Source of the DNA: an uncultured Alphaproteobacteria bacterium
GTDB lineage: Bacteria; Pseudomonadota; Alphaproteobacteria; HIMB59; GCA-002718135
Reading direction: 5' to 3'
DNA length: 64,000 nt
NCBI GenBank assembly: GCA_902621855.1
Contig: CACNNQ010000005.1
Location: 65,557-129,556 of the forward strand
Below the pieces are notes generated by a model. The model made no database searches and had not been told where the DNA came from. It saw only the letters and a program-made list of their open reading frames with translations. The translations under genes and the position numbers were made by a program. Each line of letters opens with the position of its first letter. Position 1 is the first letter of the stretch. Shown here piece by piece: positions 1-64,000 of this stretch.

Positions 1-756
1 GATTGGGATAATGAAAATGTGATTATTGATAAATTAAATGAAGTTAAAAAAATTGATCCAAACTCTCTACCGCTTGTTGAAAGCCATGATGGTTTAGCAC
101 CTTGTGTATGCAAAAAAAGTGTTGGAAAATTTATTTGTATTGGTTTGAATTATTCTGATCATGCAGAAGAAACAGGAATGAAAGTACCACCTGAACCAAT
201 CATATTTGCAAAAGCAACTAGCTCAATTATTGGTCCAAATGATGATGTAGAAATTCCTAAAAAATCAGTAAAATCTGATTGGGAAGTCGAACTCGGAGTT
301 ATTATAGGAAAAGAAGCAAAGTATATCTCGGAAAATGAATCACAATCACATATAGCCGGATACTGCGTAATTAATGATCTTAGTGAAAGAGAATTTCAGA
401 TAGAACACTCAGGTCAGTGGGTGAAAGGTAAATCATGTGATACTTTTGGACCAATTGGTCCATATTTAGTAACAACTGATGAGGTTGCTGATCCTCAAAA
501 TCTTAAAATGTGGTTAGAGGTAAATGGCAAAACAATGCAAGATGGCTCAACCAGTACCATGGTTTATGGAGTAAATTTTCTAGTAAGTTATCTAAGTCAA
601 TTTATGTCTTTGCAACCCGGTGATATTATTTCTACTGGTACACCACCAGGCGTTGGTATGGGAATGAATCCACAAGTATTTTTAAAGGCAGGAGATGTCA
701 TGAAACTTGGCATTGAAGGTCTTGGTGAACAAACACAAAAAACCTACCAAGGCTAA
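1..756 (+). CDS. FAH-family 2,4-diketo-3-deoxy sugar acid hydrolase, 5' end cut by window
   Basis: The frame is open to base 1, so the gene starts outside the window; the GTG at 19 is only the first start-like codon inside it. The protein matches the fumarylacetoacetate hydrolase fold: GLNYSDHAEE near the N-terminus, metal-ligand region DWEVELGV with EREFQ and GQWVKGKSCDTFGP downstream, and the closing GDIISTGTPPGVG. The GQWxKGKxCDTFGPIGP signature resembles enzymes that split 2,4-diketo-3-deoxy-L-fuconate or -rhamnonate into pyruvate and L-lactate (family knowledge). The stop overlaps the ATG of an L-lactate oxidase-type gene (TAATG), which supports an L-lactate-yielding reaction. Other FAH activities, such as acylpyruvase, remain possible. 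Confidence 0.8.
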   Translation, partial: DWDNENVIIDKLNEVKKIDPNSLPLVESHDGLAPCVCKKSVGKFICIGLNYSDHAEETGMKVPPEPIIFAKATSSIIGPNDDVEIPKKSVKSDWEVELGVIIGKEAKYISENESQSHIAGYCVINDLSEREFQIEHSGQWVKGKSCDTFGPIGPYLVTTDEVADPQNLKMWLEVNGKTMQDGSTSTMVYGVNFLVSYLSQFMSLQPGDIISTGTPPGVGMGMNPQVFLKAGDVMKLGIEGLGEQTQKTYQG

Positions 757-1910
757 TGTTTAATTCTATCCAAAAATGTAGAAACACAGAAGATTTTAGA
801 ATACTTGCTAAGAAAAGACTCCCTGGACCAATATTTCACTATATTGATGGAGCTGCTGACGATGAAGTAACTTATAGGCGAAATACTGAATCTTATGAAA
901 AATGTGATTTAGTTCCTAATGTTTTAGCAGGCGTAGAAAATATAGATATGTCTACAACCGTTATGGGTAAAAAAATAGATTTACCTTTATATTTTGCTCC
1001 AACAGCACTTCAAAGATTATTTCATCACGAAGGTGAACTTGCAGTAGGTAAAACTGCAGAAAAGTTTGGAACAATGTTTGGTATATCCTCTCTTGGTACT
1101 GTCAGTATTGAAGAAATAGCAAAACATATATCTACTCCAAAACTTTTTCAACTCTACGTTCACAAAGATAAAGGACTAACAAATAATATGATTGATCGAT
1201 GTAAAGAGGCAAAATTTGATGGTCTTGCGCTTACAGTTGATACTATTGTTGGTGGTAATAGAGAAAGAGATTTACTTACTGGTTTTACTTCACCACCAAA
1301 ATTAACTTTAAAAAGTTTAATGAGTTTTGCAATGCATCCTAATTGGGCTTTTAATCATTATACTCATTCAAGATTTGAATTACATCAAATCAAACACTGG
1401 ATAAGAGAAGGTAACAAAATCTCTTTAAACATTCACGATTATTTCACAAAAATGCTTGATCAATCTATGGATTGGAAAGCTGCAGAAGAAATAAATAAAT
1501 ACTGGGGAGGCCAATTTGCACTTAAAGGAATAATGTCAGTTGAAGATGCTAAAAGAGCAATAGATATTGGGGCAACAGCAATCATGATTTCTAATCATGG
1601 TGGAAGACAATTAGATGGATCACGTTCTCCTTTTGACCAACTTGCTGAAATTGTAGATGCAGTAGGAGATAAAATAGATGTCATATGTGAGGGAGGAATT
1701 AGAAGAGGAACTCATGTTTTAAAGGCACTTTCCTTAGGAGCAAAAGCTTGTTCAGGTGGGAGAATGTATCTTTACGCCTTAGCTGCTGGGGGTCAAAAGG
1801 GTGTTGAAAAGGCAATGACTAATATGAGAAATGAAATTGAACGAGATATGAAATTAATGGGAGTCAAAAATATCTCAGAATTATCAAGAAAAAATTTAAG
1901 ATTTAGATAA
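756..1910 (+). CDS. lldD: FMN-dependent L-lactate dehydrogenase / alpha-hydroxyacid oxidase
   Basis: This 384-residue protein has the full length of the LldD/glycolate oxidase family, which oxidises L-2-hydroxy acids with FMN and passes electrons to quinone or cytochrome. N-terminal FHYIDGAADDE, FAPTALQRL at about 87 and the active-site SNHGGRQLDG at about 278-287 (catalytic His, substrate-binding Arg) are intact, as is the FMN-phosphate segment GGIRRGTHVLKAL near 310. Its ATG overlaps the stop of the upstream FAH hydrolase, so the two are translationally coupled. The likely job is oxidising the L-lactate released by that hydrolase. The exact 2-hydroxyacid is not fixed by sequence. Confidence 0.85.
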   Translation: MFNSIQKCRNTEDFRILAKKRLPGPIFHYIDGAADDEVTYRRNTESYEKCDLVPNVLAGVENIDMSTTVMGKKIDLPLYFAPTALQRLFHHEGELAVGKTAEKFGTMFGISSLGTVSIEEIAKHISTPKLFQLYVHKDKGLTNNMIDRCKEAKFDGLALTVDTIVGGNRERDLLTGFTSPPKLTLKSLMSFAMHPNWAFNHYTHSRFELHQIKHWIREGNKISLNIHDYFTKMLDQSMDWKAAEEINKYWGGQFALKGIMSVEDAKRAIDIGATAIMISNHGGRQLDGSRSPFDQLAEIVDAVGDKIDVICEGGIRRGTHVLKALSLGAKACSGGRMYLYALAAGGQKGVEKAMTNMRNEIERDMKLMGVKNISELSRKNLRFR

Positions 1911-1945
1911 ATTAACATATTTTTAAAAAAAATTATTTATTCTCC

Positions 1946-1973
1946 TCTAGTTTTATTCTAGAATTTTTTTTAA
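1946..1973 (+). terminator. Weak hairpin with T-tract after lldD
   Basis: A 5-bp stem (TCTAG at 1946-1950, CTAGA at 1958-1962) with a 7-base loop is followed by eight T residues. It sits between lldD and the small Rieske-like gene, whose ATG comes two bases after the T-tract. The stem is short, so termination is probably partial if it works at all. Confidence 0.3.
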
Positions 1974-2294
1974 ATGAATGAAGATATAGAACCTATTCTA
2001 ATTGGAGACGTGGATGATTTAGAAATTGGATCAGTTGAAAATTTTGAACATGAAGAAATCAACTATGCAATTTTTAGAATTGAGTCAGGTTTCTTTGCAA
2101 CACAGGGTAACTGTAACTGTGGAGAAAGATCACTTTTAAGTGAGGCAGATGTAGATGGTGAAGAACTTGAATGTCCAAGTTGTGGAAACACTTTTAGCAT
2201 AGTATCAGGTGATTCAATTTCAGATTTAGATCAAGCACCTCTTAAAATTTTTGATGTTACAGAAGAAGACAATCAAATTTTTTTAAATATCTAG
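1974..2294 (+). CDS. Rieske-fold small protein with four Cys in place of Cys2His2
   Basis: This 106-residue protein aligns by eye along its length with the Rieske ferredoxin at 24200 (FFATQGNC... versus FYATDGIC...). The canonical C-x-H and C-x2-H pairs are here C47-x-C49 (CNC) and C67-x2-C70 (CPSC), so both cluster histidines are replaced by cysteine. The codons are TGT at all four positions. The site could hold an all-Cys [2Fe-2S] cluster, a mononuclear iron or a zinc; sequence cannot decide. No signal peptide is seen, so it is cytoplasmic. It starts right after a T-tract with no clear Shine-Dalgarno. It lies between lldD and iolD in the same orientation, and its partner is unknown. Confidence 0.7.
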   Translation: MNEDIEPILIGDVDDLEIGSVENFEHEEINYAIFRIESGFFATQGNCNCGERSLLSEADVDGEELECPSCGNTFSIVSGDSISDLDQAPLKIFDVTEEDNQIFLNI

Positions 2295-2349
2295 TTATTT
2301 TTATTTCCCTTAATACATTAAAGAGATACTATTTTTTTTTAAATAATTA

Positions 2350-2379
2350 TTGAATTTCTAGACTTATTAGTTTTAATAT
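2350..2379 (+). promoter_or_regulatory. Candidate sigma70 promoter for iolD
   Basis: TTGAAT at 2350-2355 and TAATAT at 2374-2379 are 18 bases apart, upstream of the GGAGG ribosome-binding site at 2389-2393. The transcript leader would be very short. In DNA this AT-rich such matches arise by chance, so this is a candidate only. Confidence 0.3.
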
Positions 2380-2397
2380 AACTTATTTGGAGGAATA

Positions 2398-4242
2398 ATG
2401 AAAACTGTTAAACTCTCATGTGCACACGCTCTCTTTAAATATTTAATTGCTCAAAAAATAATAATTGATGGAGAAAAGGCACCATTGTTTCCTGGTGCAT
2501 TTGGAATTTATGGACACGGAAATGTGGCTTGTCTAGGTCAAGCAATGGAAGAATTTAAAGATGAACTTCCAGGTTATAGAGGTCATCATGAACAAAACAT
2601 GGCTTTAACAGGCATTGGTTATTCCCGTGCAATGAGACGTAAACAAATTTTTATTGCTACATCTTCAGTAGGACCTGGAGCTACAAACATGGTAACAGCT
2701 GCGGCAGTTGCTTTAAGCAATAGACTTCCAATTTTATTTCTGCCTGGTGATACTTTTGCTAGTCGCTTTCCTGATCCAGTTTTGCAACAAGTAGAGAATT
2801 TTAATTCACCAACAACTACACAAAATGATGCTTTTAAATCAGTTTCAAAATATTTTGATAGAATAACAAGACCTGAACAAATTTTATCTTCTCTTCCTCA
2901 AGCAATTCAAGTTATGTTAGACCCAGCAGAATGCGGTCCTGCAACAATATCAATGTCTCAAGATGTACAAGGAGAAGCTTATGATTATCCAGAAGTATTT
3001 TTTGAGGAAAAAGTTCATGCAATTAGACGCATACACCCTGATCCAAGACAAGTTGAGAGTGTCGCTAGAGAGATTATGCAATCTAAACAACCAATAATAA
3101 TTTCAGGCGGTGGAGTATTGTATTCTGAAGCAGAAGATGAATTATCTGATTTTGCTAAAAAGCATAATATACCTGTTACTTCAACGGTTATGGGTATTGG
3201 CTGTATGGATAAAGATGATCCGTATTATATAAGTGCTATTGGATGTTTAGGAGATGGTTCATCAAATAGCCTATCTAAAGATACTGATTTAGCTCTAGCA
3301 ATTGGAACTAAACTTTCTGATTTTACAACTGGATCATGGACAAATTTTCAAAATGATAATTTTAAATTAGCCTCAATAAATACTTCGAGATTTGATTCTA
3401 ATAAACATAGAGCTTCACCGATGATTAGTGATGCAAAAATTGGTTTACAAGAACTCTCAAAAATCTTAGGCGATTGGAAGGCTCCTGAGCAATGGTATGG
3501 AAGAGCTCTTAAAGAAAAAAAAGAATGGGATACTTATATAGAAAAACAAAGCGGCCCAACTAATCAAGAAATACCTTCCTATGCACACGCTGTTGGTGCA
3601 GTTTACAGAAAAGCAGATAAATCTGATATTGTTGTAACGGCAGCTGGAGGTCTTGTAGGTGAAACAGTACAAATTTGGAAACCAAAACAACGTAACACCT
3701 TTGAAACTGAGTGGGGCTTTAGCTGCATGGGTTATGAGATATCTGGTGCACTTGGTATTAAAATGGCAAAACCTAATCAAGATGTTATTGTTTTTGTTGG
3801 TGATGGTTCATACCTATTGCATAACAGTGACATCTATAGCTCGGTAATTTATAATAAGAAATTGATAATTGTAGTTTGTGACAATGGTGGACACATGGTC
3901 ATAAATCGACTTCAATTAGCAAAGGGAGGTAAAGAATATCTTTGTAACCTAAGAGCCGCAAATGCGTCTCAACTACAATTTGTGGATTTTGAAGCACACG
4001 CGAAAAGTATGGGTGCAAATGCTGAAACTGTAAAATCAATAACAGATTTAGAAGCAGCTTTTGAGAGAGCAAAAAAATCAGATAAAACATATGTTATATC
4101 GATAGAAACGCATGGATACGAATGGTTAGATGGCACAGCGTATTGGGAAAGTCCAACTTTAGAGATTGGTAATTCTGAAGCCAACAAAAAAGCTCTCCAA
4201 GAACATATGGATGGCAAAAAAATACAAAGAAAAGGTGTGTAA
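2398..4242 (+). CDS. iolD: IolD-type 3D-trihydroxycyclohexane-1,2-dione acylhydrolase (TPP-dependent)
   Basis: This 614-residue TPP enzyme is close to the usual IolD length. IolD opens the ring of the trihydroxy-diketone intermediate of myo-inositol breakdown to give 5-deoxy-glucuronate. Features seen: FGIYGHGN near the N-terminus, the conserved TPP glutamate in HHEQNMA (about residue 65), the central domain with GGGVLYS, and the C-terminal TPP/Mg motif GDGSYLL (from about 468) ending in CDNGG (about 494). ISQDV-type text (MSQDVQGEAYD) and DPVLQQ are typical of IolD rather than acetolactate synthase. It has a strong GGAGGAATAATG start and appears monocistronic, followed by a sugar-binding protein. 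No iolB, iolC or iolJ is adjacent. Confidence 0.88.
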   Translation: MKTVKLSCAHALFKYLIAQKIIIDGEKAPLFPGAFGIYGHGNVACLGQAMEEFKDELPGYRGHHEQNMALTGIGYSRAMRRKQIFIATSSVGPGATNMVTAAAVALSNRLPILFLPGDTFASRFPDPVLQQVENFNSPTTTQNDAFKSVSKYFDRITRPEQILSSLPQAIQVMLDPAECGPATISMSQDVQGEAYDYPEVFFEEKVHAIRRIHPDPRQVESVAREIMQSKQPIIISGGGVLYSEAEDELSDFAKKHNIPVTSTVMGIGCMDKDDPYYISAIGCLGDGSSNSLSKDTDLALAIGTKLSDFTTGSWTNFQNDNFKLASINTSRFDSNKHRASPMISDAKIGLQELSKILGDWKAPEQWYGRALKEKKEWDTYIEKQSGPTNQEIPSYAHAVGAVYRKADKSDIVVTAAGGLVGETVQIWKPKQRNTFETEWGFSCMGYEISGALGIKMAKPNQDVIVFVGDGSYLLHNSDIYSSVIYNKKLIIVVCDNGGHMVINRLQLAKGGKEYLCNLRAANASQLQFVDFEAHAKSMGANAETVKSITDLEAAFERAKKSDKTYVISIETHGYEWLDGTAYWESPTLEIGNSEANKKALQEHMDGKKIQRKGV

Positions 4243-4271
4243 ATTTGTCAAATAATTAATAAATTTAACAC

Positions 4272-4299
4272 TTGATTTGTACTCGCTCCCTTTTATAGA
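4272..4299 (+). promoter_or_regulatory. Candidate promoter for sugar ABC operon 1
   Basis: TTGATT at 4272-4277 and TATAGA at 4294-4299 are separated by 16 bases. The predicted start near 4306 leaves a leader of about 27 bases carrying the AGGAGG-like site before the ATG at 4333. It is a plausible sigma70 promoter by position and spacing; no operator is recognised. Confidence 0.4.
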
Positions 4300-4332
4300 A
4301 GATGTAAATAATTATAATTATTAGGAGGAATA

Positions 4333-5241
4333 ATGAAAAATATTCTTATGACAATCATAGCGATAGTATTCGCTACAAGTGCAGCCTTCGCTGAAAGATA
4401 CGTGATGGTAACTCACGGTGAAGGTAAAGATCCTTTCTGGCCAGTTGTTCAAAAAGGTGGAGAAGATGCAGCAAGAGCAATCGGTGCTGACTTCGAATAT
4501 ATATATAACCCTTCAGCTGATATGGCAGATATGGCAAGTTCAATTCAAGCTGCTGCTGCAACTCAACCTGATGGAATGGTAATTTCATTACCTGATCCTG
4601 ATGCATTAGGTCCAGCAATTAAAGCTGCTGTTGCCGCAGGTGTACCTGTTGTAACAATGAACTCAGGTCTTGAAAACTCAGCTGCTTTAGGTGCTTTAAT
4701 GCACGTTGGTCAGCCTGAATATCTTGCAGGTCAAAAAGCTGGTCAAAGAGCTAAGTCTGAAGGTGCTTCAAAAGGATTATGTATGATTCAAGAAGCATAT
4801 AACACAGCATTAGTTGATAGATGTGAAGGTTATGGAGAAACAATTCCAATGGAATATGTTGATACTACTTCTGACCCAGCAACAATCGTAACTCGTGCAA
4901 CTGCAGCATTACAAGCTAACACAGATATTGACGCTATTTTATCTGTAGGACCTCACGTTTGTGAAGGTGTTGCTAAAGCAATGGATGATCTTGGTATGAG
5001 TGGTATTCACCATTCATGTTTCGATTTAAGCCCAGGTGTTATGGACTTAATCGCAGCTGACAAAGTATCATTCACAATTGATCAACAACAAAGATTACAA
5101 GGTTATATGCCTATTATTGTATTACACTTATACAACAACAGTGCAGGCCTTTTACCAGGTGCAAATATTCCATCTGGACCAGGATTTGTTGACAAATCAA
5201 ATGCGGCTTCTGTTTCAGCTTTAGCTGGAATAGACAGATAA
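4333..5241 (+). CDS. Periplasmic sugar-binding protein, ABC importer 1
   Basis: This 302-residue protein has a clear Sec signal peptide (residues 1-20, cleaved after SAAFA) and then the two-lobed RbsB-type binding fold (Peripla_BP_4). It captures a sugar or cyclitol and delivers it to the permease encoded next. Visible family marks are KDPFWPVVQKGGEDAA near the mature N-terminus and the hinge/C-terminal SFTIDQQQRLQGYMPI. The start has a strong GGAGG site. A stable hairpin follows before the permease, which would raise binding protein over membrane components. It follows iolD, so inositol or a related cyclitol is a reasonable guess for the ligand, not a demonstration. Confidence 0.85.
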   Translation: MKNILMTIIAIVFATSAAFAERYVMVTHGEGKDPFWPVVQKGGEDAARAIGADFEYIYNPSADMADMASSIQAAAATQPDGMVISLPDPDALGPAIKAAVAAGVPVVTMNSGLENSAALGALMHVGQPEYLAGQKAGQRAKSEGASKGLCMIQEAYNTALVDRCEGYGETIPMEYVDTTSDPATIVTRATAALQANTDIDAILSVGPHVCEGVAKAMDDLGMSGIHHSCFDLSPGVMDLIAADKVSFTIDQQQRLQGYMPIIVLHLYNNSAGLLPGANIPSGPGFVDKSNAASVSALAGIDR

Positions 5242-5254
5242 TTTTAATTTAACT

Positions 5255-5282
5255 AAGCCGCCCTCTTCGGGCGGCTTTTTTT
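5255..5282 (+). terminator. Strong intercistronic terminator between binding protein and permease
   Basis: A perfect 9-bp stem (AAGCCGCCC, 5255-5263; GGGCGGCTT, 5269-5277) with a TCTTC loop is followed by T residues to 5282. The stem is conspicuously GC-rich for this genome. The permease ATG starts at the very next base, so read-through transcripts carry the hairpin directly against the start codon. Its likely role is partial termination or mRNA stabilisation to favour the binding protein. Confidence 0.85.
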
Positions 5283-6875
5283 ATGAATACAAGCCAACAA
5301 GTAAAAAGACAAGAGTCTGATCGCTTAAAACCAAGCAGATGGTATTCTGCAATTTTTGCAAGACCAGAAATTGGACCCTTGGGTGTCATGCTATTACTTT
5401 TTGCAATGCTTGGTTATTTTTCAATTCCACAAGGTGAATTTTCTTTGAACCCTTTTGCAGGGGAAGGTTTTAATGCACTTGGCATAAGAAACAATTTTCG
5501 TGTTATTTCACAACTAGGGATTGTAGCTCTAGGTGCTGGTATGTTGATTATTGCTGGTGAATTCGATTTGAGTGTTGGATCAATGATTGGATTTGCCGGT
5601 GGAGCAATGGCAATGATACTGAAATGGGGTTTTGCTATTGTAATACCTTATATTTCTTTTGAAGGAGGTTTTCATTTTGAAGGAATAAAAATTTTTGAAA
5701 TAACTAATGTATCGCCATTAACAGCTTTGTTAATTACTCTTGTAATGACTTTGGCATTTGGTTGGTTTCAAGGATATGTAATTGTCAAAAGTGGAATTGC
5801 TTCCTTTATTGTTACCCTAGGTGGCTTATTCTTTTTGAGAGGTTTAACTGAAGTCTGTTACAGAGCATTTAATAAAGCTCCAGATCAAACGGCTGGGTCA
5901 ACAACAGTCACAGATCTTCCCGATATAAAAAATATAATTAATGTTCCTGGTCAAGGTGAAATGGAAAGAGATGCAGCTAAAGCATTATCCAATGATGAAT
6001 TATTAGAAATTCTGAAAACAGCACCGCAAAGCACAGTTGAGAAACTTACAGAACAATTAACATACATTAATGAGAAAGTAGCAGTTACCAAAACTCTATT
6101 ACAAAAACAAAAAATGGTTGATAGCATGCAAAAAACTTTAGAAAATGCTCAAAAATCTGGAAATGAGTCGATGGTTGAAGCTATACAAAAAAAGATAGAT
6201 GCTGGTATTCAAGTTCCAGAAATTGCTGCAAAATCTGTAACAGAATTAGACTTAGCAAGAGCATATCTAGATACCTTTATAACAGCTAGACCAGTGGCCA
6301 ACTTTTTTGGTGGTGACATTCTAGAACCTTTTTTTGATTGGTTATATTTTACTGCAGACTGGAATGTAAATATGTTTGGAAATAAATTTGCACCAGGATT
6401 TTACTCATGTGTTATGATTTGGGTTTTACTTGCCATAATTTGTTATTTTGTTTTAAGTAAAACACAAGTAGGTAACTGGATCTATTCGACAGGTGGTAAC
6501 CTATCTGCTGCTCAAGCAAATGGTGTACCTACTAATAAAGTCAAAATAGGATTATTCATGTTTACTGCTTTTTGTGCAACTATGTTTGCCGCTTGCCAAG
6601 TTTTTGAAGTAAATACTGCTGATACTGCTAAAGGAAATCTAAAAGAATTAGAAGCTATTGCTGCTGCTGTAATAGGAGGAGTAGTATTAACCGGGGGGTT
6701 TGGAACAATCATGGGTATTATGTTAGGTGCAGTTATTTTTGGTATAGCGAAGGAAGCATTCTTTTATATCCCAGGCGTAGACGGTTCATTCTATCGAGTA
6801 TTCTTAGGTGCTGTACTAGTCACTGCAGCATTAACAAATGAAAATATAAGAAGAAGAATTATCGGAAGTATTTAA
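5283..6875 (+). CDS. Sugar ABC importer permease (RbsC type) with a large soluble insertion
   Basis: BPD_transp_2 family membrane subunit. Conserved pieces include GEFDLSVGSMIG (about 92-103), the SGIASFIVTLGGLFFLRGLTE helix (from 170) and a C-terminal half with GGVVLTGGFGTIMG. At 530 residues it is about 200 longer than its two counterparts in this window. Residues about 200-350 form a hydrophilic, Lys/Gln/Glu-rich, helix-prone segment inserted after the FFLRGLTE helix, probably outside the membrane on the periplasmic side. A smaller extra stretch lies near 126-145. The start codon abuts a terminator T-tract and has no Shine-Dalgarno. The stop overlaps the ATPase ATG. Confidence 0.85.
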   Translation: MNTSQQVKRQESDRLKPSRWYSAIFARPEIGPLGVMLLLFAMLGYFSIPQGEFSLNPFAGEGFNALGIRNNFRVISQLGIVALGAGMLIIAGEFDLSVGSMIGFAGGAMAMILKWGFAIVIPYISFEGGFHFEGIKIFEITNVSPLTALLITLVMTLAFGWFQGYVIVKSGIASFIVTLGGLFFLRGLTEVCYRAFNKAPDQTAGSTTVTDLPDIKNIINVPGQGEMERDAAKALSNDELLEILKTAPQSTVEKLTEQLTYINEKVAVTKTLLQKQKMVDSMQKTLENAQKSGNESMVEAIQKKIDAGIQVPEIAAKSVTELDLARAYLDTFITARPVANFFGGDILEPFFDWLYFTADWNVNMFGNKFAPGFYSCVMIWVLLAIICYFVLSKTQVGNWIYSTGGNLSAAQANGVPTNKVKIGLFMFTAFCATMFAACQVFEVNTADTAKGNLKELEAIAAAVIGGVVLTGGFGTIMGIMLGAVIFGIAKEAFFYIPGVDGSFYRVFLGAVLVTAALTNENIRRRIIGSI

Positions 6876-7654
6876 TGGAAAAAAAACCTTTAATAGAAAT
6901 AAAAAACTTAGTTAAAAAATTTGGAAGTTTTACAGCCTTAAATGGGGTATCTTTAGATGTATATCCTGGTGAAGTTCATGCTTTACTTGGGGATAATGGA
7001 GCAGGTAAATCAACATTAATTAAAGTCTTATCTGGTGTGCATCCAGCTACAAGTGGTGAAATAAAAGTAGACAGTGAAGTAGTAAAATTTGCTAATCCAA
7101 GACAAGCTTCAGATGCGGGCATTGGAACAGTTTATCAGGATCTTGCATTAAATAATCTTACATCTGTTACTCTTAATTTTTTTCTAGGAAGAGAAATTAA
7201 AAAGGGGCCTGGACCATTTGGTTTAATGCAGATGAATGAAATGGATAAAATAACTATTGAAGAAATGTCAAAAATTGGGATCAATATAGCTAACCCCAAC
7301 CAGGCTGTTGGAACAATGTCCGGGGGTCAAAGACAAACTTTAGCAATAGCAAGAGCAATTTATTTTGGAGCAAAAATTTTAATTTTAGATGAACCTACTT
7401 CTGCTTTAGGACAAAAGCAACAAATGGAGGTTTTAAAGACAATTAAAAAAGTTCAAAGACTTGGTAATATTGCAATCATACTAATTACTCATAATGAAAT
7501 TCATGCTCGTTTAATAGCAGATAGATATACTTTTTTGAGTCTCGGGGAAGTTATAGGTAATGGCTTAGCGAGCGAACTCGGTGGTCAAGATGTTAAAAGA
7601 CTTATGGCAGGTGGGGCAGAAATTGGAGATCTAGCAAAAGAGCTTGAGCTTTAA
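6875..7654 (+). CDS. Sugar ABC importer ATPase 1
   Basis: This 259-residue single nucleotide-binding domain energises the importer. Walker A GDNGAGKST is at about 38-46, signature MSGGQRQ near 148, Walker B ILILDEPTSAL near 168, and the H-loop LITHN follows. Classical RbsA/MglA ATPases carry two such domains in one chain; here there is one, so it probably acts as a homodimer. It starts within the permease stop (TAATG) and is followed at once by a dehydrogenase, suggesting one operon. Confidence 0.88.
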   Translation: MEKKPLIEIKNLVKKFGSFTALNGVSLDVYPGEVHALLGDNGAGKSTLIKVLSGVHPATSGEIKVDSEVVKFANPRQASDAGIGTVYQDLALNNLTSVTLNFFLGREIKKGPGPFGLMQMNEMDKITIEEMSKIGINIANPNQAVGTMSGGQRQTLAIARAIYFGAKILILDEPTSALGQKQQMEVLKTIKKVQRLGNIAIILITHNEIHARLIADRYTFLSLGEVIGNGLASELGGQDVKRLMAGGAEIGDLAKELEL

Positions 7655-7655
7655 T

Positions 7656-8615
7656 TTGACTAAAATAGCATTAATCGGTGAATTTCATGATGCTGGAAAA
7701 GAAATATTAACAAGTAATAAAATAAATTTTATAGAAATATTTGATTACGATTTTGAAAATTTAAAAAAACAACTCGCTGATTGTGATGCTATCGGTGTAA
7801 GAACAGCAAAACTCCCTGCTGAAGTGTTATCGCATTGCAAATCATTAAAAATTGTAGCAAGACATGGAGTGGGGTATGACTCTGTCGATTTAGAATATTT
7901 AAATCAAAATAAAATACCTCTTGCAATAACTGGAAAAAGTAATGCTGTATCAGTTGCTGAGCACGTTATTACAATGTTTTTAGTTAGTGCCCGAAAAATT
8001 ATAGAATGTCATGAGTTAGTAAAAAAAGGAGAATTTTCAAAGAAAACATTAATTCAAAATACTGTTGAGCTATTCAATAAAAAAATTTTAATAATTGGCT
8101 ATGGTAGAATTGGTAAAGAAGTTGCAAAAAGATTACATTCGTTTGATTGTGAAATTTTTGTTCATGATCCATTTGTTGAAAAAAATAATATTAATATAAA
8201 TCCATACAAATTTATTGATTTAAAATCTGGTTTACAAAATGCAGATTTTATTACTATTCACGTTCCTCTCACAGATGGAACAAAAAATTTGATTTCGAAA
8301 AAAGAATTATCTCTAATGAAAAAAAACACCATAATTGTTAACACTGCACGAGGAGGAATTGTTAATCAAGATGATCTCTTTCAATCCTTGGCTGAAAATA
8401 AAATTTTAGGTGCTGGTTTGGATGTCTTTACTCACGAACCTCCAGAAAAGAATGACATAATTTTACAAGCTAAAAACATAGTATTTACTCCACATAATGC
8501 TGCACTTACTAATGAATGTAGAAGACGAATGTCAATTGAAACTATTGAGAATATTTTAACTCATCTAGATAATAAAACGGACTTAGATAATATTATAAAT
8601 AAAAATATCTTGTAA
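7656..8615 (+). CDS. D-isomer-specific 2-hydroxyacid dehydrogenase (SerA-like)
   Basis: NAD-dependent 2-hydroxyacid dehydrogenase of about 319 residues. The Rossmann motif IGYGRIGKE lies near 150, followed by the catalytic set: Arg in NTARGG, Glu in FTHEPPE, His in FTPHNAA. There is no C-terminal ACT domain, so it is not full-length SerA; it may act on 2-keto or 2-hydroxy sugar acids. No ATG is available near the start. TTG at 7656, two bases after the ATPase stop, gives the family-like TKIALIGEF; TTG at 7644 is the alternative. It is the fourth gene of ABC operon 1. Confidence 0.8.
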   Translation: MTKIALIGEFHDAGKEILTSNKINFIEIFDYDFENLKKQLADCDAIGVRTAKLPAEVLSHCKSLKIVARHGVGYDSVDLEYLNQNKIPLAITGKSNAVSVAEHVITMFLVSARKIIECHELVKKGEFSKKTLIQNTVELFNKKILIIGYGRIGKEVAKRLHSFDCEIFVHDPFVEKNNININPYKFIDLKSGLQNADFITIHVPLTDGTKNLISKKELSLMKKNTIIVNTARGGIVNQDDLFQSLAENKILGAGLDVFTHEPPEKNDIILQAKNIVFTPHNAALTNECRRRMSIETIENILTHLDNKTDLDNIINKNIL

Positions 8616-8645
8616 AATACTTTTATTGATTTTAAATTATTTAGT

Positions 8646-9413
8646 ATGAACAATTTTGAATCTAAAGTAGTAATTGTAACAGGTGGTGTAGGTGGTATTG
8701 GTAAAGCTACATGTGAAGCATTTATAAATAGTAAAGCAACTGTTTTATGCGTTGATAATCATAAAGAGAGAATTGAAAAATTTAAATCTTCTTACACATC
8801 ATCAAACTTATTTTTTTTTGATTTAGATATTACTAAAGAAAAAAACGTCACTGAATTTTATCAAAATGTGAAATCAAAGTTTAATGGTGTTGATCATCTT
8901 ATTAATAATGCTGGAGTGGCAACACTCAATTTATGTAAAGATTTAAGTGTTGAAGAATGGGATTTAGTAATGAGTGTAAATTTAAGAGGTATGTTTTTAA
9001 TGACAAAACATGCAATACCTCTATTTAATGACAATGCTAGTATTCTTAATATTTCATCTCAAGCTGCAAGAAGAGCTCAACGATTTACAGCTCATTACAA
9101 TGCATCTAAAATGGGTGTAATTGGTTTTACAAGAGCAGTAGCACTTGAGCTAGCACCCAAAGTAAGAGTTAATGCTATAAGTCCTGGAACAATTGGTACT
9201 GAAATAATTGATAATGAAATAAATTGGAGAATAAGTCGCGGATATGAGAAGACCAGAGAAGAAGTAGAATATGATTGGCTTCATAGGATTCCTATGGGTA
9301 GATACCAAATGCCTGAAGATATAGCTAAGGCAATTGTTGGATTTTGCTCCGATACATTTAGTGAGACAACAGGTGAAACATTAAATGTAAGTGGCGGTGC
9401 TGTAATGGAGTAA
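8646..9413 (+). CDS. Short-chain dehydrogenase/reductase
   Basis: This 255-residue classical SDR has the nucleotide motif TGGVGGIGKA at about 12, NNAG near 89, and a Ser-Tyr-Lys catalytic set with the Tyr-Lys in YNASK. The C-terminus ends in the usual SGGAV. Such enzymes oxidise sugars, sugar acids or cyclitols with NAD(P). It closes the ABC importer 1 gene run, 30 bases after the hydroxyacid dehydrogenase, so it probably works on the imported compound or a product. The substrate cannot be named. Confidence 0.82.
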   Translation: MNNFESKVVIVTGGVGGIGKATCEAFINSKATVLCVDNHKERIEKFKSSYTSSNLFFFDLDITKEKNVTEFYQNVKSKFNGVDHLINNAGVATLNLCKDLSVEEWDLVMSVNLRGMFLMTKHAIPLFNDNASILNISSQAARRAQRFTAHYNASKMGVIGFTRAVALELAPKVRVNAISPGTIGTEIIDNEINWRISRGYEKTREEVEYDWLHRIPMGRYQMPEDIAKAIVGFCSDTFSETTGETLNVSGGAVME

Positions 9414-9421
9414 AAACATTT

Positions 9422-9458
9422 AAAAAATAACATTTATTTTTAATAAAAAATAACATTT
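9422..9458 (+). repeat. Two identical 14-bp direct repeats upstream of ABC operon 2
   Basis: The sequence AAAAAATAACATTT occurs at 9422-9435 and again at 9445-9458, exactly 23 bases apart, close to two helical turns. The pair lies 70-105 bases before the binding-protein start, where a regulator could act. The AT-rich composition makes chance a fair alternative. Confidence 0.4.
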
Positions 9459-9526
9459 TTTTTCAAAAAAAGTTGTTGAAAATAATTTTGTAAGATGTTT
9501 TAGTTTTAAAAAATTAAGGAGGAATT

Positions 9527-10486
9527 ATGAAATTTAAGTATATAGCTATTGCTTTTGCACTACTATTTGGAAGTGCTGGAGCAAATGCAGTTTCAATTCC
9601 AGTTATTGTTAAAGATAGTACATCTCCATTTTGGCAAATTGTTTTAGATGGTGGTTGTACGGCTGGTGTTGAACTAGGAATCGATGTTCCACTTCTTGGT
9701 CCTACTTCTGAAGCAGACATTGCAGGCCAAATTAACGTTTTAGAAGATGCAGTTGCTGCAGGTTCTGATGCTGTTGTTATTGCAGCTACTTCTTTTGAAG
9801 GTTTAGGTGCTCCAATTGATGAAGCAGCTAAATCAGTTCCAGTTGTTGTTATTGACTCAATTGCTGATTCAAAAAATCACTCTTCTTTTATGACAACTAA
9901 TAACGTTGAAGGTGGAAGAATGGGTTGCCAACATCTTGTAGATCTTATTGAAGAAAAGCATGGTGCACCAGAAGGTGAAGTCGCTATCGTAAACTACGGT
10001 GCGGGACCAAGCTCATTAAGAGACAGAATACAAGGTTGTAATGAAGTTTTCGACAGTTACCCAGGTATTAAACTTGTAGCAACAAAAGTTGGAGATTTTA
10101 CTACAACTAGACAGTTAAATGATACACTTGATTTAATTACTACTTTTCCAAATTTAAGAGGAATTTTTGATGACGCTCTATTTGGTGGATTAGGAACTGG
10201 TCAAGCATTGCAAGAAACTGGTAAAGCTGGTGAAATACTTGCTGTTACTTTTGATAGTAGTGATGAATTAATCAACTACATCAACGATGGTACTCTACAA
10301 GGTCTTATCATTCAAGATCCTTGGGGTATGGGTAATATGGGTGTTAAAGCTGCATACGATGCTGCAATTAATGGAAAAGCGTTAGCGCCTTTCGTTGATA
10401 CTGGAGCTACATTAGTTACAAAAGCTAATATAAATGATCCAGCAGTTGATGCAAAATTAAATCCATCTTTGGATTGTAAGCCATAA
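9527..10486 (+). CDS. Periplasmic sugar-binding protein, ABC importer 2
   Basis: This 319-residue RbsB-type protein has a signal peptide of about 21 residues (cleaved after AGANA). VKDSTSPFWQIV at the mature N-terminus and VVVIDS in the middle match ribose/galactose-type binding proteins. Mature cysteines near the N-terminus, middle and C-terminus (DGGCTAG, MGCQHL, DCKP) could form disulfides. It starts with an AGGAGG ribosome site and is followed by a 9-bp hairpin and then the permease. It is the first gene of a four-gene run ending in a lipoyl-domain protein. The ligand is unknown. Confidence 0.85.
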   Translation: MKFKYIAIAFALLFGSAGANAVSIPVIVKDSTSPFWQIVLDGGCTAGVELGIDVPLLGPTSEADIAGQINVLEDAVAAGSDAVVIAATSFEGLGAPIDEAAKSVPVVVIDSIADSKNHSSFMTTNNVEGGRMGCQHLVDLIEEKHGAPEGEVAIVNYGAGPSSLRDRIQGCNEVFDSYPGIKLVATKVGDFTTTRQLNDTLDLITTFPNLRGIFDDALFGGLGTGQALQETGKAGEILAVTFDSSDELINYINDGTLQGLIIQDPWGMGNMGVKAAYDAAINGKALAPFVDTGATLVTKANINDPAVDAKLNPSLDCKP

Positions 10487-10500
10487 TCAATTTAATTATC

Positions 10501-10523
10501 TAACCCCTCTTTTTGAGGGGTTA
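10501..10523 (+). other. Intercistronic hairpin between binding protein 2 and permease 2
   Basis: A perfect 9-bp stem (TAACCCCTC, 10501-10509; GAGGGGTTA, 10515-10523) with a TTTTT loop. No T-tract follows, so it resembles an mRNA-stabilising or processing hairpin rather than a factor-independent terminator. It occupies the same place as the hairpins in the other two importer loci. Confidence 0.75.
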
Positions 10524-10544
10524 GTCTAAACAAACAATAAAGCT

Positions 10545-11537
10545 ATGAATTTACAAGAATTATTAGGCGGCAGAAAAAACAAACTCGCAGATCCTAGAGT
10601 AGCAAGAATAAGAATGTATTTAAATAATCTTGCAGTATTTTTTATAGTAGCAATGATTTGGTTATCATTAACCATCGCTACTGACACTTTTGGTACTGTA
10701 AACAATATTACAAACGTATTAAGACAGTCTTCTCTTTGGTCCATAATTGCAATTGGTCAAACCGTAGTATTAATTACGGCAGGAATTGATCTGTCTATTG
10801 GATCAGTTGTAGGGTTAACAAGTTGTATTGTTGCCTTAATGTTAAACAAAGGATATCCAATTTCAGTTTCGGTTATCTTTACTATGTTATGCGGTCTTGG
10901 TGTGGGAGCTATCCATGCTTTAGGAATTACAAAAGGAAGATTACCTCCGTTCATAATGACACTTGCTGGTTTAACAGGATGGTTTGGAGTAGCGTTATTA
11001 ATAACTGGTGCAATGCCGATAGGTAACCTGCCAGCTGATTTTAAAGAATTTTCTAGAGGTGATTTTATTGGTATTCCTAATCTGTTTTGGTGTGTTATAG
11101 GAATTATGGTTCCAACATATATTATTTTAAATCATACCCCTCTTGGTAATCATCTTTACGCTATAGGAAGTAATATGCCAGGTTCGGAATTGAATGCTGT
11201 CCCAGTAACGAGAACAATATTCTTTGCATACATGTTTTCTGGTTTTTGTGCATCAGTTGTTGGTATTCTTGTAGCTGCTAGATTAAGTTTAGGTATTGCT
11301 TCAAATGGTTTTACTTGGGAATTAAAAGCTGTTGCATCATCAGTTATTGGAGGCACTAGTCTCTTTGGAGCTGTAGGTGGAGTATTCGGCCCTGTTCTTG
11401 GAGCAACGCTTTTATCTACAATCAATAATGGAGCAAATTTACTTAAATTCGATCCGTATTGGCAAAGAATTATAACTGGTCTTCTAATTGTAGTTGTTGT
11501 CTTCTTTGATCAGCTCAAAAACAAAGGAAATAAATAA
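10545..11537 (+). CDS. Sugar ABC importer permease 2 (RbsC type)
   Basis: This 330-residue polytopic membrane protein has the normal RbsC length. It shows the conserved GIDLSIGSVVGL segment at about 82-93, PPFIMTLAGLTGWFG in the following helix pair, and a C-terminal half with SSVIGGTSLFGAVGG, all typical of BPD_transp_2 permeases. It forms the channel for binding protein 2. Its stop overlaps the ATPase ATG. Unlike permease 1 it has no soluble insertion. Confidence 0.88.
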   Translation: MNLQELLGGRKNKLADPRVARIRMYLNNLAVFFIVAMIWLSLTIATDTFGTVNNITNVLRQSSLWSIIAIGQTVVLITAGIDLSIGSVVGLTSCIVALMLNKGYPISVSVIFTMLCGLGVGAIHALGITKGRLPPFIMTLAGLTGWFGVALLITGAMPIGNLPADFKEFSRGDFIGIPNLFWCVIGIMVPTYIILNHTPLGNHLYAIGSNMPGSELNAVPVTRTIFFAYMFSGFCASVVGILVAARLSLGIASNGFTWELKAVASSVIGGTSLFGAVGGVFGPVLGATLLSTINNGANLLKFDPYWQRIITGLLIVVVVFFDQLKNKGNK

Positions 11538-12271
11538 TGTCAGAGATATTGCATGTAAATGATATTTATAAAAACTTTGGTGCTGTTCAGGCATTAAGTG
11601 GATTTAGTATGTCTGTAAATGAAGGAGAAATAGTTGGTTTAATGGGTGATAATGGTGCTGGAAAATCTACTATATTAAAAATTTTAGCAGGAAATTATTT
11701 AGCATCATCAGGTACTGTAAATTTTATGGGAAAAGATGTAGTTTTTAATTCTCCTAACGATGCAAGAAAGCAAGGAGTAGAAGTTGTATATCAAGATCTT
11801 GCTTTATGTAATCACTTAACGGCTTCAAAAAATATTTATCTCAGTAGAGAAAAAAAGAAGTTTTTCTTTTTAATGGATCATAAACATATGAACGACACAT
11901 CTCAGGGAATACTAGATCAGTTAAACTCCTCTGCAAGACCCAATGATGTTGTTTCAGGTATGTCTGGTGGTCAAAGACAAGCCGTTGCTATTGCGAGAAC
12001 AAGATTATCAATGCCTAAGATAGTTTTAATGGATGAACCAACAGCTGCTGTTAGTGTTGCACAGGTTCCTGTAATATTAGAATATATAAAAAACTTACAG
12101 AAACAGAATATTGCTGTTTTATTAATAAGTCATAGACTACCAGATGTAATGAAAGTTTGTGATAGAATTGTTGTAATGAGACTTGGTGAAAAAGTTTGTG
12201 ATAAATCAAAAGACTTGTGTACTCCTGAGGAAATTACAGGACTCATAACTGGTGCTATTAAAAGTGCCTGA
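11537..12271 (+). CDS. Sugar ABC importer ATPase 2
   Basis: This 244-residue single-domain ATPase has Walker A GDNGAGKST near 37, signature MSGGQRQ near 142, Walker B IVLMDEPTAA near 163 and H-loop LISHR. Like the other two ATPases here it is half the length of RbsA and should dimerise. It is coupled to the permease by a one-base stop/start overlap and followed 19 bases later by the lipoyl-domain gene. Confidence 0.88.
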   Translation: MSEILHVNDIYKNFGAVQALSGFSMSVNEGEIVGLMGDNGAGKSTILKILAGNYLASSGTVNFMGKDVVFNSPNDARKQGVEVVYQDLALCNHLTASKNIYLSREKKKFFFLMDHKHMNDTSQGILDQLNSSARPNDVVSGMSGGQRQAVAIARTRLSMPKIVLMDEPTAAVSVAQVPVILEYIKNLQKQNIAVLLISHRLPDVMKVCDRIVVMRLGEKVCDKSKDLCTPEEITGLITGAIKSA

Positions 12272-12290
12272 TTTATTTTTGACTAAATAG

Positions 12291-12530
12291 ATGGAAAAAG
12301 AAATAACTCTTCCTCGCTTAGGTGAGACAATGGAAAAAGGTAATATCTCCAAGTGGCTAATAAAAGAAGATGAAACATTTGAAAGAGGGCAAACAATTGC
12401 GGAAATTGAAAGTGATAAAACTATAGTTGAATTACCTGCTTTAGAGGCTGGAAAACTTACCAAAATTCTAGTGAATGAGGGTGAAGAAATAGAAGTAGGT
12501 GGGGTAATTGCTACTTTTGAAACTTTATAA
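12291..12530 (+). CDS. Free-standing lipoyl-carrier domain
   Basis: At 79 residues this is a single lipoyl domain and nothing else. The lipoylation site is K43 in ESDKTIVE, in the usual hairpin between two half-domains (LPRLGETMEKG at the start, EAGKLTKILVNEGEEI at the end). In 2-oxoacid or acetoin dehydrogenase complexes this domain is fused to an E2 acyltransferase core; here that core and the subunit-binding domain are absent. It ends ABC operon 2, and an E1 alpha/beta pair begins at 13501, so it may serve that enzyme as a swinging arm. Its last 20 bases overlap the convergent kinase gene. Confidence 0.85.
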   Translation: MEKEITLPRLGETMEKGNISKWLIKEDETFERGQTIAEIESDKTIVELPALEAGKLTKILVNEGEEIEVGGVIATFETL

Positions 12531-13455
12531 AATTACTTACTTCTTTTATGTTAGGTGGATCACAACCTTCCCTAGAACAATTTTTTGATGCTACAACGCT
12601 TGCGAATTCAATGCAATTAACCCAGTTCTCTTTTTTTAGTTTGTCCATAGAATTTAAATCAAGTTTTTTAAATTTTTCTAAATAAAAAATTACTCCTGCA
12701 ATAAAACTATCACCTGCTCCAACTGTATCTTTTGTATAGACTTTTTTTGCTTTGATCTTAATGTAATATTTCTTTGTAAATAATATTGCTCCTTTATCTC
12801 CTAAAGTTAGAATAAACAAAGTTATGTTGTATTTTTTAATCCAACTTGAAATTTGATTTTTGTAAGATTTCTTAGTTATATATCTATAATCTTCATCAGA
12901 CATTTTAATTATATCTCCATAAAATAAAAAATCTTTAAAGCGTTTTAAATACCATTTTTTATTTTCAATTACTCCTGCCCTAATATTAGGATCTATAGAT
13001 ATTACTGATTTAGTATTTTTTTTTAAATACTTAATTAATTTCAGTAATGTATTTGCAGATGGTTTCAATGCCAATGAGATTGAAGAAAAATGAGATAACT
13101 TAATTTTATTTTGAATAGAATTACTTAAATTAAAACTTTTCATATTTTTAAAAGCTGTATCTTTGCTATAAAATATAAATTCAGGTTTTTTTTTATTACT
13201 TACAAATGCAATAGTAGTTTGATCATTTGTTCTTTGAGATAAATTAACATTTACATTATTTTTTTTTAGATGATCTACTATCATTTTTCCAAAAAAATCA
13301 TTGGAAATCCTCGAGAAAAAATGGACATTTGAATTCAATCTTCCCAAGGCTAGTGCTGTATTTAAAGTTGAGCCACCTACAAAAGTTTTAAAAATATTTT
13401 TACTATTTTTATAGGCAATACTATCAATTAAATTTTCACCGGCTACAAAAATCAT
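12511..13455 (-). CDS. PfkB-family carbohydrate kinase
   Basis: This 314-residue ribokinase-family protein has the N-terminal di-Gly motif GGSTLNTALALG (about 28-39) and the C-terminal catalytic signature DTVGAGDSFIAG near 250, whose Asp is the general base. It phosphorylates a sugar or sugar-acid hydroxyl with ATP. The family includes 2-keto-3-deoxygluconate kinase, fructokinase and IolC, so it could supply the IolC step missing beside iolD. It is transcribed against its neighbours: tail-to-tail with the lipoyl gene (20-base overlap) and head-to-head with the E1 operon, 45 bases away. Confidence 0.82.
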   Translation of the reverse strand: MIFVAGENLIDSIAYKNSKNIFKTFVGGSTLNTALALGRLNSNVHFFSRISNDFFGKMIVDHLKKNNVNVNLSQRTNDQTTIAFVSNKKKPEFIFYSKDTAFKNMKSFNLSNSIQNKIKLSHFSSISLALKPSANTLLKLIKYLKKNTKSVISIDPNIRAGVIENKKWYLKRFKDFLFYGDIIKMSDEDYRYITKKSYKNQISSWIKKYNITLFILTLGDKGAILFTKKYYIKIKAKKVYTKDTVGAGDSFIAGVIFYLEKFKKLDLNSMDKLKKENWVNCIEFASVVASKNCSREGCDPPNIKEVSNFIKFQK

Positions 13456-13500
13456 GTTTTAATTATACCAAATAAATAATATATACATATATCATTTAAT

Positions 13501-14520
13501 ATGAACTCAAAATCTAATACTAATTTACAAGATCTTTATACCACAATGAAAAGAATTAGAGTTTTTGAAGAAAGAGTAGCTGAATTATTTGTAAGAGGCG
13601 AGACAGCTGGATCAATGTTACACCTTTCGATTGGAGAAGAACTTGGACCAGCTTGTGTAACAAAAGCAATGATAGATGGTGATACATTTACAACACATCA
13701 CAGAGGTCACGGTATTTTTTTAGCTAGGGGTGGGGATCCAGATAAAATGATGGCTGAAATTGCAGGAAAAAAAGATGGTTATTGCAAAGGCAAGGGCGGC
13801 TCAATGCACATCGCAGATATGAGTTTAGGACATTTAGGAGCAAACGCTATAGTTGGGGGTGGCATTCCTACAGTTGTAGGAGCTGCTTTGAGTTATAAAT
13901 ATTTAAACAAAAAAAATGTATCAATTGCTTTCTTTGGTGATGGAGCAATGCAACAGGGAATACTTTATGAAAGTATGAACATGGCTGCTCTATGGAAATT
14001 ACCTGTTGTATTTTGTTGTATCAATAACCAATACGGAATGGGTACTAAAATTGATGATGCAGTTGCTGTAAAAGATTTTTCATTAAGAGCAAAATCTTTT
14101 GGACTTGAATGTTTACATGTTAATCATCTAGATGCCGAAAAAGCCTATACGGATATAAAAGAAATAGTGGATAACACTAGAAATAATAAACCATCATTTA
14201 TTGAAGTAGAATGCTATCGTTTTTATGGACATGCAAGAAAAGATAAAAGTCCATACCGTAATGAAGATGAAGAAATTGAAAATCGTAAACTTGATCCAAT
14301 TGCTTTTGCAAAAGAAAATATTCTAACACAAAATATATTAAACGAAGAAGAAATTAAAAGCATTGATATGACTGTTGATAAAGAGATGGATGTTTCTATG
14401 AATTATGCGATTAATTCTCCACTTAACGTAGAATCAGAAATATTTACAGATGTGTATGATAAAAGTTATACAATTGAAAGCGTTGATTCTAGAATTAATA
14501 ATATTTTAAAAAATAAATGA
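13501..14520 (+). CDS. TPP-dependent dehydrogenase E1 alpha subunit (acetoin/pyruvate dehydrogenase type)
   Basis: This 339-residue E1 alpha has the TPP motif GDGAMQQG (about 146-153) closed by CINNQYGMGT near 175. FTTHHRGHG near 60 and GSMHIAD near 100 are typical of acetoin and pyruvate dehydrogenase alpha subunits. With E1 beta it decarboxylates a 2-oxoacid, or cleaves acetoin, and passes the acyl or aldehyde unit to a lipoyl group. It begins an apparent five-gene operon reaching 18286, each junction overlapping or under 10 bases. No E2 core or E3 is present in the window. Confidence 0.85.
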   Translation: MNSKSNTNLQDLYTTMKRIRVFEERVAELFVRGETAGSMLHLSIGEELGPACVTKAMIDGDTFTTHHRGHGIFLARGGDPDKMMAEIAGKKDGYCKGKGGSMHIADMSLGHLGANAIVGGGIPTVVGAALSYKYLNKKNVSIAFFGDGAMQQGILYESMNMAALWKLPVVFCCINNQYGMGTKIDDAVAVKDFSLRAKSFGLECLHVNHLDAEKAYTDIKEIVDNTRNNKPSFIEVECYRFYGHARKDKSPYRNEDEEIENRKLDPIAFAKENILTQNILNEEEIKSIDMTVDKEMDVSMNYAINSPLNVESEIFTDVYDKSYTIESVDSRINNILKNK

Positions 14521-15512
14521 AAATACCTGAGCAAGATTTTTTTGAAAAGATAACTTTTAGAGATGCACTTCGTCTTGCAATGTATGATGAAATGAAGGAT
14601 GATAAAAATGTTATTATTTTAGGGGAAGATGTCGCTAAATACGGTGGCGCATATGGAGCTACAAAAAACTTACTTGAGCAATTTGGTAGTGACAGAGTTA
14701 TCGATACTCCAATTTCTGAGCCTACTATAGTTGGTACTGCAATTGGAGCAGCTATGACGGGTCTAAAACCTATTGCTGAGTTAATGTATGTTGATTTTTT
14801 TGGCATGTCTATGGATCAAATTGGCAATCAGTCAGCAAAAATAAGATATATGTTTGGAGGTCAAATTTCTGTTCCCATGGTTATTAGAACACAAGGTGGA
14901 ACAGGACGTTCGGGTGGGGCACAACATTCTCAAAGTTTAGAATCTTGGATAATGTATATACCAGGATTATATTTAGTAATGCCGTCAAACCCAAATGATG
15001 CGTATCACCTTTTAAGAGACTCATTACAAACCAATACTCCAACTGTTTTTATTGAACACAAACTCTTATACAATTTTGAAGGCCCTTTAGATAAAAAAAA
15101 TAAAGTACAATTTGGAAAAGCAAATATATTAAATGAAGGCAATTCCATCTCAATAATAGCTTATTCAAGAATGACAAACTTTGCAGTAGAAGCTGCGAAA
15201 AAATTAAAAGAAGAAAATATTTCAGCAGAAATTATTGATCTTCGCACTCTGAATCCCTTAGATAAAAATACAATTATTAACTCAGTAAAAAAAACTAGAC
15301 ATGCACTTGTATTAAGTGAAGGGCACTACACCACTGGAGTTGCTAGTGAAATAACCAGTATAATATTTGAAAACTGTTTTAAAGTTTTAAAAAAACCGGT
15401 TATAAGATATACAGCTGAAGATACTCCTGTGCCTGTAGCACCAAATTTAGAAAAAAATTATGTACCTACAGTAGATAGAATTGTTGATTATGCAAAAAAA
15501 ATCATAACCTAA
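14517..15512 (+). CDS. TPP-dependent dehydrogenase E1 beta subunit
   Basis: This 331-residue transketolase-like pyrimidine-domain protein pairs with the E1 alpha upstream (ATGA overlap). It carries the activating glutamate in ISEPTIVG (about 67), GGTGRSGGAQHSQ near 130 and the C-terminal transketolase domain with LSEGHYTTG. It resembles AcoB and PdhB. Together the two subunits form an alpha2beta2 E1. The closest lipoyl acceptor is the small protein at 12291. Confidence 0.86.
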   Translation: MKIPEQDFFEKITFRDALRLAMYDEMKDDKNVIILGEDVAKYGGAYGATKNLLEQFGSDRVIDTPISEPTIVGTAIGAAMTGLKPIAELMYVDFFGMSMDQIGNQSAKIRYMFGGQISVPMVIRTQGGTGRSGGAQHSQSLESWIMYIPGLYLVMPSNPNDAYHLLRDSLQTNTPTVFIEHKLLYNFEGPLDKKNKVQFGKANILNEGNSISIIAYSRMTNFAVEAAKKLKEENISAEIIDLRTLNPLDKNTIINSVKKTRHALVLSEGHYTTGVASEITSIIFENCFKVLKKPVIRYTAEDTPVPVAPNLEKNYVPTVDRIVDYAKKIIT

Positions 15513-15518
15513 AGTCTC

Positions 15519-16394
15519 ATGAAATTTGATATTACGATTTGTGGGCACACATATTTTGATATTATTTATTTATTAAAAAGTTTTCCTAGAGAAAGAGATG
15601 ATATCAGAAATCCTGTTGTAAAAAAACAATTTGGAGGTATTTTTAATACTATTAGAGGTTTAAGAAAAATAAATAAAAAAATAAAAATAGATGTTTTTAC
15701 AATTTTAGGTAAAGATCACGTTGGTAATGACGCTGTCAAAGAATTAAAAAAGCTAAAAATTAATACAAATAAAATTATCAGAGATAAAGAAACTAACGAT
15801 GATATTATAATTGTTAATCAAAAGAATAATTCCAAAACAGTATTTCCAAGAACATTTCATAAAAAACCAAAAAAATTACCTCATTTACACGATACTAAAT
15901 GGATCCACTTTATGTATATAGATAATAAGGAGTTCTTAGACATTTACGCAAATATTATTTTAAATAAAAAAAATAATCAGATTTTTTCTGCCGATATTTC
16001 TAATAAGACTTTTAAAAATACCAATGTAAAAAAATATTTACCTTTTTTTGACTTTTTAATTTTTTCTACAAAAGAATTAAATTCGATATTAGAAGGAAGT
16101 AATTACAAAAACTTTACCCCAATAGTATTAAAAAAACTTCAAAATCTAAATAAGACTGTACCACACATTATTGTTCATAGTAAGAATAAGTCAATTTATT
16201 TAAATGATAAAAAAATAATAGAATTTAAATATAGTAACAAAATATATGAAAAACTTAATATTCTTGGTGCAGGTGATAATTTTGCATCATGTATTTTAAA
16301 TGACGCAATAACAGCAGGCACTATTACTAAATTATCTTTAAAAAAAGCACATTATTTTGCTACTTCATATTGTTTAGAAAATAAAAATATTTAA
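15519..16394 (+). CDS. PfkB-family kinase, second copy, diverged
   Basis: This 291-residue ribokinase-like protein is rich in Lys, Asn and Ile. It has the GG motif in KKQFGGIFNT (near 44) and the catalytic ILGAGDNFAS near 249, where Asn replaces the more usual Ser/Ala after GAGD. It is shorter and more diverged than the kinase at 12511. It sits between E1 beta and an oxidoreductase in the same operon, so it probably phosphorylates an intermediate of that pathway. The substrate is unknown; IolC-like or KDG-kinase-like roles are possible. Confidence 0.72.
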   Translation: MKFDITICGHTYFDIIYLLKSFPRERDDIRNPVVKKQFGGIFNTIRGLRKINKKIKIDVFTILGKDHVGNDAVKELKKLKINTNKIIRDKETNDDIIIVNQKNNSKTVFPRTFHKKPKKLPHLHDTKWIHFMYIDNKEFLDIYANIILNKKNNQIFSADISNKTFKNTNVKKYLPFFDFLIFSTKELNSILEGSNYKNFTPIVLKKLQNLNKTVPHIIVHSKNKSIYLNDKKIIEFKYSNKIYEKLNILGAGDNFASCILNDAITAGTITKLSLKKAHYFATSYCLENKNI

Positions 16395-16403
16395 AATAAT
16401 TAT

Positions 16404-17405
16404 ATGAATAAACTATCCATTGCTGTGATTGGTGCAGGGAGAATAGGAAGTTTCCATGCAAATAACTTAAGTTTACATCCGAAAGTAAATGTTAAATCTA
16501 TTTATGATACCAACTATCAATTAGCCAAAAAACTCTCATATAAATTAAACGCTAATGCTGTCGATGATGATAAAAAAATTTTTAAAGATAATGAAATTAA
16601 AGCTGTATTTATATGTAGTGATACTGCATCACATGTTAAGTATTTAGAATTATCACATAAATTTAACAAACATGCATATTGTGAAAAACCAATTCATTTA
16701 GATATTAATATAGTGAATAGATGCTTAACAAAAATAAAAAATCACAAAAATAGAATACAGTTAGGTTTTCATAGGCGATACGATATTTCTCATCAAAAAA
16801 TTAAAAATTTATTAAAAAAAAGAAAGTATGGGAAAATTGAACAAATAGTGATGTTTGATAGAGATCCATCACCACCGCCAATAAATTATCTAAAAGTATC
16901 TGGAGGTATTTTTAAAGACATGTCAATACATAGTATTGACGTACTTCGATGGTTTTTAGAAGAAGAAATTACAGAAGTGTTTGCACTAGGTAATGTATTA
17001 GTTGATAAAAAAATTAAAGGTGTTCCTGATTTTGATACAATGTCAGCTATACTAAAATCAAAATCTGGAGTTATCTGTCAAATAATAAACTCAAGAAGAC
17101 ACACTCCAGGTTTCGACCAACGTATTGAAGTATTTTGTGAAAAAGGTAATATAAAATTAGACAATAAGCATGAGACAGCAGTCAATGTTATGACAGCGGA
17201 AGGTATAAATAAAGATAAATTTTCATACCATTTTATGGAGCGATACAAAGATGCTTATTTTGCTGCAACTGAGAGTTTTATAAATTGTATTGTTAAAAAA
17301 TCTATACCAATGCCAACATTAATTGATGGAAGGAATTCATTAATAGTTGCAGAAGCATTAACTAAATCAGCTAAATTAGGAAAAAAAATAATGGTAAAAT
17401 ATTAA
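16404..17405 (+). CDS. Gfo/Idh/MocA-family dehydrogenase, inositol 2-dehydrogenase-like
   Basis: This 333-residue NAD(P)-dependent oxidoreductase has the Rossmann motif VIGAGRIG (8-15), the catalytic Lys in CEKPIH near 96, and DMSIHSIDVLRW (about 172-183), whose Asp and His match the substrate and catalytic residues of IolG. Length and motifs fit myo-inositol 2-dehydrogenase or scyllo-inositol dehydrogenase, but the family is broad. Its stop overlaps the start of the IolE-like gene (TAATG), which strengthens a cyclitol-type role: oxidation to a ketose, then dehydration. Confidence 0.78.
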   Translation: MNKLSIAVIGAGRIGSFHANNLSLHPKVNVKSIYDTNYQLAKKLSYKLNANAVDDDKKIFKDNEIKAVFICSDTASHVKYLELSHKFNKHAYCEKPIHLDINIVNRCLTKIKNHKNRIQLGFHRRYDISHQKIKNLLKKRKYGKIEQIVMFDRDPSPPPINYLKVSGGIFKDMSIHSIDVLRWFLEEEITEVFALGNVLVDKKIKGVPDFDTMSAILKSKSGVICQIINSRRHTPGFDQRIEVFCEKGNIKLDNKHETAVNVMTAEGINKDKFSYHFMERYKDAYFAATESFINCIVKKSIPMPTLIDGRNSLIVAEALTKSAKLGKKIMVKY

Positions 17406-18286
17406 TGGTCAAAATTGCCAATGCACCATGTTCTTGGGGGGTTGATTATGCTGATGATCCTAATAATCCGAATTGGAAAGATGTATTTAAAGAAATTTCT
17501 AATGCAGGCTATAAGTATTGTGAAATTGGCCCATATGGATATTTACCAAAAGAATATAAGCAAACGTCTGATTATTTAAATGAACAAAATTTAAAGGTAA
17601 TTGGCGGGTTTATTTTCGATCATTTAAATCAATCTAAACAACATGACCGTATAAAAACAAAAGTAATTTCAACTTGCGATCTTTTAAATAAACTTAATGC
17701 AAAAGTATTTGTAATAATTGATCATATTTCTGAGGAACGCATGAAAACTTCTGGAAATAGACAAATATCTAAACCTCTGCATTCTGAAGAATATAAATTA
17801 ATGGTAAACTTTATAAGAGATATTTGTAATATAGTAAAAGAGCAATTTAATTTAACTCCTGTACTTCACCCTCATGCAGGTACTTATATTGAGTATGAAG
17901 ATGAAATTGATAATTTATTTAACGAAGTAAATAATAGTTATTTATCTTTATGTCTAGATACAGCACATTTAACATATAGCGGTATTGATCCTTACGCAGC
18001 AATACTTAAATATGGATCACTAGTAAAACATATGCATTTTAAAGACATAAAACAAGAAGTATTAGATACTGTTTATAAAGATAAATTGGATTTTGATACA
18101 GCGGTTTCAAAAGGCGTCTTTACCCCATTGGGAACAGGTATGGTCGATTTTAAAAAAGTTTATAAAAACTTAAATAAAATTCATTATGAAGGTTACGCAA
18201 CGATTGAGCAAGATTTAGATCCTACTTTAGATATCAATGCTATAGATTATGCAAAGAAAAGTTTGCAATATCTTAATCAATTATAA
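17405..18286 (+). CDS. IolE-like inosose dehydratase (TIM-barrel sugar isomerase family)
   Basis: This 293-residue TIM barrel has IANAPCSWGV at the start, as in inosose dehydratases and related enzymes. The probable metal ligands sit in HPHAGTYIE (155-163), LDTAHL (D185, H188), MHFKD (H211) and TIEQD (E268). GVFTPLGTGMVDF (238-249) parallels the GxFxxxGxGxVDF stretch of IolE. IolE converts 2-keto-myo-inositol to the diketone precursor of the IolD substrate, so this and iolD at 2398 could act in one pathway. It is the last gene of the E1 operon and ends six bases from a convergent gene. Another keto-sugar dehydratase or epimerase is the alternative. Confidence 0.75.
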   Translation: MVKIANAPCSWGVDYADDPNNPNWKDVFKEISNAGYKYCEIGPYGYLPKEYKQTSDYLNEQNLKVIGGFIFDHLNQSKQHDRIKTKVISTCDLLNKLNAKVFVIIDHISEERMKTSGNRQISKPLHSEEYKLMVNFIRDICNIVKEQFNLTPVLHPHAGTYIEYEDEIDNLFNEVNNSYLSLCLDTAHLTYSGIDPYAAILKYGSLVKHMHFKDIKQEVLDTVYKDKLDFDTAVSKGVFTPLGTGMVDFKKVYKNLNKIHYEGYATIEQDLDPTLDINAIDYAKKSLQYLNQL

Positions 18287-18291
18287 ATAAT

Positions 18292-19521
18292 TTATCTGTA
18301 TTCTAATTCTTTAGCTAAGTTAGTGTAATCTTTTTCCATTTGTTTTAAAACTGATTTAGCTTTTCCTCCATCAGTTAAGTACTCCTTAATTGCACCTCCA
18401 ACACTCTCCGTTAACAGGCTAACATATGGACTTATTGGATAATTTGGGACACCATTATCAATATTTGACTTTAATCCTGCAGACTTAGAATCTGTAAATC
18501 CATCTTTGATCCATAATTCAAGATTAGAATTTGCTAGTTGATCATCAAAACTATATTTCATTGCATTCATAGCTGCTACTGCTTCAGATTCAACAACATA
18601 TCTAGCTACCGTGAAACCTTTAAACCAAATAGTAGATGCTGGATAATTACTTCCTTCTAAACTTAATGCGCCATGGATAGAAGTGCTATCACTTTCTAAG
18701 CCAGCATATTGAGAAGCCCAAAATAAACCAAAGGCAGCATTACCATCTTTCCAGTTTTGTTCGAGCGCTTGTGTATCAGCAACAAAGTGCTCAGGATTTG
18801 AATACTCAGCAATTGCCTTCATCGTTTCCAATGCCTTAATACCAATTTTATTTCTTATAGCTATTTTTGGACTTTCAGAATCTTTAAATAATTCTCCACC
18901 TAAGCTTAAATAAATATTTACAAACATTATTGCTAAATCTCTATTATTATTAAACATTCCTGAGACTGGGAATTCGAAACCTGATGATTTTAGTTGTTCT
19001 AATATACCGAGCAAATCTTCATAGGTAGTTGGAATTGTAAGATTATTACTTTTAATAATTTCATCATTTGCATAAAGTTGTTTTGTATTCTGTGAATACG
19101 CAACTGCAATAGTGTTTCTTCCACCAAGTTTAAGCATTTGATCTGCAGGAAATTCAATATTATTTGATTGCAGATAATAATCTAAAGGGGCAGCTAATCC
19201 TTCATATTGGAGTATACCTATAGTATCATTTTCAGCGATGTATGCAGTATACCTAGCAGGAGCTAATTTCATTTTATTTACAAAATCAAAATATTCTATT
19301 GTTTCTTGTTGGGTTAAATCTACAATTATGTCATCCAATGCACAATCTGATGACTTATCTAATATATTTTTTTCAAATGTACCTGTTCTAGCAAAAAGAC
19401 GAACTGCTCCATCTTTCTTTCTTTCTAAATCCGCAATTTGAGTTAAGTCACAATTTGCAAAACTTATTTTTGAAGTTAACAAAAGTGAGAAAACGATTAA
19501 AAAATAAATAGTTTTTTTCAT
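18292..19521 (-). CDS. Extracellular solute-binding protein, family 1 (MalE-like), orphan
   Basis: This protein of about 409 residues has a Sec signal peptide (MKKTIYFLIVFSLLL... cleaved after ISFA) and the larger two-lobed fold of carbohydrate binding proteins of CUT1 importers. Family marks include the mid-protein IPTTYEDLLGILEQL and DGNAAFGLFWASQY. The ATG at 19521 is chosen because GGAGG lies just upstream; a TTG at 19533 is the alternative. No permease or ATPase of that class is nearby, so its membrane partners must lie elsewhere or it has another role. It is divergent from the PhyH gene at 19615. Confidence 0.78.
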   Translation of the reverse strand: MKKTIYFLIVFSLLLTSKISFANCDLTQIADLERKKDGAVRLFARTGTFEKNILDKSSDCALDDIIVDLTQQETIEYFDFVNKMKLAPARYTAYIAENDTIGILQYEGLAAPLDYYLQSNNIEFPADQMLKLGGRNTIAVAYSQNTKQLYANDEIIKSNNLTIPTTYEDLLGILEQLKSSGFEFPVSGMFNNNRDLAIMFVNIYLSLGGELFKDSESPKIAIRNKIGIKALETMKAIAEYSNPEHFVADTQALEQNWKDGNAAFGLFWASQYAGLESDSTSIHGALSLEGSNYPASTIWFKGFTVARYVVESEAVAAMNAMKYSFDDQLANSNLELWIKDGFTDSKSAGLKSNIDNGVPNYPISPYVSLLTESVGGAIKEYLTDGGKAKSVLKQMEKDYTNLAKELEYR

Positions 19522-19614
19522 AGACCCCTCCAATAAGAAATATACATATCATAAGTAAATTTAAAAAACATTGATTTCTTTTGATTTTTTTTGTTTTATG
19601 AATATTATTTAAAT

Positions 19615-20463
19615 ATGAAGGTTTTTAATACTGAAACTATAAATTATAATGATTTTAAACATGAGATAACTCAAGGTTCTGGAGTTATTGTTATTAAAGA
19701 TGTTTATTCTAAAGAACAAATCTCCTCAGCAAGAGAAGTAATTAATAATTTTGCAGAAAATCAAGAAACCAAAGAAACACATTTTAATGCCGAGGCTGAA
19801 GCATCCGGTAAAATTCATTTGCAGCAGAGAGTTTGGAATTTATTTGGTAAAGATAAAATTTTCAGTGAATTAATTACTCATGATTTAATTTTTGAATTAA
19901 TGTCAAAATTACTAGGTACAAAATTTATTACCGGTTCTTATTGTGCAAGTAGGCTTTTGCCAGGGGCTCCTGGTCAAGAATTACACATAGATTATCCATA
20001 CTGGGATTTTTATGAAGATGAAACCTTTCCAGACGGCCTCAATGGCTCATTTCTTCAAAATTGCCAAGCCACTATACCTTTAGACGTATGTTCAAATAAA
20101 TCAGGAGCAACAGCTTTTATACCTGGTTCACAAAAAAAACTAAAGTACCCAAATAAGAATGATGATTTTAGTAAAATGGAACAAATGATTGCTAATCCTG
20201 GAGATTTAGTATTTTTTAATGGCAATTGTTGGCATGGTGCAATGCCGAATAATTCCGATCACCAAAGAGCAGTTCTATTAATTGAATTTTTACCAAAGTA
20301 CATAAAACCTGTAGAAGATTTAGTCTCATATCTAGATCACAACTTTAAAGAAAATTGTTCTGATAGAGTCAAACAACTTCTTGGATTTAATTATCCCTAT
20401 CCTAAAATTATGGATACAAGTAAATCAAAAAATGAAATCGGTATTGGTTACAAAGCAAAATAG
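19615..20463 (+). CDS. PhyH-family Fe(II)/2-oxoglutarate dioxygenase 1
   Basis: This protein of about 282 residues has the double-stranded beta-helix iron site: H124 and D126 in LHIDYPYWD, distal H207 in CWHGA, and R218 in DHQRAV as the likely 2-oxoglutarate anchor. It is an oxygenase hydroxylating an unidentified small molecule, using O2 and 2-oxoglutarate. It shares DYPYWD and a C-terminal YPYPxxxDTSK motif with the second PhyH gene at 31254, so the two are paralogues of one subfamily. The ATG at 19615 is preferred to an upstream TTG at 19591. It stands alone after the orphan binding protein, in divergent orientation. Confidence 0.8.
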   Translation: MKVFNTETINYNDFKHEITQGSGVIVIKDVYSKEQISSAREVINNFAENQETKETHFNAEAEASGKIHLQQRVWNLFGKDKIFSELITHDLIFELMSKLLGTKFITGSYCASRLLPGAPGQELHIDYPYWDFYEDETFPDGLNGSFLQNCQATIPLDVCSNKSGATAFIPGSQKKLKYPNKNDDFSKMEQMIANPGDLVFFNGNCWHGAMPNNSDHQRAVLLIEFLPKYIKPVEDLVSYLDHNFKENCSDRVKQLLGFNYPYPKIMDTSKSKNEIGIGYKAK

Positions 20464-20469
20464 ATAAAT

Positions 20470-21123
20470 TTAATCTAGTATATTAATAATTTCTTCTTTA
20501 GTTCGAAAACCTTGTTCAACAAAATTATTAATTATTAAAAGAGGTGTGCCAGTTCCACCTATTCTTCGAGCAACATAATAAGAAACTTCTATTTTCTCCT
20601 CAATATCTAGACTTACAATGTCTTTTTCAAACTTTTCTTGATTTATATTTATCGACGATAAAATATTATTTAATTTATTTTCATTTAAATTTCCTTTAAC
20701 ATTCATTAATTTGTCATGTAATAAAATTGCTTCATCTGTGTTTTGCTCAGCAACTGAGAGTAGTATTTTTGAATATAGTCTTGAACTATCACTTAAAATT
20801 GGAAATTGAAAAAAATAAATAACTAAATCCAATTCTGTATTGTTAGCTAAATCTATAATTTCTTTATGAATTGCCTTGCAGTAACCACAGTTATAATCAA
20901 CAAATTCAATAATTATATTTTTAGCATTGGGGTTTCCTATTCTGACATTATTTAAAGAAGGCATAATTTCTAATATTTTATGCGCAAATACTTTGTCTGA
21001 TTTGTCAAATAGTGGCTTAAAATTTATTTCAGCTGAGTTTCCAATATTAGATACTCCAAATAAAATAAAATAAAAAAACAATATATAAATTCGTTTCATT
21101 AATTTTTTCTTTAATCTTTTCAT
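20470..21123 (-). CDS. DsbA-like periplasmic thiol-disulfide oxidoreductase
   Basis: Thioredoxin-fold protein with a basic N-terminus and hydrophobic signal or anchor (YILFFYFILFG), then VDYNCGYCKAIH, a CxxC active site, and the cis-Pro loop GTGTPLLIINN. It matches the DsbA/DsbG-like thioredoxin_4 group exported to the periplasm. Start choice is uncertain: ATG at 21123 gives a Lys-rich n-region, and ATG at 21099 gives a compact signal peptide. It is convergent with the PhyH gene and head-to-head with the Gfo/Idh gene only 21 bases away. Confidence 0.78.
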   Translation of the reverse strand: MKRLKKKLMKRIYILFFYFILFGVSNIGNSAEINFKPLFDKSDKVFAHKILEIMPSLNNVRIGNPNAKNIIIEFVDYNCGYCKAIHKEIIDLANNTELDLVIYFFQFPILSDSSRLYSKILLSVAEQNTDEAILLHDKLMNVKGNLNENKLNNILSSININQEKFEKDIVSLDIEEKIEVSYYVARRIGGTGTPLLIINNFVEQGFRTKEEIINILD

Positions 21124-21144
21124 AATTAATTTACAATAAATATT

Positions 21145-22293
21145 ATGATGAATGTAGGTGTAATTGGTTGTGGCAATATTGCAGAAACTTATTTTCGTGC
21201 CCAAGATTATTTTAATAATATTAATTTTATTGCATGTTCTGATATAAATCTTGAAGCTGCAAAAAAAGCATCAATTGAACATAATGTCGAGGCTTTAATT
21301 ATTGATGAAATGCTCAACAGTAAAAATATTGATTTAATATTAAACTTAACAATTCCACAAGCACACTATGAGGTTTCGAAAAAGTGTCTTTTATCAGGAA
21401 AAAATGTTTATTCCGAAAAACCTATGAGCGTAAAATTTGATCAAGCAAAAGAACTCGTAAACTTGGCAAAAGAAAAAAATCTATATATTGGAAATGCACC
21501 AGACACTTTTTTAGGTGGGGGAGGTCAGTTATCAAGAGAAATAATAGATAAAGGTGATATTGGTAAGATTTTAACAGGCAATTTTATTTTTGCTTTTCCT
21601 GGTGTTCAAGAATTTCATCCAAGCCCTGAGTCTTGGTATCAAGAAGGTGGTGGACCGGTTATTGATATGGGTCCTTATTTTTTCACAACATTAGTAAATC
21701 TATTAGGACCTGCTAAAAACATTAGAGGTAGAGGAGTTAAGTTTAGTGATAAGCGTGAATACAAAGCTGGGCCTAATAAAGGAAAATTTTTTGATGTAGA
21801 GATACCTACTTCTTATATGTTTAATTTAGAATTTGTGAATGAAACAATAATACAAGGATTTATTTCATTTGACGTTCAAAATCATGGAAGAAACCACATG
21901 GAGTTATATGGAACTCACGGATCAATTATCGTTCCAGATCCAAATATGTTTGGAGGACCTGTCTCAGTATCAAAAGAATTAGGATCAGTTTGGGTAAAAC
22001 ATAGTGTTGAAGAGAAACCATTAGGAAAAACTAATATTGAAAATCATAGTGGCAGAATCAATGAAGCTTCAAAGCAATCTAATTATAGAGGAATTGGATT
22101 ATCTGAAATGATACACTCAATAGAAACCAACAAAAAACATAGGTGTAGTGGTGAATTAGCACTCCATGTTTTAGACATAATAGAATGTGCGATGATTTCT
22201 TCAATTTATAAAGTAGAAGTAGATTTAAGAACAACTTGTCAAAAACCAGAACCCTTTAGTGACACAGAAATAATAAAACTACTTAAAAAATAA
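21145..22293 (+). CDS. Gfo/Idh/MocA-family oxidoreductase 2
   Basis: This 382-residue NAD(P)-binding oxidoreductase has VIGCGNIA near the start, catalytic Lys in YSEKPMS (about 92-98), and GGGPVIDMGPYFFTTLVNLLG near 170. The longer C-terminal domain (FNLEFVNETIIQGFISF...) resembles sugar dehydrogenases of the GFO_IDH_MocA family acting on glycosides or ketosugars. It appears monocistronic. The two possible starts (ATG ATG) differ by one codon. The substrate is not assignable. Confidence 0.8.
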   Translation: MMNVGVIGCGNIAETYFRAQDYFNNINFIACSDINLEAAKKASIEHNVEALIIDEMLNSKNIDLILNLTIPQAHYEVSKKCLLSGKNVYSEKPMSVKFDQAKELVNLAKEKNLYIGNAPDTFLGGGGQLSREIIDKGDIGKILTGNFIFAFPGVQEFHPSPESWYQEGGGPVIDMGPYFFTTLVNLLGPAKNIRGRGVKFSDKREYKAGPNKGKFFDVEIPTSYMFNLEFVNETIIQGFISFDVQNHGRNHMELYGTHGSIIVPDPNMFGGPVSVSKELGSVWVKHSVEEKPLGKTNIENHSGRINEASKQSNYRGIGLSEMIHSIETNKKHRCSGELALHVLDIIECAMISSIYKVEVDLRTTCQKPEPFSDTEIIKLLKK

Positions 22294-22390
22294 ATACATT
22301 ATTATAAATTTTTAATTTTTTAGTATTATTTTATTTACAAAGATAAATATTTCTTCTAACTTTTTATTAATAATCTTTAGAGGTTTTATA

Positions 22391-22816
22391 ATGAAGTATT
22401 TACATACAATGGTTAGAATTAAAAATATTGAAGAATCATTAAATTTTTATTGTACCCTTTTGGGGTTAAAAGAGGTTAGAAGACGAGAGAGTGAAAAAGG
22501 AAGATACACATTAGTTTTTTTAGCTGCAGAAAATAGTTCTGAAAAATCTGGGTTATTAGAACTAACTTATAATTGGGACCCTGAAAAATATACTGGAGGA
22601 AGAAACTTTGGACATCTAGCTTACACAGTTGAAAATATATATGACACATGTAAAAAATTAATGGAAAATGATGTTATAATCAATAGACCTCCTCGAGATG
22701 GTCACATGGCATTTGTAAAATCTCCTGATGGTATTTCAATAGAATTACTGCAAGAGGGCGATCCATTAGAAATTGTTGAACCTTGGAAATCTATGGAAAA
22801 TAGTGGATCTTGGTAA
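22391..22816 (+). CDS. gloA: Glyoxalase I-type VOC protein (lactoylglutathione lyase)
   Basis: This 141-residue VOC metalloenzyme has all four expected metal ligands visible: H5 (KYLHTMVRI), Glu in LLELTYNW, His in FGHLAY and Glu in SIELLQEG. It isomerises the methylglyoxal-glutathione hemithioacetal to lactoylglutathione. AGAGG at about 22379-22383 serves as ribosome site. It precedes the ferredoxin reductase by 66 bases. Length and ligands fit GloA, though other VOC lyases share them. Confidence 0.82.
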   Translation: MKYLHTMVRIKNIEESLNFYCTLLGLKEVRRRESEKGRYTLVFLAAENSSEKSGLLELTYNWDPEKYTGGRNFGHLAYTVENIYDTCKKLMENDVIINRPPRDGHMAFVKSPDGISIELLQEGDPLEIVEPWKSMENSGSW

Positions 22817-22882
22817 GGCAGGCTATTTAATTGTTTAGTATTAATTTATAATAAAATTTTAAGCTAATATATAATAAATAAT

Positions 22883-24127
22883 ATGAAAAATGAGCATAAA
22901 AATATTTTAATAATTGGTGGAGGACAAGCCTCAGCTTATGCGTCACAAGAAATTAGAAAACACGACTCTAAATCAACAGTGACAATAGTTACAGAAGAGA
23001 AATTTCTACCCTATGAAAGACCACCTTTATCGAAAAACTGTTTAGTAGATAAGAGAAAATATGAAGACTGTTTGTTTTTTTCAGAAAAATTTTATGATGA
23101 AAATAATATTGAAGTTAAAAAAAATATTCATATTAATAATATTGATTTCAATAAAAAAATTATAACAGGTAATTCAAATTGCAAACTATCTTATGATAAA
23201 CTATTAATTGCTACTGGATCAAAAAATCGAGAGTTAGAATTTGAGAATAATGATTTAAAAAATGAAGAAAATATTTTGTACCTCCGAAATATTGACGATA
23301 GTAAAAAAATTAATCTTAAAATAAAAGAATGTAACAATCCAGTTATTATAGGATGTGGATTTATTGGTTTAGAAATTGCAGCTTCAATTTCTCAATTTGA
23401 AAAAAAAGTGACTTTAATTGAAAAATCTTCTCAACTAATGGGAAGAGTCATTCCTGAAGAAATTTCTAAGCTAGTTAAATTAAAACATGAGCAAGAGGGG
23501 AATATCTTTTTTCTAAATTCAAACATAAAAAAAATAGAAAAAGAAAATAAAGAATTTGTGATTACTTTAGACTTCAACAAAGAAATTAAAACTGATTTAA
23601 TAATAATTGGTGTAGGATCTATCCCAAATACATCTGTATTTGAAAACTCTGAATTAATAATTGAAAATGGAATTAAGGTTAACGAATTCTGTCAATCATC
23701 GATAGAAGATGTATTTGCAGCAGGTGATGTAGCAAATTTTTATCATCCACACTATGGTAAATATATGAGACTTGAATCTTATAAACATGCTCAAAATCAC
23801 GGTATTTTTGCTGCTAAAAATATTTGTGGCTTAAAAGAATCTTACGTAGATATTCCTTGGATGTGGTCTGATCAATTTGACCTAAATTTACAACTATCTG
23901 GAGTATGTGACGATTATGACGACATGGTTTCAAGAGGTAAAGATATTAGAGAGGGTATTATCTATTTTTTCCTTAAAAAAAATATAATTCATGGCGCCTG
24001 TGGACTAGCAATTGGTGGTAAAGTTGCAAAAAATATAAGGTTAGCAAGTAAATTATCTGAAAAAAAAATTAAAATATCTAAAGAAATTTTATCTGATACA
24101 TCCACAAAACTTAATAAATACCTATAA
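22883..24127 (+). CDS. FAD-dependent ferredoxin reductase
   Basis: This 414-residue flavoprotein is of the rubredoxin/ferredoxin reductase type (Pyr_redox_2). The FAD motif IIGGGQASA starts at about residue 9, ERPPLSK is the usual segment near 47, the NAD(P) motif VIIGCGFIGLEIA is near 155, and DVFAAGDVA closes the FAD site near 285. It would pass NAD(P)H electrons to a small ferredoxin; a Rieske ferredoxin gene lies 72 bases downstream in the same direction. Likely end users are oxygenases or desaturases such as those at 26266-28287 (inference). Confidence 0.84.
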   Translation: MKNEHKNILIIGGGQASAYASQEIRKHDSKSTVTIVTEEKFLPYERPPLSKNCLVDKRKYEDCLFFSEKFYDENNIEVKKNIHINNIDFNKKIITGNSNCKLSYDKLLIATGSKNRELEFENNDLKNEENILYLRNIDDSKKINLKIKECNNPVIIGCGFIGLEIAASISQFEKKVTLIEKSSQLMGRVIPEEISKLVKLKHEQEGNIFFLNSNIKKIEKENKEFVITLDFNKEIKTDLIIIGVGSIPNTSVFENSELIIENGIKVNEFCQSSIEDVFAAGDVANFYHPHYGKYMRLESYKHAQNHGIFAAKNICGLKESYVDIPWMWSDQFDLNLQLSGVCDDYDDMVSRGKDIREGIIYFFLKKNIIHGACGLAIGGKVAKNIRLASKLSEKKIKISKEILSDTSTKLNKYL

Positions 24128-24199
24128 ATTTGCTATTTTTTGATAAAAAAATACATAAAAACGTTTTAATTAAAATAATTTTAACTATTTATTACATAT

Positions 24200-24514
24200 A
24201 TGTCTGATGATTGGAAGTTAGTTTGCAAGGTAGAAGATATTGAAATGGAAGATCTTATTAGATTCGACCATGATGATAAAACCTTTTGTGTATATAGATT
24301 AGAAGATGGATTTTATGCAACAGATGGTATTTGTACTCACGAAGCTGTTCATCTTGAAGAAGGATTAGTCATGGACAGTGAAATAGAATGTCCAATGCAT
24401 CAGGGTATTTTCGATATTAAATCAGGCAAAGCTGTAAGTCCACCCGCTTGTGATGATTTGAAGACTTATCCTGTTAAAGTCGAAAATGAAGAAGTTTATA
24501 TAAACATTAATTAA
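24200..24514 (+). CDS. Rieske [2Fe-2S] ferredoxin
   Basis: This 104-residue protein has the complete Rieske pattern: C45-x-H47 (CTH) and C64-x2-H67 (CPMH). It resembles BphF/NirD-type small electron carriers. It lies directly after the FAD reductase, so the two form a likely NADH-reductase-ferredoxin chain for an oxygenase. Its last 8 bases overlap the convergent PanB-like gene. Compare the Cys4 variant at 1974, similar in length and sequence outside the ligands. Confidence 0.86.
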   Translation: MSDDWKLVCKVEDIEMEDLIRFDHDDKTFCVYRLEDGFYATDGICTHEAVHLEEGLVMDSEIECPMHQGIFDIKSGKAVSPPACDDLKTYPVKVENEEVYININ

Positions 24515-25337
24515 TTTTTTCAGCTAACTCTAAAAACTTATCATATTCTTCGTCGTCAATTCCAACAGTTATCTTTGGATCGTTAAAATTTTTATTTATA
24601 GTATCTTCATGAAACTCTTTAAATGCCGCTACTCTTTCACGTTGTAGTTTTTCATATTCGGCTTTAAAATCTCTATACACTCTTGCATGACGAGGAATAT
24701 GACCTTCTGTCCATCCTAAAACGTCATTAGAAAAAAGAAATTGCGCGTCACAATCTGAACCACTACCCATGGACATTATTATAATTTCAGTTTTTTTTGT
24801 GACTACTGCGGCTACTTTAGGAGGTACAACTTCGAATTCAACACCTACAACACCTGCCTCTTGAAGTGCTAAAGTCCATTTTAGTACATCAACTGCTTCT
24901 TCTGCGGTCTTACCAATAGCTCTATAACCACCTATCCAAGTTGCTTTTCCTGGAATTAACCCACAATGACCTATTGTTGGTATATTTTCACGGCGCATAG
25001 CTTTTATAAACTGTAAGCTATGATTACCAACATAAACACAATCAACACCATAAGACATATATTCAAGACCTTCTTTGATTGCCTCATATTCGGACGCTGG
25101 TCTCGATGATCCACCAGATTGCATATAGCAACTAGGCGCTGCTTCTCTTATTCTTTTCACTTCATCTAATGTTGCGTTTATACCAAAGCTTGGAACATCA
25201 TGAGCTGCAACAATAAAGTCTATTCCTGCTTCTTCTGCTGCTGCGGCTTCTTCTTTATTATGTACGAACAGATTACTTAATTGTCTTTTACCTTTACAAG
25301 CTAAATAATCATAGGTAGTTAATTTTTTTCTCTTCAT
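24507..25337 (-). CDS. PanB-like protein (ketopantoate hydroxymethyltransferase family), diverged active site
   Basis: This 276-residue protein has PanB-fold landmarks: LTTYDYLACKG at the start, IGHCGLIPG and IGGYRAIGKT (about 122-143), ALQEAGVVGVEFEVVP (E169 at the place of the catalytic Glu) and GSGSDCDAQFLFSNDVLG. The usual metal-binding VADLPF segment is replaced by SCYMQSGG (69-76), and the VKLEGG lysine/glutamate segment by VYVGNHS. By-eye alignment therefore suggests a different substrate from ketopantoate. It is the downstream member of a minus-strand pair with the IolI-like gene, 41 bases apart with an AGGAGG site between. Confidence 0.65.
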   Translation of the reverse strand: MKRKKLTTYDYLACKGKRQLSNLFVHNKEEAAAAEEAGIDFIVAAHDVPSFGINATLDEVKRIREAAPSCYMQSGGSSRPASEYEAIKEGLEYMSYGVDCVYVGNHSLQFIKAMRRENIPTIGHCGLIPGKATWIGGYRAIGKTAEEAVDVLKWTLALQEAGVVGVEFEVVPPKVAAVVTKKTEIIIMSMGSGSDCDAQFLFSNDVLGWTEGHIPRHARVYRDFKAEYEKLQRERVAAFKEFHEDTINKNFNDPKITVGIDDEEYDKFLELAEKIN

Positions 25338-25378
25338 TTAGCCTCCTCCATTGAATGTATTTATAAATTATATTTTCA

Positions 25379-26188
25379 TTATTTTGGTAAATTAGACAAG
25401 ATAAAATCGAATGTTTTTTGAGTTAAATTGAACTTATCCACGTTATTTATAAATTTCTCAGAAAATGGCTCAAAGGAAAAAAACTCATTGTATCCATTAG
25501 TAAGAAATTTCTCTATTTGATTGATATTTTCAATTAAATCATTTTTTTCTATCATCGTTCTATAATCATCAGTGAGTTCACTTTTTCTATAATAATCAGA
25601 AACCCCAGAAATGTGAACTAGTCCGGTTTTATCAAAGTAAAAATTGTTTTCACCTGCTAGTTTATGATGAAAAGTATCATGTAACAATTTAATGTTTGTT
25701 GATTTAATTTCTTCTATTACTTTAATTGCAATAGATTTTTTTCTTAAAGTTGATTGAGTAAAGCCTAAGGGTTCTACAAGACCCATTATATTAAAATCAT
25801 TAAGTATTACCGAAATATTTTTTAAGGATGACCTTAACAAGTTGATTTGATCTTCTTCTTTTGGAAAAGATCCATCGTTTAATGGAACTAAAACAACTGC
25901 CCAAATACTAGCTTTATTTGCAAAAGAACATAATTCAATTAGTTCATTTTTCCTTTGCTCATTCCATATGTTAAATTTTTGCAGAGCATTTATAGTTAAT
26001 ATTTTGATTGAATGATTATCACAAATATCTTTTATTTTTTGCGGCTCATTCTCTTTTACTAAATTTGTTTTTATATCATTACGTATTTCAATATTCTGGA
26101 TATTTAATTTTTTTGTAAATGTAATAAATTCATCAAATGATGAATTTTTCATTACAATTTGATTTATTGATAGATTTCCTAAATTCAT
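25379..26188 (-). CDS. IolI-like sugar isomerase (AP endonuclease 2 TIM barrel)
   Basis: This 269-residue TIM barrel resembles inosose isomerase IolI and hydroxypyruvate isomerases. NIEIRND, ITINALQKFN-type text (LTINALQKFN) and VLVPLNDG align with IolI. Likely metal ligands are the Glu in LVEPLG, Asp/His in LLHDTFHH, His in VHISGVSD and Glu in FFSFEPF. It would interconvert keto-sugars or inososes. It is followed by the PanB-like gene, and this pairing is unusual. Divergence is high, so the substrate is open. Confidence 0.65.
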   Translation of the reverse strand: MNLGNLSINQIVMKNSSFDEFITFTKKLNIQNIEIRNDIKTNLVKENEPQKIKDICDNHSIKILTINALQKFNIWNEQRKNELIELCSFANKASIWAVVLVPLNDGSFPKEEDQINLLRSSLKNISVILNDFNIMGLVEPLGFTQSTLRKKSIAIKVIEEIKSTNIKLLHDTFHHKLAGENNFYFDKTGLVHISGVSDYYRKSELTDDYRTMIEKNDLIENINQIEKFLTNGYNEFFSFEPFSEKFINNVDKFNLTQKTFDFILSNLPK

Positions 26189-26265
26189 AAGTAGTTAATA
26201 ATATCATTTTTTTATTAATGACTAGCTTATATTTGATTATTTGGAGTTTTTTATTTGATAATTAA

Positions 26266-27279
26266 TTAAGTTGTAGATCTCATTTTTTTTGACCTAAGCT
26301 TATATCTTGCCATCATTTTTTCTTGTGCCTCTTCTGAACCATTATGAAATGTACCAAATAATTTATCTAATGGAATAGCACCATCTGCATAATTACATTC
26401 AAAATATTTATGGTGCAAATAATGAGCATGACTATGTGTATCTATTTTGGTCTTACCAATTACAATTGAATCAAAACCAATATGACCATGGAACAAAGGC
26501 CCTATCGCTGCATGAAGAAGTTGAAATACTGCATGCACTGGATGTGCTGGAATTATAAAATGAATTAATGTTCCAGTAAAATATAGTACATGTTCAAACC
26601 AATGCATTGATAATCCAGACCATGGTCCAGGATTTACATTCTTATGATGAACATGGTGACAAAAATTGTATAATAGTGGAGTGTGAAGAAGTCTGTGAAC
26701 AAAGTAAAAGTGGACTTCCCTAAAAAGTGGAATTATTAGAAAAGTCAAACCAAGGTAGATTGGATGATCAATCCATTCTAGGCCAATAAAGTAACCATTA
26801 GCAAAGGCCCACAAAGAAAATACTTCGAATGCTGTCCATATTGGAACTCCGCTGCACAAGGTCCAAAAAATATTATCTTTAGTTTGATCTCTAAAAAAGA
26901 AATTTTTATTATTTTTAGACATCGGGCTTGGATTAAATTTAAACGCATCACCCTGAGTTTTTTTTATATATAACAAGAAATGTAGCGCTGTCCCACAAAT
27001 AAGCATAATAATTAAATTTCTAATTAATAGATAAGAGATCCAGCCAAGCTGAAAAGTTTTCATCGTCTCTAGTGATGGAGTAAAATACACCCAAAGAAGA
27101 ACAGCTATTGATCCATAGAAAAATGTCCATGGGAAGATATAGCCAGGTATTCCTAACAACCATTTTAAGTTTTTGGTTATGCTAAATGGCCAGTCAAAAA
27201 AGGGAATATTTGATGATAATTTAAATGGTTTCCAGTGTCCACGTTTGTCTCTACTTCCGTATTGACTATCGTCGATCAT
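26266..27279 (-). CDS. Membrane fatty acid hydroxylase / sterol desaturase superfamily protein
   Basis: This 337-residue polytopic protein has the histidine-rich di-iron set of the FA_hydroxylase family: HRLLH, HHVHH a few residues later, HWFEH, then HSHAHYLHH near the C-terminus. These enzymes use O2 and reduced ferredoxin or cytochrome b5 to hydroxylate or desaturate lipids or carotenoid-like molecules in the membrane. It is the second gene of a minus-strand pair, starting three bases after the desaturase stop. The nearby Rieske ferredoxin and reductase could supply electrons. The substrate is unknown. Confidence 0.8.
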   Translation of the reverse strand: MIDDSQYGSRDKRGHWKPFKLSSNIPFFDWPFSITKNLKWLLGIPGYIFPWTFFYGSIAVLLWVYFTPSLETMKTFQLGWISYLLIRNLIIMLICGTALHFLLYIKKTQGDAFKFNPSPMSKNNKNFFFRDQTKDNIFWTLCSGVPIWTAFEVFSLWAFANGYFIGLEWIDHPIYLGLTFLIIPLFREVHFYFVHRLLHTPLLYNFCHHVHHKNVNPGPWSGLSMHWFEHVLYFTGTLIHFIIPAHPVHAVFQLLHAAIGPLFHGHIGFDSIVIGKTKIDTHSHAHYLHHKYFECNYADGAIPLDKLFGTFHNGSEEAQEKMMARYKLRSKKMRSTT

Positions 27280-27282
27280 TTT

Positions 27283-28287
27283 TTATGCCGGTAGTTCTCT
27301 TGGTAAATGATATGCTGGATCTTTTGCTTGTTTAAGAATTGCTGGAATCATAACCTTCATACCATCATAGAAGCTTGTATTAGGTTGAGGACACTGATCC
27401 TTAATATGTTCATGTAGTTTTGGCAGGTTATAAAATGGAACTTGAGGAAAAATATGATGTTCAATATGATAGTTCATGTTTGCATATAAACACCAGCCAA
27501 GAAAACCATTTAGATAAACAGTTCTAGTACTTTCTCTGTGATCCCATGTATCAGCTTTAAGCCCACCATGTTGAAGCATTGCTACAAATTGAAATAAAGT
27601 TCCACCATATATTAGTGGCGTAATGAAAATCATTAGAGGTAGGAAGCTTTGTATTGAAATTGCCCATGCTATAATTGCTATTTTGAGAGCCATATATAAT
27701 CGCGAATTCCATATGACTTTCCATCTTTCGTTTTCTGGAACACAATCTTTCATGAGTGGAGTTTCAATACCAAGTGAATGTTGAAATACTTTTTTAAATT
27801 CTGCCCATACTCTATCAACAGCAAATGCATCTCTGAAAAATAAATTCCATAAGTTAGCAGGTCTTGAAACTTGAATTTCATAGTCAACATCTACATGAAT
27901 TGTTCTACTGTGATGGTGCGTATGACTCCATCTCCAAGAGTGTGATTCAAAGTAATCTAAGAAACTACAAATTTCATAGAATAAATCGTTTAACCATCTA
28001 GTTTTAAAAGCAGATCTATGACCAAACTCGTGCCATCTGGCATTTAAAAATGAATATATATTGCCGTATACAAGAAAGGCAGGAATTGCCCACCATGTGC
28101 CCCAAGAATACCAGGCTACGATACCACTCAATATTAGGACTCCAAAAAAACAAATAGTATTAATCCATGCTGGAAGATCTCTTCGTTGCATTAATTCTTT
28201 TAAAATTTTTTTATCTATATTCGGCCTATACCAATTGGGCATTTGATCTTGTTGATTTTCAATAGATTTATAAGCAAATTTAACCAT
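27283..28287 (-). CDS. Membrane fatty acid desaturase 1
   Basis: This 334-residue desaturase has three histidine boxes: HEFGH (86-90), HTHHH (122-126) and HIEHH (273-277), with hydrophobic segments between. It inserts a double bond (or a hydroxyl) into a lipid acyl chain at a di-iron centre. It closely resembles the gene at 34776 in the order of boxes and the NWYRP-type N-terminus, so the two are paralogues. It heads an operon with the membrane hydroxylase and is divergent from ABC operon 3. Confidence 0.85.
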   Translation of the reverse strand: MVKFAYKSIENQQDQMPNWYRPNIDKKILKELMQRRDLPAWINTICFFGVLILSGIVAWYSWGTWWAIPAFLVYGNIYSFLNARWHEFGHRSAFKTRWLNDLFYEICSFLDYFESHSWRWSHTHHHSRTIHVDVDYEIQVSRPANLWNLFFRDAFAVDRVWAEFKKVFQHSLGIETPLMKDCVPENERWKVIWNSRLYMALKIAIIAWAISIQSFLPLMIFITPLIYGGTLFQFVAMLQHGGLKADTWDHRESTRTVYLNGFLGWCLYANMNYHIEHHIFPQVPFYNLPKLHEHIKDQCPQPNTSFYDGMKVMIPAILKQAKDPAYHLPRELPA

Positions 28288-28499
28288 ACATAATTATATA
28301 CTTAAAAAAACTTAAATTTCAATCCATTATGTTGCGGTGAAATAACGCTTTTTTTATTAATTATTAACAGTAAATTTTGTCATATAAAAAATATCGAAGT
28401 AATTGATTTGTCTGACAATAAGCCATTTTTTTTTAATTTTTAGTTGTATTTATATCAATTATAATGAATATTATTTCATAATTTTCATAGGGAGGAATT
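28288..28499 (+). promoter_or_regulatory. Divergent intergenic region, candidate -10 for ABC operon 3
   Basis: This 212-base spacer separates the desaturase (minus) from binding protein 3 (plus) and is the longest gene-free stretch in the window. An exact TATAAT is present at 28460-28465; the best -35 match at normal spacing is poor. CTGACA (28412-28417) with TAATTT 16 bases on is a second candidate. GGGAGG precedes the ATG at 28500. I recognise no riboswitch or RNA gene here. Confidence 0.35.
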
Positions 28500-29465
28500 A
28501 TGAAAAAAATTCTAACTATTATTGCGACTTTCGCAACCCTATCACTTGGTAGCGTTCACGCAATAGATAAAGACTCTGATAATGATTGGTCAGATATTAA
28601 TATTTTATTTTTAATTTGGACTGCAGAGGATGTTGAATTCTTTGTTCCATCAATCAATGGTGCTCATGATGCAGCTGAAGACCATGGCATAAGTATGTAT
28701 ATGGAATTTGGTGACTCAGACACTGCAAAAACAAATGACATTCTGGAAACTGCAATAGCAAACGAAGTTGATGGTATTGCTATGACAGTTTGGGATGACG
28801 ATGCGTTTGATGAAATAGTTTGTAAAGCTATGGATGCTGGTATTCCAGTTGTTCTTCATAACATCGATGACTCACAAAGAGCTAAAGGTAACTGTCGTAT
28901 GGCATATGTTGGTCAGTTCTTTATTGAAACAGGACAAACTCTTGGTGAGCGTATGATTGCTGAACACGGTTTAAAAGCTGGTGATCATGTATTCACTCCA
29001 GTTGAATTTCCTGAAGCTGTATATGCAGTACAAAGACACGAAGGTGTAAATAATGCAATTTCAGCTATGGGTGGTACAACAGAACTATTAGGAACTGGTA
29101 CAGATCACTCTGAAGCATTAAACTTAATGGTTCAATACTTACTTGGTCATCCAGAAACTGATGCAGTTATTGGTTTAGGTTCAACTCCAACTTCTGTTGC
29201 TGTTAAAGCAGTTCAAGAAGCTGGAATGGATATTCCTGTTGGGGGATACGATATTACTCCTGAAATTTTAGAGAATATTCAAAATGGTACTTTAACGGCT
29301 ACTGTTGACCAACAACCTTATCACCAAGGCTTTATGTCTGTTACAATGTTAGCACAATATTTAAAATATGGATTGCTACCTGCAGATATGAATACTGGTG
29401 GTTCTGGCTTAATAGATAAAAGCAATGTTGATGCAGCTATTAAGTGGGCTGGTATAACTAGATAA
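28500..29465 (+). CDS. Periplasmic sugar-binding protein, ABC importer 3
   Basis: This 321-residue RbsB-type protein has a signal peptide of about 21 residues (cleaved after SVHA) and an acidic mature N-terminus (DKDSDNDW). FFVPSINGAHDAAEDHG and the hinge GTLTATVDQQPYHQGFMSV match periplasmic sugar-binding proteins of CUT2 importers. It is followed by a 13-bp hairpin, the permease and the ATPase, then PhyH, a mutarotase-like gene and a dehydrogenase. The mutarotase hints at rhamnose or another deoxysugar. Confidence 0.85.
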   Translation: MKKILTIIATFATLSLGSVHAIDKDSDNDWSDINILFLIWTAEDVEFFVPSINGAHDAAEDHGISMYMEFGDSDTAKTNDILETAIANEVDGIAMTVWDDDAFDEIVCKAMDAGIPVVLHNIDDSQRAKGNCRMAYVGQFFIETGQTLGERMIAEHGLKAGDHVFTPVEFPEAVYAVQRHEGVNNAISAMGGTTELLGTGTDHSEALNLMVQYLLGHPETDAVIGLGSTPTSVAVKAVQEAGMDIPVGGYDITPEILENIQNGTLTATVDQQPYHQGFMSVTMLAQYLKYGLLPADMNTGGSGLIDKSNVDAAIKWAGITR

Positions 29466-29474
29466 TAATTTAAT

Positions 29475-29505
29475 CATAAAGCGGCATTTTAAATGCTGCT
29501 TTATG
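29475..29505 (+). other. Intercistronic hairpin between binding protein 3 and permease 3
   Basis: A 13-bp stem (CATAAAGCGGCAT, 29475-29487; ATGCTGCTTTATG, 29493-29505) with one G-T wobble and a TTTAA loop. No T-tract follows. It lies in the same position as hairpins in importer loci 1 and 2, supporting a shared role in setting the binding protein to permease ratio. Confidence 0.75.
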
Positions 29506-29534
29506 TAAATTCAAAGCACTGGGGAGTTTTTATT

Positions 29535-30506
29535 ATGTTAAAGTTCGTTGATAATATTAGAAGTAAGCCTGCAGGAGGTATTATACTCTTGTTTGTTTCA
29601 ATTCAGATTGTGGCTATAATAGGGGGACTACTATACCCAGATAGTTTTAGATATCTTAATCCTGCAAATATAGCTGTTCTTCTTAAATCAATGTCTGCAC
29701 TTGGTATAATGGCGATTGGAGTAGGTATTCTAATGATTACAGGTGAATTTGATTTATCTGTAGGAACTTTATACACATTCTGTGCAATAGTTACTGCAAC
29801 AGTTGTCAAAGAGTACGCAATGTCACCGTATTTCGCTATGCTAGTTGGGGTATTCGTTGGTATGTTAGCTGGAGTAATGCATGCAAGTATAGTTAATAGA
29901 TTTACTATACCATCGTTTATTGTGACACTAGGAGCAATGCTATTATGGAAAGGAGCAACATTACTTTATCACGGCGCTAAATCACTTCGATACAAATATG
30001 AAAGTGCTACTTATAAGACGGTTTTAACTGGTGATATTGGAGTAGTTGATGCAAGTTTCTTGTGGTTTTTAGGAGTTGGGGCAATTTTTTATTTTGTACT
30101 CCATCATCATAAAATTGGAAACCATTTTTATGCAGTTGGTGGCAACCCTGAAGCTGCAGTAGCAATAGGAATTAATCCAAAAAGAGTAAAATTAATTGCG
30201 TTTATGATAGCTGGAGGATGTGCTGCATTATCCGGAGTTGTTGCAATGAGCAGAGTAGGAAGTGTTCAACCCGGTGGTGGGCTTGGATTAGAACTTGAAG
30301 CAATCGCAGCGTGTGTCATTGGTGGATGCGCTTTGATGGGGGGTAGAGGATCGATAATAGGAATCATGTTAGGTACAGCTCTTATTTATACAATTCAGGA
30401 TTTACTTTTACTTCTTCGTGCTCCAGGATTTTATTTTGATATGTTTGTTGGAGGCTTGATAGTGATAGCAGCTGTAACAAATGTTGTAATAAGAAAAAGG
30501 ATATAG
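29535..30506 (+). CDS. Sugar ABC importer permease 3 (RbsC type)
   Basis: This membrane protein of about 323 residues has ITGEFDLSVGTLY near the first third, PSFIVTLGAMLLWKG, and GGCALMGGRGSIIG in the C-terminal half, all BPD_transp_2 marks. ATG at 29535 is chosen because GGGGAG lies 8 bases upstream; an in-frame ATG at 29493 falls inside the hairpin and adds 14 non-homologous residues. It works with binding protein 3 and ATPase 3. It has normal length with no soluble insertion. Confidence 0.86.
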   Translation: MLKFVDNIRSKPAGGIILLFVSIQIVAIIGGLLYPDSFRYLNPANIAVLLKSMSALGIMAIGVGILMITGEFDLSVGTLYTFCAIVTATVVKEYAMSPYFAMLVGVFVGMLAGVMHASIVNRFTIPSFIVTLGAMLLWKGATLLYHGAKSLRYKYESATYKTVLTGDIGVVDASFLWFLGVGAIFYFVLHHHKIGNHFYAVGGNPEAAVAIGINPKRVKLIAFMIAGGCAALSGVVAMSRVGSVQPGGGLGLELEAIAACVIGGCALMGGRGSIIGIMLGTALIYTIQDLLLLLRAPGFYFDMFVGGLIVIAAVTNVVIRKRI

Positions 30507-30513
30507 GTGTAGT

Positions 30514-31254
30514 ATGGAAAATGTTAACTATTATGAATGTAAAAACGTAACAAAATCATATGGAAATCTTACTGCACTCGATGATGTGAATTTTAGTATT
30601 GGAAAAAACGAAGTTGTCGGTCTACTTGGAGACAATGGAGCAGGGAAATCTACTTTAATTAAAATGATGTCAGGTGTTGTTACACCAGATACGGGAAAAA
30701 TATTTGTAGATGGTAAAGAGACAAGAATATCCACTCGTAAGGAATCAGAAGAAGTTGCTGGTATAGAAACAATATATCAAAATTCTGCATTATGTGATGA
30801 CATGACAATTACAAGAAATATCTTTATGGGAAGAGAGATAACGACGAACTTAGGTTTTATGGACCATAAAAAAATGGAAGAGACTTCTGTTGATGTTCTT
30901 GAATCAGGTGTTCATATTTCAGGTATTGATAGTCCTTTAAAAGAAATTGGAGCTCTATCTGGAGGTCAAAAACAGGCTGTTGCTATTGCAAGAGCTGTGT
31001 ATTTTAAAAGAAAAATACTTTTACTTGACGAGCCTACATCTGCTTTATCTGTTAGAGAAACTGAGAGAGTACTGCAGTATGTTACAGAACTTAAAAAAGA
31101 AGATGTGTCTAGCGTTATTGTTACGCATAATTTGTACCATGCTTTTCAGGTTTGTGATCGATTTGTAGTGATGAGCCATGGAAAAGTTATTTTTGAAAAA
31201 AATAAATCAGATACAAATTTAGAAGAGGTAACTGAACAAGTTATTAAAGTCTAA
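30514..31254 (+). CDS. Sugar ABC importer ATPase 3
   Basis: This 246-residue single-domain ATPase has Walker A GDNGAGKST near 40, signature LSGGQKQ near 149, Walker B ILLLDEPTSAL near 167 and H-loop IVTHN. As in the other two loci, one domain replaces the tandem RbsA arrangement. Its stop overlaps the ATG of the PhyH gene (TAATG), so an oxygenase is translationally coupled to a sugar importer. Confidence 0.88.
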   Translation: MENVNYYECKNVTKSYGNLTALDDVNFSIGKNEVVGLLGDNGAGKSTLIKMMSGVVTPDTGKIFVDGKETRISTRKESEEVAGIETIYQNSALCDDMTITRNIFMGREITTNLGFMDHKKMEETSVDVLESGVHISGIDSPLKEIGALSGGQKQAVAIARAVYFKRKILLLDEPTSALSVRETERVLQYVTELKKEDVSSVIVTHNLYHAFQVCDRFVVMSHGKVIFEKNKSDTNLEEVTEQVIKV

Positions 31255-32048
31255 TGTCAAAGTACAACGCTAAACAAATAGCAAATGAACTATTAAAAGG
31301 TAAGGGATACTTTGTAGTAGAAAATCTTTTTTCAAAAAAGGATGTAAAAAAAGCAAAAGACAAAATTGTTGAATTAGCAAAAGTAAGTGCACCAGATATT
31401 GCAAAAAAAGATGCCCTGTCTGTGATTTCAGCCACTAATCATGTTTGGAACTTAATTGATAAAGATGAGATTTTTAGAAAACTTGTTTCTAATGATTTAA
31501 TTTTAGAAGTTTTTTCTATTATCCTTGGTAACGAATTAAAATTGGGATCTTTTGCAGCTAGAATTCAACAACCTGGAGATAAAAAACAAAAACCTCACTT
31601 AGATTATCCTTATTGGGATATGTATAACCTAAAATCTTTTCCAAATAATATAAACAGTACTTTTGCTATGAACTGTCAGTCAACAATTATGATTGATGAT
31701 TTTACTTTAGATAATGGAGCAACAATGGTGGCACCAGGAACTCAACTTAGAGGATATTTTCCTAAAGAAGAAGAATTCTGGCCGATAATGAAACAGACAA
31801 CAGGTAAAGCCGGATCAGTGATGTTAATGACCGGTTTACTGTGGCATGGTGCAGGTTCGAATAAAACCAAAAGACCAAGAATAGGTATTCTAGGACAATA
31901 TTTACCAAAATTTGTTAAACCAATGGAAGATCAATTAGCAAGTGTGGATATGAAAGTTATAAAAAAATGTAACAAAAAACTTAAAAATTTATTAGGTGTT
32001 GGTTATCCATATCCTCAAGTATTAGATACTTCAAAAAACGCTAACTAA
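31254..32048 (+). CDS. PhyH-family Fe(II)/2-oxoglutarate dioxygenase 2
   Basis: This 264-residue oxygenase is homologous to the protein at 19615. The iron ligands are H115 and D117 (PHLDYPYWD) and H198 (LWHGAG), with Arg in KRPRIG downstream for 2-oxoglutarate. The C-terminus has GYPYPQVLDTSK, shared with the paralogue. It follows the ATPase by stop/start overlap and precedes the mutarotase-like gene by one base, so it belongs to the importer operon and probably oxidises the imported compound or a derivative. Confidence 0.82.
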   Translation: MSKYNAKQIANELLKGKGYFVVENLFSKKDVKKAKDKIVELAKVSAPDIAKKDALSVISATNHVWNLIDKDEIFRKLVSNDLILEVFSIILGNELKLGSFAARIQQPGDKKQKPHLDYPYWDMYNLKSFPNNINSTFAMNCQSTIMIDDFTLDNGATMVAPGTQLRGYFPKEEEFWPIMKQTTGKAGSVMLMTGLLWHGAGSNKTKRPRIGILGQYLPKFVKPMEDQLASVDMKVIKKCNKKLKNLLGVGYPYPQVLDTSKNAN

Positions 32049-32049
32049 T

Positions 32050-32373
32050 ATGCAAAGAAAAGCAATGGTCATCGGGATTAAGCCTGAGTGCATTGATGAT
32101 TATAAAAAAAACCATGCAAATACCTGGCCTGAAGTTTTAGAAACGATTTCCAAAGGCAATGTAAAAAACTTTTCAATATTTATCCATGGAACAATTCTAT
32201 TTGGATATTTTGAGTACCACGGAAATAACTTAGATCAAGATATGAAGAAATGGGGAGAAAATAAAAAAATGCAAGAATGGTGGGATATACATATTCCTAT
32301 GCTCGAGCCTTTAGAAAAAGGCAATAGAGATGATGGTTGGATTTATATGGAAGAAATTTTTTATAATAAATAA
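32050..32373 (+). CDS. L-rhamnose mutarotase-like protein (RhaM family)
   Basis: This 107-residue dimeric alpha/beta barrel-type protein has YKKNHANTWPEVLE near residue 20 (catalytic His of RhaM), NFSIFIHGTILFGYFEY in the centre and WWDIHIPMLEPLE towards the end. These match RhaM/DUF718, which interconverts alpha and beta anomers of L-rhamnose and related sugars. It lies in the importer 3 operon between PhyH and a dehydrogenase. That suggests, but does not prove, that the importer handles a deoxyhexose. Confidence 0.83.
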   Translation: MQRKAMVIGIKPECIDDYKKNHANTWPEVLETISKGNVKNFSIFIHGTILFGYFEYHGNNLDQDMKKWGENKKMQEWWDIHIPMLEPLEKGNRDDGWIYMEEIFYNK

Positions 32374-32376
32374 CTA

Positions 32377-33297
32377 ATGAAGCAAAAGATCTTATTAGCA
32401 GATCCTTTATTAAAAAAATATTTATTTCTTTATCAAAAATATTTTGAAGTTGATACTTTATGGAGTAAAAAAAAATTAAATTATAACGAATATGAGGGTT
32501 TAGTTGTAAGTGGTTTGTTTAAAATACCAAGCAATCTTTACAATAAAATGTCCAAACTGAAAATCATCTCATTATTTTCTGTTGGTTTTGATAATGTTAA
32601 TTTAGATATTTGTAAAAAAAAAAATATTTCAGTTTCTAATACTCCTAAAGTTTTAACAAATGATGTTGCTGATCTTGCCTTAACACTTTTGTTATCAATA
32701 TCAAGAAACATATATAATGCCCACAATTATGTTCTAAACAATAGTTGGGAAAAAAAAGGACCAATGGATTTAACGGATAGCGTAAATAAAAAAAAAGTTG
32801 GTATTGTTGGTTTGGGTCAAATTGGAAAAAAATTTGCGATTAAAGCTAAGGCATTAAATATGGATATAAGTTATTTTGGACCTTCTAAAAAAAATAATAA
32901 TTATAAATATTTTAAAAATTTAAAAAAAATGGCAAACTATATTGATTATCTAGTTATCACATGTGCGGGAGGAAAAAATACTCATAATTTAATAAATAAC
33001 GAAGTATTAAAGTGTATGAAAAACACTTCTTACTTAATAAATATTTCAAGAGGTACAGTCATTGATGAAAATGCATTAATATATCATCTAAACAATAAAA
33101 ATATCAAAGGAGCTGCTTTAGATGTTTTTAAATCTGAACCCAAGATAAATTATAAATTAAAAAAAATGAACAATGTCATTTTATACCCCCATCATGCAAG
33201 TGGCACTCATGAAACAAGAAGGGAAATGGCAGAGTTAAGTATAAAAAATTTAATTCAGTATTTTAAAAAAGGAAAACCAATATATACAGTGTTATAA
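32377..33297 (+). CDS. D-isomer-specific 2-hydroxyacid dehydrogenase 2
   Basis: This 306-residue NAD(P)-dependent dehydrogenase has Rossmann motif VGLGQIGKK near 144, catalytic Arg in NISRGT, Glu in FKSEPK and His in YPHHASG. It resembles glyoxylate/hydroxypyruvate reductases. It begins three bases after the mutarotase stop and is the last enzyme clearly in the importer 3 operon. It may reduce a 2-ketoacid released from the imported sugar. Confidence 0.82.
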   Translation: MKQKILLADPLLKKYLFLYQKYFEVDTLWSKKKLNYNEYEGLVVSGLFKIPSNLYNKMSKLKIISLFSVGFDNVNLDICKKKNISVSNTPKVLTNDVADLALTLLLSISRNIYNAHNYVLNNSWEKKGPMDLTDSVNKKKVGIVGLGQIGKKFAIKAKALNMDISYFGPSKKNNNYKYFKNLKKMANYIDYLVITCAGGKNTHNLINNEVLKCMKNTSYLINISRGTVIDENALIYHLNNKNIKGAALDVFKSEPKINYKLKKMNNVILYPHHASGTHETRREMAELSIKNLIQYFKKGKPIYTVL

Positions 33298-33337
33298 GTA
33301 AAACTATGATTAATATATTAATTAAAATAACAAAGTC

Positions 33338-33970
33338 ATGACAGTTAAATGGCATATTATAGGTAAGCAATTTGGTAATTGTAATTGTGATTATGGTTGT
33401 CCATGTCAATTTAATGCCCCACCTACATATAAGTATTGCCATGGTATGGGTGCTTTCAAAATTGAAAAAGGATTTTTTGCTGACATAGATATGGCTGGAG
33501 TAAATGCTGTTTTTATGGGGAAATGGCCTGGTCCTATTCATGAAGGTAATGGAGAAATGCAAATAATATTAGACTCAAAGTCTTCACAAGAACAGCAAGA
33601 CGCTATTAAAAGCATAATGTATGGAGAACACACTGAACCAATGGCTACAGCTTTTTACATGTATCATTCTATGATGTCCAAAATACATGAGCCTTTGATT
33701 AAAGATATCAAAATTACCGTCGATATTGTTGCAAGAAAATGTTCTTTAATAGCCGAAGATATAATAATTACTAATGTAGAGCCCATTAAAAATCCAGTAT
33801 CAAAAGAAGAATTAAAAGCAAAAATTGTTTTACCAGATGGTATCGAATTCAAGGAGTCAGAAATGGCCTCCGGCACAACAAAAGCTTTTGGTGCTTTTGA
33901 GTCAATTTTTAATAACTCATTTTCCAGTATATCCGAATTAAATGTTACAAATAAAGGTATACCTTCTTGA
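33338..33970 (+). CDS. DUF1326-domain protein
   Basis: This 210-residue protein has the cysteine cluster CNCDYGCPCQF at about 16-26, then HGMGAF and the repeated beta-strand pattern of DUF1326. The function is not established; the Cys cluster suggests metal binding. Its stop overlaps the TTG start of the DUF2182 membrane protein, and this pairing recurs in proteobacteria (established co-occurrence). It follows importer operon 3 by 40 bases and could be co-transcribed. Confidence 0.78.
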   Translation: MTVKWHIIGKQFGNCNCDYGCPCQFNAPPTYKYCHGMGAFKIEKGFFADIDMAGVNAVFMGKWPGPIHEGNGEMQIILDSKSSQEQQDAIKSIMYGEHTEPMATAFYMYHSMMSKIHEPLIKDIKITVDIVARKCSLIAEDIIITNVEPIKNPVSKEELKAKIVLPDGIEFKESEMASGTTKAFGAFESIFNNSFSSISELNVTNKGIPS

Positions 33971-34779
33971 TATTTAATGCAGTAAATTTTAAAAACATTA
34001 ACTTTCTTACAACTCTTTTCCTTATATCGATAATTGTAATAAGTTGGGTCTATACAATCTTTGGTATTGGAATGGATATGTCTGCATGGAAAATGACATT
34101 AATGGAATACAATCAAGTTTTTGTTTCAGATAACAAAACCACTATGAAAGATATGAAAACTTATACTTTCTCAAACCAATATTTTATTTCTCTTTTTTTT
34201 ATGTGGACTTTTATGATGATTGCAATGATGTTACCTACAGCCTATCCTGTTTTTGTGATGTACAATAAAATTTATAAAGAAAGAAAAGAAAATAAGTTTA
34301 ATTTATTAAATCCAATTTTTTTTATTACTATGTATATGTTAGTTTGGTCATTTTTTAGCTTTTTAGCAACTTTATTACAAATTATTCTTTTGGAGTATAA
34401 TAGTTTTAATTTATCAAATTTTAAAACAACAAATACAATTTCATCTACACTTTTTATATTTATTGGTATCTATCAATTGACCCCTTTAAAAAATTTTTGT
34501 CTTTATTATTGTCGAAATCCAATAGAAATTTTATCCAAACTAAATTTTAATAATCTTTCTAGTCAATTTACAGTAAGTTATCAGCATGCTCTATTTTGTC
34601 TTGGATGTTGTTGGGCTTTGATGCTAATTTTATTTTCAGTAGGAGTTATGAATTTATTATGGATTTCAATAATTGCTATATACGTATTTTTTGAAAAAAA
34701 TGTTTTTAGGAATAAGGAATTCGATATTTTGGTAGGTTTGTTATTAATTATGTTTGGGATTTATGGCCTAGTTTCCTAG
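33967..34779 (+). CDS. DUF2182 predicted metal-binding membrane protein
   Basis: This protein of about 270 residues has several transmembrane helices and the DUF2182 signatures MMIAMMLPTAYPV (about 80-92) and HALFCLGCCWALM (about 207-219). The methionine and cysteine motifs in membrane helices suggest a copper or other metal role, as the family is annotated. It starts with TTG overlapping the DUF1326 stop, and ends overlapping the convergent desaturase by 4 bases. Confidence 0.78.
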   Translation: MIFNAVNFKNINFLTTLFLISIIVISWVYTIFGIGMDMSAWKMTLMEYNQVFVSDNKTTMKDMKTYTFSNQYFISLFFMWTFMMIAMMLPTAYPVFVMYNKIYKERKENKFNLLNPIFFITMYMLVWSFFSFLATLLQIILLEYNSFNLSNFKTTNTISSTLFIFIGIYQLTPLKNFCLYYCRNPIEILSKLNFNNLSSQFTVSYQHALFCLGCCWALMLILFSVGVMNLLWISIIAIYVFFEKNVFRNKEFDILVGLLLIMFGIYGLVS

Positions 34780-35759
34780 TTTTGAGGTATGTTTGTTTTA
34801 TAATACGCTTCTGGATTTGTTGCTTGTTTTATTACAGTTGGCATTACATTCCAGTAAAAACTAAAAAGGCTTGGGAATGGTTTTGGAATTTGATCTTTAA
34901 TAAGGTGATTTAATTTTTTTAAGTTATAAGATGGGATAGTTGGAAACATATGATGTTCTAAATGGTATTGCATGTCCCAATATAAAAAGGCAAAGATAGG
35001 ATTAATTTTAACCGAGTATGTGCTCTCTCTATGATCTTTTTTATCAAATGGAGCACCTAAATGTTGAGTTACATTTACAAAAAATTGTATAGGTTTTCCA
35101 TAATAGTTTGGCAAAAGAATATATATTACTGGAAGAATTGAACCAATCCAGAATGAATAAGCTATAATAACTAACCACAAGAAAACATAAAATCTCGAAT
35201 TCCAGACAATTTTATTTTTTTCTGAATCAGGAGCAGTAATTGCAATAACAGGTGAAAACTTTCTAAACGAATGTTTAATTATTTCATATTTTAGAAGTTT
35301 GTGAGGGAATAATAGGTCTGCAAAAGGAATAAAATTTAAGAAAAATGCAAGCAGCTCTGTTGGTCTTGTAATTTGAATTTCATGATCATAGTCGTCTTTA
35401 GTTTGATAAGTATTTGAATGATGAAATGTGTGACTCCATCTCCATCTATATGCTTCAAAATCGCCCATAAAGCATGAAATATGGTAAACAATTTCATTAA
35501 GCCATCTCGTTTTGAAAGCAGTTCTATGCACTGTCTCATGCCAATTACTAACACTAAAGGCCCATATAGTCCCATATATAAAAAAGAAAATCAAACATAA
35601 GTAACTATCTATGAAGTAGTAAGCGAGATATCCTGATATTCCTAATGAAGTGAAATATATTATCATGTGTAAAATACCTGGAAGATCTTTTCTTTTAGCA
35701 AGATTTTTAAGGTCTTTTCTGCTAATTTCAGGTTTATACCACTCAGAATTTAAATGCAT
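34776..35759 (-). CDS. Membrane fatty acid desaturase 2
   Basis: This 327-residue desaturase has histidine boxes HETVH (74-78), HTFHH (110-114) and HLEHH near 267. It is a paralogue of the protein at 27283, sharing WYKP/WYRP at the N-terminus, RTAFKTRWLN versus RSAFKTRWLN after box 1, and KDHREST versus WDHREST before box 3. It may act on a different acyl chain or carotenoid. It is transcribed alone, divergent from the EamA exporter 39 bases away. Confidence 0.84.
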   Translation of the reverse strand: MHLNSEWYKPEISRKDLKNLAKRKDLPGILHMIIYFTSLGISGYLAYYFIDSYLCLIFFFIYGTIWAFSVSNWHETVHRTAFKTRWLNEIVYHISCFMGDFEAYRWRWSHTFHHSNTYQTKDDYDHEIQITRPTELLAFFLNFIPFADLLFPHKLLKYEIIKHSFRKFSPVIAITAPDSEKNKIVWNSRFYVFLWLVIIAYSFWIGSILPVIYILLPNYYGKPIQFFVNVTQHLGAPFDKKDHRESTYSVKINPIFAFLYWDMQYHLEHHMFPTIPSYNLKKLNHLIKDQIPKPFPSLFSFYWNVMPTVIKQATNPEAYYKTNIPQN

Positions 35760-35798
35760 ATTTTAAATATATAAAAAATTTAAATATTTTCAAATGAA

Positions 35799-36716
35799 AT
35801 GAAGAAAATTCTTAACACAAAAAGTCACACAAAATTTATAATTTTATTAGGTGTTTTATACATTTTTATAAATACGCTCTTTGGAACAGCTTTTGATACG
35901 GTTACCAAATATGTAAATGAAATAAATATTGAATGGTATTATTATTATGGAATAGGTAATGGATTTGGAATTTTAATTTTTATTCTTTATTTATTAACCA
36001 CAAAGAAATTTAAAACTACTTTAGTACTTAATAATTACACTGATTATCTAATCCCTGTTTTACGTGGAATAGGCTTTGTGCCGATTCCATTAATAGTTTT
36101 TTATTCTCTTGAAAGATTAGATATTAGTATATTCACAACTATCTTAATGACTACTCCTTTTTTTTTATATTTTTGGTCTATTATTATTCAAAAAGAAAAA
36201 TTTAAATTTTCCAATATTTTTTTAATCTTTATTGGATTCTGTGGTGTTGTTATTATTGTACAACCAATATTTAACACTTTTACAATAACTATATTTGTAT
36301 GTTTTATTGTGCCACTTTTTAATTCATTGGCCAGCATTGTTGTAAGTAAGTATTCAAGAGCTGCTCCCTCAGATACCTACGTTTTATTTTTTATGTCACC
36401 TCTTGCAATAATAAGTTTAATAATATGTTTGCTTAATCCAATTAGCTTATCAATGTATTCACTTTTTATCATTTGTTTGGGTGGTACTTTTTTGATACTC
36501 GCTGTATTATTTTTTACTCTAGCATTTCATATAGCTGGAAATTATAGCAGATATATTAGTCCTTTTTTATATTTACAAATTTTATGGGCACTTTTATCAG
36601 GTTATTTCTTCTTTGGTGAGACAATCAATATTCTAAAAATTATCGGTATTGGATTGGTAGTTTTTTCAGGAAGTTTAGTGTTAGTAAGTATAAATTCTGC
36701 TGCTAATAAAAATTAA
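35799..36716 (+). CDS. EamA/DMT-family membrane transporter
   Basis: This 305-residue protein has about ten hydrophobic helices in two repeats, with the second-repeat pattern YSRYISPFLYLQILWALLSG and GETINILKIIGIGLVV characteristic of EamA transporters. It is probably an exporter of amino acids, metabolites or drugs. No operon partner is clear; xylA follows 47 bases downstream. The substrate is unknown. Confidence 0.8.
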   Translation: MKKILNTKSHTKFIILLGVLYIFINTLFGTAFDTVTKYVNEINIEWYYYYGIGNGFGILIFILYLLTTKKFKTTLVLNNYTDYLIPVLRGIGFVPIPLIVFYSLERLDISIFTTILMTTPFFLYFWSIIIQKEKFKFSNIFLIFIGFCGVVIIVQPIFNTFTITIFVCFIVPLFNSLASIVVSKYSRAAPSDTYVLFFMSPLAIISLIICLLNPISLSMYSLFIICLGGTFLILAVLFFTLAFHIAGNYSRYISPFLYLQILWALLSGYFFFGETINILKIIGIGLVVFSGSLVLVSINSAANKN

Positions 36717-36763
36717 TATATTTCTTGTTTTTAAATGAAAAAAAATATGTAAAAAGGACTTTT

Positions 36764-38077
36764 ATGTCTGATTATTTCAAAAATATTCCAAAAATTGAGT
36801 TTGAGGGTCAAGATAGTACAAATCCTTTCAGTTTTAAATTCTATGATGAAAATAGAATTGTTTTAGGTAAAAGTATGAAAGATCACTTTCGTTTTGCAAC
36901 TTGTTATTGGCATACATTTACATGGCCAGGCCTCGATCCATTTGGTGGCCAAACATTTGATCGGCCTTGGATGAAAACAGGTGATGACATGAAAAGAGCT
37001 GAGATGAAACTTGATGCTGCATTTGACTTTTTTACAAAGATTAAAACTCCCTTTTTTTGTTTTCATGATAGGGATATTTCTCCAGAGGGATCAAATTATT
37101 CTGAAACTCAAAAAAACTTCTTTCATATAATTGATTTGATGGAAGAAAAAATAAATGACACAGGCATTAAACTACTTTGGGGAACTGCTAATGCATTTTC
37201 TCACAAACGGTATATGAGTGGTGCCTCTACTAATCCAAATCCAGAAGTTTTCGCCTATAAAGCAGCACAAGTAAAAGATTGTATGGATGCTACAAAAAGA
37301 TTAGGTGGACACAATTATGTTCTTTGGGGCGGTAGGGAAGGATATGAAACTATCCTTAATACTGATATGAAAAAAGAGACAGATAATCTTAGAAGATTTT
37401 TAGAACTAGTAATTGACTATAAGAATAAAATTGGTTTCAAAGGTCAAATATTATTAGAGCCTAAACCTCATGAACCAACAAAACATCAATATGATTTTGA
37501 TTCTGCTTCTTGTTTAGCATTTTTACGAAAAGCAGGTTTAGAAAATGAAATAAAATTAAATGTTGAGGTTAATCATGCCACTTTATCTGGTCATAATTTT
37601 GAGCATGAAATAGCATACGCAATTTCAAATGAAGCTCTAGGAAGCATTGATATTAATAGAGGTGATACATTATTAGGTTGGGATACAGATCAATTTCCTA
37701 ATAATCCTGCGGATCTAATTATGTCATTTTATTTTATTTTTAAGAACGGTGGTTTGGGTCAAGGAGGAATGAACTTTGATGCAAAAATAAGAAGACAATC
37801 TATTGATCCTGAAGATTTATTTCACGCTCATATAGGCGGTATGGATGTTTGTGCCAAAACACTAATTGCAGTTGAACAAATGATAAATGATAACATCATT
37901 CCTAAATTCATCGAAGATAGGTATGCAGACTGGAATAATGATTTAGGTAAATTTATTCATAATAAAAATAACAGTTTAGATGATATAAATAAAAAAGTAA
38001 TTCAAGATAAAATTGAGCCTGAACCTCGTTCAGGAAGGCAAGAATATCTTGAAAATATTCTAAATAAATATTTGTAG
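36764..38077 (+). CDS. xylA: Xylose isomerase
   Basis: Protein of about 437 residues, the usual length of XylA, which interconverts D-xylose and D-xylulose with two divalent metals. FATCYWHTFTWPG and FFCFHDRDISPEG (catalytic His/Asp), LLEPKPHEPTKHQYD (metal ligands Glu, His) and LNVEVNHATLSGH are all present. ATG at 36764 is preferred, with AGGA just upstream, over a TTG at 36725. No xylulokinase is in the window; a PfkB kinase or a distant xylB would be needed. It could also act on other aldoses. Confidence 0.88.
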   Translation: MSDYFKNIPKIEFEGQDSTNPFSFKFYDENRIVLGKSMKDHFRFATCYWHTFTWPGLDPFGGQTFDRPWMKTGDDMKRAEMKLDAAFDFFTKIKTPFFCFHDRDISPEGSNYSETQKNFFHIIDLMEEKINDTGIKLLWGTANAFSHKRYMSGASTNPNPEVFAYKAAQVKDCMDATKRLGGHNYVLWGGREGYETILNTDMKKETDNLRRFLELVIDYKNKIGFKGQILLEPKPHEPTKHQYDFDSASCLAFLRKAGLENEIKLNVEVNHATLSGHNFEHEIAYAISNEALGSIDINRGDTLLGWDTDQFPNNPADLIMSFYFIFKNGGLGQGGMNFDAKIRRQSIDPEDLFHAHIGGMDVCAKTLIAVEQMINDNIIPKFIEDRYADWNNDLGKFIHNKNNSLDDINKKVIQDKIEPEPRSGRQEYLENILNKYL

Positions 38078-38117
38078 TTACTATTCATAAGTTTCTATAC
38101 AATCTGAATTAAAAAGT

Positions 38118-39047
38118 ATGAAAATTCATTCATTAAATACGGAGTCATCTTTTAATAACTCAAACCTTTGTCTTGCGATTGGTAATTTTGATGGTTTACA
38201 TAAAGGACATTTAAAAATTATAAATAAATTAAAAGAAATATCTTTAAAAAATAATTTACATTCTACTGTAATGAGCTTTAATCCTCATCCTCGTATTTTT
38301 TTTAATCAAATTGTAGATCCATTCAATATTTACACTCATGAAGATAAATTAAAATTTCTTAAAGATTTGGGTTTAGATTTATTTATAGAGTTCTCTTTTA
38401 ACAATAATTTATCAAAATTATCTGCAGATGATTTTATTATTGAAATTCTTATTAACAAACTACAAATAAAGTATTTGGTTATAGGAACAGACTTTAAATT
38501 TGGAAAAGATAGAAAAGGTGATTTTAAAACATTAAATAAGTATGTATTAAAAAAAAATTTTAAAATTCATTTAATAAATCCAGTAATGTTAAATGATAAA
38601 ACTGATAAACACTCCTCATCAATAATTAGAACACATATAAGTAATGGTAATATGGAAGAAGTAAGAAACGCTTTAGGAAGACCTTGGCATATGCGTGGTA
38701 TTGTAATTGAAGGTGATAGAAGGGCTAGGCAAATTAATTTTCCAACAGCAAACATAATACCGGCTAAGCATATATTGCCAAAAAAAGGCGTATATTGTGT
38801 AGAAGTTGTTTTTGAGGATAAAAAATACAAAGGTGTGGCTAATTTTGGTTTAAGACCTACAGTTAATGGTAATAATCTACTTCTAGAGACTCATATGTTT
38901 AATTTTAATAAAGAAATATATGGTAAAGAATTGACTGTTGAATTCCTTACATTTATTAGAACTGAACAAAAATTTAATAACTTTGAAGAACTAACAGAGC
39001 AAATCAACAAAGATATAAATAAAGCTAAAGAATATCATCAAATATAA
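38118..39047 (+). CDS. ribF: Bifunctional riboflavin kinase / FAD synthetase
   Basis: This 309-residue protein has an N-terminal FAD synthetase (nucleotidyltransferase motif GNFDGLHKGH at about 22-31) and a C-terminal flavokinase with GRPWHMRGIVIEGDRRAR and INFPTANI. It makes FMN and FAD from riboflavin. Its stop overlaps the ileS ATG (TAATG). The ribF-ileS-lspA order is a common proteobacterial arrangement and marks the return to core genome. Confidence 0.93.
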   Translation: MKIHSLNTESSFNNSNLCLAIGNFDGLHKGHLKIINKLKEISLKNNLHSTVMSFNPHPRIFFNQIVDPFNIYTHEDKLKFLKDLGLDLFIEFSFNNNLSKLSADDFIIEILINKLQIKYLVIGTDFKFGKDRKGDFKTLNKYVLKKNFKIHLINPVMLNDKTDKHSSSIIRTHISNGNMEEVRNALGRPWHMRGIVIEGDRRARQINFPTANIIPAKHILPKKGVYCVEVVFEDKKYKGVANFGLRPTVNGNNLLLETHMFNFNKEIYGKELTVEFLTFIRTEQKFNNFEELTEQINKDINKAKEYHQI

Positions 39048-41824
39048 TGGAGTATAAAGATACAATTTTTCTTCCTAAAACATCTTTTGAAATGAGAGCT
39101 AACCTTCCTTCAAAAGAGCCTGGAATAATAGAACAGTGGGATAAAGAGAATATTTTTAGGAAGTTAAGGAATAAATCCAAAGGTAGAGAAAAGTTTGTTC
39201 TTCATGATGGTCCACCCTATGCAAATGGACATATTCATATGGGCACAGCATTAAATAAAATTTTAAAAGATGTAATAGTGCGCACACAACAAATGGCTGG
39301 TAAAGACTCAATTTATGTTCCTGGTTGGGATTGTCATGGGTTGCCCATTGAATGGAAAATAGAGGAAGAGTATAGAAAAAAAGGAAAGAACAAAGATGAT
39401 GTTCCTGTAGTACAATTTAGAAACGAATGTAGAGAGTTTGCAGAAAAATGGATCGATATACAAAAAAAAGAATTCAGACGTCTTGGTGTTGAAGGGGACT
39501 GGAAAAATCCATATCTCACAATGTCAAACCAGGCTGAAGCACAAATTGTTCGAGAGCTTGGAAAATTTCTTCTTGATGAAAGTTTATATAAAGGAGCAAA
39601 ACCAGTACTATGGTCAGTTGTAGAAAAGACAGCTTTAGCTGATGCTGAAGTTGAATATGAAGATCATACATCAAATACTATTTACGTAAAATTTTTAATC
39701 ACAAATTCTAAAAACAAAGATTTAATTGGTTCCAATATTGTTATCTGGACTACAACCCCTTGGACTATTCCAGGAAATAGAGCATTGGCTTATGGTAAAG
39801 AATTAGATTATTCTCTTATTACTGTTGAAGAATTAGAAGAACATAGTTTAGTAAAAAAAGATGATAAGTTAATATTCGCATCAGAACTTTTGGAGAGTGT
39901 TACTAAAGAAATTGGTATAAAAAAATTTACTACAAAAAAGAAATTTAAAGGAGATAATTTATCTTCTTGTGAATGTGAGCACCCATTTAAAGAGCTAGGA
40001 TATGATTTTGTTGTTAAGCCATTTCATGGTGACTTTGTAAATTTAGAACAGGGTACAGGAGTTGTACATATAGCTCCAGGACATGGAGATGATGATTATG
40101 TTTTAGGTATAGAAAATAATGTCGATATTATTCAGACAGTACAAGATGATGGTAAATACAATAGACATGCTGTTGGTTTTGAAGGTGAACATATTTATAA
40201 AGTAGATGACAAAATTGCAGATAAATTAGAAGAATTTTCAAAATTATTATTTAGGGGTTCTCTTCGTCATAGCTACCCACATTCATGGAGGTCAAAAGCT
40301 CCTCTTATTTATAGAAATACGCCGCAATGGTTTATTTCCATGGAAAAAAATAATTTAAGAGAAATTGCACTTAAATCAATAGATGAAACTATATTCTATC
40401 CTCCTCAAGGCCAAAAAAGGTTAAGATCAATGATTGAGACTAGACCAGATTGGTGTGTATCTAGACAAAGAGTATGGGGTGTCCCCTTACCACTATTTGT
40501 AAATAAAAAGACAGGCCAACCACTTAGAGATGAAAACATTATTAATAGAATTGCTGATATATATGAAAAAGAAGGAAGTAATACTTGGTTTACCGAAGAT
40601 CCTCAAAGATTTTTAGGTGATGAATATTCTATTAAAGATTATGAACAGGTGAAAGATGTAGTTGAAGTATGGTTTGATAGTGGCTCTACTCACGCCTTTT
40701 GTCTAGAACAAAGAGAAGATTTGAAATGGCCTGCATCGATGTACTTAGAAGGAAGCGATCAGCATAGAGGGTGGTTTCATTCATCCCTCTTAGAATCTTC
40801 GGGTACTCGAGGTAAAGCGCCTTATGAAAGTGTTCTAACACACGGATTTGTTGTTGATGGAAGAGGTCGTAAAATGTCAAAATCCTTAGGTAATGTAATA
40901 TCTCCAGATGATATTTTAAAAAAATATGGAGTAGATATTTTAAGATTATGGGTAGTTGCATCAGACTACTATGATGATCTTAAACTTGATAATGCCATAC
41001 TTCAATCGCAAGCAGAGTCTTATAGAAGAATAAGAAATACATTTCGATTTCTAATTGGTAATTTAAATGATTTTACTAAAGAAGAAGAGATTGATGAGAG
41101 TGAATTTCCGGAGCTAGAAAAATATCTCCTTCATCGTTTGTGGGAAGTTGATCAAGTCGTTCTAAAATGTGTATCCACATTCAACTTTCACTTAATGTTT
41201 ACAACACTTCTAAATTTTTGCTCAGGTGACCTCTCTGCTTTTTATTTTGATATAAGAAAGGATGCTATATATTGTGATAGTATCAAATCGAATAGAAGAA
41301 GAGCAACAAGAACTCTTTTAAATATTATTTTTAATCACTTAGTAAGATGGTTTGCACCATCTATTTCCTTCACCTCTGAAGAAGCTTGGAAAGCTATAGG
41401 GAACAAAGAGAGCATACATCTACAAGACTTTTTAAAATGTAAAAAAGAATATGAAAATAATCAATTAAATGAAAAATGGAGCTTAATTAAAAATATTAGA
41501 AAAGTTGCCACAGGAGCAATTGAAAAGATTAGAGAGGATAAAATAATTCGCTCAAGTCTTGAAGCGCATCTAGATATTTTTGTTTCTCAAGATACTTACA
41601 AAAAAATTGAAAAAGTAGCGTTTGATGAAATTACAATTACATCATCAGTTTCATTGTTTGTAATCGATGAAAAATCTCGTGGTTTTTCTCTTGATGATAT
41701 TTCAGATGTCATTGTAAAAGCATCAAAGGCAAATGGAGAAAAATGTCAAAGATGTTGGAAATATGAGGCAAAATTATTTAATGACGAAATTTGTGATAGA
41801 TGTAACAATGTAATTTCTAAGTGA
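39047..41824 (+). CDS. ileS: Isoleucyl-tRNA synthetase
   Basis: This 925-residue class I synthetase has the HIGH-type motif NGHIHMG near 61-67, the editing domain with TTTPWTIPGN near 240, KMSKS near 608 and a C-terminal zinc site CQRCW...CDRC (about 900-920). It is full length with no frameshift. It is co-transcribed between ribF and lspA, overlapping both. Confidence 0.96.
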   Translation: MEYKDTIFLPKTSFEMRANLPSKEPGIIEQWDKENIFRKLRNKSKGREKFVLHDGPPYANGHIHMGTALNKILKDVIVRTQQMAGKDSIYVPGWDCHGLPIEWKIEEEYRKKGKNKDDVPVVQFRNECREFAEKWIDIQKKEFRRLGVEGDWKNPYLTMSNQAEAQIVRELGKFLLDESLYKGAKPVLWSVVEKTALADAEVEYEDHTSNTIYVKFLITNSKNKDLIGSNIVIWTTTPWTIPGNRALAYGKELDYSLITVEELEEHSLVKKDDKLIFASELLESVTKEIGIKKFTTKKKFKGDNLSSCECEHPFKELGYDFVVKPFHGDFVNLEQGTGVVHIAPGHGDDDYVLGIENNVDIIQTVQDDGKYNRHAVGFEGEHIYKVDDKIADKLEEFSKLLFRGSLRHSYPHSWRSKAPLIYRNTPQWFISMEKNNLREIALKSIDETIFYPPQGQKRLRSMIETRPDWCVSRQRVWGVPLPLFVNKKTGQPLRDENIINRIADIYEKEGSNTWFTEDPQRFLGDEYSIKDYEQVKDVVEVWFDSGSTHAFCLEQREDLKWPASMYLEGSDQHRGWFHSSLLESSGTRGKAPYESVLTHGFVVDGRGRKMSKSLGNVISPDDILKKYGVDILRLWVVASDYYDDLKLDNAILQSQAESYRRIRNTFRFLIGNLNDFTKEEEIDESEFPELEKYLLHRLWEVDQVVLKCVSTFNFHLMFTTLLNFCSGDLSAFYFDIRKDAIYCDSIKSNRRRATRTLLNIIFNHLVRWFAPSISFTSEEAWKAIGNKESIHLQDFLKCKKEYENNQLNEKWSLIKNIRKVATGAIEKIREDKIIRSSLEAHLDIFVSQDTYKKIEKVAFDEITITSSVSLFVIDEKSRGFSLDDISDVIVKASKANGEKCQRCWKYEAKLFNDEICDRCNNVISK

Positions 41825-42273
41825 TTAAGATCCTTATATTTATTTTTTTATTATCTTTAGATTTGTTTACAAAGTTTGTTGTTAAAAATTATATTGATTT
41901 GAATCATTCTATAAAAATAAATCAATTTTTTGATATAGTTTATATTCAAAATTTTGGTGTTTCATTTGGTTTATTTTCTGGAACATTTAACTACTGGTTC
42001 TTTGTAATAATAGGATTATTAGTTGTCTTCCTTGTTGTATATCTAATGATAAAATCTAATAAAAATATTGAAAAACTAGCATATTTTTTTATTATTATTG
42101 GTGCTCTTGGCAATATTATTGACAGAGCTATCAATTCATATGTAGTAGATTTTATTTCATTGCATTATAATTTTTTTTATTGGCCAGCATTTAATATAGC
42201 AGATATTTATATTACAATTGGTATTATCATGCTAGTAGTTGGAATATTTATAAAAGTTGATAATCTTAAATGA
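41821..42273 (+). CDS. lspA: Lipoprotein signal peptidase II
   Basis: This 150-residue inner-membrane aspartyl protease with four predicted helices has catalytic Asp residues in IIDRA and FNIADIYI, with the expected NFGVSFGL motif upstream. It cleaves prolipoprotein signal peptides. It starts at a GTG that overlaps the ileS stop (GTGA), and its stop overlaps the next gene, a lipoprotein that is itself a likely substrate. Confidence 0.92.
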   Translation: MIKILIFIFLLSLDLFTKFVVKNYIDLNHSIKINQFFDIVYIQNFGVSFGLFSGTFNYWFFVIIGLLVVFLVVYLMIKSNKNIEKLAYFFIIIGALGNIIDRAINSYVVDFISLHYNFFYWPAFNIADIYITIGIIMLVVGIFIKVDNLK

Positions 42274-42836
42274 AAAAAAAGGTATTTGCTCTTTCACTTA
42301 TAATTTTGTTTTTATATTCATGTAACTCTGTAAGAGAAAGTGCTGGAGTAAATAGAAAAGTAATTGATGAATATTCAGTTATTGAAAATCCTCCTTTGAT
42401 AATTCCACCAGATATAAGTTTGCTTCCCCCAGAGCAAATAAAGACAAAAAATATTGAAGACTTTGACACTGAATTAGCTAAAGAAATTCTCTTTGGATTA
42501 GATGATAATGAAACTATAGTAAAAGAGGACGTCTCTTTAATGGATGAGATTATAGATCAGACTAAAGCTAATGAAGTAAGTGATGATGTTAGAAACATAA
42601 TTAATGAAGAATTTGCAGGTGAGAAGTCAAGTATTGAGGACGAAGAAAAATTCTCTGATCAAACTGAAGTAAATAGTGCAATAGAAGAAACGAAGTTAAA
42701 AAATAATACTCAAATTAATACAAATAAATCAAAAGATGGAAAAAAGAAAAGATTTTTCTTTTTTAATAAAAAAGATGAAAACAATGAAGGCGAGAATAAT
42801 GAAACTAAAAAGAAAAAAAGATTTTTCTTTTTTTAA
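42270..42836 (+). CDS. DUF3035-type lipoprotein with duplicated KKKRFFFF tail
   Basis: This 188-residue outer-membrane-type lipoprotein has a signal peptide of about 17 residues with lipobox LYSC at Cys18. The PPLIIPPDISLLPPE stretch near 50 is the DUF3035 mark seen in alphaproteobacteria. The rest is acidic and low-complexity. The C-terminus carries two copies of a KKKRFFFF motif, near 158-166 and at the very end, each encoded by an A/T inverted repeat. The position after lspA is typical. The function is not established. Confidence 0.75.
   Translation: MKKKVFALSLIILFLYSCNSVRESAGVNRKVIDEYSVIENPPLIIPPDISLLPPEQIKTKNIEDFDTELAKEILFGLDDNETIVKEDVSLMDEIIDQTKANEVSDDVRNIINEEFAGEKSSIEDEEKFSDQTEVNSAIEETKLKNNTQINTNKSKDGKKKRFFFFNKKDENNEGENNETKKKKRFFFF
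42740..42834 (+). repeat. Two A/T inverted repeats encoding the KKKRFFFF motifs
   Basis: Copy 1 has arms AAAAAAGAAAA (42740-42750) and TTTTTCTTTTTT (42753-42764). Copy 2 has AAAAAGAAAAA (42807-42817) and TTTTTCTTTTT (42822-42832), ending just before the TAA stop. Both lie inside the DUF3035 gene. Copy 2 plus its T-run could act as a transcription terminator encoded in the gene end. Confidence 0.6.
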
Positions 42837-42844
42837 TTTTGTAA

Positions 42845-44044
42845 ATGGAAATAAAATACTTTAATTCAAATTTTAAAAAAATTATTAAAAATAAAAATAT
42901 TGATCACAGTATTACAAATGTAATTAAAAAACATCCATCCCTCAATATTATCTCAAACAAAAATTTATTAGAGGAAACAATAAATATTTCAAATCAATTT
43001 AAAGAAAAAAAAGAAAAAATAATTGTATTTGGAACAGGAGGTTCAAATTTAGGTGCAAGAGCGTTAAATAATATTATTTTAACAAATAAAATTAATTTGG
43101 AATTTTATGACAATGTTGACCCAATTAATTTTGAAAAAAATTTTAATAATATAAATTTTGAGTCAACTGGTTTCCTAGTTATTTCAAAATCTGGAACGAC
43201 ACCAGAGACATTATCACAATTTTCATGTCTATATCAAAAAGCAATAGAAGCTAACAAGATTAAAGATTTTTTTTCAAATACACTCATCATAACTGAGTTT
43301 AAAGAATCACCACTTTTTAAAATTGCAAAAGATAATAATTGTTTATTATTGGAGCATCATAAAGATGTTGGAGGCAGATATTCTATATTTACTAATGTTG
43401 GTATAGTGCCGGCAATAATTTCTGGATTAAATATTAATGAACTTTTTAGTGGAGCTTCTGAAGTAATTAATAATATTGATAATTATAGACCTTATGATCT
43501 TGGAATATATTTAACGCAAATAGAAAATGTAAAATTTACTAATAGTGTTTTAATGACATATTCAGATTCACTTTATTTTTTTGGAAAATGGTATCTGCAA
43601 CTTTGGGCAGAAAGTATTGGAAAAAATAATAAAGGCATTACGGCAATTCATTCGGTAGGAACTACCGATCAGCATAGTCAATTACAATTGTATTTAGATG
43701 GACCTAAAGATAAATATTTCACCTTTATCACTACTGATCATGCAAATAAGGGAATAAAAATTAATAATGATATGTTTGAGGGTACTAATATTGATTATTT
43801 AAAAGATAAAACGATGGGAGATTTAATGGAAGCTGAACAGTGTGCAACCATTGAAACTTTTAAATTAAATGGTTTTAGTTTTAGAGAAATTTATATTCCT
43901 AAAATAAATGAAAAAAACTTAGGTAAATTATTATCGTTTAGTATAATGGAGACTATTGCCTCCTGTATGTATTTAGATGTAGATCCTTTTAATCAACCTG
44001 CTGTTGAACAAGGTAAAAAACTAACGAAAACTTATTTAAGGTAA
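42845..44044 (+). CDS. pgi: Glucose-6-phosphate isomerase (short form)
   Basis: This 399-residue protein has Pgi signatures VFGTGGSNLGARAL near 60, SKSGTTPETLSQF near 115, GGRYSIFTNVG, the catalytic Glu in FGKWYLQLWAESIGK and the C-terminal QPAVEQGKKL. It interconverts glucose-6-P and fructose-6-P. It is about 150 residues shorter than E. coli Pgi, close to compact bacterial forms. It ends overlapping the convergent rsmD by 9 bases. Confidence 0.87.
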   Translation: MEIKYFNSNFKKIIKNKNIDHSITNVIKKHPSLNIISNKNLLEETINISNQFKEKKEKIIVFGTGGSNLGARALNNIILTNKINLEFYDNVDPINFEKNFNNINFESTGFLVISKSGTTPETLSQFSCLYQKAIEANKIKDFFSNTLIITEFKESPLFKIAKDNNCLLLEHHKDVGGRYSIFTNVGIVPAIISGLNINELFSGASEVINNIDNYRPYDLGIYLTQIENVKFTNSVLMTYSDSLYFFGKWYLQLWAESIGKNNKGITAIHSVGTTDQHSQLQLYLDGPKDKYFTFITTDHANKGIKINNDMFEGTNIDYLKDKTMGDLMEAEQCATIETFKLNGFSFREIYIPKINEKNLGKLLSFSIMETIASCMYLDVDPFNQPAVEQGKKLTKTYLR

Positions 44045-44596
44045 TTTTAAAAAATAAATAATTGTTTTACCGTAAGTCTTTTTTTGAAGTAGATTTAAAT
44101 TTTCCGGTATTAATATATTATCTTTCAAACTCGCCTCCAAACCAATCACAGTAGTATCTTTAATGTTATTAGATAAATTTTCTAAAAGCTTTGTTAAATT
44201 ATACTTTGCATATGGTGGATCAATATAAACAACAGAAATATCCTTGAATTCAATTTCTAACTTAGAATTTATAAGGTCTTCATCATAAATTTTAAATTGA
44301 TTATTTTTACAAATATCTAAACAATTTTTTCTTAAAATCTTAATAACTTCAATATTATTTTCAAAAAAAATAACTTCATTCATACCTCTTGAAATTGCTT
44401 CTAAACCCATTGTGCCAATACCTGCAAATAGATCTAAAAAAATTTTTTTTTTATATAATTCGATAGAATTTTTAACTGCATAACTTTCAATAATTGAAAA
44501 AAAAGCTTCTCTTTTTAAAGAAGAAGTAGGTCTTACAAAATCATTAATACTAGCTAATTTTTTTTGCTTAAACTTTCCTCCAGTAATCCGTATCAT
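44036..44596 (-). CDS. rsmD: 16S rRNA (guanine-966-N2)-methyltransferase
   Basis: This 186-residue SAM-dependent methyltransferase starts with IRITGGKFK as in RsmD. It has the SAM motif LDLFAGIGTMGLEA and the catalytic DPPY (VYIDPPYAKY). It modifies G966 in the 30S decoding region. It is the last of three overlapping minus-strand genes; its start overlaps the pseudouridine synthase stop (4 bases). Confidence 0.9.
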   Translation of the reverse strand: MIRITGGKFKQKKLASINDFVRPTSSLKREAFFSIIESYAVKNSIELYKKKIFLDLFAGIGTMGLEAISRGMNEVIFFENNIEVIKILRKNCLDICKNNQFKIYDEDLINSKLEIEFKDISVVYIDPPYAKYNLTKLLENLSNNIKDTTVIGLEASLKDNILIPENLNLLQKKTYGKTIIYFLKLP

Positions 44597-45285
44597 TTAC
44601 TAATTGTATTTAATTTTTGAAATTCTCCCTCTTTAAGGCTACCAAGCTTGTAAGGACCATATCTAATTCTTATTAACTTAATTATATTCCATGAAAAATA
44701 ATTACAAATATTTCTTATCTCTCTATTTTTTCCTTCTTGAAGTTTAAAAATTAACCAACTGTGATTTTTTAATTTTTTTTCAAAGACAACTTTAATTTTT
44801 TTATAACTAATTTCTTTAATTGTAATGCCTTTATTTATTTTTTCTAAATCAATACTTTGCACATTGCTATTTATGCAAACTCTATAGATCCGCTCAATGT
44901 TTGAAGATGGATGCTCTAAATATCTTGAATAATCACCATTATTAGTAAGCAGGATCAACCCTTCACTCATATAATCCAATCTTCCAACACTTATCAATTG
45001 ACCAATATTTTTTGGCAATAAATCAAAAATTTTTTTTCTTCCTAAGCTATCTTTTGTACTGCAAATATATTTAATTGGTTTATATAGTTTCCATACTTCA
45101 ACTTTATTTACTTTTTTAACAATTTTATTATTAACTTTAATAATGTCTAAATCATTTACTTTATGACTTGGATGAACACATATTTGATTATTAATTTTAA
45201 TTTTTTTTTTAACTATTAATTTTTCTGCATCTCTTCTTGAACAAACGCCAGCACTTGATAGGTATTTTGAAATTCTAATATTCAC
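44593..45285 (-). CDS. rluB: RluB/RsuA-type pseudouridine synthase
   Basis: This 230-residue protein has an N-terminal S4 RNA-binding domain (RISKYLSSAGVCSRRDAEKLI) and a catalytic domain with GRLDYMSEGLILLTNNGD containing the conserved Asp. The C-terminus has KEGKNREIRN-type text (LQEGKNREIRNIC). It isomerises uridine in rRNA; RluB (23S) fits best, but the RsuA/RluE/RluF relatives are close. It starts at GTG overlapping the upstream stop. Confidence 0.85.
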   Translation of the reverse strand: MNIRISKYLSSAGVCSRRDAEKLIVKKKIKINNQICVHPSHKVNDLDIIKVNNKIVKKVNKVEVWKLYKPIKYICSTKDSLGRKKIFDLLPKNIGQLISVGRLDYMSEGLILLTNNGDYSRYLEHPSSNIERIYRVCINSNVQSIDLEKINKGITIKEISYKKIKVVFEKKLKNHSWLIFKLQEGKNREIRNICNYFSWNIIKLIRIRYGPYKLGSLKEGEFQKLNTISK

Positions 45286-45980
45286 TTTGATTCATTAATA
45301 AAATTTTTTATTATTTTTATATCATATCTTGTAATTAAAAATTCAGGATGCCATTGTAAGCCTATACACCATTTGTGTTTTTTGTGCTCTATTCCTTCAA
45401 TAACACCATCCTTTGCTGTACATGAAACATTCAAGTCCTTACCAATCTTTTTTACTGACTGATGATGTGCACTATTAACTTTTATTTTTCGAGTCCCGCA
45501 TATTTTATGTAGTTGAGTATTTTTTGAAATATTAACACTATGACTAGTCTGATTTCTTGGATTTAATTGTTCATGATTTATTGGATCTTTTTTTAAATCT
45601 TGTATTAAGGTCCCACCACATGCAACATTGATAAGCTGTGCTCCACCACAAATTCCCAATATAGGTTTATTATATTTAAAAAATTTATTGAAAATATTTA
45701 TTTCAAAATTCGTTCTTTTATTTTTAATATTTTTAGATTGAGTATTACTTGTTTTGTATAATTTAGGATTAATATCAAAATCTCCTCCAGTAATAATTAG
45801 GCCATCAATTAAATGACAAAAATCATCAATATATTTTTTTTCATGCAACAGAGGAAATGGAATTGTATTAAATTTTGTTAAGGAAGTTAAGTAATTTTCC
45901 CTTAATGCATACCATGGAAATTTTGAGTATGTTTTCTTTCTTTCACTATCAAGAGTTATTCCAATAATTGGTTTTTTCAT
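45282..45980 (-). CDS. Class I glutamine amidotransferase-like gamma-glutamyl hydrolase (PuuD family, C26)
   Basis: This 232-residue peptidase C26 protein has the nucleophile Cys in LGICGGAQLINV, oxyanion and GGGTLIQD-type text (CGGTLIQDL), and catalytic His-x-Glu in GLQWHPEF. Such enzymes hydrolyse gamma-glutamyl bonds, for example gamma-glutamyl-GABA in putrescine breakdown. It is the first gene of the run with the pseudouridine synthase and rsmD. The substrate is not assigned. It is divergent from tadA, 40 bases apart. Confidence 0.8.
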   Translation of the reverse strand: MKKPIIGITLDSERKKTYSKFPWYALRENYLTSLTKFNTIPFPLLHEKKYIDDFCHLIDGLIITGGDFDINPKLYKTSNTQSKNIKNKRTNFEINIFNKFFKYNKPILGICGGAQLINVACGGTLIQDLKKDPINHEQLNPRNQTSHSVNISKNTQLHKICGTRKIKVNSAHHQSVKKIGKDLNVSCTAKDGVIEGIEHKKHKWCIGLQWHPEFLITRYDIKIIKNFINESK

Positions 45981-46020
45981 TATAATTCAACTATAATGTA
46001 CAAAATAAGTGTGTTCCAGA

Positions 46021-46476
46021 ATGAACGTTGATTTTTTTATGAAAGAAGCAATTATTGAAGCAGACAAAGCTTATAATTTAAATGAAGTTCCAGTTGGGGG
46101 AATACTTGTCGATAATAAGACAAACAAGATTGTAGCCAGAAGTTACAATACAGTAAATAAAGATAAAAATGCTATAAGACATTGTGAATTAAATCTAATT
46201 CAAAATACTTGTGAAAAACTAAGGCTTAAATATTTAGAGAATATGACATTATTTGTAACTTTGGAACCATGTACAATGTGTGCTAGTGCCATAAGTGAAG
46301 TACATATTAAAGATATATATTTTGGAGCATATGATGAAAAAAATGGAGGAATTGAAAAACTTCGAGTTGCTTTTCAAAGAGAAAATATATTTATGCCAAC
46401 TATTTATGGAGGCATTATGGAAAAAGAATGTAGTAATTTATTAAAAAAATTTTTTAAAAATAAAAGTGATAGATAA
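46021..46476 (+). CDS. tadA: tRNA-specific adenosine deaminase-type cytidine/deoxycytidylate deaminase
   Basis: Zinc deaminase of about 151 residues with RHCELNLI, where HxE is kept (the usual HAE has become HCE), and LEPCTMCASAI (PCxxC zinc ligands). It matches TadA, which converts A34 to inosine in tRNA-Arg. ATG at 46021 is preferred to GTG at 46009. Its end overlaps xseA. Another nucleoside or guanine deaminase is the less likely alternative. Confidence 0.82.
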   Translation: MNVDFFMKEAIIEADKAYNLNEVPVGGILVDNKTNKIVARSYNTVNKDKNAIRHCELNLIQNTCEKLRLKYLENMTLFVTLEPCTMCASAISEVHIKDIYFGAYDEKNGGIEKLRVAFQRENIFMPTIYGGIMEKECSNLLKKFFKNKSDR

Positions 46477-47797
46477 AATTAATATACCAGAATTTGAAGT
46501 TTCAGAATTTAATCAAGCATTTAAAGAGGTAATTGAGTCCAATTTTAATTATGTAAGAATTAAAGGAGAAATTTCTGAGGTAAAAACTGCAACAAGAGGT
46601 CAAATTTATCTAACACTTAAAGACGAGGACTCTATTTTAAGTGGAGTTATCTGGGATCAGAAAAAAAAATACTTAGATATAAATCCAGAAATAGGGTTAG
46701 AAATAATAGCGACTGGGAGAATCACCACTTGGTCTCGCTATAAAACTACTTACCAAATAGATATTGATAAAATTGAAATTGCAGGAGAGGGAGCACTTTT
46801 AAAACTCATTGAAGAAAGAAAAAAAAGACTACAAAAAAAAGGTTATTTTGATGAAGATAAAAAAATACCATTACCTTATTTACCTGAGAGATTAGGAGTT
46901 ATTACATCTCCTACTGGCTCTGTAGTACATGACATAATTAATAGAGTGAATGACCGTTTTCCAATGCCTTTAGATATATGGCCTGTTTCTGTACAGGGTG
47001 TTGACGCAGCAGTTAGCATTATAAATGCTATCGAAGGTTTTAATAAACTTGTGTCAGGTAAACCAGATATACTTATTGTTGCTAGAGGTGGTGGAAGTAC
47101 CGAAGATTTGATGGCATTTAATGATGAAAATCTTGCAACAAGTGTTTTTGAATCAAAAATACCAATTATTTCAGCAATAGGTCATGAAACAGATACAACA
47201 ATTATTGATTTAGTATCAGATTTGAGAGCATCTACACCAACTGCAGCAGCTGAAAAAGCTACTCCAGTGAGATTTGAATTAATTGAAAAAATTAAAAATT
47301 TACAACTTAGATTAAACACCAAAGTAAATTTACAAATTCAATCCAAAAAAGAAAATTATGAATATTTAAATAAATTTCTCAAATCTCCAAGCTTGATAGT
47401 TAATAATTATAAGGAGAAACTTTTAGATGATTTTAAAAATTTAACATTATCAATTGAAAATAAATTTAGTATATCAAAATTGAATCTTCTTAACTTAGGA
47501 AAATCTATTATTTCACCTGATTCATCAATAAACTTGAAACAAACAAAGATTAACAATCTTTCAAAAAATCTTAATTTAAATATAGCCAATAATTATAGAG
47601 ATAAGCTTGAAAAATATAGGTCCAATATAAGATTGCTCAATTCAAATTCTATTTCCTCAAATCTTAAAAAAGGATATTCAATTTTGATGCATAAAAAGAA
47701 AATTGTGAAGACAAGAAAAATAATTACTACTGACGATCAATTATCAGTAAAACTTATTGATGGTACCATTGATATAAAAGTAACAAAAATTAACTAA
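46466..47797 (+). CDS. xseA: Exodeoxyribonuclease VII large subunit
   Basis: This 443-residue protein has an N-terminal OB-fold (YVRIKGEISEVK...GQIYLTLKDEDS), the catalytic core with LGVITSPTGSVVHDI near 150, ARGGGSTEDLMAFNDE near 210 and IGHETDTTIIDLVSD, then a long helical, coiled-coil region. With XseB it degrades single-stranded DNA. It uses a GTG start inside the end of tadA and overlaps the convergent acyltransferase by 8 bases. Confidence 0.92.
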   Translation: MIDKINIPEFEVSEFNQAFKEVIESNFNYVRIKGEISEVKTATRGQIYLTLKDEDSILSGVIWDQKKKYLDINPEIGLEIIATGRITTWSRYKTTYQIDIDKIEIAGEGALLKLIEERKKRLQKKGYFDEDKKIPLPYLPERLGVITSPTGSVVHDIINRVNDRFPMPLDIWPVSVQGVDAAVSIINAIEGFNKLVSGKPDILIVARGGGSTEDLMAFNDENLATSVFESKIPIISAIGHETDTTIIDLVSDLRASTPTAAAEKATPVRFELIEKIKNLQLRLNTKVNLQIQSKKENYEYLNKFLKSPSLIVNNYKEKLLDDFKNLTLSIENKFSISKLNLLNLGKSIISPDSSINLKQTKINNLSKNLNLNIANNYRDKLEKYRSNIRLLNSNSISSNLKKGYSILMHKKKIVKTRKIITTDDQLSVKLIDGTIDIKVTKIN

Positions 47798-48653
47798 ATC
47801 TTTTATGCTGCCAGAACCATTGAGTGGGTTCTGCTTTAATCCACTGTTCAACTTTATTATGAATTTCTTCCATCATCTGAGTATCATTAATTTCTAAATT
47901 GTTATGATAAAGTGGCTCTAAAAATGTTAGCTCAATATTTCCATTATCAATTCTTTTATTTTGTATTGGAATTATTGGTAAATTATATTTTCTAGCTATT
48001 TTTAAAAAACCTGTTTGCGTTTTAACTTTTTTATTAAAAAACATGACCTCTTCTCCTGATGAATCTTTTTGATCTATTAATAATACAATTGATAAAGAAT
48101 TATTTATTGCATCAACAACATCTTTAGCGCTTTTCTTTCCCTTGGGAGTGTAAAAGCTATTTTTAGTAACAAGAGAATTTTGTCTAATATTTAGTATTAG
48201 TTTATCAATAAAATTATTATTTATATGCCTATATATACCACCAATGTTAATCCCAATTCTATCTAAACTTGGAACTAATACTTCCCAATTAGATTGATGA
48301 ATACTAATAAAAATTGCTTGTTTTTTATTTTTGATAAAATCTTCTATATTTTCTAAATTGATATATTTGATTTTATTTTTTATAAAAATATCATTTATTC
48401 TTAGAAGTTCACAAATTGTAATTCCAAGATTATTCCAACTTTTTTTAATAATATTTTGTATTTCTTCATCTTTAAGATTTGGGAAAACATGCTTACAATT
48501 ATTTATAGCTGTTTTATTAGCTCGTGTAAATTTACCTAAAGTGCTAAATAAAAATGATGAAACTTTCAAAGATAGATTGAGTGGTAAAATTTTATATAAA
48601 AAATAAATAAAAATAAATCCAATATACTGTAAAAAGTAAATTATCTGTTTCAT
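47790..48653 (-). CDS. lpxL: Lipid A biosynthesis acyltransferase (LpxL/HtrB family)
   Basis: This 287-residue membrane-anchored acyltransferase has an N-terminal hydrophobic helix, the active-site pattern ISIHQSNWEV (His-x4-acid type), GGIYRHINN, and the C-terminal WFWQHKRF seen in LpxL/LpxM. It adds a secondary acyl chain to lipid A. It is the last gene of the minus-strand lipid A operon; its ATG overlaps the lpxK stop. Confidence 0.86.
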   Translation of the reverse strand: MKQIIYFLQYIGFIFIYFLYKILPLNLSLKVSSFLFSTLGKFTRANKTAINNCKHVFPNLKDEEIQNIIKKSWNNLGITICELLRINDIFIKNKIKYINLENIEDFIKNKKQAIFISIHQSNWEVLVPSLDRIGINIGGIYRHINNNFIDKLILNIRQNSLVTKNSFYTPKGKKSAKDVVDAINNSLSIVLLIDQKDSSGEEVMFFNKKVKTQTGFLKIARKYNLPIIPIQNKRIDNGNIELTFLEPLYHNNLEINDTQMMEEIHNKVEQWIKAEPTQWFWQHKRFS

Positions 48654-49648
48654 ATTGCTAAATCATTGATTTTATTTTCTAGAACGTTACTCAAAATTTC
48701 TTTGAGTAAATTTTCATCTTCAAATTTGATTTCACCATTAAGTGTGCTGACTAAAGAACGATATGATTTTGGTATCCTCACAAAATCTTTTTTTGTAGTA
48801 ACCAATACAGATTTTGTAAGATTAGCATTTTCTGCAAGATTTAACATGTCATTTTCATCGAATATATGATGATCTGGGTAGCTAATTTTCTTTTCTAAAA
48901 TAGCGCCTTGTTCAGTTAGTGAATTGTAAAATTTTTCAGGATAAGCAATGCCAGCAAAAGCTGTCACTTTTTGATTTTTATAAATTTTGTTATCTGTACT
49001 AATTTGAAACTTAGCGTGAATAATTGGAACAGTGCTAGGAATTTTTTCTTTAACATCTTGAGCAATTTCACCAATTACAATTACTAAATTCGCTCTAGAA
49101 ATACCTCTTGATATACTCTCCCTTAGAGGCCCAGATGGGATGACTCGTTTATTTCCAAATCCTTGTTCACCATTAATTACTATAATTGAAAAATCTTTCT
49201 GAAGAGTTGGATTTTGAAAACCATCATCCATAATTATACAGTCAGCACCGCTCTCTTTAGCTAAGAAAAAGGATCTATTTCTATCTTGTCCAATCCAAGT
49301 TGGTGCAACTTCAGCTAATAATAAAGACTCATCCCCAACACTTTTTGCTGAATGCCAATCTTTTACCAGAACATTAGATGTTTCAACACCCCCATAACCC
49401 CTTGAAACAAAGTGAGGATTATATCCATTAAGTTTTAATAAATTTCCAATTTTTAATGCAACAGGTGTTTTACCAGCACCTCCTACTACTATGTTGCCAA
49501 TACAAATCACAGGAATTACAGAAGATGTTTTTCTGCTTACAAAATTTCTTATTTTTGTTCCAAATCTAAATAGTAATGAGAGTGGATATAAAGAATTAGA
49601 TAAATATGTATCATTTTTTTTATACCAAAATTTAGGAGCTTTAAGCAT
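48650..49648 (-). CDS. lpxK: Tetraacyldisaccharide 4'-kinase
   Basis: This 332-residue LpxK has the P-loop GNIVVGGAGKTPVA near 51-64, SRGYGG near 86, and IIMDDGFQNPTL (Asp pair) near 140. It phosphorylates the 4' position of the lipid A disaccharide at the inner membrane. It lies between waaA and lpxL in a tightly spaced lipid A operon. Confidence 0.93.
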   Translation of the reverse strand: MLKAPKFWYKKNDTYLSNSLYPLSLLFRFGTKIRNFVSRKTSSVIPVICIGNIVVGGAGKTPVALKIGNLLKLNGYNPHFVSRGYGGVETSNVLVKDWHSAKSVGDESLLLAEVAPTWIGQDRNRSFFLAKESGADCIIMDDGFQNPTLQKDFSIIVINGEQGFGNKRVIPSGPLRESISRGISRANLVIVIGEIAQDVKEKIPSTVPIIHAKFQISTDNKIYKNQKVTAFAGIAYPEKFYNSLTEQGAILEKKISYPDHHIFDENDMLNLAENANLTKSVLVTTKKDFVRIPKSYRSLVSTLNGEIKFEDENLLKEILSNVLENKINDLAI

Positions 49649-49649
49649 T

Positions 49650-50870
49650 TTAATTTATGTACACTTCAATGTCTTGATAAAGTTGTTCTTTTTCAAAAAA
49701 AGGACCTTTGGAAAATTCCAATGCATTTTTTTGGATTTTTTTAATTTCAATATTATTATTTAGTAACTCCCTCATCTTTAACTCAATTTCTTCAAAATTA
49801 TTTACAATTATACATGATTTTACTTTTACCATATCTTCATAAATATTAGTCCAATTATCAACATATTTTCCGCTAATAACAACACATCCATAACACGCAG
49901 GTTCTATTGGATTATGTCCGCCTATATTTTTTAAAAAAGAACCACCTAAAATAACTAAATCACTAATTTTAAAATACTGATCTAATTTTCCAAAACTATC
50001 AATTATTACGATATTATTTTCTTCAACATCTTTTCTAGATTCTAATGAGATACTAAATCCTTCTTTATTTAATTCTTGCTTAATTGTCTTAATCCTTTCT
50101 GGATGTCTTGGTGCAAGATATATTTTTAAATCAAATTCACGAATTGTTTTTTTAATACTTTTAACTATCTCTATTTCCTCATTAGAATGAGTACTTGCTA
50201 TCATGATTATATTTGATTGTTTTCTATTTGTAATTAAATTAAGTTTAGTTTTAGCTAATTTTAAATTTCCAATATAGTCTATCTGTAAGTTTGTTAATTC
50301 GTGGATTCTTTTTTTATCATCAGTACTTTGTGCAAAAATTTTATTAAAATTCTTTAATGAATTTTTATAAAAATTTTTTGCATTTTGCCATTTTTTAAAA
50401 GAGTTTGGAGAAATTCTTGCATTTAAATATAAACAATTGATATCTTTCTCTCTAATTTTATTAAGCATATTTGGCCAAATATCTGATTCTATCCATAGGA
50501 TTAAATTTGGCTTCCAAAAGTTTAAAAATCTTGAACACCATATTGATACATCAAATGGAATATATTGATGGATAACTTTATTTTTATAAAACTCCTTAAT
50601 ATAATCCGCTGAAGACTTTGTTGTTGTTGTTACTAAAATATGAAATACTTTATGATATCTGTCTATAATTAAATCTGACGACTTAAATTCCCCGATACTA
50701 GCTGCATGTATCCATAAAATTTTTTTTTCATTATTTTTTTTTACAGTTGGTCTTCCAAATCTTTCAATAAACCTTACCTTGTCCTCTTTTTTTTTATATA
50801 TTCGAATAAATATATTAACGATAATTAGAGGTAGGAAAAGAGTAGTAATTATTTGATATATTTTAAGCAT
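49650..50870 (-). CDS. waaA: KDO transferase
   Basis: This 406-residue glycosyltransferase (GT30) has an N-terminal membrane anchor, LWIHAASIGEFKS near 50 with the conserved Glu, then LILWIESDIWPNM and NARIS in the middle, and LGGSFLKNIGGHNPIEPACYG in the C-terminal CMP-KDO domain. It adds KDO to lipid IVA. One or two additions cannot be told from sequence. Its start overlaps the upstream acyltransferase stop. Confidence 0.92.
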   Translation of the reverse strand: MLKIYQIITTLFLPLIIVNIFIRIYKKKEDKVRFIERFGRPTVKKNNEKKILWIHAASIGEFKSSDLIIDRYHKVFHILVTTTTKSSADYIKEFYKNKVIHQYIPFDVSIWCSRFLNFWKPNLILWIESDIWPNMLNKIREKDINCLYLNARISPNSFKKWQNAKNFYKNSLKNFNKIFAQSTDDKKRIHELTNLQIDYIGNLKLAKTKLNLITNRKQSNIIMIASTHSNEEIEIVKSIKKTIREFDLKIYLAPRHPERIKTIKQELNKEGFSISLESRKDVEENNIVIIDSFGKLDQYFKISDLVILGGSFLKNIGGHNPIEPACYGCVVISGKYVDNWTNIYEDMVKVKSCIIVNNFEEIELKMRELLNNNIEIKKIQKNALEFSKGPFFEKEQLYQDIEVYIN

Positions 50871-51534
50871 TTAGTCCTTGTTCTGCCAATTTCATACAAT
50901 AGTTAATTTTTTCTTCCAGGAAATGCTTATATTTATCTAAGTCATCATCTTTTGTAGATGAAGGAATAATTATAGGCTCACCCCAGACAAATCTACATTT
51001 TGAAAAAGGGTATGTTATTAAAAATGAGTCCCAAGATTTAAGTTTGATATTTTTATTTGAAGCAAAACCAAGTGGTATAATAGGCACTTGAGAATGAACA
51101 GCAATTTTTATGATTCCTTCCGAAACTTTTCTATTTGGACCTCTTGGACCATCAGGAGTAATACCAATATAATTTCTATCTTTTAAAATTTGAAATACCT
51201 TTCTTAATGAAGGTGATTTATTTTTTGACATTATAGAAACATTTTTTAAATTAAAATGACCTGCAATGTATGCACCAAAGCGACCATCACTATGACTGGA
51301 TGCTAACATGTTTAAAACAGCTTTGCTTTTCCATACATGTCCTATCATCATTAATTGGCCATGCCAAAAGGCTAGAATAAATGGTTTGTTTTCTTTCCAT
51401 AATTTTTCTGGTAATTCAGAATTTTTTATCTGTATTTTAGAAGTATAACCTACAAATAGTATATATAGGTAACCAATAAAAGCTAAAATTTTTTGAGAAA
51501 AAGAAAATTTAAAAATTTTTTTTTTAAAACTCAT
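50863..51534 (-). CDS. DUF374 lysophospholipid acyltransferase-like protein
   Basis: This 223-residue protein has an N-terminal hydrophobic helix, ILAFWHGQLMMIG near 55 (catalytic His) and GITPDGPRGPNRKVS near 125, the DUF374/LPLAT signature. It probably acylates a lipid A or phospholipid precursor; the exact reaction is not established. It sits between msbA and waaA, its common location in alphaproteobacteria. Confidence 0.85.
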   Translation of the reverse strand: MSFKKKIFKFSFSQKILAFIGYLYILFVGYTSKIQIKNSELPEKLWKENKPFILAFWHGQLMMIGHVWKSKAVLNMLASSHSDGRFGAYIAGHFNLKNVSIMSKNKSPSLRKVFQILKDRNYIGITPDGPRGPNRKVSEGIIKIAVHSQVPIIPLGFASNKNIKLKSWDSFLITYPFSKCRFVWGEPIIIPSSTKDDDLDKYKHFLEEKINYCMKLAEQGLNA

Positions 51535-53272
51535 TTTCCAATTGTTCTCTTAGTTGTAATTTTTTGTAAATATTAGATTTTAAAATTAGCTCTTTATGTG
51601 ATCCTTGACTTTCAATTTTGCCTTTGTCTAAAACGTAGATTATGTCTGCATCTTCTATTGTACTTAATCTATGTGCAATTATTAATTTGGTTTTATTATT
51701 CATAAGATTGTTAATCGTTTTATGAATCTTGTTTTCAGTTATATTATCAAGAGAAGATGTAGCTTCATCCATAATTAATAATGGTGCATCTTTAATAAGA
51801 GCTCGAGCAATGGCAATTCTTTGTCGTTGTCCACCTGACAATTTTATACCGTTTTCTCCAATAACAGTGTGTAGTTTTTTATCCAATTCTTCTGCAAAAC
51901 TATTCACTCCAGCATTTTTAGCAACTAAAACTATCTCTTCATCACTTGCTTCAAGGTTTCCATATTTAATATTATTAAAAATACTCTCATTAAATAAAAT
52001 CGTTTCTTGCGTAACTATTGAAACACTATTTCTTATAGCTGAAAGATCTATTTCTTTTATATCTTTAGAATTAATCAATATAGAGCCTGAATAATTATCA
52101 TAAAAACGCAAAATTATATTTGCTATAGTTGATTTACCAGAACCAGATAGGCCAACTAATGCAACTTTTTTCCCTTTTGGTATTGTTAAACTAATTTTAT
52201 CAAGCACTGTATTATCGTTATACGCAAATGAAACATCTTTAAAAACAATGTCACCATCAAGATCTATGGTTTTTTCTGTAGAAACTTTTTCCATATTTCG
52301 TTCACTTGTATCTAAAAGTTTAAATATTCTTTCAGCTCCAGCTAACCCTTCTTGTACACTAATATTTAAATTTCCAAGAGCTTTAACAGGTTGATAAGCG
52401 AGAAGAAGACTTACTAAAAAACTCATAAATTGACCTGTTGTCATACTTTCGTTTAAGACAAAAACTCCTCCAGCATAAATTGAAAGTGCTACAGCTAAAC
52501 TTCCAATAAATTCCATTAAAGGACTTAAGCGATTGCTAATAAAAGCAGATTTTGTAAAATATTTTTGAATGAAACTAATAGTCTCAAAAGCCCTTTGTTT
52601 TTCAAAGTTTTCTCTTGAGTATGCTTTTACTTGTCTAATACCCTTAATGCTCTCAGCTAATACATTAGAAAAAACTGCTATTTCATTTTGGATAGTGTAA
52701 GTAATTTTTCTAATACTTTTTCCAATTTTTCTTATGGGCCAGATTGCCAAAGGGAATGCAAAAAAAGCAAAAAGAGTTAGGGTCCAACTTTGGTAAAACA
52801 TATTACCTAGTAAAAAAATTATAACTAAAACATCTTTTATAATTCCTGTTACAGACTTCACTATAGCAAGTCTTAAGTAGTAAGTATCATTGATGAGTCT
52901 TGAAATTAAATTACCTGATTTAGAATCATTGTAAAATTTCATATTTAAATACATGAGTTTTTCAAACATCTGAGTTTGTAGTTTTGCAATAATAGAATGT
53001 GCAACTTTACTCATTTGATAGGAGTGAGTATATGTTGCCAATCCTTTACAGAGGGTCACTATAATAATTGCAATTGGAATTAAAAATAACATTTCTTTAT
53101 TCCCTTTGATTAAGACTTCATCAAGCGCAGGTCTTACTAACCAAGCATGCAAACCCGTTGCTGCTGCTGAGATAACCATCATAAATAAAGCTAAGATTAT
53201 TTTGAGTTTATGACTCATTAAATATAGAAAAACTATTCTAGAAGTAACTGATTGTTTTTTATCTAAAGACAT
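51524..53272 (-). CDS. msbA: Lipid A export ABC transporter (MsbA)
   Basis: This 582-residue half-transporter has six predicted membrane helices (about 1-310) and an ATPase domain with Walker A VGLSGSGKST near 375, signature LSGGQRQRIAIARAL near 480 and Walker B LLIMDEATSSLD. It flips core lipid A across the inner membrane. It starts at the last base of ubiA and overlaps the DUF374 gene. Confidence 0.93.
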   Translation of the reverse strand: MSLDKKQSVTSRIVFLYLMSHKLKIILALFMMVISAAATGLHAWLVRPALDEVLIKGNKEMLFLIPIAIIIVTLCKGLATYTHSYQMSKVAHSIIAKLQTQMFEKLMYLNMKFYNDSKSGNLISRLINDTYYLRLAIVKSVTGIIKDVLVIIFLLGNMFYQSWTLTLFAFFAFPLAIWPIRKIGKSIRKITYTIQNEIAVFSNVLAESIKGIRQVKAYSRENFEKQRAFETISFIQKYFTKSAFISNRLSPLMEFIGSLAVALSIYAGGVFVLNESMTTGQFMSFLVSLLLAYQPVKALGNLNISVQEGLAGAERIFKLLDTSERNMEKVSTEKTIDLDGDIVFKDVSFAYNDNTVLDKISLTIPKGKKVALVGLSGSGKSTIANIILRFYDNYSGSILINSKDIKEIDLSAIRNSVSIVTQETILFNESIFNNIKYGNLEASDEEIVLVAKNAGVNSFAEELDKKLHTVIGENGIKLSGGQRQRIAIARALIKDAPLLIMDEATSSLDNITENKIHKTINNLMNNKTKLIIAHRLSTIEDADIIYVLDKGKIESQGSHKELILKSNIYKKLQLREQLENEF

Positions 53273-54135
53273 TAAAAACTTTGTAAAAGTAAAAATAACA
53301 TAATTGCAAAAATATTATTTTGTCTGAAATAATAATTTGAACTTAAAGGTGATGTTATATCCCATTTCTGAATTGCTATATACGTACAAATCGCGATAGT
53401 TGCTAGAACAATTGAACTTAGTAAAAAATTTGAGGAATTCCATACAAAATAAGACAGTATAATTAAGATAATAAGATAGCATGTTTGAACAAATCTTTTA
53501 CCATTTTTATCAAAATAAACTGCAGTAGATTTGATCTTATTTAAAACATCATCTGCCTTATCTTGGTAGGCATAAATCGTATCATATGCTAATGTCCAAA
53601 ATATACATACAAAATACAATAAAAGAAAATCAAATGTAATTCGTGTATTAAATTGCATTGAAACTATTAGCACACCCCAACTAAAAGTAATTCCTAGGAA
53701 TAATTGTGGGAAGAAAGTTATTCTTTTCATAAAAGGATATAAAATTACAAATGGTACACTTAAAAAACCTAATATAATTGATTTAAAATTAAACTCGAGA
53801 AGAATGAAAAAACTAATTATCAGTAATATTATTAATAATAATATCGCTTCAGTAATAGAAATCTTTTTTGATGCTAAAGGTCTAAATTTGGTACGTGTAA
53901 CTTTTTGATCAAAATCAATATCAATGATGTCATTAATTATACAACCCGCACTTCTCATTAAAAAAGAACCAATTAAAAAAAGTAAATACCAAAATAATAG
54001 TTTAGAAGTTTCTGTTTTTAGTAACGCTAAACCAAACCAGCAAGGCCACATTAATAGAAGGAAACCAATAGGTTTGTTAAGTCTAATTAACTCGCAGTAA
54101 TCAAATATTTTTTTTACAACTAAGTTATCCCACAT
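53272..54135 (-). CDS. ubiA: 4-hydroxybenzoate polyprenyltransferase
   Basis: This 287-residue integral membrane prenyltransferase has the Asp-rich motif NDIIDIDFDQKV followed by RTKFRPLAS (about 68-86), and a second Asp-rich loop DTIYAYQDKADD near 180. It attaches the polyprenyl chain to 4-hydroxybenzoate in ubiquinone synthesis. It is the first gene of the minus-strand lipid A run and is divergent from rsmE, 35 bases away. Confidence 0.9.
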   Translation of the reverse strand: MWDNLVVKKIFDYCELIRLNKPIGFLLLMWPCWFGLALLKTETSKLLFWYLLFLIGSFLMRSAGCIINDIIDIDFDQKVTRTKFRPLASKKISITEAILLLIILLIISFFILLEFNFKSIILGFLSVPFVILYPFMKRITFFPQLFLGITFSWGVLIVSMQFNTRITFDFLLLYFVCIFWTLAYDTIYAYQDKADDVLNKIKSTAVYFDKNGKRFVQTCYLIILIILSYFVWNSSNFLLSSIVLATIAICTYIAIQKWDITSPLSSNYYFRQNNIFAIMLFLLLQSF

Positions 54136-54142
54136 ATATGAA

Positions 54143-54156
54143 TATAATGTTATAAT
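54143..54156 (+). promoter_or_regulatory. Two tandem TATAAT boxes before rsmE
   Basis: Exact TATAAT hexamers occur at 54143-54148 and 54151-54156 in the 35-base gap between ubiA and rsmE. No good -35 is seen at standard spacing, since that position falls within ubiA. If used, the rsmE transcript would have a leader of only a few bases. Confidence 0.35.
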
Positions 54157-54170
54157 TCTAAACTATTGTA

Positions 54171-54902
54171 ATGAAAATGTCTAAAACACGATTATTTGTA
54201 TCAAAAAAATTATCAGCCAATATTTTAATTTATATAAAAAATAAGCAGCACCATTTTTTGAAAAATGTTCTTAGAATCAAAAAAGACGATAACATAAATT
54301 TATTCGATGGTTTGACAGGTGAATGGCTATCTAAAGTAATTTCTATCAATAGAGATAACATTGTTTTACAAATACAAAACAAATTGAGAGATATACCTCA
54401 AGAATCTGATTTATGGTTAATATTTGCTCCAATCAAATCTTATAGAATGAATATCACCATTCAAAAAGCTACCGAGCTTGGCATCTCAAGATTTATTCCA
54501 ATTTTGACAGAATATACAAATCAATCAAAAATAAATTTTAAAAACTTTGAATTAAATATGATTGAAGCATCAGAACAATCTGAGAGATTGTCAATTCCAA
54601 CTTTAGATAAAACAATTAAACTAGATGATTTAGTTAACAATTTTCCATCTGATAGAGGGTTAGTTTTTTGTGACGAAGGAAATGAAAATTTACCAAGTAT
54701 TTACAACGCATTAATTAATGAAAAAAAAAAATATAAAAAATGGTCTGTCATTATTGGACCTGAAGGTGGTTTTTCTGAAAAGGAAAGAAGAACCATCTCT
54801 TCTTTGTGTTCATGTATATCCGTCTCATTGGGAAAAAGAATTCTACGTTCAGACACTGCAACTACAGCTGCAATTTTTTCTATTCAATCGGTTATTGAAT
54901 AA
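54171..54902 (+). CDS. rsmE: 16S rRNA (uracil-1498-N3)-methyltransferase
   Basis: This 243-residue SPOUT methyltransferase begins TRLFVSKKL with HHFLKNVLRIKKDDNI (the PUA-like N-domain). The knot region has IGPEGGFSEKE and LGKRILRSDTATTAA. It methylates U1498 of 16S rRNA. ATG at 54171 or 54177 is possible. It is a single gene between ubiA and the cytochrome oxidase operon. Confidence 0.92.
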   Translation: MKMSKTRLFVSKKLSANILIYIKNKQHHFLKNVLRIKKDDNINLFDGLTGEWLSKVISINRDNIVLQIQNKLRDIPQESDLWLIFAPIKSYRMNITIQKATELGISRFIPILTEYTNQSKINFKNFELNMIEASEQSERLSIPTLDKTIKLDDLVNNFPSDRGLVFCDEGNENLPSIYNALINEKKKYKKWSVIIGPEGGFSEKERRTISSLCSCISVSLGKRILRSDTATTAAIFSIQSVIE

Positions 54903-55000
54903 ATTATAATGAGCGACAACCTGTCCTAGAATTTTGCCACTATATTGCTGGTTAATTTACTGAATAATTTATTTATTAGTGTATACATAAATAAATTAAG

Positions 55001-57410
<2,410 letters not shown>

Positions 57411-57415
57411 TTTAC

Positions 57416-58336
57416 GTGGATGCTAAATCCTTAGAAGCTGGTTATAGCAATAATTTTCTTTTAAGAAAATTTAAAGGTTATTACGAGTTAATGAAACCAA
57501 GAGTTATGTCCTTGGTTATTTTTACTGCGTTTGTTGGAATGTTTTTGGCACCTGGGCAGATAACATTACTAAATAGTTTTCTTGTAATAGTTGCTATTGC
57601 ATTAGGAGCTGGTTCTTCAGCAGCAATCAATATGTGGTTCGATGAAGATATAGATAAAACTATGGAAAGAACAAAACTAAGACCAATTCCACTTGGAATA
57701 GTTTCTAAAAATGAAGCTTTAGTTGTAGGGATATTAACAGGGACTATTTCTTTAATTTTGATGCAATGGTTCTCAAATTCATTAGCAACAAGTTTACTTC
57801 TTTTTACAATTCTTTTTTATGTATTTATCTATACATTTTGGCTCAAACGAACAACTTCATTAAATATAGTTATTGGAGGAGCAGCAGGAGCAATTCCCCC
57901 AATTATTGGATGGACAGCAGTTGTTCCTGAATTAAATTTCTTACCAATTAGTTTATTTGTAATTATATTTTTTTGGACCCCACCTCATTTTTGGGCCCTA
58001 TCCGTATATAGATATAATGATTATAAAAATGCTAATGTGCCTATGTTACCAAATGTAAGCAGTATTGAAGAAACAAAAAAACAGATTGTTTATTATGCTG
58101 TAATATTAATTTTATCGAGTTATCTTCCATACTTAGATAGCAATGTTGGAATAATATACTTAACTATAGTTACAATATTAAATTTATTATTATTTAATAG
58201 TTCTTTAAAGTTAAAAAAATCTAGAGAAAAAAAATCAATGCCAAATTCTGAAGGGTTAAAATTTTTTGCTATTTCAATTCTTTATTTATTCAGTTTATTC
58301 TCAGCATTATTGATTGATCATGTGGTACTAAGATGA
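57416..58336 (+). CDS. ctaB: Protoheme IX farnesyltransferase
   Basis: This 306-residue UbiA-superfamily membrane protein makes heme O for the oxidase. NMWFDEDIDKTMERT (about 77-91) and the following RPIP are the prenyl-diphosphate site; FFWTPPHFWAL near 185 is the family signature. It uses a GTG start five bases after ctaD. Its stop overlaps the ATG of a 35-residue ORF (ATGA). Confidence 0.93.
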   Translation: MDAKSLEAGYSNNFLLRKFKGYYELMKPRVMSLVIFTAFVGMFLAPGQITLLNSFLVIVAIALGAGSSAAINMWFDEDIDKTMERTKLRPIPLGIVSKNEALVVGILTGTISLILMQWFSNSLATSLLLFTILFYVFIYTFWLKRTTSLNIVIGGAAGAIPPIIGWTAVVPELNFLPISLFVIIFFWTPPHFWALSVYRYNDYKNANVPMLPNVSSIEETKKQIVYYAVILILSSYLPYLDSNVGIIYLTIVTILNLLLFNSSLKLKKSREKKSMPNSEGLKFFAISILYLFSLFSALLIDHVVLR

Positions 58337-58440
58337 AAAATAGAAGAAGAAAAAATATTATCACTTTAATTATTCTACTTTGTATTGTCGCATTCTTTTA
58401 TTTGTGGACTTTATTTAAGGCTAATATTTTTGGAGTATAA
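58333..58440 (+). CDS. 35-residue single-helix membrane protein between ctaB and ctaG (CoxF-like position)
   Basis: ATG at 58333 overlaps the ctaB TGA, and the TAA at 58438-58440 overlaps the ctaG ATG, so the frame is bracketed by two stop/start overlaps. The peptide has a strongly basic start (MKNRRRKN) and one hydrophobic helix (ITLIILLCIVAFFYLWTLF), giving an N-in membrane protein. Alphaproteobacterial oxidase operons often carry a small coxF-type ORF of this architecture here; this copy is shorter than most. It may help oxidase assembly (inference). Confidence 0.7.
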   Translation: MKNRRRKNIITLIILLCIVAFFYLWTLFKANIFGV

Positions 58441-58955
58441 TGACAAATACTAGAACAGCTTTAGGATTATCATTAATTGTTTTAACAATGATAACTTTAG
58501 TTGCTTTTTCGGTACCTTTATATGATTTATTTTGTCGTGTTACTGGTTATGGTGGTAAGACAAGTACATCTGAGTTCCTTTCATCATCAATTTTAGAAAG
58601 AGATATTAATCTTAAATTTAATGCCGATGTTAATGATAGTATAAATTGGACATTCACCGCACCAGAAAATATTAAATTTAAGGTTGGTGAAAATAAACTT
58701 GTTAACTATAAAGCTACAAATCAATCTGACGTTGAAACAATTGGAACCGCGACATTTAATGTTTTACCAGAAAAGGTTGGTCCGTACTTTATTAAAACAC
58801 AGTGTTTTTGTTTTGAAAAGCAGGCTTTAAAACCTGGTGAAACAGTTGAAATGCCGGTTGTGTTTTACATAGACCCTTCAATTAATGAAGATCCAACAAT
58901 GAAAGATGTCGAAGAGATAACATTGTCATATACCTTTTTTAAATATATAGAATAA
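58440..58955 (+). CDS. ctaG: Cytochrome oxidase copper-delivery protein CtaG/Cox11
   Basis: This 171-residue protein has one N-terminal membrane helix and a periplasmic Ig-like domain. The copper-binding KTQCFCFEKQAL motif (CFCF) near 121-126 is intact, preceded by VPLYDLFCRVTGYGG. It inserts CuB into subunit I. Its start overlaps the small ORF stop. Confidence 0.94.
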   Translation: MTNTRTALGLSLIVLTMITLVAFSVPLYDLFCRVTGYGGKTSTSEFLSSSILERDINLKFNADVNDSINWTFTAPENIKFKVGENKLVNYKATNQSDVETIGTATFNVLPEKVGPYFIKTQCFCFEKQALKPGETVEMPVVFYIDPSINEDPTMKDVEEITLSYTFFKYIE

Positions 58956-58958
58956 CCA

Positions 58959-59804
58959 ATGGCTAATAAATCAACAACAGGGCAGAAACATCCATATCAC
59001 TTAGTTGATCCAAGCCCACTTCCATTTTTATCATCAATAGCTGGTCTAGCAATGGCTGCCGGTCTTGTATTTTATATGCATTATGGAACTTCTTGGCTTC
59101 TTATTCTTGGTACAATTGGTTTGTTAACTATTATGTTTTTATGGTGGAGAGACGTAATTAAAGAGTCAACTTTTCAAAAGGTTCATACACCTGTTGTGGA
59201 ACTGGGACTAAGATATGGAATGGCGCTTTTTATTGCATCAGAAGTAATGTTCTTTGTTGCTTTTTTCTGGGCTTTCTTTGATGCAAGTTTAACACCTAAA
59301 TTACCTATAGAAGAATTCTCTGAAACTTTTGATAGTAATGGTGCTGTTGGAATTTGGCCACCAGAAGGTATCAAAACATTTGATCCGCTTGATGTTCCTT
59401 TTTTAAATACATTAATATTATTAATGTCAGGTACTACTTGTACTTGGGCTCACCATGCTGTTAGAGAAGGTCATAGAGATCAAGCGATTCAGGCATTATG
59501 GTGTACTGTTGGTCTCGGAATTTTCTTCTCATTTATGCAGGGTGTAGAATATTACGAAGCAGCTCATCATTATTTTAGTTTTACTGATGGAATATATCCG
59601 TCAGTATTTTATATGGCTACTGGTTTTCATGGATTTCATGTGATGGTTGGAACAGCATTTCTAGCTGTTTGTTTGTATCGTGTTTATAAAAATCATTTTA
59701 CACCAGATAGACATTTTGGATTAGAGGCTGCAGCATGGTACTGGCACTTTGTTGACGTTGTTTGGTTGTTCCTGTTTGTCTGCGTTTATGTTTGGGGTGC
59801 ATAA
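58959..59804 (+). CDS. ctaE: Cytochrome c oxidase subunit III
   Basis: This 281-residue, seven-helix protein has HPYHLVDPSPLPFL at the start, ASEVMFFVAFFWAFFDASL near 88, HHAVREGHRDQA, and the C-terminal AAAWYWHFVDVVWLFLFVCVYVWG. It stabilises the aa3 oxidase. Three bases separate it from ctaG. Its TAA is in frame with, and immediately followed by, the SURF1 reading frame. Confidence 0.96.
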   Translation: MANKSTTGQKHPYHLVDPSPLPFLSSIAGLAMAAGLVFYMHYGTSWLLILGTIGLLTIMFLWWRDVIKESTFQKVHTPVVELGLRYGMALFIASEVMFFVAFFWAFFDASLTPKLPIEEFSETFDSNGAVGIWPPEGIKTFDPLDVPFLNTLILLMSGTTCTWAHHAVREGHRDQAIQALWCTVGLGIFFSFMQGVEYYEAAHHYFSFTDGIYPSVFYMATGFHGFHVMVGTAFLAVCLYRVYKNHFTPDRHFGLEAAAWYWHFVDVVWLFLFVCVYVWGA

Positions 59805-60494
59805 ATTAAAAACTTTCCCATAAAATTTTTTTTATTTAGTTCATTTTGTATTGCTCTGACAATATTTTTAGGAATTTGGCAATTGCAAAGACTGGAATGG
59901 AAAGAAAAAATTATAGCCGAATTTAATGAATTAAAGGATCAAAAACCACTTTCACTTTCAATGGGAAAAATGAAGTATCCAAACATTGATGAGTTTACTA
60001 AAGTTATCACTTTAGCAACTGTTGACAGAAGTAAAAAAATTTTTTTCCCTGCTAAAACATTGAATGGGATTTCTGGTGTTAGAATAGCTAGTTTATTGTC
60101 AGATAATCATGGTAATAATTATTTAATTGATGAAGGTTGGTTTGAGCAAAGCAGATATGATTATTTTAAAGATAATAATGAAATAATAAATGCTGAAATT
60201 CTAGGATACATCCGATATCCAACTCAAAAAAAGATGTTTACTCCTGAGAATTCTATCTCTTCAAATGAATGGTATTATTATGATTTGGAGCAAATTCAAA
60301 CATTCTTAAATGTTAAAATAAATCAGAAGTTTTTCATTAAAAATATGAGTAATTACGCAGAGAATTTCTTAATACCATCATCTCAAAATCATAATTTTTC
60401 AAATAATCATTTACAGTATGCAATTACATGGCTTTTGATGAGTTTTTCTTTTTTGATTATTTTTATAATTTATTTATTTAGGAAGAAAAAATGA
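59805..60494 (+). CDS. SURF1 oxidase-assembly protein, no canonical start codon
   Basis: The SURF1 signature WQLQRLEWK is preceded by a helix (FFLFSSFCIALTIFLGIW) that only exists if translation begins before the TTG at 59883. Between the in-frame ctaE stop (59802-59804) and 59883 there is no ATG, GTG or TTG. ATT at 59805 or CTG at 59856 would be required; I give ATT. Alternatively one base is missing: a GTG at 59797 in another frame reads HKLKTFP and would join this frame after a one-base insertion. The second membrane helix (about 20 residues) is at the C-terminus, as expected for SURF1, which helps insert heme a. Confidence 0.75.
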   Translation: MKNFPIKFFLFSSFCIALTIFLGIWQLQRLEWKEKIIAEFNELKDQKPLSLSMGKMKYPNIDEFTKVITLATVDRSKKIFFPAKTLNGISGVRIASLLSDNHGNNYLIDEGWFEQSRYDYFKDNNEIINAEILGYIRYPTQKKMFTPENSISSNEWYYYDLEQIQTFLNVKINQKFFIKNMSNYAENFLIPSSQNHNFSNNHLQYAITWLLMSFSFLIIFIIYLFRKKK

Positions 60495-61969
60495 AAACAT
60501 ATTTAAAACTTAAAGAGATCTTTAATGAAGCTTCACTGACATCAGATATTGCAGGTATTTTACACTGGGATATGGCAACAATGATGCCTAGCAGCTCAAG
60601 GGATCAAAGATCAGATCAATTAGCCTACTTGTCAAAACTTAGTCATAGTAAAATTTCATCTTCTGAAGTCGGTGAATTAATTGAAGATTCTAAGAATCTT
60701 AATCTAAGTAACAGTGATCAGAAAAACTTAAATGAAATGGATAGAGAATATAAATTAGCTTCTGCTGTTCCTACGGAGCTTGTAGAAAAAATTTCAAAAT
60801 CTTCAGCTAAATGTGAAGGTGTTTGGCAAGAGGCAAGGGAAAAGTCCGAATTTAATTTAGTAAAAAAAGATTTAGAAGAACTTATAAGTTTAACGAAAGA
60901 AGAAGCTAATATTCTAGGGGAAACTTTTAAAATTTCTCCTTATGAAGCACTAATAAATAAATTTGAACCTTCTTCAGAAGAAAATAAAATATCTGGAGTA
61001 TTTGATGATTTACAAAAATTTCTAACACCACTTATTGATAAAATTATTGATAAGCAAAAAACAGAAGAAACACTTCAATTTGAAAAAAGTATTGATGAAG
61101 AAAAGCAGAAAAATATTTCTGAATATATAATGAAACAAATAGGTTTTGATTTTACAAGAGGGAGACTTGATAAAAGTGTTCACCCTTTTTGTGGAGGATC
61201 TACAAATGATGTTAGAATCACAACTAGATATAATAATGACAATCCATTTTCATCTTTAGATGGTGTTATGCATGAAACTGGACATGCATTATATGAGCTA
61301 AACCTTCCAAAAGATTGGATGCATCAGCCAGCAGGTAAATCTAGAGGGATGGCTATGCATGAAAGTCAATCACTATTAATTGAAATGCAAATCACAAGAT
61401 CTTTGGCTTTTAAAAAATTTTTATCTAATACTTTAAATAAAAAATTTAATATAAAAGACAAAGCTACAAATCCTGAGAATCTTTACAAATTAGGTACTCG
61501 GGTAAATAAATCTTTTATAAGAGTTGAGTCGGATGAAGTAACCTATCCCTTACATATTATTTTAAGATTTAATTTAGAAAGAAAAATTTTTAACAATGAA
61601 ATAAATATTGCAGACATTCCCGATGCTTGGAATGATGAGTTTAATAGATTATTTAATTTATCAATAAATAAAGACAATGATGGATGTTTACAAGATATTC
61701 ATTGGTTTGCTGGATTATTTGGATACTTTCCAACATATTCATTAGGAGCACTCACTGCTGCTCAATTTGCGTCTCAATTGAGAACTGATCAAAAGGAATT
61801 AGATAAGGAAATAGAAAATGGTGAATTTTCAAATTTAGTAAATTGGCTTAAAAAAAATATCCATGAAAAAGCTAGTTTTTTTTCAACTAATGAGGTTTTA
61901 GAACAGGTTACAAAGTCGCCTTTAAATGCTAAATATTTCAAAGAATATATTACTAGTCGCTATCTTTAA
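60491..61969 (+). CDS. Carboxypeptidase Taq (M32 metallopeptidase)
   Basis: This 492-residue cytoplasmic zinc carboxypeptidase has HETGH at about 261-265 (zinc ligands and catalytic Glu), the third-ligand region AMHESQSLL, and family text DVRITTRY and IRVESDEVTYPLHI. N-terminal ILHWDMATMMP is also typical of M32. It trims C-terminal residues from peptides. Its start overlaps the SURF1 stop (ATGA). Confidence 0.92.
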   Translation: MKTYLKLKEIFNEASLTSDIAGILHWDMATMMPSSSRDQRSDQLAYLSKLSHSKISSSEVGELIEDSKNLNLSNSDQKNLNEMDREYKLASAVPTELVEKISKSSAKCEGVWQEAREKSEFNLVKKDLEELISLTKEEANILGETFKISPYEALINKFEPSSEENKISGVFDDLQKFLTPLIDKIIDKQKTEETLQFEKSIDEEKQKNISEYIMKQIGFDFTRGRLDKSVHPFCGGSTNDVRITTRYNNDNPFSSLDGVMHETGHALYELNLPKDWMHQPAGKSRGMAMHESQSLLIEMQITRSLAFKKFLSNTLNKKFNIKDKATNPENLYKLGTRVNKSFIRVESDEVTYPLHIILRFNLERKIFNNEINIADIPDAWNDEFNRLFNLSINKDNDGCLQDIHWFAGLFGYFPTYSLGALTAAQFASQLRTDQKELDKEIENGEFSNLVNWLKKNIHEKASFFSTNEVLEQVTKSPLNAKYFKEYITSRYL

Positions 61970-63345
61970 TGAAATATTTAAGTACAAGAGATGATTCTCT
62001 AAGCAGATCATTTAACGATATTCTTTATCAAGGATTATCGAGAGATGGTGGTCTATATTTACCCCAAAGCTGGCCCAAAATAGACTTACTAAGTTTAAAA
62101 AATAAATCATATGAAGAGGTGGCATGTGAAATTATTTTTCCTTATGTAAATGAAAGTATAGAAAAATTAGATTTACAAAAAATTTTAAATGAAACTTATG
62201 CAAATTTTAATCATGAAAAAATAGCTCCACTAGTAGAATTAGAAAATAATAAATTTTTATTAGAATTAATTTATGGACCTACTTATGCTTTTAAAGATTA
62301 CGCTTTACAATTTCTTGGTAACCTATTTTCTACAAGTTTAGAGATGTCTCCAAAAAAAATTACTGTTTTAGGCGCAACTTCTGGTGATACTGGATCAGCT
62401 GCAATTCACTCTTTTAAATCAAAAAAAGATATAAATGTATTTATTCTACATCCTCATAATAAAGTATCACCTATTCAACAAAAACAAATGACCACAGTAA
62501 TTGATAAAAATATTTTTAATATTGCTGTAGAGGGTAATTTTGATGATTGTCAAAAAATTGTCAAAGAACTATTTGTAGATGATGAAATACAAGAGTCTAC
62601 TTCTTTAACTGCAGTAAACTCTATAAATTGGGCACGATTAATTGCGCAAATTGTTTATTATTTTTGGGCTTACTTGCAAACTGATAAGCAGCAAATTAAT
62701 TTTATTGTTCCTTCGGGAAATTTTGGCAATATTTTTTCAGCCTTTGTTGCTAAACAAATGGGATTACCTGTTGGTCACTTACATATTGCAACTAATTCTA
62801 ATGATATCTTGAAGTCCATAGTAGACACTGGAGAAATGAAAAAAAAATCTGTTTCTCAAACATATAGCCCTAGTATGGATATACAAGTTTCAAGCAATTT
62901 TGAGAGGCAAATTTTTGAAAGCCTAAATAGAGATAGCAAAAGAGTAAATGAAGTATTTGAAAGCTTTTCATCAAAAGGTTTTTATCAATTTGATGACTCT
63001 GTTTTAGCTAAGTTTCAGCAAATATATAAAGCTTCCTCAATTGATGATAGTCAGACTCTAGAAACAATTAAATATGTATATGAAAAATATAATTATATTG
63101 CTGATCCACATACTGCAACAGGACTAAAAGTATTATTAGATAAAAAAGATGATGAAGCCTGGGTATCTTTAGTTTGTGCACATCCTGCAAAATTTGACAA
63201 TGCTGTGAATAAAGCAATTAACAAAGAAATTGATATACCAAAAGAATTAAGCAATCTCTTTGATAAAGAGGAAAAGATGACTATATTACCTAATAGTACT
63301 ATAAATGTAAAAAACTTCATCTTAGAAAAAATAAGCAATGCATAA
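61969..63345 (+). CDS. thrC: Threonine synthase
   Basis: This 458-residue PLP enzyme, the long proteobacterial form, has YLSTRDDS at the start, the PLP lysine in YAFKDYALQFLG (about 108), GATSGDTGSAAI for phosphate and serine contacts, and VPSGNFGNIFSAF near 248. It converts O-phosphohomoserine to threonine. It overlaps the M32 stop at one end and the M16 peptidase start by 8 bases at the other. Confidence 0.95.
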   Translation: MKYLSTRDDSLSRSFNDILYQGLSRDGGLYLPQSWPKIDLLSLKNKSYEEVACEIIFPYVNESIEKLDLQKILNETYANFNHEKIAPLVELENNKFLLELIYGPTYAFKDYALQFLGNLFSTSLEMSPKKITVLGATSGDTGSAAIHSFKSKKDINVFILHPHNKVSPIQQKQMTTVIDKNIFNIAVEGNFDDCQKIVKELFVDDEIQESTSLTAVNSINWARLIAQIVYYFWAYLQTDKQQINFIVPSGNFGNIFSAFVAKQMGLPVGHLHIATNSNDILKSIVDTGEMKKKSVSQTYSPSMDIQVSSNFERQIFESLNRDSKRVNEVFESFSSKGFYQFDDSVLAKFQQIYKASSIDDSQTLETIKYVYEKYNYIADPHTATGLKVLLDKKDDEAWVSLVCAHPAKFDNAVNKAINKEIDIPKELSNLFDKEEKMTILPNSTINVKNFILEKISNA

Positions 63346-64000
63346 AATTACAACACTAGAAAATGGATTAAGAATAGTAACCCAGAATATGCCAGGGCTG
63401 GAAACAGTATCAATGGGTATATGGAATTTTGTTGGTGGTAGAGATGAAACAAAAGACATAAATGGTGTTGCTCACCTTTTAGAGCATATGGCTTTTAAGG
63501 GTACATCAACGAAAAATGCTCTTCAAATAGCTGAAACAATTGAAAATGTTGGCGGAGATATAAATGCCTATACTTCAAAGGAAATAACAGCTTATTACGT
63601 AAAGCTCTTAGCTGATGATCTACATTATGGAATAGATATTCTGACAGATATTTTGCAAAATTCTACATTTGCTGAAGATGAACTTAATCGAGAAAGGGGA
63701 GTCATAATTCAAGAAATTGGAATGTACCTTGATACTCCTGATGATATGATTTTTGATTATTGGCAAGAAAAAGCATACCCGGACCAGCCAATGGGGCGTT
63801 CCATATTGGGTAAAACTGATATTATTAAAAATATTTCAAGAGACGAAGTTAAAGACTTTATGATGAATCACTATAATCCAAAAAAAATGATTATAAGTGC
63901 AGCTGGAAAAATTAACCATGATCAATTTGTAGAATCAATCAAAAAATCATGCACTAATCTTCCAACTGGATTATCTACTGAAAGACAAAAAGCTGATTAC
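63338..64000 (+). CDS. M16 zinc peptidase (processing-peptidase type), 3' end cut by window
   Basis: An open frame begins at ATG 63338 and runs without a stop to the last base (221 codons visible). The inverted zinc motif HLLEH is at 46-50, followed by the downstream ligand region ERGVIIQEIG. FVGGRDETKDINGVAH matches the PqqL/mitochondrial processing peptidase beta group. It overlaps thrC by 8 bases; thrC followed by an M16 peptidase is common in alphaproteobacteria. The protein substrate is unknown. Confidence 0.9.
   Translation, partial: MHKITTLENGLRIVTQNMPGLETVSMGIWNFVGGRDETKDINGVAHLLEHMAFKGTSTKNALQIAETIENVGGDINAYTSKEITAYYVKLLADDLHYGIDILTDILQNSTFAEDELNRERGVIIQEIGMYLDTPDDMIFDYWQEKAYPDQPMGRSILGKTDIIKNISRDEVKDFMMNHYNPKKMIISAAGKINHDQFVESIKKSCTNLPTGLSTERQKADY

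Follow-up and report, generated by a model that had tools for sequence, protein, structure and literature searches.

A small Rieske-fold protein in which cysteine has replaced both histidine ligands is encoded on the forward strand at positions 1974–2294 of the window, the 64,000-nucleotide stretch of alphaproteobacterial DNA analysed here (open reading frame with an ATG start, 106 residues). We calculated its fold, its all-cysteine site, the conservation of that site, and the linkage and co-occurrence of its gene with a lactate dehydrogenase gene. What we infer is the type of metal centre, the redox potential, a role as electron carrier and a partnership with the lactate dehydrogenase. Our leading and tentative explanation is that a Rieske ferredoxin, probably a MocE-type one, has turned into a low-potential carrier, with a [2Fe-2S](Cys)4 cluster, that is linked to this FMN enzyme.

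The candidate metal ligands are C47, C49, C67 and C70. Sequence and alignment A1 place the first pair on loop 1, where the Rieske C-x-H has become C-x-C (codons C47-N48-C49, 2112–2120, forward strand), and the second on loop 2, where C-x2-H has become C-x2-C (codons C67-P68-S69-C70, 2172–2183, forward strand). In the alignment, 17 residues separate C49 from C67, the same gap as in the Rieske ferredoxin BphA3, in keeping with an earlier note on this DNA that had read the spacing of a Rieske centre with both histidines replaced by cysteine. MocE-type ferredoxins have a Pro-Pro loop, which reads SPPA in the canonical paralogue encoded at 24200 and is missing here. The protein is strongly acidic, with a pI of about 4 and a computed net charge of about -23, and the strand opposite its reading frame contains many stops.

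Several comparisons agree on the fold. The Pfam Rieske profile PF00355 matches the protein with 22.2 bits, above its cut-off of 20.3, and the best PDB sequence matches are the Rieske ferredoxins of carbazole (E = 1e-9) and biphenyl (E = 7e-9) dioxygenases, with all matches down to E = 5e-4 being, without exception, dioxygenase Rieske ferredoxins. An AlphaFold2 model built from 20 orthologues (pLDDT 88) has a Rieske ferredoxin fold and superposes on the dioxygenase ferredoxins over its whole length in Foldseek (TM 0.87, rmsd 1.4) and over 101 residues in VIA-align (Z 18.0, rmsd 1.6). The structure prediction called for earlier thus upholds the proposed Rieske fold, and the likeness to the canonical ferredoxin at 24200 amounts to 34% identity. 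The protein appears to work like, and to descend from, a Rieske ferredoxin. Nevertheless, it is not classed as a Rieske [2Fe-2S] protein, because the Cys2His2 ligand set (C-x-H, C-x2-H) is replaced by C-x-C and C-x2-C in all 50 orthologues. Against the NCBIfam MocE profile TIGR02377, whose cut-off is 136.15 bits, it scores 32.0 bits and the paralogue at 24200 scores 134.8.

The gene is present in 49 of the 61 genomes of the window's genus, and 22 species-level orthologues were taken from the GTDB genome collection. Published work suggests that this genus falls within or close to the HIMB59/AEGEAN-169 group. Compared base by base across 50 orthologues (39 distinct proteins), the four cysteines are invariant, with variation at the position preceding C47 and at the two positions that separate C67 from C70; the lack of conservation that would have spoken against the earlier reading does not apply. 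Every ligand codon occurs both as TGT and as TGC, the median pairwise dN/dS is about 0.08 (pairs with unsaturated dS), and no broken copies were seen among the 50 orthologues. The gene is under strong purifying selection. Since the cysteines are invariant, dN/dS is low and the cysteine codons vary synonymously, the change of ligands is real, old and under selection; the same codon variation and dN/dS, together with 50 intact orthologues, rule out chance, sequencing error or a pseudogene.

No all-cysteine relative from outside the genus was found: in about 1,000 other proteobacterial genomes, every match that was fetched is Cys2His2. These searches with profile A1 covered samples of the Alphaproteobacteria (385 genomes), of the phylum (398) and of the class of G772 (369), and matches within the E-value limits were read, leaving room for a remote all-cysteine Rieske protein elsewhere. 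Fetched matches from the sister family consist of Cys2His2 relatives alone, viral contigs contain no relative, and plasmid matches all fall below 60% identity and are annotated as ferredoxins where a gene is listed. We found no report of a natural all-cysteine Rieske protein in the open-access literature, and within the reach of the methods used here this is a new class. In a tree of 28 sequences the all-cysteine proteins form one group on a stem of 2.48 changes per column, placed in the half where the MocE-like ferredoxins fall, the genus' own MocE included. This single origin on a long stem supports the earlier suggestion of a distinct class. The tree fits duplication and rapid change of a MocE-type ferredoxin, with the exact donor not fixed because it rests on 109 columns. 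On this scenario, a probably MocE-type Rieske ferredoxin would have gained cysteine for both histidines in the ancestor of the genus and been kept as a distinct protein.

The four cysteines on the Rieske loops would most likely hold a [2Fe-2S] cluster, which we favour because evolution retained the Rieske spacing rather than the two C-x2-C motifs of a mononuclear design. Changes in the loops may allow the cluster to assemble, and the potential of the all-cysteine centre would be lower than in its histidine-ligated relatives. In the Sulfolobus Rieske ferredoxin ARF, the single mutant H64C forms a [2Fe-2S] cluster of low potential and the single mutant H44C fails, and cluster assembly in the double mutant H44C/H64C is largely impaired (reviewed in PMC2946596). 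Because of this double mutant, a low-potential [2Fe-2S] cluster should not be taken for granted here.

The double mutant's failure to build a cluster properly (PMC2946596) also speaks for the alternative that the four cysteines bind zinc. The protein would then be a redox-inert descendant of Rieske proteins that serves the lactate dehydrogenase in structure, binding or regulation; we regard this as doubtful. Loop 2 reads C-x2-C-G, a zinc-knuckle sequence, and there are weak matches to the Pfam families Trm112p, Zn_ribbon_LysW and Zn_ribbon_8, every one below its cut-off, as is the match to the LysW carrier profile (E = 2.6e-5). Redox inertness would, moreover, explain why the protein is conserved although no redox partner is evident. 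Against zinc, the whole-length and fold likeness is to Rieske ferredoxins, and loop 1, as C-x-C in 50 of 50 orthologues, departs from the two C-x2-C knuckles of rubredoxins and zinc ribbons. Tetrathiolate zinc sites are usually built from two such knuckles, and zinc is scarce for marine surface bacteria, both of which weigh against this option. The profile cut-offs and the fold rule out a rubredoxin or zinc-ribbon relative, the family assignment that had been named as fatal to the original proposal.

A mononuclear iron site, in our judgement unlikely, would have energetic appeal. The lactate/pyruvate potential lies near -190 mV, so that electron flow from lactate to an all-cysteine [2Fe-2S] cluster could be uphill, and a potential in the rubredoxin range would fit lactate oxidation better. 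The loops of Rieske proteins and of rubredoxins and zinc ribbons are similar in geometry, and the ARF triple mutant H44I/K45C/H64C held a rubredoxin-like mononuclear iron site (PMC2946596). However, that engineered site required a shift of loop 1 to C-x2-C, and C-x-C has been kept here in every one of the 50 orthologues.

Two genes precede the all-cysteine gene on the same strand: one for an FAH-family 2,4-diketo-3-deoxy-L-fuconate/rhamnonate hydrolase (FucG/LRA6-like; 1–756, its 5′ end beyond the window; assigned through NCBIfam and PDB) and one for the proposed partner, an LldD-like FMN-dependent L-lactate dehydrogenase or alpha-hydroxyacid dehydrogenase (756–1910; Pfam FMN_dh). The FAH protein matches PDB 8gsr (E = 2e-86), and the top NCBIfam match of an orthologue is 2,4-didehydro-3-deoxy-L-rhamnonate hydrolase (E = 3e-115, below cut-off); the best NCBIfam match of the dehydrogenase orthologue in locus L003 is L-lactate dehydrogenase. 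All loci of sufficient reach have the order SDR, FAH hydrolase, FMN lactate dehydrogenase, all-cysteine gene, the final pair being separated by 42 to 63 bp. An L-fuconate-dehydratase-like gene lies 5′ of the SDR gene in most relatives (PDB 2hne, E = 2e-139), and the genome of the window has a homologue on another contig (51% identity). The SDR-FAH set reads as the end of a non-phosphorylating L-fucose/L-rhamnose route to pyruvate and L-lactate, the products of the FucC-FucF-FucG route for L-fucose (PMC11199699), and the FMN enzyme would then oxidize the resulting L-lactate.

The all-cysteine and lactate dehydrogenase genes stand side by side in all 49 genomes of the genus that have the former, and both are missing from the remaining 12; given that the two are neighbours and the genomes incomplete, these joint absences may partly reflect missing contigs. 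The earlier note had linked the protein to adjacent lactate and inositol enzymes, of which the lactate enzyme stands. The inositol link is accidental and not conserved, and iolD is a separate unit, since in most relatives a convergent D-2-hydroxyacid-dehydrogenase-like gene intervenes between the all-cysteine gene and iolD on its 3′ side. One single-cell genome has a frameshift that breaks the lactate dehydrogenase gene in two and could be an assembly error (L008 4802-5957; L132, G001:C10), and the all-cysteine gene beside the broken gene is intact.

On our preferred reading of a [2Fe-2S] carrier, the protein would be soluble and very acidic and would carry one electron at a time, linked to the FMN L-lactate dehydrogenase encoded upstream and serving the last steps of L-fucose/L-rhamnose breakdown. 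Its size, predicted fold and very acidic surface suit a soluble carrier, and the obvious first choice of partner is the lactate dehydrogenase. Counting against a dedicated partner, orthologues of the dehydrogenase in the sister family work without the all-cysteine protein (23 genomes with the former, none with the latter). At the 29 fetched loci, those of the window's genus apart, a look-up against the window's proteins found no Rieske-like gene beside the lactate dehydrogenase orthologues.

A promoter-like block, TTTATT-N17-TAGAAT (1936–1964, forward strand), ends 9 nt 5′ of the start codon. All 50 orthologues have TTTATT, N17 and TANAAW upstream of the start, 3–10 bases from the ATG, with the conserved columns flanking a variable 17-nt spacer. 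A sigma-70 consensus scan did not detect the block, because of the very high AT content of the region and because TTTATT makes a poor -35 element. The block is suggestive of a nearly leaderless mRNA, and by implying possible transcription of the gene independently of the operon it counts against an operon-tied function. An inverted repeat just 5′ of the start codon (TCTAG/CTAGA) was considered as a terminator and dropped, as relatives lack it.

Such a promoter of its own would also be expected if the protein served another enzyme, for example by taking electrons from the ferredoxin reductase encoded at 22883–24127, and if its place beside the lactate dehydrogenase gene were operon history. Although the window encodes both this MocF-like reductase and a MocE ferredoxin, we consider such a role improbable, since the all-cysteine gene and that of the lactate dehydrogenase occur together without exception in the genus, even with the joint absences weakened by incomplete assemblies and adjacency. 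Decay into a Rieske protein without a metal site, to which the loss of both histidines and of the MocE-type Pro-Pro loop might point, is scarcely credible and is refuted by the conservation described above (four invariant cysteines, low dN/dS, no broken copies seen).

Other genes of the window and its genome were noted alongside. The MocF-like reductase is followed by the MocE-like Rieske ferredoxin (24200–24514), and sterol-desaturase-like and fatty-acid-desaturase-like proteins are encoded on the opposite strand of the same region (22883–28287), which looks like a MocDEF-type oxygenase system. A second desaturase lies at 34776–35759. Elsewhere in the genome (L087, G000:C7 near 8361) lies a gene for a third Rieske-like protein, also small at about 98 residues, with C-P-H and C-H-W-H. 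At 33338–34779, a 210-residue protein with a cysteine-rich start, GNCNCDYGCPCQF, is followed by a membrane protein, which we take to resemble a DUF1326/DUF2182 pair.

Histidine ligands define Rieske centres, and a natural, conserved all-cysteine version on the same loops makes it possible to ask how much of cluster type and potential is set by the ligands and how much by the fold. It lets one ask how evolution solved the assembly problem left by the engineered double mutant, and it may bring to light a hitherto unrecognised redox partner for lactate oxidation in bacteria that abound in the ocean. The boldest form of the proposal, a functional natural all-cysteine [2Fe-2S] Rieske-fold protein, confined to one marine genus, that serves a flavin L-lactate dehydrogenase as its dedicated electron acceptor, probably does not hold in full; if true, it would add a new ligand class to the Rieske proteins and mean a new coupling of alpha-hydroxyacid oxidation.

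Among known systems, the dioxygenase Rieske ferredoxins (CarAc, 1vck; BphA3, 2e4p/1fqt; MocE, TIGR02377) share with the all-cysteine protein their length, loop positions and spacing, acidity and fold (TM 0.87, Z 17–18); it differs from them in having cysteine for both histidines, in the loss of SPPA, in a gene set without an oxygenase and in its MocE score (32 against 136 bits). The locus resembles that of the FucC-FucF-FucG pathway in the order fuconate dehydratase, SDR, FAH hydrolase seen in most relatives, to which it adds the FMN lactate dehydrogenase and the all-cysteine protein. Rubredoxin and zinc ribbons likewise present four cysteines on two loops of similar geometry, with C-x2-C-G as in loop 2, whereas the all-cysteine protein has the Rieske fold and length, C-x-C in loop 1 and scores below the cut-offs of their profiles. 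A further precedent is provided by the ARF mutants, which share the Rieske scaffold: the mononuclear design H44I/K45C/H64C departs in loop 1 spacing, and H44C/H64C has the very ligand set and spacing seen here. That double mutant was, however, man-made and assembled poorly, whereas the all-cysteine protein is natural and conserved.
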